Shown here: in pieces, positions 1-64,000 of the stretch
How the letters are laid out: every line of letters starts with the position of its first letter
Numbering within the stretch: position 1 is the first letter of the stretch
Assembly: GCF_014200015.1 (NCBI RefSeq)
Contig: NZ_JACHOT010000001.1
Location: forward strand, 124,001-188,000
DNA from: Aminobacter niigataensis
Lineage (GTDB): Bacteria; Pseudomonadota; Alphaproteobacteria; Rhizobiales; Rhizobiaceae
Reading direction: 5' to 3'
Length of the DNA stretch: 64,000 nucleotides
Notes under the pieces: model-generated
Database searches by the model: none
Told to the model about the DNA's origin: nothing
What the model saw: the letters and a program-made list of their open reading frames with translations, nothing else
Position numbers and translations under genes: made by a program

Positions 1-654
1 GCCGACATGCCGCAGACGAAGGCCGAATTCCACGTCGAGGCCGCCATATTGCATGTCCTCGTTGAAGCCGTTGATCTGGATCGCCTGGCTCCTAAGGCAT
101 GACGCACTGTGGCCGTTCCAGGTCGGCCGTGCCGGTGATAGCCGGTTCAGCCATTCGTCGAACGGACTTGTGGCTACTACTTTCAGCAGCTTAGAGGTGA
201 AGGGAAGCCCGTGCCGCATCAACCAGAAGGCGTTGAACGCCTGCTGTCCGGCAATGTCGTCTTGCGTCAATGCCTTGGACACGTTGGGCGGAAGCTTGAA
301 ATAGCCGCCGGTCAGGAAGCGATCCGGTTGCGCCAACCGCGTGTGCACCTCCACGAAGTCCCGGCGCGGCACGCAGTCGCCATCGGTGAGCAGGATGCGT
401 TCGCCTTGCGCTACAGCGATCGCCTTGTTCAGTATCCGGCATTTCTGGAAACCTTCATCGGGCTGCCAGACGTGTGCGATCGGGACCGGACTGTTGGGCG
501 CCATCGCCGCGAGCATTTCGCGGGTTTCGTCACTGGAGCCGTCATCGGCAATCACGAGTTCGAAATCATGGCGGTCCTGGGCGAAATAGCCCCACAGCAC
601 CTTCTGGAGCCAGAGCGGTGAATTGTAGGTGGAGATGATGACGCTTGTCTGCAT
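1..654 (-). CDS. GT2-family glycosyltransferase (partial, C-terminus beyond window)
   Basis: The reading frame opens at the ATG ending at 654 and stays open to the window edge, giving 218 residues. It starts MQTSVIISTYNSPLWLQKVL, the nucleotide-sugar-binding beginning of a GT-A fold family 2 enzyme, followed by IADDGSSDETREML and the metal-binding stretch LLTDGDCVPR (DxD-type). Further on, FNGFNEDM-like and GGLDVEFGLRLRH sequences resemble the C-terminal galactosyltransferase-like part of such enzymes. It probably acts in the cytoplasm on surface polysaccharide or LPS. Two more glycosyltransferase-like genes lie upstream on the same strand. Donor sugar and acceptor cannot be told. Confidence 0.88.
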   Translation of the reverse strand, partial: MQTSVIISTYNSPLWLQKVLWGYFAQDRHDFELVIADDGSSDETREMLAAMAPNSPVPIAHVWQPDEGFQKCRILNKAIAVAQGERILLTDGDCVPRRDFVEVHTRLAQPDRFLTGGYFKLPPNVSKALTQDDIAGQQAFNAFWLMRHGLPFTSKLLKVVATSPFDEWLNRLSPARPTWNGHSASCLRSQAIQINGFNEDMQYGGLDVEFGLRLRHVG

Positions 655-683
655 GCTTTTCGTCCTGGTTCGCTCCAAACCTG

Positions 684-1532
684 TCAGCTCGAACGCGGAA
701 ACCCGTATTTCCTGACCATATTCTGGATGCACCGGTCGTTCGCGCCGCCGATGAGGTTCTCGGCCTGCAATGACGTCGTCTGGCTGCCTGGCCAGTCTAT
801 GATCTTGGCCTTTCCCGGCAGCTTTTCGCCGACATGTCCGTTCATCCGCCACATCCAATATAGCCATACGTCGTCGGCGCTCGGGCTCAACTCCGAGAAG
901 AGCGCGACGTTACATACGTCCTCATGGAAGGCGTCCGGCGGGTAGAGAACTCCCATCACGCCCGTCGGAAAGATGAGCGGAGAGGTTGCGGCCGGTGCGA
1001 TATCCCGTCGCCAATCCACGTAGGGTGCTGGATCACCATTGCCTGTCACAGCGATCCGGTGCGCGCGATGGCATATGACATGCCTCTTGGAAGGATTGTA
1101 TGCGACTGTGAGCTTTTCGACGCAATCCGCCCGGTAGTAGACGTCGTCGTCCACGGTGATGACGAAGCAATCCTTGTGGTTTTGCAGTGTGGGTATGATT
1201 TTCGTGTAGGCCCGCATGTCGGTGCAGGTGGCGATTTCAAGGCCGTGCCCGCGCAGTTCGAGAACGTTCTCGGGTACCAGCGGGTAATCCTCGTGGGATA
1301 CCCACAGGATGGTCGTGTCTGGTCGGACAGTCTGAAAAAGGATCGACTTCAGCGTGAGCGCCAACGTGTCGAAGCGCCCCGGGTAGCTCGTCAGAGAGAC
1401 AATCAGAGGCTTCGGCAGGCCGTGTGTCCGGGCCCCCCCAAGGGACGCTGACCGGTCATCAATCTCCTTCAATGCCCGTTTGAGCCTGACGCTCTTCTTC
1501 AGCGCTTTGAATTTTGCCGGGATATTGAGCAT
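684..1532 (-). CDS. Glycosyltransferase family protein (GT-A fold)
   Basis: The 282-residue product contains a conserved opening, PLIVSLTSYPGRFDTLALTLKS, and a canonical acidic metal-binding motif in FVITVDDDVYYRADCVEKL. It ends with a segment rich in Trp and Asp (SPSADDVWLYWMWRMNG) typical of small bacterial glycosyltransferases. The chosen ATG at 1532 follows the upstream stop codon by five bases, with a GGGAAAG sequence ahead. An in-frame ATG at 1565 would overlap the upstream gene by 28 bases. The tight spacing suggests co-transcription with the preceding gene. Role in surface glycan assembly is inferred from context. Confidence 0.82.
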   Translation of the reverse strand: MLNIPAKFKALKKSVRLKRALKEIDDRSASLGGARTHGLPKPLIVSLTSYPGRFDTLALTLKSILFQTVRPDTTILWVSHEDYPLVPENVLELRGHGLEIATCTDMRAYTKIIPTLQNHKDCFVITVDDDVYYRADCVEKLTVAYNPSKRHVICHRAHRIAVTGNGDPAPYVDWRRDIAPAATSPLIFPTGVMGVLYPPDAFHEDVCNVALFSELSPSADDVWLYWMWRMNGHVGEKLPGKAKIIDWPGSQTTSLQAENLIGGANDRCIQNMVRKYGFPRSS

Positions 1533-1537
1533 GGCGC

Positions 1538-2329
1538 CTAGCTTTCCCAATGCTTTCGCAGCCATTCCGTGTCGCCGATCCGGCGATACCAGCGCTGTCC
1601 GCCGCCGGCCAGAACCTCGCTCATCTTCGGGCTGCCAGCGAAGACGACGATGCGCGCTCCTGGCGGCACGGTCGGGTCCTGCAGGAAGCTCTTGAAGTGG
1701 CGAGGCACGCAATGGTTTTTGTAGCTGACGCACCATTCGCGTGGCCAGTATTGCAGGTTGCCATGCGCCGCAAGCTGCGCGCTCTGGAATTGCTGGGAGA
1801 TCTCGTACCGGTCGAGCGCGCCGGCCGGATCGGCGACGTATGCGTCGAGAATATAGGCATGGGCGCCGATCTCGTAGCGAAACACGGAACTGTTGCCTAC
1901 GGACGCAAGGAAGCGATCGCGCTTTCGATTGAGCTTGCGCAGCGGCTTGCTCCGGAAAAGATCATCGTCACGGATGATGAGGAATTCGCCCGGCTGCTCG
2001 AAGAAGGGGTCGAGATCATCAACGACCACGAGGTCGAGGTCGAGGAAAAGTGTCGTGCCTTGCAGGTCGGCCAGATCGCGGCGGAAAAGAGCGAGCTTGC
2101 GCCAACGTCTGTCTTGTCGGCCGGTGGGCAAGTCCAGAGTGGGGAGCGGCAACGCCTCGATATCTTTGTCCAACCCGGTGGTATCGTCCGTGAAGCAGAC
2201 GAAGCGATGCGGACGCTTCAGATGCTTAGCGACGCCGCGGCGCAGATTGTTGACGTATTCCGGGCCGTAGAGCGATCCCCATTTTATGCAGATCACATTG
2301 ACTGCATTGTCCAGACCTGAATTCGGCAT
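1538..2329 (-). CDS. Glycosyltransferase-like protein (GT8-type features)
   Basis: The 263-residue protein begins MPNSGLDNAVNVICIKWGSLYG and carries LFLDLDLVVVDDLDPFF, an acidic DxD-containing motif expected of retaining glycosyltransferases that bind UDP-sugars through a metal ion. The ICIKWGSLYGPEYVNNL opening and PREWCVSYKNHC later are seen in a bacterial family often found in capsule or LPS loci. An upstream TTG at 2365 would add 12 residues, but ATG at 2329 is preferred. It heads a three-gene minus-strand glycosyltransferase group. Its specificity is unknown. Confidence 0.78.
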   Translation of the reverse strand: MPNSGLDNAVNVICIKWGSLYGPEYVNNLRRGVAKHLKRPHRFVCFTDDTTGLDKDIEALPLPTLDLPTGRQDRRWRKLALFRRDLADLQGTTLFLDLDLVVVDDLDPFFEQPGEFLIIRDDDLFRSKPLRKLNRKRDRFLASVGNSSVFRYEIGAHAYILDAYVADPAGALDRYEISQQFQSAQLAAHGNLQYWPREWCVSYKNHCVPRHFKSFLQDPTVPPGARIVVFAGSPKMSEVLAGGGQRWYRRIGDTEWLRKHWES

Positions 2330-2569
2330 CTTACCGTTCTGCTCCGCTCTCAGCCTGTTCGCCAAATACGTTCATGAATACACTTGTAACTCACTGCGAA
2401 CCACATTCTAACCTTGGGAGCCGAGCCAATGACCATTTCGTCCGGTTTCTTCTAGCCGGAAACGGCCCAACTTCCATCGTGGTGAAATTATCGCCTGAGG
2501 AGCAGGCGACCTTCTAGATGAGACCGCCGTCCATGTCCATTCGGACGCTGCCGAAGGAGCGTCCCGCCC

Positions 2570-3040
2570 CTAAATCCCCACCAGTCCTTCATCCTTCACC
2601 TGCCGGATCGTCAGTGCGGTGCGCACCGTATCGACGTTGGGTGACGAGGTCAGTTCCTCGATGACGAAAGTCTGGAAGGTGCCGAGATCGGGAGCCAGGC
2701 AGTGCAGCATGAAGTCGGATTCGCCCGAGACCATCCAGGCGCTGCGCACGATCGGCCAGTTGCGCGTGCGGTCGGCGAAGGCCTTGAGGTCGACTTCGGA
2801 CTGGCGGTTGAGGCCGACGAGGCAGAAGGCGACGACGTCCATGCCGAGAGCAGGGGCGTTGAGCAAGGCGCGGTAGCGCTGGATGATGCCTTCGTCCTCC
2901 AGCCGCTTGACCCGGCGCAGGCAGGGCGGCGCCGAGATGCCGACGCGGCGCGACAGTTCGACATTGGTCATGCGGCCGTCATCCTGCAACTCGCGCAGGA
3001 TCTTCCAGTCGATGGCGTCGAGGTCGGCCTTGATCGGCAT
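2570..3040 (-). CDS. Lrp/AsnC-family transcriptional regulator
   Basis: The 156-residue protein starts MPIKADLDAIDWKILRELQDDGRMTNVELSRRVGISAPPCLRRVKRLEDEGII, the standard winged helix-turn-helix of the Lrp/AsnC family. A RAM (ligand-binding, oligomerisation) domain follows with the conserved AWMVSGESDFMLHCLAPDL. It is transcribed away from trxB. In Sinorhizobium meliloti an lrp-like gene occupies the same place beside trxB and lsrB. A 19-bp dyad lies 15 bases upstream of its start, which suggests autoregulation. The ligand, probably an amino acid, cannot be deduced. Confidence 0.93.
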   Translation of the reverse strand: MPIKADLDAIDWKILRELQDDGRMTNVELSRRVGISAPPCLRRVKRLEDEGIIQRYRALLNAPALGMDVVAFCLVGLNRQSEVDLKAFADRTRNWPIVRSAWMVSGESDFMLHCLAPDLGTFQTFVIEELTSSPNVDTVRTALTIRQVKDEGLVGI

Positions 3041-3055
3041 GTTCGCTCCAGGTCT

Positions 3056-3074
3056 TGCGCAAGAATCTTGCGCA
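3056..3074. promoter_or_regulatory. 19-bp inverted repeat, candidate Lrp operator
   Basis: Arms TGCGCAAGA and TCTTGCGCA are perfectly complementary with one base between them. The site lies 15 bp upstream of the Lrp/AsnC gene start, in the divergent region shared with trxB. Lrp/AsnC regulators commonly bind dyads of about this size and repress their own gene. The assignment to this regulator is inference from position. Confidence 0.65.
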
Positions 3075-3282
3075 TCCTTGTAATTAAACTACTCGCAGCC
3101 ATTGGGAAGCCCAAGCTTCAGAAATCGCCGCGGGGCATGGGCGCGTTCCCTCGGAGATCAAGCTTTCGGGGGAGTAACATCTTGTCGCCTTGCGCGGGGC
3201 AGGGGTGAACACCTAGATTAGAGGCGATCTGCGCCCCGTCTTGCGGGGTGCTGCTTTTTTCATCGACCACGAAGGCCCCACG

Positions 3283-4257
3283 ATGACCGCCAAACATGCG
3301 CCAGTCCTCATCATCGGTTCGGGTCCTGCCGGATACACGGCAGCGATCTATGCGGCGCGCGCCATGCTCAAGCCGATGCTCGTCGCTGGCATGCAGCAGG
3401 GCGGCCAGTTGATGATAACCACCGACGTCGAGAACTATCCGGGCTTCGCCGAACCGATCCAGGGGCCCTGGCTGATGGAGCAGATGCGGGCGCAGGCCGA
3501 GCATGTCGGCACCGAGATGGTCCACGACATCATCACCGAGGTCGATCTCGACGTGCGGCCGTTCCGCGCCAAGGGCGATTCCGGCACGATCTACACGGCC
3601 GACGCGCTGATCATCGCCACCGGGGCTCAGGCCAAATGGCTCGGCCTACCGAGCGAGCAGGTGTTCCAGGGCTTTGGCGTTTCGGCATGCGCCACCTGCG
3701 ACGGCTTCTTCTACCGCGGCAAGGACGTGGTGGTGGTCGGCGGCGGCAACTCGGCGGTTGAGGAGGCACTCTACCTCTCCAATCTCGCCAAGACGGTGAC
3801 GGTGGTTCACCGGCGCGACCATTTCCGCGCCGAGCGCATCCTGCAGGAGCGGCTGTTTGCCAAGGACAATATCAAGGTGATCTGGGATCACGCAGTCGAA
3901 GAGATCGTCGGTGCTGCGGCGCAGAAGCCGCTGCCGCCTTCGGTCAACGGTATCAGGCTCAAGAACGTACACACGGGTGCTGTCACCGAAATGGCGACCG
4001 ACGGCGTATTCGTGGCGATCGGCCATGCGCCGGCGGTCGAGCTGTTCGTCGGCAAGCTGAAGCAGAAGCCGAACGGCTATCTCTGGACCGAGGCGAACTC
4101 GACGCGCACCAACGTGCCGGGCGTGTTCGCCGCCGGCGACGTGACCGACGACATCTATCGCCAGGCGGTGACGGCTGCGGGCCTTGGCTGCATGGCCGCC
4201 CTCGAAGCTGAAAAGTATCTCGCGGGAATTGAAGTGCATCGCGAAGCGGCCGAATAG
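3283..4257 (+). CDS. trxB: Thioredoxin-disulfide reductase
   Basis: The 324-residue flavoprotein transfers electrons from NADPH through FAD to thioredoxin in the cytoplasm. The FAD-binding GSGPAG motif is at residues 12-17, the redox-active Cys-Ala-Thr-Cys at 136-139 (ACATCDGFFYRG), the NADPH-binding VVGGGNSAVEE follows, and FAAGDVTD closes the FAD site near the C-terminus. Length and motif order match the low-molecular-weight bacterial TrxB. ATG at 3283 was chosen because it gives the canonical N-terminus; the frame is open further upstream. LsrB follows after 32 bases and the Lrp gene is divergent, a conserved rhizobial order. Confidence 0.97.
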   Translation: MTAKHAPVLIIGSGPAGYTAAIYAARAMLKPMLVAGMQQGGQLMITTDVENYPGFAEPIQGPWLMEQMRAQAEHVGTEMVHDIITEVDLDVRPFRAKGDSGTIYTADALIIATGAQAKWLGLPSEQVFQGFGVSACATCDGFFYRGKDVVVVGGGNSAVEEALYLSNLAKTVTVVHRRDHFRAERILQERLFAKDNIKVIWDHAVEEIVGAAAQKPLPPSVNGIRLKNVHTGAVTEMATDGVFVAIGHAPAVELFVGKLKQKPNGYLWTEANSTRTNVPGVFAAGDVTDDIYRQAVTAAGLGCMAALEAEKYLAGIEVHREAAE

Positions 4258-4289
4258 GCCGGCCAGACGCCTGACATAAGAGGGGAAAA

Positions 4290-5186
4290 ATGGCGTTGGA
4301 TTGGGATAAGTTGCGCGTGTTTCACGCAGCGGCGGAGGCTGGCTCTTTCACGCATGCGGCGGAGACGCTGAGGCTGTCGCAGTCGGCCATCTCACGCCAG
4401 GTCAGCGCGCTCGAGCACGACATCGGCGTGCCTCTGTTCCACCGCCACGCGCGCGGCCTGGTGCTGACCGAGCAGGGCGAGATGCTGTTCCGCACCGCCC
4501 ACGACGTGCTGATGAAGCTCGAGACGATCAAGACCAGGCTGACCGAGACCAAGGACAGGCCGTCGGGCGTGTTACGCGTGACGACAACGGTCGGCCTCGG
4601 CGCCGGCTGGCTGACCGAGCGCATCCAGGAGTTCCTCGCACTCTATCCCGACATCCAGCTGCAGCTGATCCTCGCCAACGAGGAGCTCGACCTGACCATG
4701 CGCCAGGCCGACTGCGCCATCCGCCTGCGCCAGCCGCAGCAGCCCGACCTGATCCAGCGCCGGCTGTTCACCGTGCATTTCCACCTCTATGCCTCGCCGG
4801 CCTACGTCAACAAATTTGGCAAGCCGGCGTCGATCGCCGAGCTCAAGAGCCACCGCATCGTCACCTTCGGCCTGCCGGTGCCGACGCATCTGAGCGAACT
4901 CAACTGGCTGGAGACGGTCGGTGACTTCGAGGGCGGTCAGCGCGTGCCGACGCTGCAGATCAACGACATCCTGTCGATCAAGAAGGCGGTGCAGACCGGT
5001 GCCGGCATCGCCATGCTGCCCGACTATGTCGTGGGCAAGGACGACGGGCTGGTGCAGCTCCTGCCCGAAACCGAGGTGCCGTCCTTCGACACCTATTTCG
5101 CCTATCCCGACACGATGAAGGAACAGGCCAAGCTGCACGTGTTCCGCGACTTCGTCATCTCCAAGGCACGCAGCTGGGCCTTCTGA
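4290..5186 (+). CDS. lsrB: LysR-type regulator, LsrB/VtlR orthologue
   Basis: The 298-residue protein has the LysR winged HTH at residues 5-64 (FHAAAEAGSFTHAAETLRLSQSAISRQVSALE) and a type 2 periplasmic-binding-protein effector domain after residue 93. Its position directly after trxB matches lsrB of Sinorhizobium meliloti. LsrB there affects LPS, redox response and symbiosis, and the Brucella relative VtlR controls AbcR small RNAs (recalled from literature). Only one cysteine is visible (Cys142, in RQADCAIR), which bears on any thiol-sensing role. An AbcR-like RNA gene with a LysR-type dyad lies 0.8 kb downstream. Orthology rests on synteny and family, not alignment. Confidence 0.85.
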   Translation: MALDWDKLRVFHAAAEAGSFTHAAETLRLSQSAISRQVSALEHDIGVPLFHRHARGLVLTEQGEMLFRTAHDVLMKLETIKTRLTETKDRPSGVLRVTTTVGLGAGWLTERIQEFLALYPDIQLQLILANEELDLTMRQADCAIRLRQPQQPDLIQRRLFTVHFHLYASPAYVNKFGKPASIAELKSHRIVTFGLPVPTHLSELNWLETVGDFEGGQRVPTLQINDILSIKKAVQTGAGIAMLPDYVVGKDDGLVQLLPETEVPSFDTYFAYPDTMKEQAKLHVFRDFVISKARSWAF

Positions 5187-5208
5187 GGCCCGGTTCCCAG
5201 GCACGGCA

Positions 5209-5751
5209 TCAGCCATCGCCGCGCCACGGCGTGAGGCGCGGCAGCCAGCCGGGCACGTTGTTGCGGTAGGCTTGGTATTGCGCGCCATAGCGGCGCGTCA
5301 GGACCGGCTCTTCATAGAAACGCACGAAGGCGGCCATGGCGGCGCCGATGGCAATCGCATAGGCAACGAGCGGCCCGTGCGCGAAGATCAGCGCCTGGCC
5401 GAGGATGATCGCCAGTACGGCGACATACATCGGGTTGCGGACGTGGCGATAGGCGCCGCCGATGACCAGCCGTTCGGTCGGCGCGACCGGGGCAGGCGTG
5501 CCCGAACCCTCCACAGCGAAGCGGGCGAAGGCATGCAGCAGCACGCCGAGCCCGACCGCGACGAGCATTGAACCTGAGATGACGAACGCCGCGCTGGCCA
5601 GGGGCAGGCCATGGTTTGCCGTGAGCAGCCAGGGAACCAGGCCGGCAACGATGCCGGGTGCGGCCAGGAAGAAGACGGCGCTGCCGAGCACTGCGGATGG
5701 TTTGCGCAAAGCCTGCACTCCCATTGATCGTGTTGCTTGGAGATTGCGCAT
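5209..5751 (-). CDS. Isoprenylcysteine carboxyl methyltransferase-family membrane protein
   Basis: The product has about 180 residues and several hydrophobic segments (VLGSAVFFLAAPGIVAGLVPWL, ALIFAHGPLVAYAIAIGAAMAAFV). Its C-terminus has the motif signature of the ICMT/PEMT-type integral membrane methyltransferases: GAYRHVRNPMYVAVL followed by FYEEPVLTRRYGAQYQAYRNNVPGWLPR. These enzymes methylate small or lipid substrates with S-adenosylmethionine; the bacterial substrate is unknown. ATG at 5751 is preferred, with 5724 an alternative, and neither has a strong ribosome-binding site. The gene is convergent with lsrB, leaving only 22 bases between the stops. Confidence 0.82.
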   Translation of the reverse strand: MRNLQATRSMGVQALRKPSAVLGSAVFFLAAPGIVAGLVPWLLTANHGLPLASAAFVISGSMLVAVGLGVLLHAFARFAVEGSGTPAPVAPTERLVIGGAYRHVRNPMYVAVLAIILGQALIFAHGPLVAYAIAIGAAMAAFVRFYEEPVLTRRYGAQYQAYRNNVPGWLPRLTPWRGDG

Positions 5752-5943
5752 GGTGCCGTTTCTGCCGCAACAATGGCCTGGTGCTGCCCGAACCGGCGCC
5801 ATTGCACTGCAGCATGGAATTCGGTGGCACTTTCGCTGAAAATCCCCGCTCCAAAGTGCGTTGCAGCATCGACATCTTGCGTATTTCGCCGCAAATTCTG
5901 GTCCTATCGGGCCTCTAACATTGTTGGACCACAGCTCGTGCCT

Positions 5944-5966
5944 TTTTGCATGCGTGCGTTGCAAAA
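5944..5966. promoter_or_regulatory. LysR-type dyad upstream of the AbcR-like RNA promoter
   Basis: TTTTGCA (5944-5950) and TGCAAAA (5960-5966) form a perfect 7-bp inverted repeat around a 9-base spacer. It fits the T-N11-A type interrupted dyad bound by LysR regulators. Its centre lies about 54 bp before the predicted RNA start, a normal activation position. LsrB, encoded 0.8 kb away, is the obvious candidate, but that link is inferred. Confidence 0.6.
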
Positions 5967-5972
5967 TAGATG

Positions 5973-6001
5973 CTTGTTTGTTGGGCATGGAGAGCACATA
6001 T
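5973..6001 (+). promoter_or_regulatory. Predicted sigma-70 promoter of the AbcR-like RNA
   Basis: CTTGTT at 5973-5978 and ACATAT at 5996-6001 are separated by exactly 17 bases. They resemble the rhizobial housekeeping consensus CTTGAC-N17-CTATAT. Transcription would begin around 6008-6010. Confidence 0.55.
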
Positions 6002-6008
6002 ATTGATC

Positions 6009-6130
6009 ATCTCCAGGGCGCGTTCCTCCTCCCATTAGCGCCCTCGAGTGTTCCCCTCTGGAGGTTAGCCTTAATCGGCACTTCCAAACAAACTCAGCCG
6101 GATCTTCTTGGATCCGGCTTTTTTGTTGCC
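6009..6130 (+). ncRNA. AbcR / alpha-r15-type trans-acting small RNA
   Basis: No coding frame fits here, yet the stretch has a promoter, a body and a strong terminator. It contains two pyrimidine-rich, anti-Shine-Dalgarno-like segments, CCTCCCATTAGCGC (about 6026-6039) and GTTCCCCTCTGG (about 6049-6060). Such loops are the hallmark of AbcR (alpha-r15) RNAs, which bind Hfq and block translation of ABC-transporter mRNAs in rhizobia, Agrobacterium and Brucella. The length of roughly 120 nt also agrees. The proximity to an LsrB/VtlR-type gene matches the known VtlR-AbcR2 regulatory relationship in Brucella. The family call is from remembered consensus, so a covariance-model search would settle it. 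Confidence 0.72.
6100..6128 (+). terminator. Rho-independent terminator of the AbcR-like RNA
   Basis: The arms AGCCGGATC and GATCCGGCT pair around a short TTCTTG loop and are followed directly by a run of six T residues, a textbook intrinsic terminator and the expected 3' end of an AbcR RNA. Confidence 0.85.
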
Positions 6131-6371
6131 CGCTTCCAGGCGATCCAGCCCACGTAACAGTGACATGTAACCCCGGGTAACGTTCCCCGAACACACTGAC
6201 GCGCCTAGTTTTTGCTTGGACGCGGTGATGGCGCGCCGGGAGATGGGGGCATCACCCGTGCGAGCCAGGGCTCAGGCAAAGCGCCGCGTCCAGCAGATTG
6301 CCAACGACCCAAGACGTTGGCCACGTAGCGGCGGACCTGCCGTCCCGCCTCCCGCGGAACGGTCCGCAAAA
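6131..6371 (+). other. Non-coding stretch ending in an orphan terminator
   Basis: No convincing gene is seen between the AbcR-like RNA and the strong hairpin at 6372. A TTG-started frame at 6216 runs straight through the terminator and is rejected. The stretch contains another GTTCCCC element near 6182 and a CCTCCCGCGG element near 6348. A second, diverged small RNA is therefore possible but unproven. Confidence 0.35.
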
Positions 6372-6416
6372 AAGCGGTGCCCGAGGATTGCCTCGGGCAC
6401 CGCTTTTGTTTTTTCC
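6372..6416. terminator. Strong bidirectional intrinsic terminator
   Basis: The stem AGCGGTGCCCGAGG / CCTCGGGCACCGCT has a four-base loop, with an A-run before and a T-run after. It can act on either strand. No annotated plus-strand gene ends just before it, so it may end a small RNA. For minus-strand transcripts there is no obvious gene either, since the GFA-family gene downstream is on the plus strand. Confidence 0.8.
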
Positions 6417-6495
6417 GGGACGTGTGTTTTACGTCGGGCGAGAGCCTGTGATTCCGTTTTCCTGATCACTGGCAGAAGCATTCGTGGGGGACAGC

Positions 6496-6903
6496 ATGAG
6501 CAAGGTATCGGCAGCAAAGCTGCCAACCTATTCCGGCGGCTGCCTTTGCGGTGCCGTTCGCTTCGAGGCTCTCGGGCGTGCCGCCAAGCCGCACACATGT
6601 TCATGCCGTTCCTGCCAGCGCCACACCGGTGCGTTGACCGCCTCCTGGGTTGAGTTTGCCAGCGGGGAGGTCAGGTGGACCGGACCTGGTGGTGTGCCAT
6701 CGCTCTATCGCTCTTCGGACTATTCGAGCCGCGCCTTTTGTCCCGCCTGCGGCAGTTCGCTTGGCGCAGTCGACGATGAACCCGTCGTGGCATTGTTGCT
6801 CGGTGTCTTCGACAAGCCTGGCGCGGTTGAGCTGATGCCGACCGCCCATTCGTTCGAGGACGGGCGGCCGAAATGGTGGCACGTCGAGGTCGAGGCCGGG
6901 TAG
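6496..6903 (+). CDS. GFA-fold (CENP-V/GFA family) zinc protein
   Basis: The 135-residue protein begins at the ATG that follows a TGGGGGAC ribosome-binding sequence; a GTG 12 bases earlier is less likely. It has the zinc-binding cysteine pattern of the glutathione-dependent formaldehyde-activating family: GGCLCGAVRFE, then HTCSCRSCQRHTGA, then FCPACGSSLG. Most members are annotated as GFA-family proteins of unknown substrate and only some bind S-hydroxymethylglutathione. It is convergent with msrP, with only three bases between the stops. Confidence 0.9.
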   Translation: MSKVSAAKLPTYSGGCLCGAVRFEALGRAAKPHTCSCRSCQRHTGALTASWVEFASGEVRWTGPGGVPSLYRSSDYSSRAFCPACGSSLGAVDDEPVVALLLGVFDKPGAVELMPTAHSFEDGRPKWWHVEVEAG

Positions 6904-6906
6904 GGC

Positions 6907-7866
6907 TCACATGTAGAGCTTGGCCGGGTCCTTGCCGGCGTAAAGCTGGCCGACCTCGGCGCCATAGCCGTTGAACAACTGGGTCGGCACCAGTTCTCCG
7001 GTGTGAAGCACACGCTCCCTGGCCTGGCTCCAGCGCGGATGCGGCACCTCGGGGTTCACGTTTGCCCAGAAGCCGTATTCGCTCGGCTGGATCGCTTCCC
7101 AGAGACCGACAGGCTGCTCGGCAACGAAGTCGATCTTGCGGATCGACTTGATCGACTTGAAGCCATACTTCCACGGCAGCGCGAGACGTAGCGGCGCGCC
7201 GAACTGCTTGCCCAGGGGTTTGTCATAAGCGCCGGTGACGAGGAAGGGCAGGTCGAGTGCCGCCTCCTCGATGGTAACACCTTCGACATAGGGCCATGGG
7301 TAGACGAAGTCGTTCTGGCCGGGCGCCATCTCTGGATCGAGAAAGGTCTCGAAGCGGATGAACTTTGCATCTGCCTTGGGACTGGCGAGCGCCACCAGTG
7401 CCTTGAGCGGAAAACCGCTCCACGGAATGGTCATCGACCAGGCCTCGACGCAGCGGTGGCGGTAGAGCCGCGTCTCCAGCGGGAATTTTCGGATCAGGTC
7501 GTCGATGCCGAGCGTCATCGGCTTGTCGACCAGCCCGCCGATCTGCACCTCCCAGGGCCGCGTCTTGAGCTGCTGTGCGTTGGCGGCGATCTCCTTGTAG
7601 GTGCCGTATTCATAGAAGTTGTTGTAGTTGGCGTTGATCTCTTCGGGCGTCAGCGAGCGGTCGAGCTTGTAGGTTGTGTTCGGCTTGGCCGGATAGAGGT
7701 CGGCGGTCGGGTCCTTGTCCTCGGCGCGAGCCGGCCGCGGCAGCGTGGCGGCTGCAAGGCCGAGCCCCATGCCGGCGAGAATCGAGCGGCGGTTGAGGAA
7801 CATCTCCTCGGGCGTGGCCTGAGCCTCGCTGATTGCCCAGGACGGGCGGCGGTGTACGAATGCCAT
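6907..7866 (-). CDS. msrP: Protein-methionine-sulfoxide reductase, molybdopterin catalytic subunit
   Basis: The 319-residue periplasmic enzyme (YedY family) repairs oxidised methionines in exported proteins using a molybdenum-pterin cofactor. A twin-arginine signal starts at residues 25-32 (LNRRSILAGMGLG) after the family's typical extension, and the Mo ligand is Cys139 in YRHRCVEAWSM. PWKYGFKSIKSI near residue 245 is also conserved. It is exported folded by Tat. The usual haem-containing membrane partner MsrQ is not adjacent and does not appear in this window. A 20-bp near-palindrome lies about 65 bases upstream of the start. Confidence 0.94.
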   Translation of the reverse strand: MAFVHRRPSWAISEAQATPEEMFLNRRSILAGMGLGLAAATLPRPARAEDKDPTADLYPAKPNTTYKLDRSLTPEEINANYNNFYEYGTYKEIAANAQQLKTRPWEVQIGGLVDKPMTLGIDDLIRKFPLETRLYRHRCVEAWSMTIPWSGFPLKALVALASPKADAKFIRFETFLDPEMAPGQNDFVYPWPYVEGVTIEEAALDLPFLVTGAYDKPLGKQFGAPLRLALPWKYGFKSIKSIRKIDFVAEQPVGLWEAIQPSEYGFWANVNPEVPHPRWSQARERVLHTGELVPTQLFNGYGAEVGQLYAGKDPAKLYM

Positions 7867-7930
7867 GCTCGGTTCTCCAAAAGTCGGCTCGCAAGGTCGC
7901 CCCTGCGGACCGCGAAATCAACGTGGTCAC

Positions 7931-7950
7931 GTTCACATACGTATGCGAAC
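7931..7950. promoter_or_regulatory. 20-bp near-perfect palindrome upstream of msrP
   Basis: GTTCACATACGTATGCGAAC reads as its own reverse complement except for one symmetric mismatch. It sits in the 180-base gap between msrP and the terminator of the EF-G-like gene. It looks like a dimeric regulator binding site controlling msrP. The regulator is not identifiable. Confidence 0.5.
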
Positions 7951-8001
7951 GCTGCCGCGTTTCAGTGTCTTGCCCAATCCAAGATCAACAGAGCGTGAGC
8001 A

Positions 8002-8040
8002 GCAAGGACCGGACGGCCGCTGGCGCCGTCCGGTCCTTGC
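8002..8040. terminator. Long hairpin after the EF-G-like gene
   Basis: Two 16-base arms (8002-8017 and 8025-8040) are perfectly complementary around a seven-base loop, starting five bases beyond the stop codon of the minus-strand EF-G-like gene. There is no T-tract, so it may act as an mRNA 3' end or a weak terminator. Confidence 0.6.
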
Positions 8041-8044
8041 AATG

Positions 8045-10096
8045 TCACGCCGCCTTGCCGGCCGACTGCATCGCCTCGTCGGCGAGGCGGCCGGTCAGTT
8101 CTGCCATGTGGTCGAACTCGGCGCGGTAGGTGGCAGCACCCGCGGTCGCCGAGCGCAGCTCGATGATCAGGTCGCTGATTTCGGATTGCGGCATCGTCGC
8201 CTCGACCACGTCCCAGCCCGGCCAGTCGGCGCGCGCGTCGTAGCCGAGGATCTGGCCGCGGCGCTGGGGCACGAGCGCGATGATGCGCGCGGTGGCATCC
8301 GACGGCGTGAAGATCTCGACCTTCATGACAGGTTCGAGCAGAACCGGCGAACAGCTTGGCATGCCCTCCTTCATCGCGATCTTGGCCGCCATCTGGAAAG
8401 CCATGTCGGAGGAATCGACGCTGTGGAACGAGCCGTCCGACAGGTTGACGGCGATGTCGACGACCGGAAAGCCGAGCGGGCCGATCTTGAGGAAGTCGCG
8501 CGCACCGGCCTCCACCGACTGGATATACTGCTTGGGCACGACGCCGCCGGTGATGGTGTCGGTGAACTCGAAACCCGAGCCGCGCGGCAGCGGCTTGATC
8601 TCGATGACGACGTCGCCGAACTGGCCGTGGCCGCCCGACTGCTTCTTGTGGCGGCCGCGCTGCTGGACGGCCTTGCGGATCGTCTCGCGATAGGGCACCG
8701 CCGGCGCATAGCCTTCGACGGCGATCTGGTTGCGGCCTTCGAGACGCTCGCGCACGACCCTGAGATGCATTTCACCATGGCCCGACAGCACCGTTTCGGC
8801 CGAGTCCTGGTTGTGATGCAGGGTCAGCGAGGGGTCTTCCTCGGCGAGGCGCTGGATGGCGGCCGACATCTTGACCTCGTCCTTGCGCTCCTTGGGCCGC
8901 AGCGCGAAGGCATAGACCGGTTTCGGCGGCTCGAGCCTGACGAGGGGCTTCATGCCGCCCTTGGCCGATGTCAGCGTCTGGCCGGTGGCAACGTTGTCGA
9001 GCTTGCCGAGCGCCACGGTATCGCCGGCGCCGGCGTTGGAGAGCTTGGACTGGTCCTTGCCAAGCATGCGATAGATGCCGGAAACCTTCGCTGTGTCGGT
9101 GGTGTTGAGCCAGAGCTCGGCGCCGTCGGTGACCTGGCCGGACAGGATGCGCGATACCGACAGCTTGCCGGCATGCGAGGTGTGGATGGTCTTCATCACC
9201 TGCACTATGGCTGCACTGCCCTCTGCTATTCCGAGCCGCTTGCGGGTCGCCTCGACGTCGGGGGCGTCGTGGCGGATGGCCTTCAACAGCCTGAGCGCGC
9301 CATTGCCCTTTTCGGCCGAGCCGATCAGCACCGGGGTGACGGCGCCATCGCGCAGGTCGGCGGCAAGGTCGTCGAAAATCTCGTCCTTCGGCGGCTCGAT
9401 CTCTTCAAGCAACTGCTCCATCAGCTGGTCGTCGTGGTCGGCGAGCGTCTCGAGCATGGCGAAACGGGCTTCGAGTTCGCGCGCCTTCTCGTCGCCGGGG
9501 ATCTCGGCGATCTCGCTCTCAGCATATTCGCGGTAGATGTAGGCGCGTTCCAGCGCGAGGTCGATCGAGCCGACGACGGCGCCGTCCTTGCGCAGCGGGA
9601 TCTGGCGCAGCAGCAAGGGCGTGCGGCTGACCGGCTGCAGCAGCTTGAGCGCATCGCGCACGCCTGATGTCGCCTTGTCGATCTTGTTGAGGAACAGGAT
9701 GCGTGGCACGCCGAGATCGTCAAGCTTGCGCATGATCAGCTGCAAGGCGGGGATCTTCTTTTCGTCAGGCTCGGCGACCACGACCGCCAGGTCGCAGGCG
9801 GCAAGGATCGGGTCAGCCTCGAAGGCGAACTCGACCGAGCCGGGGCAATCGACGAAGGTGATGCTCTCGCCCATGAACTGCGTGGTGGCGAAGACCGCGT
9901 CGACGCTCATGGCGTGAGCCCGGGCCTCGGCCGAATGGTCGGAGACGGTGTTGCCCGACGATACTGGTTGCTGCTTGGGAATGGCGCCCGTGCGGGCGAG
10001 AAGGGCTTCAAGAAGAGTGGTTTTACCGCTGGCAAAGGGACCGACGATGGCGATGCATTTCGGTCCCGTGCGTCTTCCTCCGGCGCGACTACCCAT
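8045..10096 (-). CDS. EF-G-like translational GTPase
   Basis: The 683-residue protein has all elongation factor G domains. The GTPase domain shows GPFASGKTT (P-loop), FVDCPGSVEF (G3) and FLNKIDKA (G4). Domains II-V follow, with GGHGQFGDVVIEIKPL typical of domain IV. ATG at 10096 follows a clear GGAGGT ribosome-binding site, so longer starts are rejected. The G3 motif reads DCPGS where canonical EF-G has DTPGH, so the catalytic histidine is replaced by serine. This makes it a member of the shorter EF-G-like (EF-G2) group rather than the main factor, which normally lies in the str operon. It may act in an alternative translation step; its role is unproven. Confidence 0.9.
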   Translation of the reverse strand: MGSRAGGRRTGPKCIAIVGPFASGKTTLLEALLARTGAIPKQQPVSSGNTVSDHSAEARAHAMSVDAVFATTQFMGESITFVDCPGSVEFAFEADPILAACDLAVVVAEPDEKKIPALQLIMRKLDDLGVPRILFLNKIDKATSGVRDALKLLQPVSRTPLLLRQIPLRKDGAVVGSIDLALERAYIYREYAESEIAEIPGDEKARELEARFAMLETLADHDDQLMEQLLEEIEPPKDEIFDDLAADLRDGAVTPVLIGSAEKGNGALRLLKAIRHDAPDVEATRKRLGIAEGSAAIVQVMKTIHTSHAGKLSVSRILSGQVTDGAELWLNTTDTAKVSGIYRMLGKDQSKLSNAGAGDTVALGKLDNVATGQTLTSAKGGMKPLVRLEPPKPVYAFALRPKERKDEVKMSAAIQRLAEEDPSLTLHHNQDSAETVLSGHGEMHLRVVRERLEGRNQIAVEGYAPAVPYRETIRKAVQQRGRHKKQSGGHGQFGDVVIEIKPLPRGSGFEFTDTITGGVVPKQYIQSVEAGARDFLKIGPLGFPVVDIAVNLSDGSFHSVDSSDMAFQMAAKIAMKEGMPSCSPVLLEPVMKVEIFTPSDATARIIALVPQRRGQILGYDARADWPGWDVVEATMPQSEISDLIIELRSATAGAATYRAEFDHMAELTGRLADEAMQSAGKAA

Positions 10097-10310
10097 GAGA
10101 GCTGACCTCCACTCAGGCATTTTTCCCTGAATGCGGCGGCCGGCCTGTTCGGCCGTCGCGGGCAATGACGTGTGGTGTTTTCCTCCCGGTCGAACATATC
10201 GTCACACGGCTTTGCGGGGAGGGCAAGGGGAAGGGCGCCCGGGGCCCGACCTTTGAAGCAGGCAAGATGCGGGGAGGGCCTTGCCGGTGCGAAGCGACGC
10301 CATCCCCAGA

Positions 10311-10351
10311 AAACAAAAAAAGCCCGGCAGGTTGGCACCTGCCGGGCTTTT
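10311..10351. terminator. Bidirectional intrinsic terminator after the MHS transporter gene
   Basis: The stem AGCCCGGCAGGT / ACCTGCCGGGCT with a four-base loop is flanked by an A-run and a T-run. It follows the stop of the minus-strand transporter gene and would also stop plus-strand transcripts. Confidence 0.85.
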
Positions 10352-10369
10352 TAGCGTTTGTGCCGAGGA

Positions 10370-12259
10370 TCAGTCCTTGGCGTTGAGGTCGGTGCCGAGC
10401 GTGTCCTTGACGAACAGCGTGCCGATGATCAGCGTCATGGCGGCAATCGCGATCGGGTACCAGAGGCCGTAGTAGATGTCGCCGGCCGCAGCACTCATGG
10501 CGAATGCGGTTGCCGGCAGCAGGCCGCCGAACCAGCCGTTGCCGATGTGGTAGGGCAGCGACATGCCGGTGTAGCGGATGCGGGTCGGGAACATCTCGAC
10601 CAGGATCGCGGCGATCGGGCCGTAGACCATGGTCACGTAGATGACCAGCACGGTGAGGATGGCGATGACCATCGGCCAGCTCACTGCTGCCGGATCGGCG
10701 ACCATGGCGAAGGAGCCGCCGGCGGGGATGTTGAAGAAGCCGACTTCCGGAGCACCGGCTGCCTCTTCAGCGGTAACGATCTTGTCCTTGATCGCCTGTT
10801 CGGTCGGAACGGTGGTCTTTTCGCCGGCGCGGATGGCGGCGGCGTCGAGCTTGAGCTCGGGGTTGGCGGCAATGAAGGCGTCGAGCTTCTGGTCGGCAAC
10901 CTTGGCAGCACCACGGACCAGCGGGTAACCGCCGTCGTGAAGGGCGATGTTGACTGCCTTGACGAAGGCAGCGTCGCTCGCCTTGGCAGCATCGCCCGCG
11001 GCGATGGCGTCATAGGAGGTGACGGTCTCGTCGCCGATCTTGACCGAAGCAGGCGTGCCCGGAGCCGCCGTGGTGACGACGTCATAAGGAACCGAGTTCT
11101 TGGTCAGGAACGACGTCGCGATATCGCAGGAAGTGGTGAATTTCGCGGTGCCCACCGGGTTGAACTGGAACTTGCAGTCGCCAGGAGCGGCGGTGACGGT
11201 GGCGCGAACGTTCTGCTGGGCGGTGGCGAGTGCCGGGTTTGCGGCCCAGGTCAGAGCCTTGAACAGCGGGAAGTAGGTGACGATGGCGAGTGCCAGGCCA
11301 GCCATGATGATCGGCTTGCGGCCGATCTTGTCGGACAGCCAGCCGAACAGCACGAAAAAGCCGGTGCCGAGCAGTAGCGAAATCGCGATCATGATGTTGA
11401 CGGCCTGGGCGTCGACCTTGAGCACGTTCTGCAGGAAGAACAGTGCGTAGAACTGGCCCGAGTACCACACCACGGCCTGGCCGGCGGTGAGGCCGAACAG
11501 CGCGAGCAGCGCGATCTTGGCGTTCTTCCACTGACCGAAGGCTTCCGACAGCGGTGCCTTGGAACCCTTGCCCTCTTCCTTCATGCGCTGGAAGGTCGGC
11601 GATTCCGAAAGCGACAGACGGATCCACACCGAGATGCCGAGCAGGATGAAGGAGAGCAGGAACGGAACGCGCCAGCCCCAGGCGGCGAAGGCTTCCTTGC
11701 CGAGCCAGGTCTGCACCACCAGGATGACGACCAGCGACAGGAACAGGCCGAGCGTCGCGGTGGTCTGGATCCACGAGGTGTAGTAGCCGCGGCGGTCATC
11801 GGGGGCGTGCTCGGCGACATAGGTCGCAGCACCGCCATACTCACCGCCGAGCGCCAGGCCCTGCAGCATGCGCAGCGCGATCAGGATGACCGGAGCGGCG
11901 ATGCCGATCGTGGCGGAACCGGGCAGCAGGCCGACGAAGAAGGTCGACAGGCCCATGATCAGGATGGTGACGAGGAAGGTGTATTTGCGGCCGACGAGGT
12001 CGCCGATGCGGCCGAAGACGAGCGCGCCGAACGGACGCACCAGGAAGCCGGCAGCGAAAGCAAGCAGCGCGAAGATATTACGCGTCGCCTCGGGGTAGGA
12101 GGCGAAGAAGGTCGCGCCGATGAAGGCTGCGAGTGAACCGTAAAGGTAGAAATCGTACCATTCGAACACGGTGCCGAGCGAAGAAGCGAAGATGACTTTC
12201 TTCTCTTCTCGCGTCATGCCTCGCCCGCGGCGGGCGTCGGCGGTTGCCGAAATTGCCAT
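10370..12259 (-). CDS. MFS transporter, metabolite:H+ symporter type, with large soluble insert
   Basis: The 629-residue inner-membrane transporter begins MAISATADARRGRGMTREEKKVIFASSLGTVFEWYDFYLYG, the signature opening of MHS-family (ProP/ShiA/KgtP-like) symporters. GRIGDLVGRKYTF and LGGEYGGAATYVAEHAP are further family motifs. ATG at 12259 has a GGGAGGAG ribosome-binding site. Compared with the usual 430-460 residues it has about 170 extra: between the transmembrane segments ending WLSDKIGRKPIIMAGLALAIVTYFPLFKAL and the one starting VSWPMVIAILTVLVIYV lies a soluble segment with two cysteines (GDCKFQF, TTSCDIA). The substrate is probably an organic acid or osmolyte and cannot be specified. 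Confidence 0.9.
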   Translation of the reverse strand: MAISATADARRGRGMTREEKKVIFASSLGTVFEWYDFYLYGSLAAFIGATFFASYPEATRNIFALLAFAAGFLVRPFGALVFGRIGDLVGRKYTFLVTILIMGLSTFFVGLLPGSATIGIAAPVILIALRMLQGLALGGEYGGAATYVAEHAPDDRRGYYTSWIQTTATLGLFLSLVVILVVQTWLGKEAFAAWGWRVPFLLSFILLGISVWIRLSLSESPTFQRMKEEGKGSKAPLSEAFGQWKNAKIALLALFGLTAGQAVVWYSGQFYALFFLQNVLKVDAQAVNIMIAISLLLGTGFFVLFGWLSDKIGRKPIIMAGLALAIVTYFPLFKALTWAANPALATAQQNVRATVTAAPGDCKFQFNPVGTAKFTTSCDIATSFLTKNSVPYDVVTTAAPGTPASVKIGDETVTSYDAIAAGDAAKASDAAFVKAVNIALHDGGYPLVRGAAKVADQKLDAFIAANPELKLDAAAIRAGEKTTVPTEQAIKDKIVTAEEAAGAPEVGFFNIPAGGSFAMVADPAAVSWPMVIAILTVLVIYVTMVYGPIAAILVEMFPTRIRYTGMSLPYHIGNGWFGGLLPATAFAMSAAAGDIYYGLWYPIAIAAMTLIIGTLFVKDTLGTDLNAKD

Positions 12260-12581
12260 AATTGTCTCCTCCCAGAGTGCCGGCGGTAAAGGCCTGGAGA
12301 GCAATCTCCGGGGGAATCCGCCGAACCTAACCACGGTCGAAGTGATAACGCCGGGAGGCGGGCGTTATCCATCGCTGCTTTGGGATTATGACCTTAGTCG
12401 TAGAAGCAGCCGCGAAGTGTTCGAAGCCATTGATGCTGCATCGCAAAAGCGATGCGTGGCTGGCGCCAGAACAGTCTGGCTCCTTGTTCGAACTCGTCGG
12501 CGTGCGCAGGCGGAAAGCTATTGGCGGATGCTGCCCGGCGGCACGATTGCGCCGCCGAGCCATTTGCCGGGAAGTGCGGGC

Positions 12582-12752
12582 TCAGGCGGCCCGTTCTTCC
12601 TTCTCGACGAGGTAGCCGCGGTCTCGCAGCCACCGGGCGATGATGATTTCGACCATCGACGACACCGAACGGTGATCGTCCTTGGCCGCCTTGACGAGCG
12701 CTTCCTTGAGGTCGCGTTCGATACGGAATCCGAGTGGGTGAGTCTTAGACAT
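12582..12752 (-). CDS. Small ribbon-helix-helix-type DNA-binding protein
   Basis: A 56-residue product begins MSKTHPLGFRIERDLKEALV and continues KAAKDDHRSVSSMVEIIIARWLRDRGYLVEKEERAA. The pattern of a short beta strand (HPLGFRIE), an amphipathic helix, a turn (DDHRSVSSM) and a second helix matches Arc/CopG-type ribbon-helix-helix proteins. AGGAATTGTC precedes the ATG. There is no adjacent toxin gene, so an antitoxin role is not supported and a free-standing regulator is more likely. The gene is shorter than most ORF-length cut-offs and easily missed. Confidence 0.75.
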   Translation of the reverse strand: MSKTHPLGFRIERDLKEALVKAAKDDHRSVSSMVEIIIARWLRDRGYLVEKEERAA

Positions 12753-12872
12753 GACAATTCCTGAGACTTGTCGGGACGTGTAGTCCCGTGGGAGGACGAC
12801 CGGTGTGCGACGAGCCTATGAATGTGTCGCGAGTTGACCGGTCATGCGGCGCAGGTGGGGCGCGTTGCGCCG

Positions 12873-13220
12873 TCAGGCCTGGGCTGGCGGTGCGCGGGGT
12901 GCGCTCGTTCGTGCGCGCAGGAAATTGAAAGGCGAGCCGGCCGGCGATGCGGCGCTGTCGATGGCCGCGATCGGCAGGCCGTGAGCAGCCCGAAGCAAGC
13001 CGTTGTCATCCGCGAGGTCGCAATTGCCCTCAGCCAGCGTGACGCATGAATCGCTCCACATCGGAAGCGCGAAAGGATCTGCGGGTTCCGTGTAGGGCGC
13101 GTCGCCGGCGGAAAGCTGAGGGCTTTCGTCTTGATTGCTGAAATGCGCGTGACTCGATGCAACCGAGGCCGTGAGGGCAGCAAAAACCGGTAGCAGCAGC
13201 AAGAACAAGTGCGCGAGCAA
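12873..13220 (-). CDS. Small secreted hypothetical protein
   Basis: The likely TTG start at 13220 is preceded by AGGAG at good spacing and makes the protein begin directly with a signal peptide, LLAHLFLLLLPVFAALTASVASSHAHF. The mature part (about 90 residues) is Ala/Pro/Asp-rich with a possible disulfide pair in SDSCVTLAEGNCDLADD. No family is recognised. A longer frame reaches TTG at 13265 but has no ribosome-binding site. Coding is supported by the signal peptide and RBS only. Confidence 0.5.
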   Translation of the reverse strand: MLAHLFLLLLPVFAALTASVASSHAHFSNQDESPQLSAGDAPYTEPADPFALPMWSDSCVTLAEGNCDLADDNGLLRAAHGLPIAAIDSAASPAGSPFNFLRARTSAPRAPPAQA

Positions 13221-13440
13221 ACTTCTGCTCCTTCGCCCCTGCTGCTGCTGTCTATGCTGATACAATTGCTGCCTCTGGACGCCTCTGCATACGTCCGCCC
13301 GCTACGGCGGATATAGTTACTTTAGATTAACAGAGTTCGGGCCGGCACGGCAATATGCAAATGTATAACAGCGTATGAGAATCGAAGATTCCTGCCGGCA
13401 ACCTCATGACAGTTTCGGTCGATTCGCACAGCCGGCAAAG

Positions 13441-13466
13441 AAAAACCCGGCCGGAGCCGGGTTTTT
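13441..13466. terminator. Intrinsic terminator of aatA
   Basis: AAAAACCCGGC and GCCGGGTTTTT form a perfect stem around four bases, just past the stop codon of the minus-strand aminotransferase gene. The T-run lies on the minus-strand 3' side. Confidence 0.85.
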
Positions 13467-13487
13467 CCAACAGTCAGATATGTGAGC

Positions 13488-14879
<1,392 letters not shown>

Positions 14880-14971
14880 TCAAGTTTGAGACATTCCGTT
14901 AACCGGCGATCAAATCTTCGATGAGATTTTGGCGGAGCAATTTCGCCAGCATTCCGGAAATAGGACGGACC

Positions 14972-15874
14972 GTGTCGAAGAGCATCGGGCTCGCCCATAT
15001 CATCCGGCACGACGACGGTTCTGCGACCGGAGTCTGGGGCGTGCACGCGCTGCACAGCGCGTTCCAGCCGATTTTTGCCTTTCAGTCGGGCCGTTTGCTG
15101 GTCACGGCCTTCGAAGGGCTGATCAGGCCGTTTCGTGGAGCGGACGCGGTGCCCCCGGGTATGTTCTTCGCCGTCGTGGACAGTGCAGAGCGACTGCAGG
15201 TCGAGACCCTGACGCGGACGCTGCATTTGCTCAACGCCGCGACGTTCGTGCCCAAGGCTGCGTCGATCTTCATCAATTTCGATCCGTCGGTGTTTCTCGA
15301 CCGCTCGATTTCGGAACACGCGCTGCGCGACATGCGCCAGGTTCTCAACGAGACCGGCATCGATCCACGCCGCATCGTCTGCGAAGTGACCGAGAAGCCG
15401 GCCTCGGAAGAGGCACTGTTCGATTTCGTCCGGGCCCTCAAGGCAAACGGCTTGCGCATCGCCGTGGATGATTTCGGCTCGGCCGAATCCGACATCAAGC
15501 GGATCCGCGACATCAAGCCCGACATCGTCAAGTTCGATGCCCACTGGATCAGCCGCCTCATGGAATCCGGTGCAGGCTTCGCCCTGCTCAAGGAAATGGT
15601 GGCGAACTTCGAAGAGAAGGGGATTCGCACCGTCTTCGAGGGGCTCGAGGAGAGCTGGCAACTGCAACTGGCCGAGCGCTCCGGCGCCTCGATGGTGCAG
15701 GGGTTCGTGCTGGCAATGCCGGAGATCGTGCCGGCGGATTTTTCGCATTTCGAGCCGGCAGCACTCGAAGCCGCCGGCAAGCAACAGGGGTCCCCGGCCG
15801 TGGCCGGAGACGCTGGCCCGCTGGCAGGCAGCGCGCCGAGAACAGGCCGAAGTTTCGGCAAAAGGACATCGTGA
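14972..15874 (+). CDS. EAL-domain protein (possible c-di-GMP phosphodiesterase)
   Basis: A roughly 300-residue protein made almost entirely of an EAL domain. Recognisable elements are FQPIFAFQSG near the start, EGLIRP in place of the EALLR signature, FINFDPSVF, CEVTEKPA, AVDDFGSAESD, PDIVKFD, FEGLEE and VQGF. Most catalytic acidic residues and the lysine therefore seem present, and activity on cyclic di-GMP is plausible. GTG at 14972 has AGGA six bases ahead; ATG at 14921 is the alternative. There is no sensor, PAS, GGDEF or membrane segment. It overlaps the next gene, a degenerate relative, by one base. Confidence 0.85.
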   Translation: MSKSIGLAHIIRHDDGSATGVWGVHALHSAFQPIFAFQSGRLLVTAFEGLIRPFRGADAVPPGMFFAVVDSAERLQVETLTRTLHLLNAATFVPKAASIFINFDPSVFLDRSISEHALRDMRQVLNETGIDPRRIVCEVTEKPASEEALFDFVRALKANGLRIAVDDFGSAESDIKRIRDIKPDIVKFDAHWISRLMESGAGFALLKEMVANFEEKGIRTVFEGLEESWQLQLAERSGASMVQGFVLAMPEIVPADFSHFEPAALEAAGKQQGSPAVAGDAGPLAGSAPRTGRSFGKRTS

Positions 15875-16713
15875 TGAGTGACGGGTTTTTCGGCTTTGGC
15901 GCACTGCCGGCGGATCTCGCTGCCAAGATCGTCGCCGACGAGGTTGGGCTGGAGTACGGCATCCATGGCGATTTCCGCCTGCGCTGCGCCATGCAGCCGA
16001 TCTTCAGGCATGAGCAGGGCCGGCTGACGCCGGTGACCGCCGATGCGCATGTCGTGCCTTACCTGCAGGGCCAGCCGGTCCCGATGCTCGAATTCCTCGC
16101 TGAAGTGGCTGCCGAAGATCGCGCGATCGTCGGGCGCATGATCGAGGTCCTGCCGCTCGCCAATGTCCACAATATCGGCGTCGAAGGCGTTTCGTTGCTG
16201 TTCCGTCACAATGGAAGCGGTGGCAGCGAAGCCATGGACGACCTGCGCTTCATGGTGCGGGGCCTTGAGGACGAAGGTTTCGATGTGTCGCAGCTGGTAT
16301 GCGAAATCGATGGGGTCGACGAGCGCCTTGCCGACGCCTTGCGTGAACTGGGCCTGCGTGTCGCGCTTGCTCATCGTGGGGTAGAGCAGCCGGATGCGCA
16401 TGCAGCCTGTCGGGTGAATGCCGACATCGTCAGGCTCGATCGGGTGTCGTTCGAGCGTTTCTGCGCCGACGCCGCTACCGGCCGGCTGTTGCGGCCCGTG
16501 GTCTCGGAGTTCAAGGCGCAAGGGGCAGCGGTGTTGGTCGAGGGCATCGACAGCGAAAGCCGTCTTGAAATAGCCCTTGGTGCCGGCGTCGAGCTGTTCC
16601 AGGGCGACCTGCTCGAGCCGGCAATGCTGGTCGGCAGCGTCTTTGCCGACGGACCGCGCGAGGCGTCGCAATATCGCCGCGGCGAATGTGTCGTTGTTCC
16701 ATTGTTTGGCTGA
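15874..16713 (+). CDS. Degenerate EAL-domain paralogue, probably catalytically inactive
   Basis: The start overlaps the preceding stop (TGATG), so the two are translationally coupled. The 279-residue protein follows the same layout, CAMQPIFRHEQGRL, NVHNIGVEGVSLLF, VCEIDGVDERLADAL, ADIVRLD, AAVLVEGID and LFQGDLL, but the EAL motif is gone and VALAHRGVEQ replaces the DDFG motif. Only the VEG glutamate and QG near the end remain. It most likely binds c-di-GMP or the first protein rather than cleaving the nucleotide. Inactivity is inferred from missing metal ligands. Confidence 0.75.
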   Translation: MSDGFFGFGALPADLAAKIVADEVGLEYGIHGDFRLRCAMQPIFRHEQGRLTPVTADAHVVPYLQGQPVPMLEFLAEVAAEDRAIVGRMIEVLPLANVHNIGVEGVSLLFRHNGSGGSEAMDDLRFMVRGLEDEGFDVSQLVCEIDGVDERLADALRELGLRVALAHRGVEQPDAHAACRVNADIVRLDRVSFERFCADAATGRLLRPVVSEFKAQGAAVLVEGIDSESRLEIALGAGVELFQGDLLEPAMLVGSVFADGPREASQYRRGECVVVPLFG

Positions 16714-16837
16714 CACCTAGCCGCTGTTCGGCTGATGCCTGGCGAAGCATCACAAATGCTGATGTTTCGCAGCAGAACAAATCGCTGGTCTGACGTTTCC
16801 GCGCGGTGATAATCGCGGTCGAACAAGGGCCAGCGCA

Positions 16838-17449
16838 ATGACCACGATCTACGGAATGACCGACAGCGGCAATTGCTACAAGCCACGCCTGCTCATGGCA
16901 AAGCTTGGGCGGCCTTTCACCCATGTCGAAACCAGTTCGCGTGACGGCACAACGCGTTCACCCGGCTATCTTGCCAAGAACGCCAACGGCAAGGTGCCGC
17001 TGCTCGAGCTGGACGACGGCCGCTTTCTTGCCGAATCGAATGCCATCCTGCTGCATCTGGCCGAGGGCACCCGGCTGTTGCCGGCCGATGCCTATGAGCG
17101 GGCGCTCGTCTACCAATGGCTGTTTTTCGAGCAATACAGCCATGAGCCCTATGTCGCGGTACGGCGCTCGCTGTACGTTTATCCCGAGCGGGCGGCGCAG
17201 GCGACGCCGGAACGCCTGGCGTCTTTGCTGGAGAGCGGCAACAAGGCGCTCGGCGTGATGGAAGTCCAACTGGCCAAGACGCCGTTCCTGGCGAGCAATG
17301 CTATAAGCGTCGCCGACATCGCGCTCTACGCCTACACGCATGATGCTGGCACGGGCGGCTTTGAGTTGGCGAATTTCCCGGCGGTGAGTGCCTGGCTTGA
17401 CCGCGTCCGGGCCGACCCTGGCCACGTGCCGATCGGCTGGCTGCCCTGA
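16838..17449 (+). CDS. Glutathione S-transferase family protein
   Basis: The 203-residue cytosolic protein has an N-terminal thioredoxin fold (MTTIYGMTDSGNCYKPRLLMAKLGRPFTHVE), the cis-proline element GKVPLLELDDGRFLAESNAILLHLAEGT that holds glutathione, and an all-helical C-terminal domain with ISVADIALYAYTHDA (N-capping box). Ser10/Cys13 in TDSGNC could be the catalytic residue, as in beta-type bacterial GSTs. Substrate is unknown. It stands alone and ends in a strong hairpin at 17475. Confidence 0.92.
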   Translation: MTTIYGMTDSGNCYKPRLLMAKLGRPFTHVETSSRDGTTRSPGYLAKNANGKVPLLELDDGRFLAESNAILLHLAEGTRLLPADAYERALVYQWLFFEQYSHEPYVAVRRSLYVYPERAAQATPERLASLLESGNKALGVMEVQLAKTPFLASNAISVADIALYAYTHDAGTGGFELANFPAVSAWLDRVRADPGHVPIGWLP

Positions 17450-17474
17450 TCAGGCTTGGTGCTGCAAATAAGAA

Positions 17475-17508
17475 GGCCCGGAGATCGGTTCGATCTCCGG
17501 GCCTTTCG
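17475..17508. terminator. Intrinsic terminator of the GST gene
   Basis: AAGGCCCGGAGATC and GATCTCCGGGCCTT pair around five bases, followed by T residues; it lies 25 bases past the stop codon. Confidence 0.85.
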
Positions 17509-17569
17509 TATCTCCGGTGAGACTGGCTCGCGCTAATCCGCAATCCTTGCCCTGTCCGTCAAAAACAAA

Positions 17570-17594
17570 AAGGCGGGGTGTAACCCCGCCTTCC
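17570..17594 (-). terminator. Intrinsic terminator of the cspA transcript
   Basis: The stem AAGGCGGGG / CCCCGCCTT is followed, on the minus strand, by TTTTTGTTTTTG. It lies 155 bases beyond the cold-shock gene stop, implying a long 3' untranslated region. Confidence 0.8.
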
Positions 17595-17749
17595 GCTGTC
17601 AGCAGCTGATCCTGGATCCTTTGGCCCGTGGCTCACGGCAATCTGCCGCATCGTCCTTCAGGTTTTGGGTCCGGCGCGCTTGTCGCGCTGCCGCCAGTAC
17701 ATCCGTGACTTGCTACGCAATCGGAGCTTTCGCTCCCGCGCGCCTTAAA

Positions 17750-17959
17750 TCAGACTGCCTTGAGAGCTCCGGCAGACGAGCGGCCCGTACGACGGTCCTG
17801 CTCGATCTCGAAGCTGATCTTCTGGCCATCGGCCAGCGAGCCCATGCCCGAACGCTCGACAGCGGAGATGTGGACGAATACGTCCGCGCCACCTGCGTCG
17901 GGCTGAATGAAGCCGAAGCCCTTGGTTGCGTTGAACCACTTAACGGTGCCAGTTGCCAT
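17750..17959 (-). CDS. cspA: Cold-shock protein, CspA family
   Basis: The 69-residue OB-fold protein begins [21 protein letters not shown] and includes [13 protein letters not shown], the RNP1 and RNP2 nucleic-acid-binding motifs, then [19 protein letters not shown]. It acts as an RNA chaperone in the cytoplasm. ATG at 17959 has AAGGAT upstream; a longer open frame upstream is not part of the gene. Long untranslated regions on both sides are typical for csp genes and often carry temperature-responsive structure. Confidence 0.95.
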
Positions 17960-18342
17960 TGCGATAATCCTTGTCGTCTGCAGTTTGGTCTTGATCAAGC
18001 TATGTGCCCGACCCGTGATATCGAAATTTTGGAGATAGACGTCTGCAAACGCGAGTGTGTCGCGGGGCACGGATCTGTCGGCCGAAATATCAACGGGAGC
18101 GATATACGGGCAATTGTCGTTCAACGCAAGCCCTTCCTGTTGCGGGATGCTCGAAAGCGGCATCAATAGTCATGCAACCATGGCGGGCGAAAAGTGTTAT
18201 ATTGCTTGGCGTTACAGCGTCGTGGATTGGAGAATGCGCAAGCCACGCTGCAGCCCCTTGTATCGCAGCATCAACCTGAAATCCGATTCCCGTCATCGGG
18301 TTGATGCGTGAGTGCCGCTGCCGAAGTCTTCGGAGAACTGTC

Positions 18343-18672
18343 ATGAAAATCATTCTGCTTGCTGCTTGCCTGACTCTGTTTGCGGCCGAGGCCCAGGCCG
18401 TCTCGCGCTATATTTCGACCAGCATGAGCTGCGCCCAGGTGCAGGGCGCCGTGCGCGGCGAAGGCGTGGCGATCCTGCGCTGGACGTCGCCAACCTCGGG
18501 TGTGCCGCGCTACGACCGCTATGTCAGGAACGACCGCTTCTGCCCGTCGGGCCAGGAGGCGCGGCGGGCCTATGTGCCAACCGCCGATGCGAGATCGTGC
18601 CCGGTCTACAATTGCAAGCAGATTGAGCGCGATCGATTCTTCTTCAAGCGCCGGCTGTTCCCGCACAATTGA
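18343..18672 (+). CDS. Small exported cysteine-containing protein
   Basis: The 109-residue product has a clear signal peptide, MKIILLAACLTLFAAEAQA, after a GGAGAA ribosome-binding site. The mature protein has four cysteines (MSCAQVQ, RFCPSG, SCPVYNC) in a pattern compatible with disulfides, and a basic C-terminus (RFFFKRRLFPHN). No catalytic motif is seen and I do not recognise a named family. It is likely periplasmic and of unknown function. Confidence 0.8.
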   Translation: MKIILLAACLTLFAAEAQAVSRYISTSMSCAQVQGAVRGEGVAILRWTSPTSGVPRYDRYVRNDRFCPSGQEARRAYVPTADARSCPVYNCKQIERDRFFFKRRLFPHN

Positions 18673-18762
18673 GCGCCGGCTCCGTGCCGAGGTAGCCTTG
18701 CCCATTCCGCTCCGACCGGGATGGGCGCGCTACCGTGCATATGCATGACCCTGTTTGCGATC

Positions 18763-19350
18763 TTAGAAGCCGAACGATGCCTGTGCTGCCGGCGGCGGGC
18801 CGACGTGGACGCCTTCCAGCACCAGCATCTTTTCCTTCATCAGCGAGCCGCCGGTTGCCGAGAAGCCGCCGATCTTGCCGCCGGCCGCCAGGATGCGGTG
18901 GCACGGGATGACCAGGGGGATCGGATTGCTGCCGAGTGCTGCGCCGGTTTCGCGAAACAGGCCCTTGTGCCCGGCCTTCTCGGCCAGCCCGCCATAGGTG
19001 GTGGTTTCGCCGTGATGGAGATTTCTGGCTGCGGCATAGATATCCTTGCGAAAATCGTCGACGCCGGCGAGGTCGACCGGTACGTCGGAGAAATCGACAT
19101 CGGTGCCTTCGGCATAGCGCCTGATGTCGGCGACGAGAGCAGCAATCCATGCCGGAGCAATTCGGTCAGTGTCGAGGGTTGCTGCGTCCGTGCCGGCCAG
19201 GCGCAACAAGCGCCGTTCGGCTGCCGCATGGGTCTTTTCGGGCAGGCAGACGCGGGTCAGGCCGGCATCGCTCCAGGCGAGCGCCATGAAGCCGAGCGCT
19301 GTTTCGAACACCGCATGACCGGGCAAGGGCAAGGAAATGGCGCTGTCCAC
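18763..19350 (-). CDS. ogt: Methylated-DNA-protein-cysteine methyltransferase
   Basis: This suicide repair protein removes alkyl groups from O6-alkylguanine in DNA. The 195-residue product has the acceptor site IPCHRI in GSNPIPLVIPCHRILAAGGKIGGFS and the DNA-binding TTYGGLAEKAGHKG helix region. It has the length of Ogt and lacks the Ada N-terminal zinc domain. GTG at 19350 has AAAGGAACTGAT before it and gives a normal N-terminus; an ATG at 19404 would add 18 residues. Confidence 0.92.
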   Translation of the reverse strand: MDSAISLPLPGHAVFETALGFMALAWSDAGLTRVCLPEKTHAAAERRLLRLAGTDAATLDTDRIAPAWIAALVADIRRYAEGTDVDFSDVPVDLAGVDDFRKDIYAAARNLHHGETTTYGGLAEKAGHKGLFRETGAALGSNPIPLVIPCHRILAAGGKIGGFSATGGSLMKEKMLVLEGVHVGPPPAAQASFGF

Positions 19351-19517
19351 ATCAGTTCCTTTCGTCGAAGCATTCGTTGCGAAATCGGTACATATCGGGA
19401 ACATTTTCGCACGATCTGCGGCCCTATGCCACCCGAAAACCGCATCCGCCTGTGGATTGCCCGGGCCGGGGCCTTCATGTAAGGAGGTTCGGGCGGGACG
19501 AAATCATTAACCAGAGT

Positions 19518-20534
19518 GTGCATTTGCCGGCGATAAAGACCCATCTGCTGATCTCGGCGGCATTGGCGACGGCTCTGCTGTCGGGCTGCCAGACAAACAC
19601 AGCGGCGCTTTCCACAGACCTTTCGACAGGCGCGGACGTTGCCTTGAGCGCCGATACGAGCCTTGCCCCATCTACCGGGGCCGATCTCGCTCTGCCTGAG
19701 ACGGTTGCCGTGGTGCCGACCTCGTTTGCCGCGGTCGAAGCGTCGCCGGCAACGGCCGTGCTTGCAGCTGCAGCGATCGAGCCCGATGCATCGGATGTCA
19801 CCGTTGCCGCTGCCGCGACCGCCCCGGCGGCTGGGAGCGTCGCCGTCGCAACTGCATCTGAAGCCGCCAAGACACCGGCGACCACTGCACCGGCACCTGC
19901 CGCTGCGCCCGTCGTTGCTGCTGCCAAGGCTCCGGTCGACCCGATGACAGCGCCGATGGCCGGTGGCGATATCGTTGCCGCCGCCAGCGACCCCAAGCTT
20001 TCCGGCGCGTTCCCGCCGGCGCCGACGCTTGCCGACTACGCCCTGCCGGCCAAGGCGCCGGTGCCGAAGAGCTATCAGGTGGCGTCGCTCGGCACTGTCG
20101 CGCCCGAAAGCTTCGCCACCTCGTCCTATGCCGCGCCCGACAGCCCGGCGCTGGCCTCGCGCGGCAAGATCGATGAACTGATCTCGAAATACGCGGCCCT
20201 TTACGAAGTGCCGGAGAAGCTGGTGCGGCGTGTCGTCAACCGCGAGAGCACCTTCAATCCGCTGGCCTATAACAGGGGTCACTGGGGGCTGATGCAGATC
20301 AAGCACGCGACGGCGCGCGGCATGGGCTATGACGGCCCGGCCAACGGCCTGCTCGACGCCGAGACCAACCTGAAATTCGCCGTCAAATACCTGCGCGGCG
20401 CCTTCATGGTCGCCGACGGCAATGAGGACCAGGCCGACAAGCTCTACCAGAGCGGCTATTATTACCACGCCAAGCGCAAGGGCCTGCTCGACGAGACCGG
20501 GCTCGGCCGCGACCGCGCGCGCCACCGCGGCTGA
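19518..20534 (+). CDS. Lipoprotein lytic transglycosylase (SLT fold)
   Basis: A probable lipoprotein: a signal peptide with lipobox LLSGC starts the sequence, followed by about 150 residues of low-complexity Ala/Thr/Pro/Val linker and a C-terminal SLT domain. The domain has the catalytic glutamate in RVVNRESTFNPLAYN, then GHWGLMQIKHATARGMGYDG and LRGAFMVADGNEDQA. It would cleave peptidoglycan between MurNAc and GlcNAc from the periplasmic side of a membrane. The start is uncertain: GTG at 19518 is chosen because the signal peptide follows at once, but no well-placed ribosome-binding site is visible. Confidence 0.85.
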   Translation: MHLPAIKTHLLISAALATALLSGCQTNTAALSTDLSTGADVALSADTSLAPSTGADLALPETVAVVPTSFAAVEASPATAVLAAAAIEPDASDVTVAAAATAPAAGSVAVATASEAAKTPATTAPAPAAAPVVAAAKAPVDPMTAPMAGGDIVAAASDPKLSGAFPPAPTLADYALPAKAPVPKSYQVASLGTVAPESFATSSYAAPDSPALASRGKIDELISKYAALYEVPEKLVRRVVNRESTFNPLAYNRGHWGLMQIKHATARGMGYDGPANGLLDAETNLKFAVKYLRGAFMVADGNEDQADKLYQSGYYYHAKRKGLLDETGLGRDRARHRG

Positions 20535-20537
20535 CAC

Positions 20538-21023
20538 ATGCCTTCGCCGCAAGGTGACAACGACGTTCGCCTGCGCAAGGTGCTGGGCGGCGAACCGTAT
20601 ACCCCGCAATGGCCCGACGGTTTTGCGATGCGGACGTTCCAGGCGTCCGACGCCCGGGCTTTGCACGATCTGCTCGAGCTTGCCTTCGACGACGGCTTGA
20701 ACGGCCCGTTCGATGTCTGGTGGCCCAGGCTCGCCGATGACGCTGAGTTCGATCCCGGCCTGTGTTTCCTCGTCCACGACAGCAGCGGGCGGCTGGCCGG
20801 TGCGGCACAATGCTGGAACGGCGGCTTCGTCAAGGACCTTGCCGTGCACCCCGACTTTCGCGGCAAGGGCATTGCCGAGGCGCTGATGCGGCAGGTGTTT
20901 GCGGCCTTCGCGGCGCGCGGGACCGGCCATGTCGACCTCAAGACCAACCGCTTCGGCAACGCCGCCGCCTATCGGCTCTATCTCCGGCTCGGCATGACCG
21001 AGGTCGACTGGTCGGGAGAGTAA
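20538..21023 (+). CDS. GNAT-family N-acetyltransferase
   Basis: The 161-residue protein starts three bases after the transglycosylase stop, so the two are probably co-transcribed. The acetyl-CoA-binding motif VKDLAVHPDFRGKGIAEALMRQVF is the GNAT motif A (Q/R-x-x-G-x-G/A), and FGNAAAYRLYLRLGMTEVDW is motif B. FEC: the N-terminal FAMRTFQASDARALHDLLE is also typical. Acceptor substrate unknown; the coupling could mean modification of a cell-wall product but this is speculative. Confidence 0.87.
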   Translation: MPSPQGDNDVRLRKVLGGEPYTPQWPDGFAMRTFQASDARALHDLLELAFDDGLNGPFDVWWPRLADDAEFDPGLCFLVHDSSGRLAGAAQCWNGGFVKDLAVHPDFRGKGIAEALMRQVFAAFAARGTGHVDLKTNRFGNAAAYRLYLRLGMTEVDWSGE

Positions 21024-21130
21024 CGTACAACCATTAGTATACATCAATTGATATATGCTATTCTAGATTGCGATAATTCGCGATCGGCATTACGCTGTTC
21101 CCCTTCACGCCAGTCAGGGGAGGCACTTTC

Positions 21131-22777
21131 ATGGCCGGGCCGAATCTCAGGGAGCGTAGCAGGCACGGCTTCGTCAGCCGGCAGATCTTGGCGGAGGGCG
21201 CGGTCATTGCCGCGGCGCGAGCGGCGCCGGCCGCGGTGTCGCCGCTGGCCGTCGGCGGCGCGCAGGGCGAAACCTTCTTCGACTTCATGTTCGGCGAGCT
21301 GCGCGGCCAGGGGCTGACCGCCACGGACGCCGACCTGCTCGCACTCGCCAACGCCATGGTGGAGCCGGACCTCGCCCCCGGCGACCCCGCTCAGGCGGGG
21401 CTCGACAATCCCGACATTCCCGCCGGCTTTACCTATCTCGGCCAGTTCGTCGACCACGACATCACGCTGGACCTGACGCCGCTGAGCGAGGCGATGGCGG
21501 ACCCCGAGATGACGCGCAACTTCCGCACGCCGGGGCTCGACCTCGACTGCGTCTATGGCGCCGGGCCGGGGCCGCACCGCTTCCTGTTTGCGCGGGGGCC
21601 AAATGCCGACGGCCAGGTGGTCGATACGCCGAAGCTGCTGCTCGGCGCTGCCGAGGTGTCGATCGAGAATCCCGACCGGCCCGGCCAGCAGGTGCCGCAG
21701 CTGCCCAACGACCTGCAGCGCAACGCGCAGGGCGTGGCGCTGATCGGCGATCACCGCAACGACGAGAACCTGATCGTCGCGCAGATCCATCTCGCCTTCC
21801 TGAAGTTCCACAACGCTGTGGTCGACCACCTCAAGGGCACGGTGCCCGACGACAGGCTGTTTGCCGAGGCGGCGCGGACGGTGCGCTGGCACTACCAGTG
21901 GATGGTGCTGCACGACTGGGTCGAGCGGCTGACCGAGCCGGGCATCGTCGCCCGGATCCTGCATGAGGGGCGAAAATTCTACCGCTTCAAGACCAAGCCG
22001 TTCATGCCGTGGGAGTTTTCCGGCGCCGTCTACCGGCTCGGCCATTCGATGGTCAGGCCGCGCTACAACCACAACCGCATCTTCCGCACGCCCGAGCCGC
22101 ACCTGGCCGAAGGCACGTTCAATTTCTTCTTCCGCTTCACCAACCTGTCGGGCGGGCTCGACAGCGGCACGCCGGGGCAGGGCACGTTCCCGAGCAACTG
22201 GGTGATCGACTGGCGGCGCTATTTCGACCTGCCGGCGCCCGACGCCATCAAGGCCGAGTTCAATCATTCGCGCCGGCTGGATCCGCTGCTGGCCGGCGCG
22301 TTGCACCGGCTGCCCGGGGCGGAGTCCGGCTCGGCCAAGGCAAGCCTTGCCTTCCGCAACCTCAGGCGCGGGGTGCAGATCGGGCTGCCGTCGGGCCAGG
22401 CCGTGGCCGCGCTGATACGCCGGAAGATCGCCTTCGACCCGATCTCGCCGGCCGAGATCGCCACCGGGCCGGACGGCGCGGTGGCGAAGTCGCTCGGCTT
22501 CGACGCCAAGACGCCGCTCTGGTACTACATCCTCAAGGAAGCCGAGCTGCGCGGCGCGGGCAGGCGGCTCGGCCCGGTGGGCGGACGCATCGTCGCCGAG
22601 GTGTTTATCGGCCTCGTCCAGGGCGACGAGGGATCCTATCTCTCCGACCCCGCATGGACGCCGCATCTGCCGGCTGATGTGCCCGGCACGTTCTTCATGG
22701 CCGATTTGCTGAAGTTCGTCGCTGCCTGGGAGAGCCCCGCCGACCCGGACAAGAGCCTGAACCCGGTGGGTGACTGA
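21131..22777 (+). CDS. Animal-type haem peroxidase
   Basis: The 548-residue protein belongs to the peroxidase-cyclooxygenase superfamily, rare in bacteria. Distal histidine is His109 in LGQFVDHDITLD, the distal Arg/Glu pair lies in GDHRNDEN (Arg209, Glu212), and the proximal haem-ligand histidine is His305 in VYRLGHSMVRPRY. These spacings match the bacterial peroxidockerin/peroxicin-type enzymes. It may oxidise halides or phenols with peroxide. No signal peptide is evident; RSRHGFVSRQIL at the start is basic but not a Tat motif. Codons are very GC-rich. It ends next to a mosaic repeat. Confidence 0.88.
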   Translation: MAGPNLRERSRHGFVSRQILAEGAVIAAARAAPAAVSPLAVGGAQGETFFDFMFGELRGQGLTATDADLLALANAMVEPDLAPGDPAQAGLDNPDIPAGFTYLGQFVDHDITLDLTPLSEAMADPEMTRNFRTPGLDLDCVYGAGPGPHRFLFARGPNADGQVVDTPKLLLGAAEVSIENPDRPGQQVPQLPNDLQRNAQGVALIGDHRNDENLIVAQIHLAFLKFHNAVVDHLKGTVPDDRLFAEAARTVRWHYQWMVLHDWVERLTEPGIVARILHEGRKFYRFKTKPFMPWEFSGAVYRLGHSMVRPRYNHNRIFRTPEPHLAEGTFNFFFRFTNLSGGLDSGTPGQGTFPSNWVIDWRRYFDLPAPDAIKAEFNHSRRLDPLLAGALHRLPGAESGSAKASLAFRNLRRGVQIGLPSGQAVAALIRRKIAFDPISPAEIATGPDGAVAKSLGFDAKTPLWYYILKEAELRGAGRRLGPVGGRIVAEVFIGLVQGDEGSYLSDPAWTPHLPADVPGTFFMADLLKFVAAWESPADPDKSLNPVGD

Positions 22778-22795
22778 GGGGTGACATGTCCGTTC

Positions 22796-23061
22796 CTTCT
22801 CCCCGTGTGGGAGAAGGTGCCTGAACGAAGTGAAGGCGGATGAGGGGTGCTGGGCGGAGTGGGGCGTTTCCGAACTCCCGACGAAATCCATTTCTCCATC
22901 CTCTCATTCCTTCCAACACCCCTCATCCGACCTCGCTTCGCTCGGCCACCACCCGGCCTTCCGCTATGGCTTCGGGCGTTCGTCGTTGGAAAAGCCAAAT
23001 CGTTGGCTTTTCCTGGCCTTCGGCCACCACTCCTCACCCCACAAGGGGAGACGGGGAGTTC
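22796..23061. repeat. Mosaic palindromic intergenic repeat, copy A
   Basis: This non-coding element closely matches 46915-47175. Both copies begin with a CTCCCC...GGGAGAAGG hairpin, then GGATGAGGGGTGCTGGG, and both end with ACACCCCTCATC-type inverse sequence and a shared block of about 50 nearly identical bases containing GCCAAATCGTTGGCTTTTCC and GGCCTTCGGCCACCACTCC. The overall inverted-repeat structure resembles rhizobial intergenic mosaic elements. It is probably a non-autonomous mobile repeat. Confidence 0.75.
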
Positions 23062-23610
23062 GCGCACTTCATCCGCGCCACGCTCGCCTTCGCGCCTGGC
23101 CATTGTCATCCTTCGACAAGCTCAGGATGAGGAAGTTCGGGAAGCGGGGCGCGGGGCCGTGCCTGCCGAATGCTAAATGGTGGCGCGAACCCGCGCACCG
23201 CCGGCGATTTCCGTTCCCGTCCGTTCCGCTTCCGGGGCATCGGGCATTTTCGCCCATGCCCCCACTAGCGCATCGTCCAGCGCACCCGGGCCGTAGTGCC
23301 CGAGGGGGAACCCTTGGACGGAACCTCCCCGGACCATGAGCCACGTTAGCCCACAATCGGAGGCGCCGGTTCCTCCCCGCATGCCACCGTCGCGACCGGC
23401 GTTCCCGCGGGAGGAACTGGCGATGATTGTACGGGAGGTTCTTGGGGCGTGGAAAAGAGGGGTGGGTCTATCCACGCGGATTGCTGACAGATGGTGACAA
23501 GGGCAGCACGGTATGCTGACATTTTTGGCTCAAGCTTACTTTTCTCGGTCTTGTTGACATAATTAAGAAAATGCCTGAAGGTGACCCGGTAGATTCGGAG
23601 CAATTGAGAT
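23062..23610. other. Intergenic stretch of accessory DNA without a confident gene
   Basis: The first part (about 23108-23135) includes CTTCGACAAGCTCAGGATGA, a widespread bacterial intergenic repeat unit. From 23173 to about 23475 a minus-strand frame of 50-100 codons is open but has no good start or family, so it may be a gene remnant. From about 23480 the base composition turns AT-rich, marking the start of the acquired module downstream. Confidence 0.5.
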
Positions 23611-24207
23611 ATGACCGGTGTTCTGCCTTGGGAAATGCATCCTGACCTGACTGAAGATCGCTTGGCTAAGGTGGCCGAATTGATCTGTCGGGGACGAAAT
23701 GATGCCGTGCTATGGCAAAATGAAGAAATTGGCGATGATAGCTGGGTGCTCGGATGTCGGGCATTTCAAGCATGCCGACATCAAATTATTTCTGCCGAAG
23801 CTAATGGTGATTTCCCATGGCTGTCAGTTGCGGACAATTCAAAGCATCTTGTCTTTAGTATAGGCGCGGTTCCAGTTCGCTTCTACCGTGGATTAGCTGA
23901 GGAACCGACGTCTAGAACAATGCGTCAATCTTTCCCAGAGCTGCAGCAAATGTCAATGTTATTTCCTGGTGAGGAGGCCGGTCAGCTTCTTTATCGCTTT
24001 GCTGTTGAGACTGATATTGACGGCACTGTGACCTCAATCAAGTTCGTTGGTCTGCTCGGGGAAACCGCAAAACTAATTTGGGAGGTACCATTAGTTGCTA
24101 GCGTTGGCGCTCCAATTTCGATAAACGCGCCTGCTGACGGCGTGGAGCTGGACTCGCCAGTTGTCGGTCTACCCAAGACTGACGCAGGCACGGCGGCCGC
24201 TGGTTAG
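23611..24207 (+). CDS. Hypothetical protein, partner of the XRE-ImmA gene
   Basis: The 198-residue protein opens MTGVLPWEMHPDLTEDRLAKVAELICRGRNDAVLWQNEEIGDDSW after a GGAG ribosome-binding site. No catalytic motif, signal peptide or membrane segment is seen. It reads as a compact mixed alpha/beta protein (SKHLVFSIGAVPVRFYRG, LLYRFAVETDIDGTVTSIKFVGL). Codon use is distinctly less GC-biased than the surrounding core genes. It lies 65 bases upstream of, and on the same strand as, the XRE-ImmA regulator, so the two probably form one transferred unit. I do not recognise the family; regulated effector, toxin or substrate are all possible. Confidence 0.75.
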   Translation: MTGVLPWEMHPDLTEDRLAKVAELICRGRNDAVLWQNEEIGDDSWVLGCRAFQACRHQIISAEANGDFPWLSVADNSKHLVFSIGAVPVRFYRGLAEEPTSRTMRQSFPELQQMSMLFPGEEAGQLLYRFAVETDIDGTVTSIKFVGLLGETAKLIWEVPLVASVGAPISINAPADGVELDSPVVGLPKTDAGTAAAG

Positions 24208-24272
24208 GCTGCTAAGCGGCAATTCAAGATCAGCTGAGTGATGAGAAATCATCTGACTGTCAGGCACTACGA

Positions 24273-25391
24273 ATGCAACACAATGGGCTCAGGTTCGACG
24301 GCGAACAACTGCGATTGGCTCGGCTCACGTTTGGCTTGTCGTTGGAGCAAATCGCAACTGAAGTGTCGGCGACGCGGCAGTACATCCACCAGCTAGAGAC
24401 TGGAGCAAGGTCACCTGCGGACGGAATGATCGAGGCGCTTGCTGATGCTCTCGGAGTGCAGTCCAAGTTCTTCTTTATGACCGGGGCCTCCAACGTAGGG
24501 CCCGAGCAATGCCATTTTCGGAAACAACTTACCACGCCAGCTTCGGTGACCAGTCAAGTATTGGCGCGTGGTACACTGCTGGATAGGCTTGCTGAGCAAT
24601 TGGGCCACCGACTCAGCCTCCCTTCGGTGAACTTTCCTGACATTCCGGTAGACAGTCTGGACGACGTTGAGCGTGCGGCTGAAGAAACGCGACGGTATTG
24701 GCGCTTGGGTTCCGACGGCCCGATCACAAACATGACTCGTGTTGTGGAAAATGCTGGAGCTATCGTCACCTACTTCCATGGCCTGTCGGAACGTGTGGAT
24801 GCTCTATCCATGGATCGCCCGAGGCCAATTATTGTCAGGAGCGACGCCAAGGCGAGTCTATGTCGACAGCGTTTCGATCTCGCGCACGAGTGTGGCCACT
24901 TGGTTATGCATCGTGGGGTGGAAACGGGTGACAAGAGAACCGAGACTCAGGCGCATTTTTTCGCAGGTGCGTTCCTTTTTCCTCGTGGCGCCTTTTTGCG
25001 CGACTATCCACGAGGCCGATCGCTGAATTGGGCGGTTTTGTTCCAGCTAAAATTACGTTGGAAAATTTCAGTTCGAGCTATGGTCCGAAGAGCATTTGAT
25101 CTTGGAGTGATTGATGCCGCTCAATATAGAACGGCGAACATTCAGATTGTTAAGACAGGTCAGGCAAAAAATGAGAAATACGATGACAAATTGCCACTCG
25201 ATCAGCCAGAGCTGCTCGATAAGGCTATAGATTTTCTAAGTAAAAATAGCCATCATGGCCTTCATACTTTGGCGGATGACATGGGGTTTGCAAGTGGAAT
25301 GTTTAAATTACTGACTGGAAATTCTCTTCATTCTGTGCGCCCAATTTTTGATGATCCAAAGGTGATCATGCTGGATTCCCGCAAGAGATAG
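24273..25391 (+). CDS. XRE-type HTH fused to ImmA/IrrE metallopeptidase
   Basis: The 372-residue protein has an N-terminal XRE/Cro helix-turn-helix (about residues 8-62, LRLARLTFGLSLEQIATEVSATRQYIHQLETG) and a zinc-peptidase domain with HECGH at 205-209 and the third-ligand region TETQAHFFAGAFLFP near 222-237. This architecture (COG2856) cleaves repressors or antitoxins, as ImmA does for ImmR and IrrE for DdrO. The C-terminal 100 residues are unassigned. Composition is AT-rich compared with the core genome. With its 198-residue partner it forms a likely stress-, phage- or toxin-antitoxin-type module; which one cannot be told. Confidence 0.9.
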   Translation: MQHNGLRFDGEQLRLARLTFGLSLEQIATEVSATRQYIHQLETGARSPADGMIEALADALGVQSKFFFMTGASNVGPEQCHFRKQLTTPASVTSQVLARGTLLDRLAEQLGHRLSLPSVNFPDIPVDSLDDVERAAEETRRYWRLGSDGPITNMTRVVENAGAIVTYFHGLSERVDALSMDRPRPIIVRSDAKASLCRQRFDLAHECGHLVMHRGVETGDKRTETQAHFFAGAFLFPRGAFLRDYPRGRSLNWAVLFQLKLRWKISVRAMVRRAFDLGVIDAAQYRTANIQIVKTGQAKNEKYDDKLPLDQPELLDKAIDFLSKNSHHGLHTLADDMGFASGMFKLLTGNSLHSVRPIFDDPKVIMLDSRKR

Positions 25392-25407
25392 TTAAGAAGG
25401 CCGGCGT

Positions 25408-25791
25408 TCAGGTTCGGTCAGACGGTGCGCTGCGCCGTCCCAGCCGCCCCTTCATCTCCAGCGCCCACGCCCGCCCTTCATCGCCGCCCCAGAGCAGCCA
25501 GGCGACGTAGCCGGCTGAGGGGTTCTGCTCGTTGCCGTAGTTCTTGCCGCGCTTGTCGACCTCGTGGCGGGCGAAGTAGCTGACCAGGCGCTTGATAGTG
25601 TGGGGTGAAAGCTCGGTGCGGGCGACAAGCTCCTCGGCGCGGGCGACGCCGATCTCGGTGCCGCCGCGTCCGAATTGTTTTCTGAGCGCAAGTCCCTTGG
25701 CGGCGTTGTCGGCTACCACCTGTGGCGGGATCAGGCTTGTGCCCGATGCCTCGCGGCGGATCTCGTCGAACGGGTCGTAGGCGATGGGCAT
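25408..25791 (-). CDS. Small phage-like hypothetical protein
   Basis: The 127-residue product begins MPIAYDPFDEIRREASGTSLIPP after AGGA and contains ARAEELVARTELSPHTIKRLVSYFARHEVDKRGKNYGNEQNPSAGYVAWLLWGGDEGRAWA. The last segment resembles a motif I recall from phage structural or protease-associated proteins; I cannot name the family firmly. It is convergent with the XRE-ImmA gene, with only 16 bases between stops, and its GC-rich codons contrast with that neighbour. It may be a prophage remnant next to which the module was inserted. Confidence 0.7.
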   Translation of the reverse strand: MPIAYDPFDEIRREASGTSLIPPQVVADNAAKGLALRKQFGRGGTEIGVARAEELVARTELSPHTIKRLVSYFARHEVDKRGKNYGNEQNPSAGYVAWLLWGGDEGRAWALEMKGRLGRRSAPSDRT

Positions 25792-26119
25792 GCGGCGATT
25801 CCTGCGTTTGGGGCAGGGTAGCCGGATGGGAGTGGGATGGGGAGAGTGGGGCGCGTGGTGGCAACTGCCTCTATACGCAAATAGGGGGGCACTAGGTCGC
25901 AAAGATCACAAAAAGCAACGTATCTAATTGAATTGATTGAGAAAATCGCGTCCGTAAGGATGTATCAAGACGTTTGCCAGGTTTAACTGCGAGCCCAGTA
26001 CGTGTCTTCAGTGGCTTTGTCCGGATATCTCTACAAGCGGTCATCCTGTTCGGACAGCGGGTGACTTGTAGGGCATCAATAAGTTAGCGTTGTGCTTTCC
26101 GCGTCTGAGGATGATGCCG

Positions 26120-26629
26120 ATGCCAACTTTGGTCGAACTCGTTCCTTATGATCCGAATTGGGCGAAGCACTTTTCCGATGCTGAAGCGGTGTTAAGAGCA
26201 ACGCTCGGCTCCAGCGTTGTGGCTATTGACCACGTTGGAAGTACTGCGATTCCAGGCATCCCCGCCAAGCCTATCATTGATATCGACGTCACATTGTCGA
26301 GTTTGTCAGCAATTCCCCGTGGCAGCGCGGGCTTGGTCAATGCGGGATATGAGCCTCGGGGAAATCGGTACGACGATGACGTTTGGGCGTTCTTGTTGAA
26401 AAGCTCGGCCCCTCAACTTCGAGTCTATCTTTGTCCCGAGGGAAATCGCACTCATGAACGCCGGTTGGTGTTTCGCGAATACCTCCGCCACCACGATGAT
26501 GCTGCGAAGGAGTATTCATTCTTGAAGAGGCGGCTTGCTGCACAGTTTCCATATGATGGAGATCGTTACACCTCAGAAAAAAGCCAGTTTGTTCAGGGGA
26601 TAGTAGAGATAGCGCTGGGATACGTTTGA
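26120..26629 (+). CDS. GrpB-family (UPF0157) nucleotidyltransferase-like protein
   Basis: The 169-residue protein starts MPTLVELVPYDPNWAKHF, the standard GrpB opening, and has IDHVGSTAIPGIPAKPIIDIDV, a GSTA-containing motif of the nucleotidyltransferase fold with the downstream acidic pair DID. RTHERRLVFREYLRHHDDAAKEYSFLKRRLA is also conserved. Several in-frame starts exist (26111, 26114, 26120); 26120 has TGAGG nine bases upstream. Composition is AT-rich like the nearby module, suggesting recent acquisition. The biochemical role of the family is not established. Confidence 0.88.
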   Translation: MPTLVELVPYDPNWAKHFSDAEAVLRATLGSSVVAIDHVGSTAIPGIPAKPIIDIDVTLSSLSAIPRGSAGLVNAGYEPRGNRYDDDVWAFLLKSSAPQLRVYLCPEGNRTHERRLVFREYLRHHDDAAKEYSFLKRRLAAQFPYDGDRYTSEKSQFVQGIVEIALGYV

Positions 26630-26925
26630 TGACTTTGGTTGACAGCAGAAGATGCGCTTGCCTCTTGCAATGCTCTGCCTTTCTGTTGGTTTTCGATGGT
26701 CCGAGGCTCCGTTTTCACCGGAACCAAGGTAGTCGCGATGCGATCATAGGTCTGGTGATTTTTGCTACCGAATGCCGCAAATAGGCGCGGTGATCCGCTG
26801 CGCTCGCGGAATACCCCCACCCTCAATCCCTCCCCACAAGGGGGAGGGAGGTCTAATCGCGCTATTCGGCCCATGTGATGGAGGGCAAGGGCAGTGAACT
26901 TATCGGCGCTGTGAGAAGCGCCAGT
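26630..26925. repeat. Intergenic region with a partial mosaic repeat
   Basis: No gene is seen. From about 26784 to 26852 the sequence GATCCGCTGCGCTCGCGG and CTCCCCACAAGGGGGAGGGA reproduces the hairpin-forming ends of the family of repeats at 22796 and 46915, but the middle block is missing. It is probably a decayed or terminal fragment. Confidence 0.45.
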
Positions 26926-27300
26926 TCACTTCGAGGCGTAGATGGCGCACTTGCCCGTGGTCTTCATCTTGTACGTCTTGCCGACCGAGTTGCAGCGCTC
27001 CAGCGCCTGCTTTTCGGCGGCCGCCTGGGACGGTGCGTTGAGGGAGGCGCCGCAGTAGAAGGCTTCGACGGCGCCTAGGTGCGTCTGCGCGTAGGCCGAG
27101 TGGCCGGATGCGGCGACATATTTCTTGTAGCCGTCCTTGCAGGGGCCCGTCGTCTGTCCAAACTGCAGCGGATAGCGCTTGTTGCCTGCCTCGCCGGCCA
27201 GCGAACCCTTGTCCTTGGCCATCGCCGCGCCGGGCACGGCCGCGACCAACAGTCCCGCCAGCACCGATGCCAGTGCCAGCCGCATAGTGTTCAGCTTCAT
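26926..27300 (-). CDS. Small exported protein with DUF4189-like tail
   Basis: The 124-residue product has a signal peptide (MKLNTMRLALASVLAGLLVAAVPGAAMA) and a mature part with three cysteines (TGPCKDG, EAFYCGAS, LERCNSVG) plus TGKCAIYASK. The repeat-like AAAEKQALERCN...CAIY segment resembles the DUF4189 family. ATG at 27300 has GGGGAG nine bases upstream. It is likely periplasmic; function unknown. Confidence 0.75.
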   Translation of the reverse strand: MKLNTMRLALASVLAGLLVAAVPGAAMAKDKGSLAGEAGNKRYPLQFGQTTGPCKDGYKKYVAASGHSAYAQTHLGAVEAFYCGASLNAPSQAAAEKQALERCNSVGKTYKMKTTGKCAIYASK

Positions 27301-27684
27301 TCTCAAATACTCCCCACCCGATCGTGAAGAGTTACCTGCAATCTATGCGGGTGAAAAGGTGGAGGTGAAGAAATATCGAAGTACCGCGAAAAGAAGGCGG
27401 TCTTGTTTTAGCTTCTGCTTGCGCATTGATGCTCGGTTTCAAGCCGCGCGTCTGAGCCGGCTAGTGGCTTTGCTGGGGCTGTTCCGGCGTGTGCCGGCGA
27501 GCTGAACGGCGGGGGGCGGATGGAGCTGAGCGCAAAAGCGGGGGGAGGTCGCGATCCTTTGCACCTCCCTCTGGCCTACCGGCGTTCGATGCTAGAAAAG
27601 CCAAGCAATTGGCTTTTCTTCCGCCATGCGGACCGCATCTCACCCCCCACAAGGGGGGTGATCAGCAGTTTTGGTGTAGCGCGG
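27301..27684. repeat. Intergenic region with a repeat fragment
   Basis: No gene is seen. From about 27594 to 27660 the sequence AAAAGCCAAGCAATTGGCTTTTC followed by CTCACCCCCCACAAGGGGGG is a clear relative of the right-hand part of the repeats at 22796 and 46915. The AAAAGCCAA/TTGGCTTTT stem and the CCCCC...GGGGG stem could form hairpins just beyond the carB stop and may act as its 3' end. Confidence 0.5.
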
Positions 27685-31170
<3,486 letters not shown>

Positions 31171-31413
31171 GGCGTGCGTCCGTCAGTAGGCCTGCGCGAA
31201 GAACCGGGACGGGGCAATGCCCGGGCCGGTGCGCAAGTGAGATTCAAGTATCAGGCTAGGCGCGCCTTATAGGGGAAGGACGGGGAGGGGGGAACCCCGA
31301 AAATAGCATTTAAGCCATTGTAGACAGGCAAGAATGACTCCGGTGCGCGCGGTTCGTCGTGCGAGGGCGCTTCGAGGTGCGGCCGGTGCGTGTCCGCTTC
31401 GAACTTTGGAGGT

Positions 31414-31755
31414 TCAGCTATCTTCCCTGAGCCGCTCCAACTGGGGCAGGCCGCGGGCGGCGGTGACGATCGAATCGAGCAGGCCGGGGAAGCGGCTGTC
31501 GAGGTCGTCGCGGCGCAGCGAGATCAGCCGGCTGGTGCCGGAAACCTCGGTGCGGGTGATACCGGCCTCGCGCAGCTTGGCGAGGTGGTAGCTGAGATTG
31601 GTCTTGGAGCCGAAATCGAGGAACTGGCCGCAGCTCATCGCCACGCCTTCGTTGCGGGCGAGATAGCCGACGATGGCGAGCCGGGTCTGGTCGCCGAGCA
31701 CGGCAAGCACGTTGGCGAGGCTGATCTGGTCGGGATTGGGGTGCGGCAATGACAT
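31414..31755 (-). CDS. ArsR-type helix-turn-helix regulator
   Basis: The 113-residue protein starts MSLPHPNPDQISLANVLAVLGDQTRLAIVGYLARNEG and has a winged HTH with KTNLSYHLAKLREAGITRTEVSGTSRLISLRRDDLDSRFPGLLD. The HLAKLREAG recognition helix and GTSRLISLR wing are classic for ArsR-family members. It is divergent from an MFS exporter and a perfect dyad sits between them, so it probably represses that exporter. No CxCxxC metal-sensing motif is seen, so it may respond to an organic compound. Confidence 0.88.
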   Translation of the reverse strand: MSLPHPNPDQISLANVLAVLGDQTRLAIVGYLARNEGVAMSCGQFLDFGSKTNLSYHLAKLREAGITRTEVSGTSRLISLRRDDLDSRFPGLLDSIVTAARGLPQLERLREDS

Positions 31756-31868
31756 GGTTCGAAGGTAGCGGCGCTGTCCGGTCGGTTCAAGGTTTGCGCG
31801 GCCTGCCGACACCACGATGGCAGGAGCGCGTTCGAAGCAGATTGACATGACGCAGCGACAAGTTCAAT

Positions 31869-31888
31869 AGTTCAACATATTTTGAACT
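31869..31888. promoter_or_regulatory. Candidate ArsR-family operator
   Basis: AGTTCAA and TTGAACT form a perfect inverted repeat with a six-base spacer, 12 bp before the MFS gene start. A further half-site AGTTCAA begins at 31861. Binding there would block transcription of the exporter gene. Confidence 0.65.
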
Positions 31889-31900
31889 AAGGACAGCGTC

Positions 31901-33073
31901 ATGGACAAGCGCCTTATCTGGCTGGCGGTCGGCTCGTTTGCGATGAGCACAGTCGGCTTCGTGTTCTCCAGCCTTCTGCCGGCGATCGCCGGCGACGCCC
32001 ATGTCTCGGTGCCCTTCGCAGGTTACCTGATCATGGCGTTTTCGCTTGCCTATGCCGTCGGCGCTCCCGTCCTGTCGGCGCTGGCAGGCGAGATCGACCG
32101 CCGCCGCGTGCTGGCGGCAACGATGCTGGTGTTCGTCGCCGGCAACATCATTGCGGCGACGAGTTCGTCCTTCGGCGGGCTGCTGGTGGCACAGATCGTG
32201 ATGGGCATGGCGGCCGGGCTCTATGCGGCCACCGCGCAGGCGACCGCGGTGTCGCTGGCCGGGCCCGAACATCGGGCGCGCGCCATTGCCGTCGTCGTCG
32301 GCGGCACGACGTTTGCGGTGGCGCTCGGCGCGCCGGTAGGCTCGCTGATCGCGACGATGTGGGGCTGGCGCGGCACCTTCGTGGCGATTGCGCTGCTCAG
32401 CATATCCTGTGCGGCGATCCTGTGGGTGCGGTTGCCCAGGGGTTCGCGCGGCATCAAGCTGACGCTGGGCGAGCGCTTCACGGCCATCGCGAGGCCCGGC
32501 ATCCTGCCGTCGTTGCTGGTGACGCTGCTTTATCTCGCCGGTGGTTTCACCGTCATTTCCTATATCGCGCCGCTGGCGCTGGAGGGGGCGGGGCTGCCGG
32601 CCATCGCCCTGCCGGGCATGCTGCTGGCCTTCGGCGCGGGTGCGGTCATCGGTAATTTGTCGAGCGGCTACCTCGCCGACCGGATCGGGGCGACGCGCAT
32701 GGTGGTGCTGTCGCTCTTGATGTCGTCGGGCTTCTGCCTGGCGATCGCGCTGACGCTGAAGCTGTTGCCGCATCACATCGCCGGGCCGGTGCTGATCGGC
32801 CTGATGGTGCCGTGGGGTATCATCGGCTGGGCCTTCCCGCCGGCGCAGGCGAGCCGCATCGTCGGTTTCGCACCCGAGCTCGCGCATCTGACGCTGTCGC
32901 TCAACGCTTCGGCGCTCTATTTCGGCATCGCCTTCGGCACCGTCATCGGCGGGCGGGTGCTGGAATTCGCCACGCCTTCGGATCTCGGTCTTGTCGCGGC
33001 GGCCTTCCCGCTGGTGGCGCTGGCCGTGCTGGCACTGTCGCGCCGTTCGGCTCGGCTAGCGGTGGCACGGTGA
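31901..33073 (+). CDS. MFS transporter (DHA1-type drug/metabolite exporter)
   Basis: The 390-residue inner-membrane protein has 12 hydrophobic segments and the typical AGEIDRRRVLAATMLVFVAGN (motif A: G-x3-D-R-x-G/R-R) loop after helix 2. ATAQATAVSLAGPEHRARAIAVV also recalls AraJ/DHA1-type exporters. It starts 12 bp after a dyad operator and is divergent from an ArsR-type regulator. The substrate is not deducible. A methyltransferase gene follows 75 bases later. Confidence 0.88.
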   Translation: MDKRLIWLAVGSFAMSTVGFVFSSLLPAIAGDAHVSVPFAGYLIMAFSLAYAVGAPVLSALAGEIDRRRVLAATMLVFVAGNIIAATSSSFGGLLVAQIVMGMAAGLYAATAQATAVSLAGPEHRARAIAVVVGGTTFAVALGAPVGSLIATMWGWRGTFVAIALLSISCAAILWVRLPRGSRGIKLTLGERFTAIARPGILPSLLVTLLYLAGGFTVISYIAPLALEGAGLPAIALPGMLLAFGAGAVIGNLSSGYLADRIGATRMVVLSLLMSSGFCLAIALTLKLLPHHIAGPVLIGLMVPWGIIGWAFPPAQASRIVGFAPELAHLTLSLNASALYFGIAFGTVIGGRVLEFATPSDLGLVAAAFPLVALAVLALSRRSARLAVAR

Positions 33074-33148
33074 TTTGCGCGCCGGTGGCCATGGGTGCTC
33101 GCCGTCTTGGATGGCATAAGCGCTGCCTTCTAAGCGAGCGAGGCAGCG

Positions 33149-33898
33149 ATGAAACAGGACGAGAGACACTGGACCGGCGTGGCCGAGCAATGGATCGCGT
33201 GGGCCCGCGCGCCCGGCCATGACGCCTTCTGGGCCTATCGCAAGGGACTCGTGGATTTCATCGGCAAGGGATCTGGCCGCGCGCTGGAGGTTGGTTGCGG
33301 CGAGGGCCGCGTGTCGCGCGAACTCAAGGCGCTCGGCTACCATGTGACTGCGACCGATGCCGTCGCCGCCATGGTGGAAGCGGCCCGTGAGGCCAAGTCG
33401 GCCGACGACTATCGTGTCGCCGGTGTCGGCGACCTGCCTTTCGAGGACGGCTCGTTCGACCTGGTGATGGCCTACAACGTGCTGATGGACGTCCAGGACG
33501 TGCCGGCAGCGGCGCGCGAAATCCGCCGCGTCTTGAAGCCGGGCGGGACGCTGTTTGTTTCGCTGGTTCACCCGTTCCGCGACCGCGGCCGCTTTGCCGG
33601 GCGTGAGGCGGACGCGCCGTTCGTCATCGACGGCAGCTATTACGGCCGGGAGTATTTCGAGGGCGAGGAGCAGCGTGACGGCCTGACGATGCAGTTTGCC
33701 GGCTGGTCGCAGCCGCTCGAAGACTACATGGCAGCGTTCGAGGCTGCGGGACTGGCAATCACGGCGCTGCGTGAGCCCACTCCCGACACAGCTGATACAG
33801 ACCAATTGCGCCAGTGGTCGCGCATCCCGCTGTTCCTGTGGCTTAAGGCGCGCATCCTGGCCCGAGGTCGCAATGGTCGCCTGACACCGGTCCGTTAA
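33149..33898 (+). CDS. SAM-dependent class I methyltransferase
   Basis: The 249-residue protein has motif I ALEVGCGEGRVSRELKALGY for S-adenosylmethionine binding, TATDAVAAMVEAAREA (motif II) and FDLVMAYNVLMDVQDV (post-motif II), followed by VLKPGGTLFVSLVHP. These define a UbiE/COQ5-like class I methyltransferase. A ribosome-binding sequence (GAGGCAGCG) lies ahead of the ATG. Substrate is unknown. The adenylation-carrier-acyltransferase gene follows on the same strand after 118 bases. Confidence 0.88.
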   Translation: MKQDERHWTGVAEQWIAWARAPGHDAFWAYRKGLVDFIGKGSGRALEVGCGEGRVSRELKALGYHVTATDAVAAMVEAAREAKSADDYRVAGVGDLPFEDGSFDLVMAYNVLMDVQDVPAAAREIRRVLKPGGTLFVSLVHPFRDRGRFAGREADAPFVIDGSYYGREYFEGEEQRDGLTMQFAGWSQPLEDYMAAFEAAGLAITALREPTPDTADTDQLRQWSRIPLFLWLKARILARGRNGRLTPVR

Positions 33899-34016
33899 GG
33901 GCGGTCAGCCGGCACATATTAGAGGTCTCGCATTTTCTTGATGCAAATTATCAGGAATAAGGCTATCGGCTCGCGCGTTCAGGTGGCTGCATCGGAAGCG
34001 GCGGGGCGAGCGAAGA

Positions 34017-36578
34017 ATGGAATTCCTGCAGAAACTGGCGACGCATGGCGACCGTGCCGCCCTGATTTTCCCGGGTCGCCCCGCCATCAGCTATGCCGAG
34101 CTGGCACGCTGCGCAGCCGAGATGGCCGCAAGTTTCGGCAACGGCCGGAAACTGGTGGCCATCGAGGCGGCGAACTCCGAACACGCCATCACAGCCTATC
34201 TCGCGGCACGCGCCGGGGACCATGCCGTGGCGCTGCTGGCGCCGGGTGATGCCAGGGCCTTTGCCGACTTCGAAGAAGACTTCCGCCCCCACGCGAGCGT
34301 GCGGCTGTTCGACGGGCGCTGGCGCGTGGTCGAGCACGAGGGGGCAGGAGAGGCATTGCACGGGGACCTCGCCGTGCTGCTGGCGACGTCGGGCAGCACC
34401 GGCAAGAGCCGCTTCGTCAGGCTGTCGCGCAAGAACATCGACAGCAATGCCGACGCTATCGCTTCTTATCTGGGGCTAGCGGCGGACGACCGGGCGGCAC
34501 TGCTCCTGCCGTTCCACTATTCCTATGGCCTGTCGGTGCTCAACTCGCACCTGGCTGTCGGTGCCAGCGTGTTCGTCTCGGCCAAGGGCGTGGCGGACAA
34601 GGGATTTGCCGACGACCTGCGCGCGGCCGAGGCGACCAACATCAGCGGCGTGCCCTATTCCTACGAACTGATGGAAAAGACCGGGTTCCAGCCCGAGGAA
34701 CTGCCGTCGCTGCGTTTCATGACAGTGGCGGGCGGGCGCATTCCCGCCGGGCTTGCCGACACTTTTCGGCGCAAGCTCGAGCAAGACGGCCGCCGCCTTT
34801 TTCTGATGTACGGCCAGACGGAAGCGACTGCCCGGATCGCCTATGTGCCGCCGGAGGCGCTTGCGGCGAACCCCGACAGCATAGGCATTGCCATTCCGGG
34901 TGGCGAACTGATGCTGGTCGGCGACGATGGCGCGCAGATCGAGGCATCGGGTGCTGCGGGCGAACTCGTCTATCGCGGCCCGAACGTGATGATGGGCTAT
35001 GCCGAGAGCCGGGCCGATCTGGCGCGCGGTGACGAGGTCGAGGAACTGCGCACCGGCGATGTCGCCGAACGCTGTGAGAACGGCTTCTTCCGCGTCGTCG
35101 GGCGGCTCAAGCGCATGTCGAAGATCGCCGGCCTCAGGATCAGCCACGAGGCGGTGGAGCATGCGCTGGCGCAGCGTGGCATCGTGGCGGCTGTGACGGG
35201 CTGTGACCGGCGGCTGGTGGCGGCCTATTCTTCCGGCGAGGCGCCCGAGGACGTCTGCAAGCTGATGATCGCGGCGAGCGGCCTGACGCCGCTGCATGTC
35301 GAGGCGGTGGCGGTGGAAGCCCTGCCGCGGCTGGCATCGGGCAAGGTCGACTATCCGGCGGTGGCGCAGCGCGCACGACAGGCGGGGAAAACCGACCCCG
35401 GCATTGTCGAGGCGTTCAGCCGGGCCTTCTATCCGCGCAAGGTGACGCCGGCCGACAGCTTCGAGGCGCTGGGCGGCGACTCGCTGTTGTTCGTGCAGCT
35501 GTCGCTGACGCTCGAGCGCAAGCTGGGACGTATCCCCGAGGAATGGGAGAAGATGCCTGTGGGCACGCTGGCAAGGCTCGGGCGCCAGACCAGCGGTTTG
35601 CGCGTGGTCGATTCCGATCTCCTGATGCGGGCAATGGCGATCCTGCTCGTCGTGCTCCACCATGCCACGCTGTGGCCCATCCCCGGCGGGGCTGCGGCGC
35701 TGGTGATGCTGGTCGGCTACGGGCTGGCGCGTTTCCATGGCGCAGCCCTGATGCGCGGGGAGACGACGCGGCTGCTCAGGACGCTGGCCGCAAACCTGGC
35801 CGTCTATGCGCCGATCGTCGCCACATATTCGATCGCGCGCGGCGAGATGCTGTGGCCGTCGGTCTTCCTGGTCGGCAATCTCGGCATTTTCGATCCCAAG
35901 CACATGCTGCCCCATCTCTACTGGTTCGTGGAGGCCTACGCGCAGGTCATGCTGATCGTCGCCGGGCTGTTCTCGCTGCCGGCTGTGCGACGGCGGGTGG
36001 CCAAGAATCCCTTCGGCGTCGGCATGGCGGCGCTCGTCGTGGCGGTGGCGATCAAGTTCCTGGCGCCCAAGGTCTGGGCGGTCGGGGCGGTGCAGATCTT
36101 CACCGTGTCGGACGTGTTCTATCTCGCTGCCTTCGGCTGGTGCGTGTTCCACGCCCGAACAGCGCGGCAGCGCCTGCTGGTGCTGGCGGCTGCGACGCTG
36201 GCGTTTCCCGTCATGGCGTATTGGGGCGGCAACTGGACCGGGTCCTGGGTCAAGTTCATGCTGCAACTGGCCTGCGTGACCGTGCTGCTCTACATGCCGC
36301 GCGTGGCCGTGCCGAAGCAACTCGCCGCCGTCGCCCTGCCAGTGGCTGCTGCGGGCTATCACATCTACCTGTTCCATCGCCTGCTGCCGGAGCTGTTGGC
36401 GCCACACGTCAAGCCGCTGATCTCGTGGCCGGTGGCGACCGCGCTGAGCGTGGCAATCGGCATCCTGACGGGGATCGCGGCATTCCATGCCCAAAAGGCG
36501 CTCGCCGCCTGGCTGGCGGACCGACGCAGCCCGCGGGCCGATGCTCCGCTGGGGGCACACGCCGCGCCGGCGGAGTAG
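34017..36578 (+). CDS. Adenylation-carrier-acyltransferase fusion protein
   Basis: An 853-residue three-part protein. Residues 1-455 are an ANL adenylation domain with TSGSTGK (124-130), MYGQTEA (264-270), RTGD (345-348) and the C-terminal lysine in SGKVDY (Lys443). About 460-530 is an acyl/peptidyl carrier domain with GGDSL (phosphopantetheine serine 489). Residues 535 onwards form a polytopic membrane domain beginning MRAMAILLVVLHHATLW, like acyltransferase-3 family (OatA/NodX-type) enzymes. It may activate an acid, load it on its own carrier and pass it to an extracytoplasmic acceptor. A SAM methyltransferase lies just upstream. The acid and acceptor are unknown. Confidence 0.87.
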   Translation: MEFLQKLATHGDRAALIFPGRPAISYAELARCAAEMAASFGNGRKLVAIEAANSEHAITAYLAARAGDHAVALLAPGDARAFADFEEDFRPHASVRLFDGRWRVVEHEGAGEALHGDLAVLLATSGSTGKSRFVRLSRKNIDSNADAIASYLGLAADDRAALLLPFHYSYGLSVLNSHLAVGASVFVSAKGVADKGFADDLRAAEATNISGVPYSYELMEKTGFQPEELPSLRFMTVAGGRIPAGLADTFRRKLEQDGRRLFLMYGQTEATARIAYVPPEALAANPDSIGIAIPGGELMLVGDDGAQIEASGAAGELVYRGPNVMMGYAESRADLARGDEVEELRTGDVAERCENGFFRVVGRLKRMSKIAGLRISHEAVEHALAQRGIVAAVTGCDRRLVAAYSSGEAPEDVCKLMIAASGLTPLHVEAVAVEALPRLASGKVDYPAVAQRARQAGKTDPGIVEAFSRAFYPRKVTPADSFEALGGDSLLFVQLSLTLERKLGRIPEEWEKMPVGTLARLGRQTSGLRVVDSDLLMRAMAILLVVLHHATLWPIPGGAAALVMLVGYGLARFHGAALMRGETTRLLRTLAANLAVYAPIVATYSIARGEMLWPSVFLVGNLGIFDPKHMLPHLYWFVEAYAQVMLIVAGLFSLPAVRRRVAKNPFGVGMAALVVAVAIKFLAPKVWAVGAVQIFTVSDVFYLAAFGWCVFHARTARQRLLVLAAATLAFPVMAYWGGNWTGSWVKFMLQLACVTVLLYMPRVAVPKQLAAVALPVAAAGYHIYLFHRLLPELLAPHVKPLISWPVATALSVAIGILTGIAAFHAQKALAAWLADRRSPRADAPLGAHAAPAE

Positions 36579-36635
36579 CTTTTCCCTTTCCGCATCCTGC
36601 TGCCGCCGCACCCGGTTGACTGCACGGGGCTTGGC

Positions 36636-36663
36636 AATTAATAGATCGACTAGTCTATTAATT
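36636..36663. promoter_or_regulatory. 28-bp TetR operator
   Basis: Arms AATTAATAGA (36636-36645) and TCTATTAATT (36654-36663) are perfectly complementary around eight bases, and an inner GACTAGTC palindrome is also present. The site is 18 bp before the TetR-type gene start, so autorepression of the TetR-DUF418 unit is likely. Confidence 0.75.
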
Positions 36664-36681
36664 AATGAAGCGAGTGAACCG

Positions 36682-37308
36682 ATGCGGAAGGTCGATCCTG
36701 AAAAGCACGCCGCCAGGCGGCAGGCGATCCTCGATGCGGCAAGGACCTGCTTCGCCAGGAAGGGTTTCCACCAGACCAGCACCGCCGAGATCTGCGCGGC
36801 GGTCGGTATGAGCCCGGGCAATCTGTTCCACTATTTCCCCAACAAGCAGGAGATCATCGGCGCGATCGTCGACCAGGAAGGCGAGGAGACGGCGGCATTC
36901 TTCCAGACGTTGGGTGCGCGCGACGACCTCCATGCCGCGCTGCTCGATTTCATGGACCTGGTGCTGGAATTGGCTGCCGATGCCGAGTTCTCGTCTCTGG
37001 CGCTGGAGATCGCCGCCGAAGCGGGGCGGGACCCGGCGATCGCCATGCGCGTGGGCCGCAATGACCGCGAATTGCGCTCGGCGCTGCAAGGCCTGCTGGC
37101 CGAGGCGGCGGCGCGCGGACAGGCCGACGCCACGCTCGACATGGCCGATGCGGCGACCTGGGTGGCGGCGCTGATCGACGGCATCTTCAGCCGCGTCGCG
37201 GTCGATGGCGAGTTCAAGCCCAAGAACCAGCACGCAACGATGCGCGTCCTGCTGGGGCGGTTCCTGCGGCCGCAGGCGGATGCCTCGACCGTGACGGCGG
37301 GGGCATGA
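36682..37308 (+). CDS. TetR-family transcriptional repressor
   Basis: The 208-residue protein starts MRKVDPEKHAARRQAILDAARTCFARKGFHQTSTAEICAAVGMSPGNLFHYFPNKQEIIGAIV, a complete TetR helix-turn-helix. The remaining residues form the helical ligand-binding domain. The frame is open further upstream but the operator lies in that region, so ATG at 36682 is the start. The stop overlaps the start of the DUF418 membrane gene by four bases, indicating coupled translation. The inducing ligand is unknown. Confidence 0.92.
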   Translation: MRKVDPEKHAARRQAILDAARTCFARKGFHQTSTAEICAAVGMSPGNLFHYFPNKQEIIGAIVDQEGEETAAFFQTLGARDDLHAALLDFMDLVLELAADAEFSSLALEIAAEAGRDPAIAMRVGRNDRELRSALQGLLAEAAARGQADATLDMADAATWVAALIDGIFSRVAVDGEFKPKNQHATMRVLLGRFLRPQADASTVTAGA

Positions 37309-38513
37309 GAGCAATGACTGCGAAATCGGTTCAACAAGAGCGGATCACCAACGTCGATGCGCTGCGCGGCTTTGCGCTGCTGGGCATATTGGTGGTCAAC
37401 ATCACGGCATTTTCCTCGCCTTACTACGGGCTCGGCGTTGCCGATCCGGCATTTGCCGCGCCGCTCGACCAGGCGGTGCGGTTCGTCGTCGCCTTCCTGT
37501 TCGAAACCAAGTTCTACCTGCTGTTCTCGTTCCTGTTCGGCTACAGCTTCACGCTGCAGATGGCCTCGGCGGAGCGCGCCGGCGAGGCCTTCGTGCCGCG
37601 CCTGCTGCGGCGCCAGGCCGGGTTGTGGGCGATCGGGCTGGCGCATGCGGTGCTGCTGTTCCACGGCGACATCCTGACGACCTATGCGGTGCTGGGCATG
37701 GTGCTGCTCGTGCTGCGCAACATCGAGGAGAAGACCGCGCTTCGGCTCGCCTTCTGGCTGGTCGTCGTCACGGCATTGGGCTGGGCAGCGCTTGGCGCAC
37801 TGGCGACACTGGATCCGATGCCGCTGGATGCAGCGGCGTTGCTCGCCGAAGGCGAGGCGGCAAAGTCGGCCTATCTCGCCACGCCGGGCAGCGTCATCGC
37901 CCAGCACCTCGCCGAACTGAGCAATGTCTGGGTGGTGATCGGCCTGATGCAGGGGCCATGCGCGCTGGCGATGTTCCTGGTCGGCCTCGTCGCCGGCAAG
38001 CGCCAGCTGTTCGTGCAGCTTGACGACTATCAGCCGTTGCTGCGCCGCCTGCTCGCTGCCGGCATGACCGTCGGCCTCGCCGGCGCGGCGTTCTACGGCT
38101 GGACTTCGGTCTACGGGATCGGCACCGGCTGGGAACTGCCCGGGCTGGCGGTTGGCCTGCTGACCGCACCGCTGCTGACCGGGGCCTATGTGGCGCTGGC
38201 GATGCTGGCCTTCCAGCGGTTCAGGCGCCTGCCCGAAATGCTGGCGCCGGCCGGGCGCATGGCCTTGTCCAACTACCTGTTCCAGTCGCTGGTCTGTTCG
38301 GTGCTGTTTTATGCCTATGGCCTCAGGCTGATGGGGGAGGTGCCGCCGCTGGGCGCGCAACTGATCGCCGTTGCGATCTTCGCCGGGCAGCTGGCGCTCA
38401 GCCGCTGGTGGATGGGCCGTTTCGCCTATGGCCCGCTGGAATGGCTGCTGCGCGCGGTGACCGTCGCCGCCTGGCCGCGATGGCGCAGGGACGCGGCGCC
38501 CGTCCGGCAATGA
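37305..38513 (+). CDS. DUF418-family membrane protein
   Basis: The 402-residue integral membrane protein begins NVDALRGFALLGILVVNITAFSSPYYG and has the diagnostic ALRGFALLGILxVN start, KFYLLFSFLFGYSFTLQ and a C-terminal SNYLFQSLVCSVLFYAYGL. This family (YeiB-like) shares remote relationship with acyltransferase-3 proteins. About eight to ten membrane helices are visible. It overlaps the preceding TetR gene by ATGA, so it is the regulated target. Start may also be the ATG nine bases later. Its activity is not known. Confidence 0.9.
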   Translation: MRAMTAKSVQQERITNVDALRGFALLGILVVNITAFSSPYYGLGVADPAFAAPLDQAVRFVVAFLFETKFYLLFSFLFGYSFTLQMASAERAGEAFVPRLLRRQAGLWAIGLAHAVLLFHGDILTTYAVLGMVLLVLRNIEEKTALRLAFWLVVVTALGWAALGALATLDPMPLDAAALLAEGEAAKSAYLATPGSVIAQHLAELSNVWVVIGLMQGPCALAMFLVGLVAGKRQLFVQLDDYQPLLRRLLAAGMTVGLAGAAFYGWTSVYGIGTGWELPGLAVGLLTAPLLTGAYVALAMLAFQRFRRLPEMLAPAGRMALSNYLFQSLVCSVLFYAYGLRLMGEVPPLGAQLIAVAIFAGQLALSRWWMGRFAYGPLEWLLRAVTVAAWPRWRRDAAPVRQ

Positions 38514-38524
38514 CGAACCCGGCG

Positions 38525-38549
38525 GGAACAAGCGCGGCCCGCCTGCGTT
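38525..38549 (+). promoter_or_regulatory. Consensus EcfG-type general stress promoter
   Basis: GGAAC at 38525-38529 and CGTT at 38546-38549 are separated by exactly 16 bases, matching the alphaproteobacterial EcfG/RpoE2 consensus. The next gene starts 43 bases downstream of the -10 element. Confidence 0.7.
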
Positions 38550-38592
38550 AGCCTGAGCGCCAGCTAGGACCGGCGCCCGGGAGGAAGCGACA

Positions 38593-38781
38593 ATGGCCAT
38601 CACACAAGCCCCGACGCCGAAGGGCAAGGCAGCCGCCAAGGGCCTGCGCCAAGCAGCGGCCAGGGAAGAGCGCAAGGTCGAGGCCAAGACCGGCCAGGAC
38701 TTCAAGAAGGGCGAGAAGCGCTTCGAGGAGCGCTCGAAAAGCTCGGACGGCAAGAGCGCCGGCACCAAGCAGAAGAGCTGA
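38593..38781 (+). CDS. Small Lys-rich protein, likely general-stress gene
   Basis: The 62-residue product is highly charged: MAITQAPTPKGKAAAKGLRQ, then repeated Glu/Lys-rich stretches (AREERKVEAKTGQDFKKGEKRF) and a polar tail. It has no hydrophobic segment and looks intrinsically disordered or helical. A GGGAGGAAG ribosome-binding site precedes the ATG. A perfect EcfG-type promoter sits upstream, suggesting induction in stationary phase or stress. No family is recognised. Confidence 0.78.
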   Translation: MAITQAPTPKGKAAAKGLRQAAAREERKVEAKTGQDFKKGEKRFEERSKSSDGKSAGTKQKS

Positions 38782-38903
38782 CCGCCAGCGGTTGCGCGCC
38801 CGGGTGGCACAACCAAAAACCCTGTGACTTGAATCAAGCGTTGGGCTAATTGTCTCCCTGAGCGGAGCCAAGCCCGCGACGACGAACATTGAGGGATATG
38901 CCC

Positions 38904-39809
38904 ATGCGTTGGAGAGGCCGTCGCCAGAGTGACAATGTCCAGGATGCGCGCGGCCAGGGCGGCGGCGGGCTGGGCGGTGGCTTCGGCCGCGGCAGCGGAC
39001 GCCTGCCGATCGGACCGCGCATCGGCGGCGGCGGTGGACTTTCCGGCATCATCATTCTCGTCGTGCTGTTCTTTGCGCTGCGCGCCTGCGGCATCGACCC
39101 GATGCAGATCCTGGCCGGCGGCGACGGCTCGCCGGGCGGGGGCCAGGTGACCGAAGGCGGCGCGCCGGCAAACGACGAGATGACCCAGTTCGTCTCGACC
39201 GTGCTGGCCGAGACCGAAGACACCTGGAACGGCATCTTCCAGGCCGAGGGGCTGAAATACGAGGAGCCCAAGCTGCTGCTGTTTTCGGGCCAGGTCTCGT
39301 CGGCCTGCGGCTACGCCTCGTCGGCCTCGGGGCCATTCTATTGCCCCGGCGACAAGAAGGTTTATCTCGACACCTCGTTCTTCAACCAGTTGGCCAAGCA
39401 GTTCGGCGCCGCCGGCGACTTCGCCCAGGCCTATGTGATTGCCCACGAGGTCGGCCACCACGTGCAGAACCTGACCGGCATCCTGCCCAAGTTCAACCAG
39501 ATGCGGCAGCGCATGAGCGAGGCCGACGCCAACCAGATGTCGATGCGCGTCGAGCTGCAGGCCGACTGCTTCGCCGGCGTCTGGGGCCACTACACCGCCC
39601 AGAAGGGACTGCTCGAAGAGGGCGACATCCAGGAGGCGCTCAACGCCGCGCAGCAGATCGGCGACGACACGTTGCAGAAGCGCATGCAGGGCTATGTCGT
39701 GCCGGAAAGCTTCAACCACGGCACCTCCGACCAGCGCCAGCGCTGGTTTGCCGCCGGCTTCAAGAGCGGCAAGCTGTCGTCCTGCGATACGTTCAACAAT
39801 CCGATCTGA
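38904..39809 (+). CDS. Membrane-anchored neutral zinc metallopeptidase (YpfJ/COG2321)
   Basis: The 301-residue protein begins MRWRGRRQSDNVQDARGQGGGGL, a Gly-rich N-terminus followed by one membrane segment (LSGIIILVVLFFALRACGID, residues 46-65). The zinc motif HEVGHH is at residues 181-186 in AYVIAHEVGHHVQNLTGI, and ELQADCFAGVWGHY supplies the third ligand region. Length and layout match the YpfJ family; substrates are unknown. ATG at 38904 has GAGGG eight bases ahead. Its stop overlaps the next start (TGATG). Confidence 0.93.
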   Translation: MRWRGRRQSDNVQDARGQGGGGLGGGFGRGSGRLPIGPRIGGGGGLSGIIILVVLFFALRACGIDPMQILAGGDGSPGGGQVTEGGAPANDEMTQFVSTVLAETEDTWNGIFQAEGLKYEEPKLLLFSGQVSSACGYASSASGPFYCPGDKKVYLDTSFFNQLAKQFGAAGDFAQAYVIAHEVGHHVQNLTGILPKFNQMRQRMSEADANQMSMRVELQADCFAGVWGHYTAQKGLLEEGDIQEALNAAQQIGDDTLQKRMQGYVVPESFNHGTSDQRQRWFAAGFKSGKLSSCDTFNNPI

Positions 39810-40729
39810 TGGCTTCGGACAAGCGCATCGAACTGGTGCCGGGCGGCCCGTCGCTGTCGCGGCTGGTGTTCGGCGCCTGGCGCTTGCTCGATGGTGGAGC
39901 GAAGCCGGACGCCGAGGCAGTAGCCCGGCTGATCGACATGTCGGTCGATCTCGGCATCACCAGCTTCGACCACGCCGACATCTATGGCGGCTACGAGGTC
40001 GAGGAGGCCTTCGGCGCGGGACTGGCGCGCTGGAAGGGCCGGCGCGACAGCATCGAGCTGATCAGCAAATGCGGCATCATGCTGAAGTCGCCGCAGCGGC
40101 CGGCAAACCGGCTGAAGCATTACGACACGGGTGCCGCCCATATCTCGGCGTCGGTCGACCGGTCGCTGAAAAACCTCGGCACCGACTATCTCGACCTGCT
40201 GCTGATCCACCGGCCCGACCCGCTGATGGATGCCGACGAGACGGCGGCGGGGCTGGAGCGGGTGGTGAAGGCGGGCAAGGTGCGCGCCGTCGGCGTCTCG
40301 AATTTCACGGTGGCGCAGTTCGACCTTCTGGCGTCGCGGTTGCCGTTTCCTGTCGTTACCAACCAGGTCGAGCATTCGGTGCTCGAGACCTCGGCGCTGA
40401 CGGACGGCCGTTTCGACCACGCGCAAAGGCAGCGCTACGCCCCGATGATCTGGTCGCCGCTCGGTGGCGGGTCGCTGTTTACCGGCGATGGCCAGCGTGA
40501 GCACAACGTTCGGGCGGCGCTGAGCCTGGTGGCGGCCGAGACCGGCGCCCATGATGTTGCGACCGTCGCCATCGCCTGGCTGCTGCGCCATCCGGCGCGC
40601 CTCGTGCCAGTGCTCGGCACGATGAAGCCGGAGCGGCTGGCGCAACTGGTGCGCGCACTCGAGGTCACACTCGACCGCCAGCAATGGTTTTCGATCCTCG
40701 AAGCGAGCGAGGGCAGGGCGGTCCCGTAA
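39809..40729 (+). CDS. Aldo/keto reductase
   Basis: The 306-residue NADPH-dependent oxidoreductase has the TIM-barrel signature: FDHADIYGGYEVEEAFG with the catalytic Asp and Tyr, ELISKCGI with the Lys, LLLIHRPDPLMD, VGVSNFTVAQFDLL, and the cofactor-binding PVLGTMKPERLAQLVRAL. It matches the YdhF-type subgroup. Translation is coupled to the peptidase gene by a TGATG overlap. The carbonyl substrate is unknown. Confidence 0.93.
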   Translation: MASDKRIELVPGGPSLSRLVFGAWRLLDGGAKPDAEAVARLIDMSVDLGITSFDHADIYGGYEVEEAFGAGLARWKGRRDSIELISKCGIMLKSPQRPANRLKHYDTGAAHISASVDRSLKNLGTDYLDLLLIHRPDPLMDADETAAGLERVVKAGKVRAVGVSNFTVAQFDLLASRLPFPVVTNQVEHSVLETSALTDGRFDHAQRQRYAPMIWSPLGGGSLFTGDGQREHNVRAALSLVAAETGAHDVATVAIAWLLRHPARLVPVLGTMKPERLAQLVRALEVTLDRQQWFSILEASEGRAVP

Positions 40730-40946
40730 CGTTCCGTCCGTGCCCCAAGACGCATCAGACATTTTGATGTGTTCACGTATTGTTCCTGATCGTTGCCGCT
40801 GATATAAGCGACGTTCCGCACTGCCCCCGGCGGTTCGATGCCGGTTGCTGCCTTCGGCGCAGCCGTAATAAGACATGCTGCGACAGCTTGAAGCCGCGCA
40901 TCACCGGCATCGCCGATGCGCGAATTTGTGCCAGGTGGGTTTCGAC

Positions 40947-42197
40947 ATGGTTGATGAAAAGACCGCCAGAAGGGGCCTTGCGCTCGTCTTTACGACGCTG
41001 CTGCTCGACGTCATCGGCTTCGGCATCATCATGCCGGTGTTGCCGGCCTTCCTGCAGGAACTGACCGGCGTCGGCGTCAGTGCCGCGGCGATCGAGGGCG
41101 GCTGGCTGTTCTTCGTCTATGCGGCGATGCAGTTCCTGTTTGCGCCGCTGATGGGCAATCTGAGCGATCGTTTCGGCCGCCGGCCGATTCTGCTCGCCTC
41201 GGTGCTGACCTTCGCTATCGACAATCTGATCTGCGCCATCGCCTGGTCGTATTCGATGCTGTTCATCGGCCGCGTGCTGGCCGGCATCAGCGGCGCCAGC
41301 TATTCGACGGCCTCGGCCTTCATCGCCGACGTCTCGAACGACGAGAACAGGGCGAAGAATTTCGGCCTGCTCGGCATCGCCTTCGGCGTCGGTTTCGTGA
41401 TCGGGCCAGTGCTCGGCGGCCTGCTGGGCGGGTTCGGACCGCGCGTGCCGTTCTTCTTTGCCGCCGGCCTTGCCTTCCTCAATTTCGTCGTCGCCTACTT
41501 CTTCCTGCCGGAGACGCTGACCAAAGAGAACCGCCGCAAGTTCGAGCTCAAGCGCGCCAACCCACTCGGGGCGCTGAAGCAGATGCGCAACTACAAGGGC
41601 ATCGGCTGGATCGGCATGGTGTTCTTCCTGATGACGCTGGGCCACATGATGTATCCGGCGGTGTGGTCGTTCGTCGGCAGCTACCGCTACGGCTGGAGCG
41701 AGCAGCAGATCGGCTTCTCGCTCGGCGTGTTCGGCATCGGCGGTGCGCTTGTCATGGCGCTGGTGCTGCCGCGCGCCATACCGCTGCTCGGCGAGTGGCG
41801 CACGGCGGCGGTGGGCCTGGCGTTCACGACGGTCGCCGCCTTCGGCTATGCCGCCGCCTGGGAGGGCTGGCTGGTCTATGCGGTGATCGTGGCGACCTGC
41901 CTCGAGGCGCTGGCCGACCCGCCGCTGCGGAGCCTCGCGGCCGCCAAGGTGCCGCCATCGGCGCAAGGCGAGTTGCAAGGTGCGATGACCAGCCTGTTTT
42001 CGATCACCAGCATCATTACGCCGCTGCTCTATACCGGCATCTTCGCATGGTTCACCGGGCCGGACGCCCCGGTTTCATTCGCCGGCGCGCCCTATGTGCT
42101 GGGTGGGGTTTTCCTGTCGCTGTCGCTATTGGTGTTCTTGCTCAAGGTCGAAAGGCCGGCCACGACCGAGCAAGCGGCCCTAACGACAACCTCATAG
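40947..42197 (+). CDS. MFS exporter, TetA/TCR-like
   Basis: The 416-residue inner-membrane protein has 12 hydrophobic segments and opens MVDEKTARRGLALVFTTLLLDVIGFGIIMPVLPAFLQEL, with GNLSDRFGRRPILLAS (MFS motif A) and RVLAGISGASYSTASAFIADVS (motif C-like, TetA/Bmr group). Tetracycline-resistance-type architecture suggests a proton-driven small-molecule exporter. Substrate is not established, and no regulator adjoins it. ATG at 40947 has AGGTGGG upstream. Confidence 0.88.
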   Translation: MVDEKTARRGLALVFTTLLLDVIGFGIIMPVLPAFLQELTGVGVSAAAIEGGWLFFVYAAMQFLFAPLMGNLSDRFGRRPILLASVLTFAIDNLICAIAWSYSMLFIGRVLAGISGASYSTASAFIADVSNDENRAKNFGLLGIAFGVGFVIGPVLGGLLGGFGPRVPFFFAAGLAFLNFVVAYFFLPETLTKENRRKFELKRANPLGALKQMRNYKGIGWIGMVFFLMTLGHMMYPAVWSFVGSYRYGWSEQQIGFSLGVFGIGGALVMALVLPRAIPLLGEWRTAAVGLAFTTVAAFGYAAAWEGWLVYAVIVATCLEALADPPLRSLAAAKVPPSAQGELQGAMTSLFSITSIITPLLYTGIFAWFTGPDAPVSFAGAPYVLGGVFLSLSLLVFLLKVERPATTEQAALTTTS

Positions 42198-42258
42198 CCG
42201 GGCGTCTCGCCAAGTCAGGCGAGGCCTGATGGGCCGTCAGGCCAGCAGGAAGCCACCA

Positions 42259-42543
42259 CTATTGTTCCATGAAGCGCACACCCACCGATGTCGGTGAATA
42301 CCAGCACACGCGCGCCGTTCGTTTCGCCGCCTCACCGGCAATTGCCAGATTGAACTCTGGCGGGACACCTGTTGTGTCGTCAAAATCCAACCTTGCGCCA
42401 TTTTGGGACTGGTTGCGAACAATCCCCTCTAAGGAGCAATAGCCGCCGTAGAACGAGAGCTTGGCTCCCTTCAGCGTGCGGCGGCGGCCTTCCTTGCGTT
42501 GTTCTAGCTGTTCACGCGTATTGAGATCTATCACATATGCCAT
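42259..42543 (-). CDS. PilZ-domain protein
   Basis: The 94-residue protein is a single PilZ domain that should bind cyclic di-GMP. RKEGRRRTLKGAKLSFYGGYC supplies the arginine-rich start and RNQSQNGARLDFDDTTGVPPEFNLAI the NxSxxGARL-type motif (D/NxSxxG). ARVCWYSPTSVGVRFMEQ is the expected beta-barrel end. It lacks an effector domain and may act through protein contacts. The EAL pair at 15-16.7 kb could set its ligand level, but the genes are unlinked. Confidence 0.88.
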   Translation of the reverse strand: MAYVIDLNTREQLEQRKEGRRRTLKGAKLSFYGGYCSLEGIVRNQSQNGARLDFDDTTGVPPEFNLAIAGEAAKRTARVCWYSPTSVGVRFMEQ

Positions 42544-42860
42544 GACTGCCCCCGTTTCTTCAGTTCAGTCATAGTCGTCATGCACGAATCGTGCCAGCCC
42601 CAAAGAGGACGGCGTGCTTGTCGAAGTTGTATGCCAAGTACTGAAGACGCGAACTGAAAATATTGCCTCTTTGTGAACGGTCTCTACTTGTGAACTTGAG
42701 GTTCGGCGTCGTTGCGCTGCCGTGCGAAACTGGGCGCGAGCTTGACCGGAAGCTGGGCGAAGCACTGCCAGTGCGTCGCAGCTCTTGTGGCGGGTCGAGT
42801 TGCTCGGGCAACAAAAAAGGCCGCCCCAAGGCGGCCTTTTTTGTTCAGTCGAATGACTGA
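42544..42860. other. Intergenic region with carA terminator, otherwise empty
   Basis: Minus-strand open frames here lack ribosome-binding sites and family features. The only clear element is the terminator at 42811-42841. Confidence 0.5.
42811..42841 (-). terminator. Intrinsic terminator of carA
   Basis: AAAAAAGGCCGCC and GGCGGCCTTTTTT form a perfect stem with a four-base loop just past the carA stop on the minus strand. Confidence 0.88.
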
Positions 42861-44063
42861 TCAGCGCTCGGCGAGAGCGGGCTCGCCCTGGCGTTCGCGG
42901 ATCAGGTTGGCGAAGCGGCGGAAGAGGTAGTGCGAATCCTGCGGGCCGGGCGAGGCCTCGGGATGGTGCTGGACCGAAAACACCGGCCGGCCGGTGAGTG
43001 CGATGCCGCAGTTGGAGCCGTCGAACAGCGAGACGTGGGTTTCTTCCACGCCTTGCGGCAGCGACCCGGCGTCGACCGCAAAGCCGTGGTTCATCGACAC
43101 GATCTCGACCTTGCCGGTGGTGTGGTCCTTGACCGGATGGTTGGCGCCGTGGTGGCCCTGGTGCATCTTTGCGGTCTTGCCGCCGAGGGCAAGGGCCAGC
43201 ATCTGGTGGCCGAGGCAGATGCCGAAGACCGGCAGTTCGGTCTTGAGCAGGTCCTTGATGACGGGCACCGAATATTCGCCTGTCGCGGCGGGATCGCCGG
43301 GGCCGTTGGACAGGAAGATGCCATCCGGCTTCATCGCCAGGATGTCTTCGGCCGAGGTCTTGGCGGGAACCACCGTGACCTTGGCGCCGAGGCCGGCGAG
43401 CAGGCGCAGGATGTTGCGCTTGACGCCGTAGTCGATGGCGACGACGTGCATGGTGGCTTCGTTGCGCTCGCCATAACCCTCGTTCCAGACCCAGGGCGTC
43501 TCGGTCCAGGACGACGACTGGCCCGATGTGACCTCCTTGGCGAGGTCGAGGCCGACGAGGCCGGACCAGGCGCGGGCCTGGGCCTTGAGGTTGTCGATGT
43601 CGAACTTGCCGTCGGGCGCATGCGCGATGACGGCATTGGGCATGCCTTTTTCGCGGATCAGCGCGGTCAGCGCGCGGGTGTCGACGCCGGACATGGCGAC
43701 GATGCCGCGGCGCTTCAGCCACTGGTCGAGGTGACCGGCGGCACGATAGCTCGACGGGTTGGTGACATCGGCCTTGAACACGGCGCCGACCGCGCCGAAG
43801 CGGGCCGCCGGGTTGAGATCCTCGACGTCCTCGTCATTGGTGCCGATGTTGCCGATATGGGGAAAGGTGAAGGTGACGATCTGGCTGGCATAGGAGGGAT
43901 CGGTGAGAACCTCCTGGTAGCCGGTCAGTGCGGTGTTGAAGCAGACTTCGGCGACGGCACTGCCTGTGGCGCCGAGGCCTCGGCCCGTAATGACCGTGCC
44001 GTCGGCCAGAACCAGAACGGCGGTCGGCACTTCGGTTGCCCAGGGGGCGGTCTCTGAGGCCAT
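42861..44063 (-). CDS. carA: Carbamoyl-phosphate synthase, small (glutaminase) subunit
   Basis: The 400-residue class I glutamine amidotransferase supplies ammonia to CarB. The C-terminal glutaminase half has the nucleophile Cys in [16 protein letters not shown] and the His/Glu pair in [21 protein letters not shown]. The N-terminal half has [17 protein letters not shown] and [30 protein letters not shown] at 44063 has AGGAGC ahead. It is divergent from yqeY and separated from carB by about 12 kb; both are on the minus strand. Confidence 0.98.
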
Positions 44064-44351
44064 GGCGATGCTCCTGCGTAACGGCGCCGCGACTTGAAAA
44101 ATGGCTCGGGAGAGGCCATATCGCGCAGCGAAAAGCACGGACGACCACCGTCAGGCGGGCCCCGTGCACAAAACAAACTAGTCCTTGCAAGGCGCGGACA
44201 ATAAGCGAAGGCCGGCGGGTGGTCAATGACCGGTCCGGGATTCGCGGCTAATTATTTTTCCTAATGAAAACAGGAAGTTGGCCATTGTCATTCGGTTTGC
44301 CACTGTGGCAGGTCGGCGCTATTGTTTGCGACACGTTCAGGAGTAATGGCC

Positions 44352-44801
44352 ATGCGCGAGATGCTCGCCGAGGCGCTGAAGACTGCATTGAAAGCCGGCG
44401 ACAAGCGCCGTACCTCGACGCTGCGGCTGATCCAGGCCGCAATTCAGGACCGCGACATCGCCCATCGCGGCGCCGGCAAGGACCCGGTGTCGGACGAGGA
44501 AATCCTGCAGATCCTGACCAAGATGGTCAAGCAGCGGCAGGAATCGGCCAAGGCCTTCGAGGAAGGCTCACGGCTGGAGCTCGCCGCGCAGGAGCGCGAC
44601 GAAATCACCATCATCACCGACTTCCTGCCCAAGCAGATGGAGGAGGGGGCGGTGCGCGACGCGGCGCAGAAGGTGATCGCCGAGGTCGGTGCCGACGGCC
44701 TGCGCGACATGGGGCGCTGCATGAATGCGCTCAAGGAGCGCTATCCCGGCCAGATGGATTTCGGCAAGGCGAGCGGCATCGTCAAGAACCTGCTGCAGTA
44801 G
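44352..44801 (+). CDS. yqeY: GatB/YqeY-domain protein
   Basis: The 149-residue protein begins MREMLAEALKTALKAGDKRRTSTLRLIQAAIQDRDI and contains TIITDFLPKQMEEG and RCMNALKERYPGQMDFGKASGIVK, all typical of the YqeY family related to the GatB tail. The family may bind tRNA but its role is unproven. ATG at 44352 has AGGAG nine bases ahead; 44346 is closer. The carA-yqeY-dnaG-rpoD neighbourhood is conserved in rhizobia, here with extra genes inserted before dnaG. Confidence 0.9.
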   Translation: MREMLAEALKTALKAGDKRRTSTLRLIQAAIQDRDIAHRGAGKDPVSDEEILQILTKMVKQRQESAKAFEEGSRLELAAQERDEITIITDFLPKQMEEGAVRDAAQKVIAEVGADGLRDMGRCMNALKERYPGQMDFGKASGIVKNLLQ

Positions 44802-44823
44802 GCTTTGCCCCGATTGGGTTTTT

Positions 44824-44864
44824 GAACAACGCCCCGGCTGCCATGCAGTAGGGGCGTTGTTCTT
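44824..44864 (+). terminator. Hairpin after yqeY
   Basis: GAACAACGCCCC and GGGGCGTTGTTC pair around a loop of about 17 bases, directly downstream of the yqeY stop. Confidence 0.65.
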
Positions 44865-44870
44865 GGGAGC

Positions 44871-45449
44871 TCAGGCGGCTCGGCGAAGACTGAGGGGCGT
44901 CCTGTCCTGAAGCGCCCAGATATGGCCGAACGGATCGAACACCGTGGCGCCGCGTCGGCCGTCGGTCGCTACATCCAGCTCTCCCCGTAGGGTCGCCCCC
45001 GCATTGACCGCTCTTTGCAGGGCGATCTCAGCGTTGGCGACGTCAAGTATGAAGACCGTACTGACCGCGCCCTTGGCCTTGGGATAAAAGGGGCCGCCTC
45101 GGTGCGGCTCCAGTTCCCTGCGGGGGTTGGCTCCTCCGACTTGCATTGCCGTATCCCCGATGTGAAGGTCTATGGAGATCGGCTCGCCCTCGAACATGTA
45201 GGCACCGCCACGAACGGCGCCGAAAGCCCGCTGGTAGAACGCGGCCGCTTCCTCCTCGCAGCCGTGCTCGACCACGATCGAGATGTGGAATTCGGACTTG
45301 GTGTCGCAGTGCGCCTTGAGCATGTCGTAAAAGCCGAATTGGTGCGCGACGATTTCGAGGCAGGCGCTGTGCGAGAGGTGGATGTTTTGTGTGGCCAGGC
45401 TGCTGCGCAGTTCCTTGGCCATGGACTTCACGCGATCAAGTGACGGCAT
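44871..45449 (-). CDS. Glyoxalase-like (VOC) protein with N-terminal Glyoxalase_8-type domain
   Basis: The 192-residue protein has two parts. Residues 1-48 (MPSLDRVKSMAKELRSSLATQNIHLSHSACLEIVAHQFGFYDMLKAHC) match the short helical domain often fused to VOC proteins. From about residue 53 (FHISIVVEHGCEEEAAAFYQRAFGAV) a VOC fold follows, ending GATVFDPFGHIWALQDR with the usual second metal-ligand region. A metal-dependent small-molecule enzyme or resistance protein is possible. ATG at 45449 has AAGGGAACC. Confidence 0.82.
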   Translation of the reverse strand: MPSLDRVKSMAKELRSSLATQNIHLSHSACLEIVAHQFGFYDMLKAHCDTKSEFHISIVVEHGCEEEAAAFYQRAFGAVRGGAYMFEGEPISIDLHIGDTAMQVGGANPRRELEPHRGGPFYPKAKGAVSTVFILDVANAEIALQRAVNAGATLRGELDVATDGRRGATVFDPFGHIWALQDRTPLSLRRAA

Positions 45450-45662
45450 GGATTGGTTCCCTTGGAAGGGGTGACAAACAACGTCAGTGCTCGCATTGCC
45501 GACGGCCACCCAAAAGGGTCAAATCAAGGGTGAGGTGCATTCACCAATCCGGAAGGAGCGAGCGGCAGGCTGCACGGCCAGCTTGAGTGTCGCCAACAAA
45601 TCCGATTCGGGCAAGGTCGATGTCGTCAAGGATGCCGGCGCGCTGGCGCACGATGGCGTGGG

Positions 45663-46826
45663 TCACGCCTCGGGCAGGCGCTGGCGCACGATGGCTGCGT
45701 GGAAGCGCGCGCCGTGGATCAGGGCTTCGTCGTTGAAATCGAAGGACGGGTTGTGCAGCGGCGCCGAGGCTTCGCCATTGCCGATGCAAGCGAAACAGCC
45801 GGGCACATGATCGAGGAAGCGGGCGAAATCCTCGGAAGCAGTGACGATCTCGCCGTGGCCGTTGACCGCGCCGGTTTCAAAGACGGTGCGGGCTGCCGCG
45901 ATCGCCGCCTCGGTGGCATCGGCGTCGTTGATCAGCGGTACGAACTCCCTGGTGTAGGCCACCTCGGCGGTGCAATTGTAGGTCAGCGCCGTGCCTTCGG
46001 CGATGATGCGCATCTGCCGTTCGATTTCGGCGCTGACCTCCGGGCGAAAGCTGCGGGCGTCGCCGAGCACGCGGGCAAAGCCGGGCAGGGCGTTGCGGGT
46101 GCCGTCGGTGATGAGTTCGGTGACCGAGACGACGGAGATGTCGGCCGGGCTCAGCCGGCGCGAGACGATGGTCTGCAGATTGGCGACCAGCGCGCAGGCG
46201 GCGACGAGCACCTCGCGGCCGCCATGCGGGCGGGCGGCGTGGCCGCCGAGGCCGCGCAGCACGATCTCGAAATTGTCCTCCGCCGACATGATCGGCCCGG
46301 GCCGGGTCTCGAAATGGCCGACGGGCAGGCCCGGCATGTTGTGCAGGCCGTAGATCTCGTCGAAGGGGAAGCGGCTCATCAGGCCGTCGTCGAGCATGGC
46401 GAGCGCGCCCTTTCCCCACTCCTCGGCGGGCTGGAAGACGAAGCGCACGGTGCCGTCGAAGCCGCCGTCGCCGGCAAGCAGCTTGGCTGCGCCCAACAGC
46501 ATCGCCGTGTGGCCGTCATGGCCGCAGGCATGCATGACGCCGGGATTTTGCGAGGCGTGGCCGTGGCTGGCCTGCTCGGTGATGCGCAAGGCGTCCATGT
46601 CGGCCCTGAGCGCGATGGCTCGATTGCCGGTTCCGCGGCGCAGCGTACCGACGACGCCGGTGCCGCCGATACCTTCGACGACTTCGTCGAGGCCGAATTC
46701 CCTCAGCTTTCGGGCGACAAAGGCGCCGGTGCGCTTCTCCTCGAAGCCGAATTCGGGATGGGCATGCAGGTCGCGCCGCCATGCGGTCATCTCAGCGATG
46801 AGGGTTTTCTGGTCGAGCGCGGCCAT
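45663..46826 (-). CDS. M20-family amidohydrolase (hippurate hydrolase-like)
   Basis: The 387-residue metallohydrolase has RRDLHAHPEFGFEE, HACGHDGHTAMLLGAAKLL (metal-binding His-x-x-His region), FVFQPAEEWGKGALAML (with the bridging Glu pair) and VLRGLGGHAARPHGG of the dimerisation domain. It would remove acyl or aminoacyl groups from N-acyl amino acids, as in the HipO/aminoacylase-like group of the M20D subfamily. It stands alone on the minus strand. The exact substrate is unknown. Confidence 0.92.
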   Translation of the reverse strand: MAALDQKTLIAEMTAWRRDLHAHPEFGFEEKRTGAFVARKLREFGLDEVVEGIGGTGVVGTLRRGTGNRAIALRADMDALRITEQASHGHASQNPGVMHACGHDGHTAMLLGAAKLLAGDGGFDGTVRFVFQPAEEWGKGALAMLDDGLMSRFPFDEIYGLHNMPGLPVGHFETRPGPIMSAEDNFEIVLRGLGGHAARPHGGREVLVAACALVANLQTIVSRRLSPADISVVSVTELITDGTRNALPGFARVLGDARSFRPEVSAEIERQMRIIAEGTALTYNCTAEVAYTREFVPLINDADATEAAIAAARTVFETGAVNGHGEIVTASEDFARFLDHVPGCFACIGNGEASAPLHNPSFDFNDEALIHGARFHAAIVRQRLPEA

Positions 46827-46914
46827 GTGCTGATCCCCGGGTTCGGAGGGAGAGCCTCACTCGGATTGGCGGTGGCAGGCAAGGCTTGTCCGTGAGGCCA
46901 GGGCGCGAGGCTTA

Positions 46915-47175
46915 CCTTCTCCCCTTATGGGAGAAGGTGGATCGGCGCGTAGCGCCGAGAGGATGAGGGGTGCTGGGCGGAGTGGGAGGGTGGAGAATGC
47001 GTGCCGTCAAAGAGAGTTTGGAAATACCATACTCCGTCCAGCACCCCTCATCTGCCCCTTCGGGGCACCCCGGCCCTCCGCTATGGCTCTGGGCGCTCGT
47101 CGTTGGAACAGCCAAATCGTTGGCTTTTCCTGGCCTTCGGCCACCACTCCTCACCCCACAATGGGAGAAGGGGAT
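46915..47175. repeat. Mosaic palindromic intergenic repeat, copy B
   Basis: This copy mirrors 22796-23061: CTCCCC...GGGAGAAGG at the left, GGATGAGGGGTGCTGGG, then AGCACCCCTCATC, and a near-identical right block with AGCCAAATCGTTGGCTTTTC and GGCCTTCGGCCACCACTCC. It lies between the M20 gene and the Na/Pi cotransporter gene, on either side of which the proteins appear intact. Confidence 0.75.
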
Positions 47176-47187
47176 GTCTGAGTCCGC

Positions 47188-48861
47188 TCAGCTTGCCTTG
47201 AGGCGCGAGCCGCGCAGCAGGCCCTGCTCTTCGAGCACCGGATAGGCCATCGAGGCGAGCAGCGAGTTGATCTGCTTGAGGTCGCGGATGGTGTCGAGGT
47301 GGATGGAACTGGTCTCGACGCTCTTGATGGTGCCGTCGCGCAGGCGCAGGAAATGGCTCTGGCTGGTCTGCTTCTCGACGTCGCGCAGCCTGTCCTTCTC
47401 GAGCACGAGCTGGCGGGCGGTGTTGGCGTCGCGCGACACCAGCACGTTGAAGGCAAGGCGCGCATTGGCCATCACCGAGGCGTGGAATGCGGTCAGTTCG
47501 CGCCAGCCCTCGGGCGTGAACTCGAGGCCGCGGTCGAGCTTCTTCTGCACATGGGCGAGCATGTTGCGGACGATGATGTCGCCGACCTGCTCGAGCTTGA
47601 CGCAGGCGCCGAGCAGTTCCTGGCAGCGCAGCGCCTCGTCCTCGGTCATCGGCCGGATGGTGGCCTTGGCGAGGTAGAGCTTGATCGCCGCATGCTTGCG
47701 GTCGACCCGATCGTCGAGGGATGCAAGGGCTGCGATCTTGTCGGCCTCGGGCTTTTCGTAGAGCTCGATGATGCGCTGGAGCATGATCTCGACGGTTTCG
47801 CAGACGCGGACCACTTCGCGCGTGGCGTTGGCCAGCGCCTGGGACGGCGTGTCGAGCGCGGCCTCGTTGAGCGCGCTGAGTTCGGCAAGCGCCATGTCCT
47901 TGGCCGGGTCGGCCTTGGTGCCCAGCGCGACGATCTTTTCCGAGGCGCTGTAGACCAGCTTGGCGAGCGGGATACCGGCGACCAGGATGATGCAGTTGAA
48001 CAGGATATGGGCGTTGATGATCTGGTCGGGCACGGTCGCGCCGAGGAAGGCGACCGACGGCTTGGCCCAGAGGAAGGCAACCAGCATGACGAGCGAGCCT
48101 GCGCCGCGCATCAGAAGATTGCCGATGGGGACGACACGGACGCCGGGTTCGGCGTTGCGGGTGAGCAGGGGGGCGATGATCGAGCTGCCGAGATTGACGC
48201 CGAGCACCAGCACGATGCCGAGTTCGGGCGGCACGAAGCCGCGGCCGGCAAGGGTGACGATCAACAGCACGGCGGCGATCGAGGAATGGAACAGCCAGGT
48301 GACGACGGCGGCCAGCAGGTAGGCGGTGATGGGATCGCCGGCGAAATAGTCGACGATGACGGGCAGCAGCCTGCTTTCGCGCAGCGGCTCGGAGGCCTGG
48401 CCGACCATTTCGAGCGAGAGCACGAGAAGGCCGATGCCGACGAGGATGCGGCCGGTCTGCTGCCAGCTGCGGCGGTCGGTGGCCAGGAACATGGTGGTGC
48501 CGGCGGCGAGGCAGATCGGCACCAGCAGCGACAGGTCGAAGGTCAGGATCTTGATGACCAGTGCCGAGCCGATCTCAGCGCCGCGCACGGCAAGCTGGCC
48601 GGCGATGCCGCTGACGATGCCGGCCCCGGCGAAGGAGCCGACGAGCAGGGTGACCGCGGTGGAACTCTGGAAGGCGATGGCGAGCGCGGTGCCGGCCAGA
48701 ACGGCCAGGATCGGGTTGCGCATGGTGTTGCGCAGCTTGTGGCGTAGGACGTCGCCATAGGCGCGTTCGACGCCGGTGCGCACCATGCGCGTGGCGAACA
48801 GCAGCAAGGCTATCGCGCCGGCGAGGTGGAGCAGGACGACGGAGCCGCTCATCGGCGGCAC
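47188..48861 (-). CDS. Na+/phosphate cotransporter-family protein with PhoU-like domain
   Basis: The 557-residue protein has an N-terminal membrane part with the paired QSSTA-type motif (IAFQSSTAVTLLVGSFAGAG and FHSSIAAVLLIVTLAGRG) of the NptA/YjbB family, then about 250 residues of PhoU-like helical bundle (LEQVGDIIVRNMLAHVQKKLDRG). It may move phosphate with sodium and be gated by the PhoU part. ATG at 48861 or 48852 are both possible. The gene is divergent from dnaG. Confidence 0.9.
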   Translation of the reverse strand: MPPMSGSVVLLHLAGAIALLLFATRMVRTGVERAYGDVLRHKLRNTMRNPILAVLAGTALAIAFQSSTAVTLLVGSFAGAGIVSGIAGQLAVRGAEIGSALVIKILTFDLSLLVPICLAAGTTMFLATDRRSWQQTGRILVGIGLLVLSLEMVGQASEPLRESRLLPVIVDYFAGDPITAYLLAAVVTWLFHSSIAAVLLIVTLAGRGFVPPELGIVLVLGVNLGSSIIAPLLTRNAEPGVRVVPIGNLLMRGAGSLVMLVAFLWAKPSVAFLGATVPDQIINAHILFNCIILVAGIPLAKLVYSASEKIVALGTKADPAKDMALAELSALNEAALDTPSQALANATREVVRVCETVEIMLQRIIELYEKPEADKIAALASLDDRVDRKHAAIKLYLAKATIRPMTEDEALRCQELLGACVKLEQVGDIIVRNMLAHVQKKLDRGLEFTPEGWRELTAFHASVMANARLAFNVLVSRDANTARQLVLEKDRLRDVEKQTSQSHFLRLRDGTIKSVETSSIHLDTIRDLKQINSLLASMAYPVLEEQGLLRGSRLKAS

Positions 48862-49165
48862 CGGCTGAAGTCTGGGGCGGCTGCGAAGGGCAGGACGCGC
48901 ATGCGAATCACTGTCTTGACCATGTCGATTAGATTAGCCGGATAATATTTTTCGTCCATATTGCACGCGTGTGCACTGCTCGCAAGATATCTGAGTTGCT
49001 CATATATGAGATACGTCCGGCGGAGCCTCGGGTTCCCGGGCGACATTCCGTGCACGCAATTGGGATGGTCGCTGCGATTGGCCTGTGAACAGCGGGCATG
49101 CTGGCGAATAGGAGTCGTGTCCGACGGAGCGAGCGCCTATATCAGTTTCAAACAAGCAGGGCCCG
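48862..49165. other. Divergent intergenic region, nptA-like gene / dnaG
   Basis: No gene is seen. It contains two short palindromes, TGCAC-GCGT-GTGCA near 48962 and CTCATATATGAG near 48999, either of which could bind a regulator. Promoters of both genes must lie here, but none is distinct enough to call. Confidence 0.4.
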
Positions 49166-51109
49166 ATGCGCTTTTCCGACGGATTCTTGAGCGAGATACG
49201 CGACCGCGTGCCGATTTCGGCCGTGGTGGGCCTGCGCGTGACCTGGGATCGCAAGAAGACCAACGCGCCGCGCGGCGATTTCTGGGCGTGTTGCCCGTTC
49301 CACGGCGAGAAGTCACCGTCGTTCCACTGCGAGGACCGCAAGGGCCGCTACCACTGCTTCGGCTGCGGTGTGTCGGGCGACCATTTCCGTTTCCTGACTG
49401 ACCTCGACGGCATGACCTTCCCGGAGGCGGTCGAGCGGATCGCCGAGATGGCCGGCGTGCCGATGCCGGCGCGCGACGCGCATGAGGAGCGGCGCGAGAA
49501 GGAACGCGCCAGTCTGACCGACGTCATGGAGCTGGCGACGAAATTCTTCGAGGACCGGCTGCAGAGTGCGGACGGGGCAAGGGCGCGGGCCTATCTGCGC
49601 GACCGCGGACTGACGCCGGCGACGCAACAGACTTTCAGGCTCGGTTTTGCGCCTGATAGCCGAAATGCGCTGAAGGAATTCCTGGCTTCGAAAGGCATCG
49701 AAAAAGTACAGATGGAGGCCTGCGGACTGACCGTGTTCGAGGACGTGCCGGTCTCCTACGACCGCTTCCGCGACCGCATCATGTTCCCGATTCCCGATTC
49801 GCGCGGACGCATCATCGCCTTTGGCGGCCGCGCCATGTCGGCGGAGGTCTCTGCCAAGTATCTGAACTCGCCGGAGACCGAGCTCTTCCACAAGGGCAAC
49901 GTGCTCTACAACTTCGCTCGCGCCCGCAAGGCGCTACAGAAGGGCGGGGCGGTCATCGCCGTCGAAGGCTACATGGACGTGATCGCGCTGGCCCAGGCCG
50001 GCTTCGACAATGCGGTGGCGCCGCTCGGCACGGCGTTGACCGAAAATCAGCTCGAACTGTTGTGGCGCATGTCGGGCGAGCCGGTGCTGTGCTTCGACGG
50101 CGACAAGGCCGGGCTCAAGGCCGCCTATCGCGCCGCCGACATGGTGCTGCCGTTGGTGGCGCCCGGCCATACCGCGCGCTTTGCGTTGCTGCCCGAGGGC
50201 AAGGACCCCGACGACCTAGTCAAGGGGGAGGGACCGGAGGCGTTTCGAACGGTACTTACCGCCGCGCGACCGTTGTCCGAACTGGTCTGGATGCGCGAGA
50301 CTTCGGGCGGCGTGTTCGACACGCCCGAGCGCCGCGCCGAGCTTGAAAAGACGCTGCGCGAGCTGACCGGCAGGATCAAGGACGAAAGCGTCCGCTATCA
50401 CTACCAGCAGGAGATGCGCGAACGGGTGCTGAGTTTCTTCGGCAACCAGCGCGGCAGGCAGCAAGGCCAGGGCGAGCGCGGCAAGGGTTCGTTCGGCAAG
50501 GGCGGCGAGCGTGGCCAGTGGAACAAGGGCGGCGCGGGCGCGGCGGCCGGCCGGTTTGCCGTATCGGAAAGCCTGGCGCGCTCGGCGATGGTCAAGCGGG
50601 CGGGCGGCATCATGCCGTTGCGCGAGGCCGCCCTGGTTGTGGCGCTGGTCAACCATCCCGCGCTGATCGACGAGAATTTCGACCATGTCGAAAAGCTCGA
50701 TCTCAGCCACGGTGAACTGAGGCAACTGCATACGGTGCTGATCGATGCCATGGCGCATGGCGAAGCCAACACGCGCGAGGCGGTGGTGGCGGCTATCGAA
50801 CGGGCCTCGTGCGCGGAGATGTGGGAGCGGGCGGTGGCGCTGGCGCGGCGGACGCGGCAGTGGACGGCACTCGAGGATGCGGCGATCGAAGATGCCCGCG
50901 ACGCCTTCGCCCAGGCGCTGCACTTGCACCGCAGCGCCCGCACCTTACATAAGGAACTGAAACAGGCCGAGGCGGCGCTGGCTACCGATCCGACCGACGA
51001 GAATTATCGGCATCTGGTGGAGATCCAGGCGCAGTTTCACGACGTGCAAGCCACCGAGGCGCTTATCGAAGGCTTCGGGGTGTCCTCGGGCCGAGGCGGG
51101 CGGAACTAG
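49166..51109 (+). CDS. dnaG: DNA primase
   Basis: The 647-residue enzyme makes RNA primers at the replication fork. Its zinc finger is visible in CCPFHGEKSPSFHCEDRKGRYHCFGCGVSGDHF. The TOPRIM region appears as AVIAVEGYMDVIALAQAGFDNAVAPLGTALTENQ followed by CFDGDKAGLKAA. A Gly-rich linker (GRQQGQGERGKGSFGKGGERG) leads to the DnaB-binding C-terminal helical domain. It precedes rpoD by 325 bases, part of the ancestral macromolecular-synthesis order; rpsU is not adjacent. Confidence 0.98.
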   Translation: MRFSDGFLSEIRDRVPISAVVGLRVTWDRKKTNAPRGDFWACCPFHGEKSPSFHCEDRKGRYHCFGCGVSGDHFRFLTDLDGMTFPEAVERIAEMAGVPMPARDAHEERREKERASLTDVMELATKFFEDRLQSADGARARAYLRDRGLTPATQQTFRLGFAPDSRNALKEFLASKGIEKVQMEACGLTVFEDVPVSYDRFRDRIMFPIPDSRGRIIAFGGRAMSAEVSAKYLNSPETELFHKGNVLYNFARARKALQKGGAVIAVEGYMDVIALAQAGFDNAVAPLGTALTENQLELLWRMSGEPVLCFDGDKAGLKAAYRAADMVLPLVAPGHTARFALLPEGKDPDDLVKGEGPEAFRTVLTAARPLSELVWMRETSGGVFDTPERRAELEKTLRELTGRIKDESVRYHYQQEMRERVLSFFGNQRGRQQGQGERGKGSFGKGGERGQWNKGGAGAAAGRFAVSESLARSAMVKRAGGIMPLREAALVVALVNHPALIDENFDHVEKLDLSHGELRQLHTVLIDAMAHGEANTREAVVAAIERASCAEMWERAVALARRTRQWTALEDAAIEDARDAFAQALHLHRSARTLHKELKQAEAALATDPTDENYRHLVEIQAQFHDVQATEALIEGFGVSSGRGGRN

Positions 51110-51434
51110 AGCGAGATTGCGATAATCCCGCATTTGATTCGCTTTTTTGTCGCGAATCATGCGACAGGCGCTTGACCTTCCGCCGGAATGACGGAATCAG
51201 GTCGATTCGAAAAGTTAACCGGCGGCCAGACCGCCAGTCGTGTCGACGGCCTGTAGAATGCGGATTGGGGCGCTTGTCACTGGACAGGAAGATATTCCGC
51301 CACAGATATCAGGGTTAATCTGGACTTAACACAGGTGCAGCTACTGGCAGTTCAGGCGCAGGTTGGATGAAGCCATCTGATTTGCACTGTCCGAGAGTTT
51401 AAGCGGCTGACGGGCCGCCTGGAGAAAGCAAAGA
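51110..51434 (+). promoter_or_regulatory. dnaG-rpoD intergenic region with hairpin
   Basis: No gene is seen in 325 bases. GATTCGC (51137-51143) and GCGAATC (51153-51159) form a hairpin around TTTTTTGTC that may attenuate read-through from dnaG. CTTGAC near 51171 resembles a -35 element for rpoD. The rest is featureless. Confidence 0.45.
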
Positions 51435-53456
<2,022 letters not shown>

Positions 53457-53469
53457 CAAGAAACTCAGA

Positions 53470-53498
53470 AATGGCCGTCCCCAGGACGGCCATTTTGC
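53470..53498 (+). terminator. Intrinsic terminator of rpoD
   Basis: AATGGCCGTCC and GGACGGCCATT form a perfect 11-bp stem with a three-base loop, followed by TTGCTTT. Confidence 0.85.
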
Positions 53499-53528
53499 TT
53501 TCCACCGTTCAAAATCGGGTCAGCCTGT

Positions 53529-54818
53529 TTGAGTTCACCTGTCTATTACGATCTGAGCGAACTTTATCTGCTGAGCCGGGGCAGGCTCAAATTCTATGGC
53601 ATCGCCAGGGTGGTGGCGGAGATCGGCTATGAGCTTCATCTCCTCGACAAGGGCGTGGTATTTGTCGTGTACGATGAGACCGCGCGCGACTTCTTCGAGG
53701 TCAAACCGCATTTCGGCAAGGCGTCCTATAACGGCGTCGTCGATCTCGGCTTTCCGGAAGGCGCGATTCCTTTCCGGCTGCGTGGACCGAAGGCGGGCCG
53801 CAGCCTGCCGAACCGCATGTTTGCGACCACGTTCAGCGCATTCCTGAGAGCGGTCAACCGTTCAAAACTGCGCGCGCTCCGGTCGCATTTGAAGCCGATT
53901 GCGCTCAATGATGGATATCTGGTGTCGGCGGGGCGGCCGAAGCTCCTGGTCGACATGATCGATTGCCTGGTCCGGACCCGTTCCAAGACGCGGTTCTACC
54001 CGCTGCTGCACGATTGCATCCCGTTGCACGATTTTGGTGACAAGCCGGATGCATTCCAGCTCAATTTCCATGCCGACAACAACAAGGTGATCCGCCACGC
54101 CAGCCATATCATCGCCAACTCGCAGTTCACTGCGAGGGACCTGCAGGCGAAGGTGAAGGAGGGACTGTTGCCGCCGCTTCCCGGGGTCTCGGTGGTTCCC
54201 CTGGCGCATGAATGCCGCGCGGACGGCGAGAAGCCGAAGCTCGAGCTGCCGGCGCGGCCCTATGTGCTGGGCGTGGGCATCACGCTCGGGCGCAAGAACC
54301 TGGATGTCGTTCTCGCCGCACAGCGGCTGCTGGTGGAGCAAGGCAAGACACCGCCGCTGATGGTGATCGCCGGCGCCAACCGTCGCAGGACGGTCGCCGG
54401 CCTCAAGAGCGGCCTGAATGCGATGGTGGCGCCGCATGTGCTGATGGTCGACAGCCCGTCGCAGGCGGACCTCATCAGGCTGTACCAGAACGCGCTGGCC
54501 ACCCTGATGCCGAGCAAACTCGAAGGCTGGGGCCTGCCGCTGGGGGAGTCGCTCTGGCTGGGCACGCCCGCACTGGCGTCGCCATCGTCCAGCCTGCCGG
54601 AGGTTGGTGGTGACCTCGCTGTCTATTTCGACCCGGATTCGCCGGGGGAACTGGCCGGCCTGCTGGAACGGCTGGCCACCGACCAGGACTATCGTCGCAG
54701 CCTGCAACAGCGCATTGCCGAGGCAAGGCCCAGCCTGCGGAGCTGGCGACATGTCGCCGAGGACATGCTGGCGGCGATCCAGAGCCCCGACTGCCAGCCG
54801 ATGCACGTGGCCGGCTGA
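53529..54818 (+). CDS. Glycosyltransferase family 4-type protein
   Basis: The 429-residue GT-B protein begins at TTG 53529 (MSSPVYYDLSELYLLSRGRLKFYGIARVV). The C-terminal Rossmann domain has YVLGVGITLGRKNLDVVL, PPLMVIAGANRRR, and LYQNALATLMPSKLEGWGLPLGESLWLGTPALASPSSSLPEVGGDLAVYFDP, the classic EGWGLP-type E-x7-E motif of GT4. SRGRLKFYGIARVVAE resembles mannosyltransferase-like proteins that begin with a short recognition segment. It is likely a surface glycan enzyme; the sugar is unknown. Confidence 0.88.
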   Translation: MSSPVYYDLSELYLLSRGRLKFYGIARVVAEIGYELHLLDKGVVFVVYDETARDFFEVKPHFGKASYNGVVDLGFPEGAIPFRLRGPKAGRSLPNRMFATTFSAFLRAVNRSKLRALRSHLKPIALNDGYLVSAGRPKLLVDMIDCLVRTRSKTRFYPLLHDCIPLHDFGDKPDAFQLNFHADNNKVIRHASHIIANSQFTARDLQAKVKEGLLPPLPGVSVVPLAHECRADGEKPKLELPARPYVLGVGITLGRKNLDVVLAAQRLLVEQGKTPPLMVIAGANRRRTVAGLKSGLNAMVAPHVLMVDSPSQADLIRLYQNALATLMPSKLEGWGLPLGESLWLGTPALASPSSSLPEVGGDLAVYFDPDSPGELAGLLERLATDQDYRRSLQQRIAEARPSLRSWRHVAEDMLAAIQSPDCQPMHVAG

Positions 54819-54952
54819 TCGGGACAGGCCGTTTGCCGAGGTCCTAGGACGCTGACCGAACCCGGATCATGGGTGACCTTCCCTGCATTGGCGGGATCGC
54901 GGCCGCAGCCTTGGCCGAGGCAGGATCATGCGCCTTCCAGACGCTGCAAGAT

Positions 54953-55396
54953 CTATCTCATCTTGTCGATCTCGGCCTGCTGGCCGGGCACGATATCGGC
55001 GCACAGCGCGGAGATCTCCGCGTCGCCGAGGGTGGCGTTTTCGCACATCAGCACCGCGCCGGAGTGATGCGGGATCATCGATTTCAGGAACTGCACGTCG
55101 CCAACCCCCGTCTGTTCCCTGATCATGAACCACGACGCGGCGAACACCAGAAGGCTGAAGGCGACGATCGCCATGTTCATCGCGCGGTTGGGATACATGG
55201 CGCGCATGAGCAGGAGCTCGATCAGAATCATCGGGAACACCATCAGTGCTGCCATGTAGAACTGGTTCAGGTTTGCAAATACATCGGCGAACGTGTTCAC
55301 CATGGCATACATCAGCGCAAACATGGCGATGTAGGATAGAACGGCCATCGCCAGAAGACGAAGGTAGTTCTGCATGGAATGATGTTGACTGTTCAT
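54953..55396 (-). CDS. DUF305-family membrane protein
   Basis: The 147-residue protein has three membrane segments (YLRLLAMAVLSYIAMFALMYAM, FYMAALMVFPMILIELLLMRAM, MNMAIVAFSLLVFAASWF) and a C-terminal DUF305 tail: QFLKSMIPHHSGAVLMCENATLGDAEISALCADIVPGQQAEI. The MIPHHxGAxxMC helix carries His, Met and Cys, proposed metal ligands in this family. A GGAAC-N16-GGTT near-EcfG sequence lies just upstream. Its role may be in copper or stress response; unproven. Confidence 0.88.
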   Translation of the reverse strand: MNSQHHSMQNYLRLLAMAVLSYIAMFALMYAMVNTFADVFANLNQFYMAALMVFPMILIELLLMRAMYPNRAMNMAIVAFSLLVFAASWFMIREQTGVGDVQFLKSMIPHHSGAVLMCENATLGDAEISALCADIVPGQQAEIDKMR

Positions 55397-55427
55397 GGCA
55401 TCATCCTTGGTTTGCTTTCACCAAGCC

Positions 55428-55452
55428 AAACCAACTGGTTGCACAAAAGTTC
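55428..55452 (-). promoter_or_regulatory. EcfG-like promoter, DUF305 gene
   Basis: On the minus strand GGAAC is at 55448-55452 and GGTT at 55428-55431 with 16 bases between; the -10 differs from the CGTT consensus in its first base only. Confidence 0.4.
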
Positions 55453-55562
55453 CGATTGTTTGCACGTTGCGGACAGAGTGGCGGCTTGTACGGCATGCCT
55501 CCGCCGGGTTTTGACCCGCGCAACGGCAGGAACTGGGTGGCGCCTGGCGCCACCCATAGTAG

Positions 55563-55874
55563 TCACGACGCCCTGGGAGACTCGACGACCAGTGCGACGA
55601 TGCGGCGGACGAGCGGCAGCACCAAGAGCAGGGTGGGAAACGCCACCAGCCAGGACAGCGCCCAAGCCGACGGCCAAGTGGCGAGGAAGGCGGGCGTCGG
55701 GCCGAGGCTCTTCAGCGTCGAGATGGCCGAGACCACAAAGGTCATCACCACCGACAGAACCAGCGGCATGGCAAAGGCGGCATAACGCGCCGGCAGCTTG
55801 CCGCGCGGCTTCGAACGTAGGGTCATGGGAGAGTATTTCCTGAGATCGGCATCAATCACGAGAGCGCAAGACAT
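55563..55874 (-). CDS. DUF2798-family small membrane protein
   Basis: The 103-residue protein ends with the DUF2798 domain: KLPARYAAFAMPLVLSVVMTFVVSAISTLKSLG, then WPSAWALSWLVAFPTLLLVLPLVRRIVALVV, two membrane helices in the family pattern. ATG at 55874 has GGGAGGA ahead. The first 30 residues (MSCALVIDADLRKYSPMTLRSK) are not part of the domain; ATG at 55826 is an alternative. It is divergent from the LysE-family gene. Function unknown. Confidence 0.82.
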   Translation of the reverse strand: MSCALVIDADLRKYSPMTLRSKPRGKLPARYAAFAMPLVLSVVMTFVVSAISTLKSLGPTPAFLATWPSAWALSWLVAFPTLLLVLPLVRRIVALVVESPRAS

Positions 55875-56049
55875 GGCATTCCTCCCGGTCGGGCCGGTTG
55901 AATGCGTTGCTTGACGTGAGACGCTTACGGCGTGCGTTGGCGCAGCGGCCCGTTCCTGGGCCTGGGCACAAAAGGCAATGGTTGCGAAATCGGGTGGCTT
56001 CCGCAGGCGCGCCTGTTCAATTATGGTCCTGGCGACCTGGGAGGTTGCC

Positions 56050-56661
56050 GTGTCGATCGAATTCCTGCTGACCACGCTGATCATTGTCGCTTCGCCCGGC
56101 TCCGGTGTTGTCTACACGCTCGTTGCCGGCCTTTCGCGCGGCGGCAAGGCAAGCGTGCTAGCCGCTTTTGCCTGCACGCTCGGCATCGTGCCGCATCTGA
56201 TCGCGGCGCTGACCGGCATTGCCGCGCTGCTGCACACCAGCGCGCTGCTGTTCGAGATCGTCAAATATGCCGGCGTCGCCTATCTGCTCTACATGGCATG
56301 GCATAGCCTGCGCGAACATGGCGCGCTCAAGATCGAAACCAACGCCGATCCGCGCAGCACATGGCAGGTGCTGATCGACGGCATCCTGGTCAATCTGCTC
56401 AATCCGAAGCTGTCGATCTTCTTCGTCGCCTTCCTGCCGCAGTTCATTGCACCCAACGAGCCGAACGTGCTCGGGCGGATGCTCGAATTGTCCGGTGTCT
56501 TCATGCTGGCGACGTTCGTCATCTTCGCCATCTACGGCCTGTGCGCCGCCGCCATGCGCGACAAGGTGACGAGCAGCCCGCGGGTCATGACCTGGATGCG
56601 GCGGACCTTTGCTGCGGCCTTCGTCATGCTCGGCGCCAAGCTGGCGCTGACCGAACGCTGA
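56050..56661 (+). CDS. LysE-family amino-acid/metabolite exporter
   Basis: The 203-residue membrane protein starts at GTG 56050, after GGGAGG, giving VSIEFLLTTLIIVASPGSGVVYTLVAGLSRGGKASVLAAFACTLGI, the standard LysE/RhtB opening with the PGP-like ASPGSG motif. Five to six hydrophobic segments and a length of about 205 residues match the family. A longer frame from 55978 or 56023 exists but lacks support. Substrate is unknown. A GNAT acetyltransferase gene follows after 11 bases. Confidence 0.9.
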   Translation: MSIEFLLTTLIIVASPGSGVVYTLVAGLSRGGKASVLAAFACTLGIVPHLIAALTGIAALLHTSALLFEIVKYAGVAYLLYMAWHSLREHGALKIETNADPRSTWQVLIDGILVNLLNPKLSIFFVAFLPQFIAPNEPNVLGRMLELSGVFMLATFVIFAIYGLCAAAMRDKVTSSPRVMTWMRRTFAAAFVMLGAKLALTER

Positions 56662-56672
56662 AGGGCCATGTG

Positions 56673-57149
56673 ATGCAGTTCAGCATCGGCCGCGAAGATC
56701 CGGCCACGCCGGGGGTCATCGCGCTGCTGGAAGACGGCGACGCCTATGGCGCGTCGCTCTATCCGGCCGAAAGCAACCACTTCCTGCCGCTCGAAGCCCT
56801 CAGGGCCGACAATGTGCATTTTGTCGTCGCGCGCGACGATCAGGGGACCGCCGTCGGCACCGGCGCACTCGCCATGGCGGACGGTTGGGCCGAACTCAAA
56901 CGCATGTGGGTGATACCGGCAGCCAGGGGCAAAGGGCTTTCCAAGGCGATCCTGGCCGAACTCGAGGCTCGTGCCAGGGCGGTCGGCCTTACCTTGCTGC
57001 GGCTCGAGACCGGTATCGCCAATCACGAGGCACTGGCGCTCTACGAGCGCACCGGGTTTGAGCGTCGAGGGCCGTTCGGCGACTACGGCGAAGACCCGCT
57101 CAGCGTGTTCATGGAAAAGCGCCTCGCCAGCCCAGGCCACAGCGGCTGA
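56673..57149 (+). CDS. GNAT-family N-acetyltransferase
   Basis: The 158-residue protein opens MQFSIGREDPATPGVIALLEDGDAY and has WVIPAARGKGLSKAILAELEARARAVG, the acetyl-CoA-binding motif A, plus HEALALYERTGFERRGPFGDYGEDPLSVFMEK (motif B). It starts 11 bases after the LysE-family stop, so both are probably one operon; AAGGG lies before the ATG. Such pairings suggest detoxification or export of an amine or amino acid analogue. Confidence 0.9.
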   Translation: MQFSIGREDPATPGVIALLEDGDAYGASLYPAESNHFLPLEALRADNVHFVVARDDQGTAVGTGALAMADGWAELKRMWVIPAARGKGLSKAILAELEARARAVGLTLLRLETGIANHEALALYERTGFERRGPFGDYGEDPLSVFMEKRLASPGHSG

Positions 57150-57304
57150 GCGCCAGAGGCCCGCTGCCGCCCCAGCACAGCACGAACTTGCACCTGATAC
57201 GGAGGGGGAGGATACTCCCGCGCGTGGATGCATTGAGGGCGACGACCCGGATGCCCGCCCCGGCTATTTGAGCCGTGCTCCGTGGCACCGGAGGGAGGTG
57301 TGCC

Positions 57305-57598
57305 ATGACGACATATATCATGCTGCTCAATTGGACGGACCAGGGCGTGCGCGAGGTGCGCAACTCGCCCAAGCGGCTCGACGCGGCCAAAAAGCTGCTC
57401 GGCGACATGGGCGGCTCGTTCAAGCAGTTCTACCTGACCATGGGCGAATGCGACATGGTGGCGGTGGCCGAGGCGCCGGACGACGCGGTGGTGGCGCGCT
57501 TCGCGCTGATCCTTGGACAGGGCGGCAACGTCAGGACGCGCACGTTGAAGGCATTCCCGGAACTTGCCTATCGCGAAATCATCGCATCGCTCGGCTAG
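57305..57598 (+). CDS. GYD-domain protein
   Basis: The 97-residue protein starts MTTYIMLLNWTDQGVREVRNSPKRLDAAKKLLGDMGG after GGAGGTG and has the GYD-family KQFYLTMGECDMVAVAEAPDD, then ARFALILGQGGNVRTRTLKAFP. The family has a ferredoxin-like fold and no established activity. It appears monocistronic. Confidence 0.9.
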   Translation: MTTYIMLLNWTDQGVREVRNSPKRLDAAKKLLGDMGGSFKQFYLTMGECDMVAVAEAPDDAVVARFALILGQGGNVRTRTLKAFPELAYREIIASLG

Positions 57599-57722
57599 CG
57601 ACCGGCAGTGAAGAGGCAGGGCGCACGTGCGGTGCGTGTGCCCTGGCTGCCGCCGGTTCGAAACGCCTCGACTGATTCAGGACAAGCGTCTAAGCTTCGG
57701 AAAAACAACGGGAAGAACAAGC

Positions 57723-58013
57723 ATGTCGTTTCTGAAGAGGCTTTTTGGCGGTGGTGGCGGTGCGGCCGAGCCCGCCGCTGCGGCCGTTGCCAAGGAGATC
57801 GAATACAAGGGCTTTTCGATCAAAGCGATGCCCTACAAGGAAGGCGGCCAGTTCCAGACCTGTGGCGTGGTTTCCAAGGAAATCGGCGGTACGGTCAAGG
57901 AGCACAAGTTCATCCGCGCCGACCGCTTCGCGGCACTCGACGATGCCGTCGAAGTGTCGCTGACCAAGGGTCGGCAGCTGGTCGACGAACAGGGCGAGCG
58001 CATGTTCGGCTGA
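57723..58013 (+). CDS. HlyU-family protein
   Basis: The 96-residue protein starts MSFLKRLFGGGGG and carries EIEYKGFSIKAMPYKEGGQFQTCGVVSKEIGGTVKEHKFIRADRF, the HlyU domain core. In Vibrio HlyU activates haemolysin, but this family in alphaproteobacteria is of unknown role. There is a low-complexity Gly/Ala linker near residue 10. A strong hairpin follows. Confidence 0.88.
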   Translation: MSFLKRLFGGGGGAAEPAAAAVAKEIEYKGFSIKAMPYKEGGQFQTCGVVSKEIGGTVKEHKFIRADRFAALDDAVEVSLTKGRQLVDEQGERMFG

Positions 58014-58040
58014 GGCTGGCGGCGATTGCCTCGCAGATCA

Positions 58041-58072
58041 TGGCCCGGCCCTTGTGCCGGGCTTTTGCTTTT
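58041..58072 (+). terminator. Intrinsic terminator of the HlyU gene
   Basis: GCCCGGC and GCCGGGC pair around a short loop, followed by TTTTGCTTTT. It lies just past the HlyU-gene stop and at the end of the convergent TetR gene. Confidence 0.78.
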
Positions 58073-58674
58073 CAGGGTCGCTCGCGTAGCATCAGCCCGT
58101 CAATGACCGCCGAGATGACGGCAATCTCGTCTTCGGGTGGGGCGCCGGCATCGATCGCCAAGGCTGCTCGGTCGAAGGCGGCGGCAAGCAGGCCGGTCAG
58201 CGCAGCCAGCGGCAGCTTGCGCATGGCGCCGGCCCGCATCGTGGCGGCGAGGCCCTCGCGCAAGGTGCGGTTGCCGTGGCGGTTGTCGATCTCGTCCATG
58301 CCGGCGCGGCCGAGCACAGCGGGGCCGTCGAGCAACAACAGCCGCGTCCTGCCGGGCGAGCGCATGGCTTCGATATAGGCCTTGCTGCCGGTGAGCAAAG
58401 CTTCGCGGGCGCCCATGGCTTGCGGTGCAGCATCCTCGATTTCGGCGGCGACCGATGCCGCCTCCTGCTCGGCCACGGCGCGGAACAGCTCCTGCTTGTC
58501 GGCAAAGTGGTGGTAGAGGGCGCCGCGCGTGACGCCCGCGGCGGCGACGATCTCCGGTGTGCTGGTCTCGGCGTAGGATTTTTCGGCAAACAACCGGCGT
58601 GCCGCCTCGATCAGGAGGGCGCGTGTCGCCTCGGTGCGGTCGCGGTTGGAGCGGCGCTCGGTTTTCTCTTGCAT
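58072..58674 (-). CDS. TetR-family regulator
   Basis: The 200-residue protein begins [71 protein letters not shown], a clear TetR helix-turn-helix. The C-terminal part is Ala/Leu-rich helical ligand domain. It is divergent from a VOC protein, and two matching dyads lie in the 69-base gap, so it likely represses both itself and that gene. Confidence 0.92.
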
Positions 58675-58720
58675 GCATGCAGCCTGTATGTTAGTTCACA
58701 TTTACATGCAGACTGTATGT
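58675..58720. promoter_or_regulatory. Twin TetR operators
   Basis: Two boxes, CATGCAG-N-CTGTATG at 58676-58690 and again at 58705-58719, each near-palindromic, are centred 29 bp apart. One abuts the TetR start codon and the other lies 24 bp before the VOC gene. Tandem boxes like this suit two repressor dimers. Confidence 0.75.
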
Positions 58721-58743
58721 TGATTGAGGAGAGAAGGAAAGCC

Positions 58744-59169
58744 ATGAAAACGACGAGCTACTATCCCGTGCTAATGACCGGCGATGTCGCCGGCACCGCC
58801 GCTTTCTACATCAAGCACTTCCGCTTCGCGTATGAGTTTGACGCTGGCTGGTATGTCCATCTGCGGTCGACGGAAGACAAGGGCGTCGATCTCGCCATCG
58901 TCCAGGGCGACCACGAGACGATCCCCGAGGAGGGGCGCGGGCGGGTCGCCGGCCTGCTGATCAATTTCGAGGTCAAGGATGTCGATGCCGTGCACGCGCG
59001 GCTCGTCGCGGAAGGGCTGCCGATCCTGCGCTCGCTGCGCGACGAAGACTTCGGACAACGCCACTTCATCACCAGGGATCCCAATGGCGTGCTGATCGAC
59101 GTCATCACACAGATCCCGCCGAGCCCCGAGTACCTGGCGATGTATGTGCCGGATAGGGTTGAGGCCTGA
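58744..59169 (+). CDS. VOC-family (glyoxalase-like) protein
   Basis: The 141-residue protein opens [40 protein letters not shown] and ends [25 protein letters not shown], both typical of vicinal-oxygen-chelate proteins. The [12 protein letters not shown] segment carries the second metal-ligand region. It probably isomerises, cleaves or binds a small molecule, perhaps the TetR inducer. An intrinsic terminator follows. Confidence 0.87.
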
Positions 59170-59182
59170 CGCAAATGAAAAC

Positions 59183-59210
59183 GGAGGCGCCGCGAGGCGC
59201 CTCTTTTGAT
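59183..59210 (+). terminator. Intrinsic terminator of the VOC gene
   Basis: GAGGCGCC and GGCGCCTC form a short GC-rich stem followed by TTTT, within 20 bases of the stop codon. Confidence 0.75.
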
Positions 59211-59300
59211 GTTCCGCTCAAGGTGATGGGAAACCTCAGATCGACGCGTCGCTGCCACGCTCGGCGGGATCTGAGCCCTCGGTAGCCGGCCTGGGATACT

Positions 59301-59720
59301 CTATCGTACGACCAGGACCGGGGCCTTGGAGTAATGGACGACCTCTGCCGTCTGGCTGCCGAGCAGAAGCCTGCTCACGCCGCGGCGGCCGTGGGAGGCC
59401 ATGACGATGAGGTCGCAGCCACGCTCCGCGGCGGTCTCGACGATCGCTTCGGCGGGCGACTCGCCGAATGCCTGGACCGGCTCCACGCTGACGCCGATCC
59501 GGGAGGCCGCTTCTTTGGCGAGGCTCAGCGCTGCATCGGCATGCTTTTGCTGGGCATCGCTCCACGAAGCCATCGTGGCAGGACTGTTCAATGGATAGGG
59601 CTCGGTGACGGTGATGACCGTGACCTTGCTGCCAAGATTCTTGGCCAGCGTCAGCCCGTGGTCGACGCCCTTCTGCGCAAGTTCGGAACCATCGGTGGTT
59701 ATGAGGATATGCGTGTACAA
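59301..59720 (-). CDS. Universal stress protein (UspA family)
   Basis: The 139-residue protein most likely starts at TTG 59720, with GGAGGT four bases ahead, giving the classical YTHILITTDGSELAQKGVDHG opening. It ends GCDLIVMASHGRRGVSRLLLGSQTAEVVHYSKAPVLVVR, with the G2xG9xG(S/T) ATP-binding pattern. A GTG at 59732 is a less likely start. It begins a run of small minus-strand, stress-associated genes. Confidence 0.92.
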   Translation of the reverse strand: MYTHILITTDGSELAQKGVDHGLTLAKNLGSKVTVITVTEPYPLNSPATMASWSDAQQKHADAALSLAKEAASRIGVSVEPVQAFGESPAEAIVETAAERGCDLIVMASHGRRGVSRLLLGSQTAEVVHYSKAPVLVVR

Positions 59721-59790
59721 ATCTACCTCCACTGCTTGATCATCGTCGTATTGATCGGGTCCCGCGGCCGGCGGCTGCGGGGGCAGTCCA

Positions 59791-60030
59791 TCAGCTTGCT
59801 GCGACAGCGCCTGCGATCGCGTCCTTGAGCATCAGCCGGCGCTTTCGCAACGTCGCCTCGTGTTCCTGGCTCACCGGTTCGATGTGGGTTTCAGCCTTGT
59901 GGATCTGGTCGTTCACATCGTCATATTCTTCGAGGATACGAGCGAAACCGGCGTCCTGTGCTTTCAGGGCGTGAATGGTATCTAGCTTGCCGGGAAATTC
60001 CTCACCCAGGGTGTGCGGTGTGTTCGACAT
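59791..60030 (-). CDS. YdcH-family (DUF465) protein
   Basis: The 79-residue protein begins MSNTPHTLGEEFPGKLDTIHALKAQDAGFARILEEYDDVNDQIHKAE and ends RKRRLMLKDAIAGAVAAS, all in the DUF465 pattern of two long helices. AAGGAGATG before the ATG is a strong ribosome-binding site. The family is thought to form helical dimers; role unknown. Confidence 0.88.
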   Translation of the reverse strand: MSNTPHTLGEEFPGKLDTIHALKAQDAGFARILEEYDDVNDQIHKAETHIEPVSQEHEATLRKRRLMLKDAIAGAVAAS

Positions 60031-60125
60031 TTCATCTCCTTGCGAATTGTCGAGGCAACTATAGTGCCAGGCGGAGGCGTTGAACTTGATCTGGGTCAAC
60101 TTCCAAAGGAGCAGGGCGGCGCAAC

Positions 60126-60356
60126 TCAGCTCCTGTCGATGGCCCGCAAATGATGGTGAAGGACGTTGATCTCTTGCCAGCCGTACTGCGACCCTGAGCG
60201 CGTGACGATCCTTGCGGTGTCGTGCTGCCTGCGCAAGGGAACGTTGACCGCGTGCCGCACTGCCTGTGAAAGGTGATCGAACAGCATCCCCGGACCCAGC
60301 CGGCTCTCGTAGAAGGTGGCCGGTTCGGTCCAATCGATAGACCTGACGTCTTTCAT
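60126..60356 (-). CDS. Small hypothetical protein
   Basis: The 76-residue protein begins MKDVRSIDWTEPATFYESRLGPGMLFDHLSQAV and continues RHAVNVPLRRQHDTARIVTRSGSQYGWQEINVLHHHL. AGGAGC lies upstream of the ATG. It has no recognised family or membrane segment and looks like a small mixed-fold cytoplasmic protein. Tight placement with other small genes suggests a shared stress response. Confidence 0.72.
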   Translation of the reverse strand: MKDVRSIDWTEPATFYESRLGPGMLFDHLSQAVRHAVNVPLRRQHDTARIVTRSGSQYGWQEINVLHHHLRAIDRS

Positions 60357-60456
60357 CGTGCAACCGCTCCTGGGAAGCACATATCAACGCGCATTGGCCC
60401 CATATCGATCCGCGTTGCGTTCAGCTCGCACCCGCGGTGGAAGGACTGCGATGTTG

Positions 60457-60762
60457 TCACCTCTGGTCGTTGTAGGGTTCCTTCATCTGGCCGATCATTC
60501 GTGCCAGCTTGGAGAATGAGGGAATATCCGCTTCCGGCTGGCATTGGTTGGCAAGTTCCAGCACCCTGATCGGGAAGTTGATGGCGTCGCGATTTGACGA
60601 CGACATTCCCTCTGATCGATCTTCGGCGGTCTCGCTCGCTTCGGCTTTGCGCAAGGCGATGTCGATTTCCTCGACCGTCAGCACACCCTTGCGGACGAGG
60701 ACGTGATTGATAGCTGCGATGGCCATGATCAGGCCTTCGAGTTGCAGGTTGGCGACGTTCAT
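60457..60762 (-). CDS. Small hypothetical protein
   Basis: The 101-residue protein begins MNVANLQLEGLIMAIAAINHVLVRKGVLTVEEIDIALRKAE and ends with a charged tail. AAAGGAG precedes the ATG. The first half has a regular helix-turn pattern (VLVRKGVLTVEEIDIAL) seen in small regulatory proteins, but no family is recognised. It lies in the same orientation as its neighbours. Confidence 0.75.
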   Translation of the reverse strand: MNVANLQLEGLIMAIAAINHVLVRKGVLTVEEIDIALRKAEASETAEDRSEGMSSSNRDAINFPIRVLELANQCQPEADIPSFSKLARMIGQMKEPYNDQR

Positions 60763-60859
60763 GGCGATTGGCTCCTTTCAACGAAGCAGCAACGCCTGAA
60801 CGCCGAATCCGATCCGGTTGATGGGTGATGTTGACGGATGCAAGTCGGGCTGGGCGGGG

Positions 60860-61126
60860 TCAAGACTGCCAGAACCGCGCCCGCTTCATCCTGTAGCCAG
60901 GCTGCTCGCTGCCGCCTGGTCGTTCAAGGATATGCGTGCTGGTGCCCGGCGCGTTCTGGCCATCTGAATGGCGCGCCTTTTCGTTGGTCTCGCCAACGGG
61001 CTCCGTGTTGCCGTATCGGTCGGCCGGCTGCTTGTTTTCGGCAGCCTGCTGCGAAAAGGCATCGCTGGGATCCAGGCCTTTCCGTGCGACTGGCCTGCGT
61101 GCGCCGGTTTCATAGTCGTTCTGCAT
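60860..61126 (-). CDS. Hydrophilic small protein with EcfG-like promoter
   Basis: The 88-residue protein begins MQNDYETGARRPVARKGLDPSDAFSQQAAENKQPADRYG and is rich in Glu, Asn, Gln and Gly with no hydrophobic core; it is probably disordered. AGGAGA precedes the ATG. A GGAAC-N16-TGTT element lies 26 bases before the start, close to the EcfG consensus. A stress-induced hydrophilin-like role is plausible but not shown. Confidence 0.7.
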   Translation of the reverse strand: MQNDYETGARRPVARKGLDPSDAFSQQAAENKQPADRYGNTEPVGETNEKARHSDGQNAPGTSTHILERPGGSEQPGYRMKRARFWQS

Positions 61127-61151
61127 CGATTGTCTCCTGCTGCTGCAGGAC

Positions 61152-61176
61152 AACATGGAGTGGGGCGTAAAGTTCC
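61152..61176 (-). promoter_or_regulatory. EcfG-like promoter, 88-aa gene
   Basis: On the minus strand GGAAC is at 61172-61176 and TGTT at 61152-61155 with 16 bases between; CGTT would be the full consensus. Confidence 0.45.
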
Positions 61177-61326
61177 TTCGCTGCGCGGGGAGCGTGGTCG
61201 GTCCGCCGTTGTGGAGGCACGACACGGTGCCAGCAGGTCGAGGGGGAGTTCTTGCTGTTTTGGGAGGAACCTTCTTGCCTGTGATCCATTCCCTCCCTTG
61301 CCAATTCCGGCAAGGAGCAATCCCAA

Positions 61327-61821
61327 ATGAAAACGCTGGCTGAGATTTTCGAGCATACACTCGAGGATATGTATTACGCCGAGAACGCCATCACCAAGGC
61401 CCTTCCGAAGGTGGCCAAGGCGGCCAAGGACGCCAAGCTGAAGAAGGCTGCCGAGGATCATCTCGAAGAGACCAAGGGCCAGATCAAGAAACTGGAGCTG
61501 GTCTTCAAATCCATCGGCAAGAAGGCTTCGGGCGAAAAATGCGATGCGATCGAAGGCCTGATCAAGGAGACCGATGGGCTGATGGAAGAGGCATCTGGCA
61601 CCGCACTGGATGCCGGTCTTCTGGCAGCGTGCCAAGCCGTCGAGCACTACGAGATTGCCCGGTATGGATCCCTGCGTGAATGGGCCAAGGACCTTGGTTA
61701 TGACGAGGCTCACACGCTCCTGAGCGAAATCCTCGACCAGGAGAAGGCGACGAACAACAAGCTGACAAACCTCGCGGTGACGGCGATCAACAAGACATCG
61801 GCGACCGCGAAAGCGGCATAA
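61327..61821 (+). CDS. yciF: YciE/YciF-type (DUF892) ferritin-like protein
   Basis: The 164-residue protein begins MKTLAEIFEHTLEDMYYAENAITKALPKVAKAAKDAKLKKAAEDHLEETKGQIKKLELVF and ends with a second helix pair (YEIARYGSLREWAKDLGYDEAHTLLSEILDQEKATNNKL). Paired Glu, His and Tyr residues recall the diiron centre of ferritin-like folds. In enteric bacteria yciEF are stress-induced. A GGAAC at 61266 with CATT 16 bases on is a weak EcfG match. The symbol is by family resemblance. Confidence 0.9.
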   Translation: MKTLAEIFEHTLEDMYYAENAITKALPKVAKAAKDAKLKKAAEDHLEETKGQIKKLELVFKSIGKKASGEKCDAIEGLIKETDGLMEEASGTALDAGLLAACQAVEHYEIARYGSLREWAKDLGYDEAHTLLSEILDQEKATNNKLTNLAVTAINKTSATAKAA

Positions 61822-61934
61822 CGCTTACGCGGGAGTGGCAGGAACTACGGCGGACGAGGGCAGGGGCCCGTGCGGCGTCGGCAGGGAGTGGCGGGCTGCC
61901 TGGCGCCTGAACCATCATGCCTCGGCCATGGCAA

Positions 61935-62156
61935 CTAGGTCGGGGAAACGACAGCGAGCACGGCTGCAATACCAAGCAGTAGCGGGCCCATCCACTTGAA
62001 GTGTTTTACGAGATTGCCCAGCCACGCTTGATGGGGTGGAACGGAAAGCTCAATGTATCCGAACCCAATGGCCGCCATCCAGACACCGGCGCAGGCCATG
62101 ATGATCTCGTCGATGTAGGCTGAAAACACGCTGTCGATCTTCCCCGAGTGAACCAC
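61935..62156 (-). CDS. Small membrane protein, hypothetical
   Basis: The roughly 73-residue product has two hydrophobic segments, IIMACAGVWMAAIGFGYIEL and WMGPLLLGIAAVLAVVSPT. GTG at 62156 or TTG at 62186 are possible starts and neither has a good ribosome-binding site. No family is recognised. It resembles a short two-helix inner-membrane protein. Confidence 0.5.
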   Translation of the reverse strand: MVHSGKIDSVFSAYIDEIIMACAGVWMAAIGFGYIELSVPPHQAWLGNLVKHFKWMGPLLLGIAAVLAVVSPT

Positions 62157-62231
62157 CAGGAAACCAGAAATGGGGCTGAGCGACAAGCAGCACTGGTGGG
62201 AGACCGGCAGTCCGCTACGCTTCGTTCGCCC

Positions 62232-62459
62232 TTACCTTTTCCAGTTCATGGCGATCGTTGCCGCACCCAGCACCGCTACGGCGCAGCCGAGAATGAACGG
62301 CGGAATGAAATAGGACAGCGCCTCGCTGTCTTCCCAGCGCAGCCGGAAGTCGTTGCAGCCGGTGCCGCCGCCGTAGGCATTGAGCCAGACCCACATGCCG
62401 AAGGTGGCCGCACAGATCAGCAGGCCTGCGGCGGCCAGGACATATCCTAGAGTGCGCAA
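62232..62459 (-). CDS. Small two-helix membrane protein
   Basis: The 75-residue product likely starts at TTG 62459, preceded by AGGAGG, giving LRTLGYVLAAAGLLICAATFGMWVWL, then a soluble segment with Cys and FRLRWEDSEALSYFI, and a second helix IPPFILGCAVAVLGAATIAMNW. It is not an obvious member of a named family. Its position beside UPF0114 suggests an envelope role. Confidence 0.65.
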   Translation of the reverse strand: MRTLGYVLAAAGLLICAATFGMWVWLNAYGGGTGCNDFRLRWEDSEALSYFIPPFILGCAVAVLGAATIAMNWKR

Positions 62460-62585
62460 AGTGGCCTCCTGCCTCCCGCCGTTCCGGTCGAGCGACGTCC
62501 GGGCCGCCGAAGGCTGAATCAATCCAGTGGGTTGGCCGGCGCGGCTGAGACGATGAATCCGCGCCGTGAGATGCCGTCCGTCCGC

Positions 62586-63122
62586 TCAGAGGCTCGGGCC
62601 GTCTTCCGTAGCCGCCTTCTTGGCGCCCTTGGCAAGCCCTGTAAGACGATCGATGTAGGCCAGCAGCAGCGCCGACAGCACGAAGGTCAGGTGGATGAGG
62701 GTCAGCCACATCAGCTGGTCGGAGGTGTATTGCTGGTTGTTGAGGAAGACCTGGAGCAGGTGGATCGACGAGATCGCGACGATGGTCGAGGCGACCTTGA
62801 TCTTGAGCGAGCTGATGTCGATGGTGCCGAGCCAGTGGACCTCGCCGTCATGGTTGTCGAAGCGGCTGACGAAGTTTTCGTAGCCGGAGATGATGACCAT
62901 CACCACCAGCGAGGCAACGAGTGCTGCGTCGATCAGGCCGAGCACCTTCAGGATGGTGTCGGTCTCGTCGAGCACCATGACCGTCATGACAAACCCGTAG
63001 AGCTTCTTGGCGAAGGACAGCGCGTAGATGGCGAGCGCCACAGCGAGACCGAGATAGAACACCACGAGCAGCCAGCGCGAGGCGAGGATGATGGATTCGA
63101 CGGCGTGTTCGAGGCGTTTCAT
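62586..63122 (-). CDS. UPF0114 (YqhA) family membrane protein
   Basis: The 178-residue protein begins MKRLEHAVESIILASRWLLVVFYLGLAVALAIYALSF and contains ISGYENFVSRFDNHDGEVHWLGTIDISSLKIKVASTIVAISSIHLL, the family signature, with four hydrophobic segments. It is inner-membrane and of unknown function. A GC-rich hairpin at about 63192-63229 lies upstream. Confidence 0.92.
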   Translation of the reverse strand: MKRLEHAVESIILASRWLLVVFYLGLAVALAIYALSFAKKLYGFVMTVMVLDETDTILKVLGLIDAALVASLVVMVIISGYENFVSRFDNHDGEVHWLGTIDISSLKIKVASTIVAISSIHLLQVFLNNQQYTSDQLMWLTLIHLTFVLSALLLAYIDRLTGLAKGAKKAATEDGPSL

Positions 63123-63407
63123 GAGACGTCCGAAATTTTGAGATTGGAAATCGAGGCGGTGCCGACGAATGCAACAGGTTTTGGGATAAAACAAGGCCCG
63201 GCCGCTGGAGGGGGATTCGGCCGGGCCTGTTCTCCTGAAACGTCGGAGATGGGACGGGGCAGGGAACCACGTCGCTCTCAAAGTGGCATCAAAATCCAGC
63301 GAATCAATGGCGAAAGCCGGGTCATCGCGTGATTGTTACCGGGCAATGCGGCGTCTGGACGCCGGCAGGATGCCCGGTACCGGGCGCCATCCGGCCAGTC
63401 AAACGGG

Positions 63408-63447
63408 CAGAAAAAAGCCCGACCCGCGAGGTGCGGGCCGGGCCTTT
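63408..63447 (-). terminator. Intrinsic terminator of the OmpA-family gene
   Basis: AAAAGGCCCGGCCCGC and the imperfect GCGGGTCGGGCTTTTTT arm pair on the minus strand, ending in a T-run. It lies just past the OmpA-family stop. Confidence 0.78.
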
Positions 63448-63463
63448 TGGGATGCCGCGTATG

Positions 63464-64000
63464 CTAGTTGGCGCTGGCGATGGGGGCCACCAGCGGGGTG
63501 ATGCGGCGGATGGCGACGCGGCGGTTTTCGCGCTCCGGCTGCTGCGACTTCACCTTGAGATAGCGCTCGCCATAGCCTTGCGTCGACAGGTTCTCCGGCG
63601 CGATGCCGAAGACATTGGTCAGCGCGTCGGCCACGGCTTCGGCGCGGCGGTCGGACAGCGCCAGGTTGGCGACGTCGGAACCGACGGCATCGGTGTGGCC
63701 TTCGATGAGGAAGGTTTCGGCCGGGTTCTTCTTCAGCATCTTCTCCATCGCGTTGGCGACGCCTTCGAGCTTGGCAATCTCGGCCTCGGGGATCGAGGCC
63801 GAACCGAATTCGAAGCTCAGCGTGTCGAGGTCGACACGGCGGGCGATGTCGCGCACGCGGGCCGAACGCTTGACCTCGTCGACCGAATAGAGGCGCTTGA
63901 CGCGCTCCACCGGCGGCTGCTCGAGGAAGTCGTAATAGGCGTCGTCATCTTCGACATACTGCGCATCGAGGATATATTCGTTGCGCGGGATGTGGAGCTG
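63464..64000 (-). CDS. OmpA-family protein, C-terminal part (partial)
   Basis: 178 codons are visible before the stop at 63464; the N-terminus lies beyond the window. The end is an OmpA peptidoglycan-binding domain: LSFEFGSASIPEAEIAKLEGVANAMEKML, FLIEGHTDAVGSDVANLALSDRRAEAVADALTNVFGI and LSTQGYGERYLKV, including the D and R that hold diaminopimelate. A preceding Asp/Tyr-rich stretch (DAQYVEDDDAYYDF) leads in. It anchors an outer-membrane or periplasmic protein to the wall. Confidence 0.9.
   Translation of the reverse strand, partial: QLHIPRNEYILDAQYVEDDDAYYDFLEQPPVERVKRLYSVDEVKRSARVRDIARRVDLDTLSFEFGSASIPEAEIAKLEGVANAMEKMLKKNPAETFLIEGHTDAVGSDVANLALSDRRAEAVADALTNVFGIAPENLSTQGYGERYLKVKSQQPERENRRVAIRRITPLVAPIASAN

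Follow-up and report, generated by a model that had tools for sequence, protein, structure and literature searches.

An adenylation-carrier-AT3 fusion protein recurs under iron-type boxes in rhizobia and actinobacteria and probably serves iron scavenging

Results

The window analysed here, a stretch of 64,000 nucleotides from Aminobacter niigataensis, carries on its forward strand a single open frame (34017-36578) for a protein of 853 residues, and the genome copy has no internal stop. Pfam matches AMP-binding (PF00501, 2.3e-39), PP-binding (PF00550, 4.1e-5) and Acyl_transf_3 (PF01757, 3.1e-4) along this frame and, together with an AlphaFold2 model (mean pLDDT 87.4 at full length, 91.4 for the AT3 part), they place an ANL adenylation domain at about residues 1-455 (34017-35381), a carrier domain at about 463-525 and an AT3 membrane domain at about 526-840 (35592-36551), all boundaries being approximate. 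Upstream on the same strand lies the gene of a 249-residue SAM methyltransferase (33149-33898; PF08241, 9.1e-27), as the initial annotation had noted. Between the two genes, also on the forward strand, sits a TGA-N9-TCA box of the IRO/RirA type, TTGATGCAAATTATCA (33938-33953), 63 bases before the ATG of the fusion gene.

The initial annotation read the long frame as adenylation enzyme, carrier and membrane acyltransferase in one polypeptide, and named an assembly error among the things that would undo that reading. The same domain order occurs in Rhizobiales, Rhodobacterales, Gammaproteobacteria and many Actinobacteria; the three-domain fusion is real and not an assembly error. Within the taxonomic family, the full-length fusion was found in 9 of the 150 other genomes searched, at identities of 34-53%, and a GTDB scan gave 80 loci that the query matched over most of its length, some being truncated at the end of a contig or interrupted by a frame break. 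Our alignment (A2) omits seven of these (L071, L078, L083, L098, L117, L120 and L125) that are incomplete, broken in frame, extended too far or placed at the end of a contig, and the homologues L033-L041 from the family search stand outside it; the tree holds the 85 of 89 rows with 700-1000 residues. There, the window gene and that of A. aganoensis are sister to two Mesorhizobium genes (support 99), one of which has FbpABC beside it. Linkage counts below come from a second, codon-model gene finder, which called no fusion gene at one of 90 loci, and the alphaproteobacterial box tests use the starts of the first caller, whose families 21 and 38 appear to be antisense frames at loci of high GC. 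Public plasmid records mostly label the fusion gene just 'AMP-binding protein'.

The ANL core residues T124, S125, G126, E269, D348, R363 and K443 are kept in all 74 aligned members. Alpha-amino-acid adenylation domains of NRPS type are marked by an aspartate equivalent to GrsA D235, with exceptions such as McyG (PMC11253843). Examination of the specificity residues, proposed in the initial annotation, found no such pocket aspartate for an amino group in the fusion family: neither D nor E stands anywhere in positions 166-175 in any of the 74 members, an outcome that holds whichever residue is taken as the counterpart. The nearest solved sequences are VinN, LgrA and oxalate-CoA ligase. By phmmer the closest is VinN (3WVN), a 3-methylaspartate adenylation enzyme, whose D230, the counterpart of GrsA D235, aligns with Ser/Cys169 of the fusion, so that no amino group is expected on the substrate; an arginine of its MYGQTE loop, R331, aligns with Arg273, which is invariant and lies in a predicted pocket loop. 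The best Foldseek match of the full model is oxalate-CoA ligase (5IE2), a stand-alone ligase in its PDB entry, the likeness being one of overall fold. The domain would activate a carboxylic acid lacking an alpha-amino group; a small one that brings a hydroxyl or a second carboxylate close to Arg273 may fit.

The best NCBIfam matches are acyl ligases far under their cut-offs (TIGR03098, 170.8 against 592.35 bits; PRK08633, 129.3 against 1221), and an exosortase-A-associated ligase (TIGR03098) was rejected on that score. An NRPS siderophore synthetase was likewise rejected, as Pfam at E<=1 gives only AMP-binding, PP-binding and Acyl_transf_3 and no condensation or thioesterase domain. The PP-binding match scores 24.2 bits against a cut-off of 20.8. 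Ser489 (codon 35481-35483), which the initial annotation had singled out, is the candidate phosphopantetheine site; it is invariant in 74 of 74 members, all of which have GDSL, preceded by a glycine in 73.

The membrane part of the window protein scores 20.4 bits with PF01757 at full length and 24.4 bits as the C-terminal part alone, against a Pfam cut-off of 31; its assignment to AT3 rests on family matches (E<=0.01 in 63 of 74 C-terminal parts, the best 1.9e-13) and on an R-X10-H signature (R538, H549) that is invariant in 74 of 74 members. R-X10-H in the first transmembrane helix is a motif of AT3 enzymes (PMC9833829). Comparison of the AT3 profile by hhalign gave 99.4% with a separate AT3 protein of locus L042, 23.8% with the AT3 domain of L158, and 0.2% and 0.1% with the window MFS and DUF418 proteins. 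Fold searches of PDB and viral fold libraries with the AT3 part gave no match at E<=0.001. We read the membrane part as a putative acyltransferase. A second AT3 motif, RXXR, lies on the cytoplasmic side of helix 3. It is present in the window protein (R585, R588), at the same place in 22 of 74 members and anywhere in 578-600 in 45, and we dropped the idea that RXXR loss marks a carrier-bound donor, because the window protein itself has the motif. The description 'OatA-like' holds for the AT3 domain and fails for the rest, in that Pfam finds no SGNH domain.

The neighbouring genes did not bear out the methyltransferase as a partner. At the other 89 loci, tblastn finds no close relative of the window methyltransferase, giving just three weak generic matches (L115, L051 and L087); the L058 locus gave none, though its fusion is about 85% identical to that of the window. 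Rhizobium etli Mim1 has a different class I methyltransferase three genes downstream of its fusion, its likeness to that of the window being confined to the SAM-binding part (31% over 86 residues). We judge the methyltransferase a neighbour outside the system. An MFS gene family is common to the window and L058, and an MFS gene also adjoins the Pararhizobium fusion; the window MFS gene is a possible partner. Many neighbour families are common to the close Sinorhizobium/Ensifer loci, outside the annotated set. No recurrent exporter or further biosynthetic gene was seen across actinobacterial families, which would leave ordinary metabolites as donor and acceptor.

What does recur there is an ABC transporter. 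Among the 37 actinobacterial loci, a binding protein stands within three genes of the fusion at 22, an ATPase at 22 and a permease at 20, any other family reaching at most 3. The binding protein is of the FbpA type and is as close at only 4 of the 52 other loci, being absent near the fusion in the remaining 48, the window included; all 26 members of its family (f2) in 89 loci lie within three genes of the fusion. One of them (L114) matches solved ferric-binding proteins in the PDB (7w3w at 2.4e-88, HitA, SfuA, FbpA), and in NCBIfam the binding proteins reach no ferric family, their matches being to aminoethylphosphonate or thiamine families and under threshold. The paired tyrosines of FbpA-type proteins bind iron, and all 26 members keep the Tyr-Tyr pair. 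Of 16 public records examined, 6 annotate an iron ABC transporter next to the fusion, with 4-base gene overlaps at the Mycolicibacterium crocinum and Rhodococcus fascians loci; in 9 of the 16, which are annotated, no adjoining transporter is named as iron. The window genome has an FbpA homologue (52% identical) away from the fusion, at G000:C11:2219-3202.

The RirA motif is TGA-N9-TCA (PMC8822346). TTGA-N9-TCA stands upstream of 26 of 43 alphaproteobacterial fusion genes, that of the window included, against 19 of 648 controls, and is absent at 17 of the 43; other spacings (N4-N15) occur in 0 to 4 of 43. This test left out L078, L083 and L098, two of which had counted as lacking a box in an earlier 26 of 45. 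With close relatives collapsed to representatives picked by hand from the tree, 13 of 23 keep the box, and none was recognised at the Leisingera and gammaproteobacterial loci. TTGA would also suit a -35 element, though this would not account for the constant N9 spacing to TCA. The window genome encodes RirA (254.7 bits, cut-off 193), so that both marks of a RirA regulon, putative operator and regulator, are present, and its FbpA homologue has the same type of box, TTGACCGCAAGTGTCA, about 86 bases before the likely start. In PMC8822346, the genes named at the 10 peaks of a RirA ChIP-seq of S. fredii, in a strain that may lack the fusion gene, include no such gene, and only 5 of the 10 peaks have the motif.

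Actinobacterial fusion genes have a different box. With a 19-base IdeR consensus, 29 of 37 have an upstream match of at least 14/19, while 1 of 330 controls does (Fisher p 1e-34), and of the eight below 14/19, five have nearby the gene of a binding protein with 13-15/19 in its own upstream region. Irr ICE and E. coli Fur boxes were set aside, as these patterns were hardly enriched (6 and 12 of 90 reach the 99th percentile of controls). Iron control of the fusion gene is, as a prediction from these boxes, well supported.

Discussion

The closest known systems are DltA-DltC-DltB, which performs D-alanylation, and AlmE-AlmF-AlmG, which puts glycine on lipid A. Each, like the fusion, pairs an adenylation enzyme and a carrier with a membrane acyltransferase, an arrangement by which an acyl group of cytosolic origin takes effect outside. 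The Dlt acyltransferase is an MBOAT and that of Alm is of the lysophospholipid-acyltransferase type; in the fusion AT3 takes their place, within a single polypeptide that lacks the pocket aspartate for an amino group and stands under iron-type boxes. The fusion shares R-X10-H and, in its model, about 10 long hydrophobic helices with OafB and OatA (PF01757); the window protein also has RXXR, which stands at that place in only 22 of 74 members. The fusion differs in having adenylation and carrier domains in front of AT3, and hence its donor should be carrier-bound and not an acyl-CoA. The AT3 fusions named in passages of PMC9833829 are SGNH, alanine-racemase and eukaryotic ones, A-T-AT3 not being among them. 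FbpABC/HitABC ferric-iron transporters are the kind of system encoded by the recurrent neighbours. We found no description of the fusion, of an iron link or of an A-T-AT3 partner of FbpABC/HitABC in the literature searched, mostly outside subscription papers, nor any of the fusion or iron link in passages of PMC9833829, PMC10510648, PMC10315480, PMC2848241, PMC11253843 and PMC8822346.

In rhizobia and actinobacteria alike the fusion stands under iron switches, often next to iron importers, so it probably helps cells to scavenge iron rather than to decorate their surface. We hold with moderate confidence that it is a one-protein synthase, induced by iron starvation, that activates a carboxylic acid without an amino group, loads it on its own carrier and passes it through AT3 to an acceptor, the product easing the way of ferric iron to an importer. 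The analysis shows the domain layout, the invariant residues, the operator-type boxes and the transporter linkage; what we say of substrate, acceptor, product and direction of transfer is inferred. At low iron, RirA in alphaproteobacteria, or an IdeR/DmdR-type repressor in actinobacteria, would leave the promoter. The adenylation domain would then adenylate its acid, and family chemistry suggests that the acyl group moves to the phosphopantetheine arm on Ser489. Tethered beside AT3, this arm may enter the AT3 pore from the cytoplasm, by analogy with acyl-CoA in the published OafB model, and hand the acyl group near His549 to a metabolite or an envelope acceptor on the outer face. The product would capture ferric iron or pass it to an FbpABC-type importer, which adjoins the fusion in many relatives and in the window genome is, at least in part, encoded elsewhere. 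More tentatively, and with somewhat more doubt than belief, we picture a siderophore-like route in which, on the outer side of the inner membrane, this one enzyme joins two ordinary metabolites into a chelator, an acylated (hydroxy)carboxylate, from which FbpABC collects the iron.

The boxes and transporter linkage equally fit an iron-regulated modification of the envelope, in which a lipid, peptidoglycan or wall polymer is acylated and the surface binds or passes on ferric iron with no chelator released. AT3 enzymes are known for carbohydrate acylation, often in the envelope (PMC9833829), and the lack of an exporter family recurring across actinobacteria suits this too; but diderm rhizobia and monoderm actinobacteria have few envelope acceptors in common, and no envelope-polymer pathway was seen to recur among the partly annotated neighbours, and we think it unlikely, at perhaps one chance in a few. 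The initial annotation had instead pictured a surface glycan or peptide decorated with the help of the methyltransferase, with no special iron link. Gene order in the window, the AT3 domain and the unrelated-looking methyltransferase of R. etli Mim1 speak for this, and against it stand the lack of close relatives of the window methyltransferase at the other loci, the iron-type boxes, one of which separates the two window genes, the transporter cassette that recurs across actinobacterial families and the failure of any glycan pathway to recur among neighbours annotated in part; we regard it as very improbable. Gellan-type glyceryl transfer to an exopolysaccharide was also rejected, no such pathway having been seen to recur among the partly annotated neighbours and the literature search having lent no support.

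The sub-threshold acyl-ligase matches would accord with an acyl-ACP ligase that, together with a membrane acyltransferase, makes an acyl lipid, iron control then being no more than a by-product of membrane remodelling. VinN, LgrA and oxalate-CoA ligase as nearest solved sequences, the last also as nearest fold, the invariant Arg273 of the predicted pocket loop and the link to a ferric importer argue against it, and we consider such a role in fatty-acid or lipid metabolism improbable.

To conclude, rhizobia and actinobacteria both have this fusion gene under iron-type boxes, of two unrelated kinds, and what the initial annotation predicted, activation, loading and transfer in a single polypeptide with a membrane step, is accepted here as the reading suggested by its three domains. 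If a chelator is indeed made, its route would differ from both NRPS assembly lines and NRPS-independent (NIS) synthetase pathways, and AT3 would be fed by its own carrier. Should our favoured reading of an iron-scavenging synthase hold, it would add a minimal single-protein module to iron acquisition, suggest what feeds some FbpABC importers, and provide a case of AT3 working with a carrier tethered to it.

Domain architecture and distribution of the fusion

The initial annotation placed an adenylation domain, a carrier and a membrane acyltransferase in one polypeptide, and this held: a single gene (34017-36578, plus strand) encodes an 853-aa protein in which an ANL adenylation domain is followed by a carrier and, C-terminally, by a membrane domain. 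The membrane domain scored 20.4 bits against Acyl_transf_3, below the Pfam cut-off of 31, and 63 of 74 homologous C-terminal parts matched that family at E≤0.01. R-X10-H is described as a signature of acyltransferase-3 (AT3) enzymes (PMC9833829); in the window protein it is R538-X10-H549, invariant in all 74 aligned homologues. The window protein has an RXXR as well, at a place where 22 of the 74 carry one. AlphaFold2 modelled with confidence both the whole fusion (pLDDT 87.4, pTM 0.60) and the AT3 part alone (pLDDT 91.4, pTM 0.90), the latter with about ten long hydrophobic helices. As neither the PDB nor a viral library gave this model a fold match at E≤0.001, the assignment to AT3 rests on sequence. 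Downstream, a DUF418/YeiB-like membrane protein (37305-38513) has a weak Acyl_transf_3 match (21.9 bits), and hhalign found no similarity between it and the AT3 part of the fusion.

A search for the same domain order returned full-length homologues in other genomes, pointing to a family rather than an accident. Its distribution is patchy. Full-length homologues (34-53% identity) occur in 9 of 150 family genomes other than the window's own, a set in which two further members of the genus gave weak best matches (E 1e-38 and 7e-24), to the adenylation part only where listed; in a class-wide sample of 288 genomes, one other matched the AT3 part at E≤1e-20. A scan of GTDB genomes gave 588 relatives, full-length or not. 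The best 80 of these, which were retained, come from Aminobacter aganoensis (86%), Mesorhizobium, Rhizobium, Ensifer/Sinorhizobium, Shinella, Phyllobacterium, Leisingera, Rubellimicrobium and Marinobacterium, together with many Streptomyces, Micromonospora, Actinomadura, Arthrobacter and others. Plasmid records gave 86 matches at E≤1e-60, 80 covering at least 80% of the query, usually annotated as 'AMP-binding protein'. In Leisingera the fusion is plasmid-borne in 17 records (plasmids listed at about 72-150 kb); one such plasmid (L131) has metal and zinc ABC transporter genes some 6 kb downstream, and no iron box was recognised in the Leisingera loci read.

Related arrangements were also seen. 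At one locus (L042:7949-10649, minus strand) a 574-aa adenylation protein, with no carrier by Pfam, overlaps by 17 bases a separate 330-aa AT3 gene whose product matched the fusion AT3 profile at 99.4%; we read this pair as an unfused or split version of the fusion. At another (L044:7892-16667, with families common to L043 and L045), near A domains occur alone, with LuxE-like and LuxC-like neighbours, and L044 also holds a weak carrier, a TPP enzyme, and NeuB-like and glycosyltransferase genes; the scans here covered L044 and one L045 gene.

Iron-type boxes and ferric-type transporters often accompany the fusion

In actinobacteria, IdeR-like boxes (at least 14 of 19 positions agreeing with the IdeR consensus) precede 29 of 37 fusions compared to 1 of 330 control genes drawn from these loci (p 1e-34, although box-test p-values overstate independence as the sequences are related). 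Four Arthrobacter-type loci without an adjacent transporter (L108, L110, L112 and L123) also have the box. In alphaproteobacteria the RirA operator is given as TGA-N9-TCA (PMC8822346), and TGACTAAAATAATCAT precedes fhuA (PMC10510648). TTGA-N9-TCA was found upstream of 26 of 43 fusions versus 19 of 648 controls (26/45 versus 20/679 with two dropped rows restored; 13/23 after close relatives were collapsed by hand), and the remaining spacings of 4-15 each gave 0-4 of the 43. In the RirA ChIP-seq of the study that gives this operator, the motif lies at only 5 of 10 peaks and no such fusion is among the genes named (PMC8822346). The window's own box (33938-33953) sits between the SAM methyltransferase gene (33149-33898, plus strand) and the fusion, so that the latter probably has its own promoter; the earlier proposal that the two genes together decorate a surface glycan gained little support.

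Within three genes of the fusion, the 37 actinobacterial loci encode an ABC binding protein (22), ATPase (22) and permease (20), and any other family at 3 loci at most. These counts rest on a fresh annotation of 89 loci by a codon-model gene finder. All 26 members of the binding-protein family lie within three genes of a fusion, 22 at the 37 actinobacterial loci versus 4 at the 52 others. NCBIfam gave them no ferric name, with sub-threshold matches mainly to aminoethylphosphonate and thiamine binders, and for this reason two further checks matter: the best solved relatives (PDB) of the binding protein at locus L114 are ferric-binding proteins, and a Tyr-Tyr pair is kept in 26/26 members. An iron ABC transporter adjoins the fusion in 6 of 16 records from an annotated collection (Pararhizobium, four Rhodococcus, Mycolicibacterium); nine show none, including a Phyllobacterium record in which an unnamed substrate-binding protein adjoins the fusion, and one further record has no annotation. 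In M. crocinum and R. fascians there is a four-base overlap of the genes. In Kibdelosporangium the FbpABC-fusion operon is followed by two permease frames (L099:12401-14382) that look FecCD-like by eye, from first residues. Near the fusion at three loci (L129:4125-4919, L130:11594-12376, L133:11570-12352) lies a glutaredoxin or MauE/DoxX-like membrane protein together with a MerR-type regulator (Pararhizobium, Shinella and Roseateles records).

The window's genome encodes RirA (NF008886, 254.7 bits, cut-off 193), as well as a binding protein that shares 52% identity with one adjoining a Mesorhizobium fusion. At the 5' edge of its listed frame is TTGACCGCAAGTGTCA; the likely start is 34 codons into the frame, before a signal-peptide-like stretch, placing the box about 86 bases upstream. 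The same 9 kb holds one other TTGA-N9-TCA, within a long frame. The binding protein is followed by a long frame that, from position and length, probably encodes the permease; the ATPase was not located. In a FastTree tree, a pair of Mesorhizobium genes, one of which is adjoined by FbpABC, forms the sister group of the genes from the window and A. aganoensis (support 99). Transporter adjacency requires at least 11 changes on this tree and has therefore been gained or lost repeatedly.

Substrate and proposed function

Amino-acid A domains bind the amino group through an aspartate (GrsA D235, VinN D230); small residues are noted there in hydroxy-acid A domains, along with an exception, McyG, that takes Phe (PMC11253843). 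None of 74 sequences has an acidic residue at 166-175, the corresponding region; VinN D230 aligns with Ser or Cys 169, a match that the LgrA alignment may shift by two residues, the region lacking an acid either way. R273 never varies and, two residues past a gap of one, lines up with R331 of VinN, described as key in the substrate loop (PMC11253843). The missing acid and R273 suggest a non-amino acid substrate, perhaps with a second carboxylate; the top fold match is oxalate-CoA ligase.

A literature search, with most subscription papers outside its reach, found no description of the fusion, which is not proof that none exists. The Dlt and Alm relays share its working principle; in contrast to them, the fusion has one chain, an AT3, no amino-acid pocket and iron-type boxes. 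The main rival reading is an iron-regulated envelope modification, and the release of a chelator produced by the fusion alone is less likely than not. The strong part of the case is iron control and linkage of the fusion, which we consider very likely. The complete relay, leading to an iron-related product, is favoured with more reserve: the A domain would make an acyl adenylate and load the acyl group on Ser489, the loaded arm would be presented to the AT3, and the AT3 would hand the acyl group to an acceptor, giving a product that may thereby help ferric iron to reach FbpABC.
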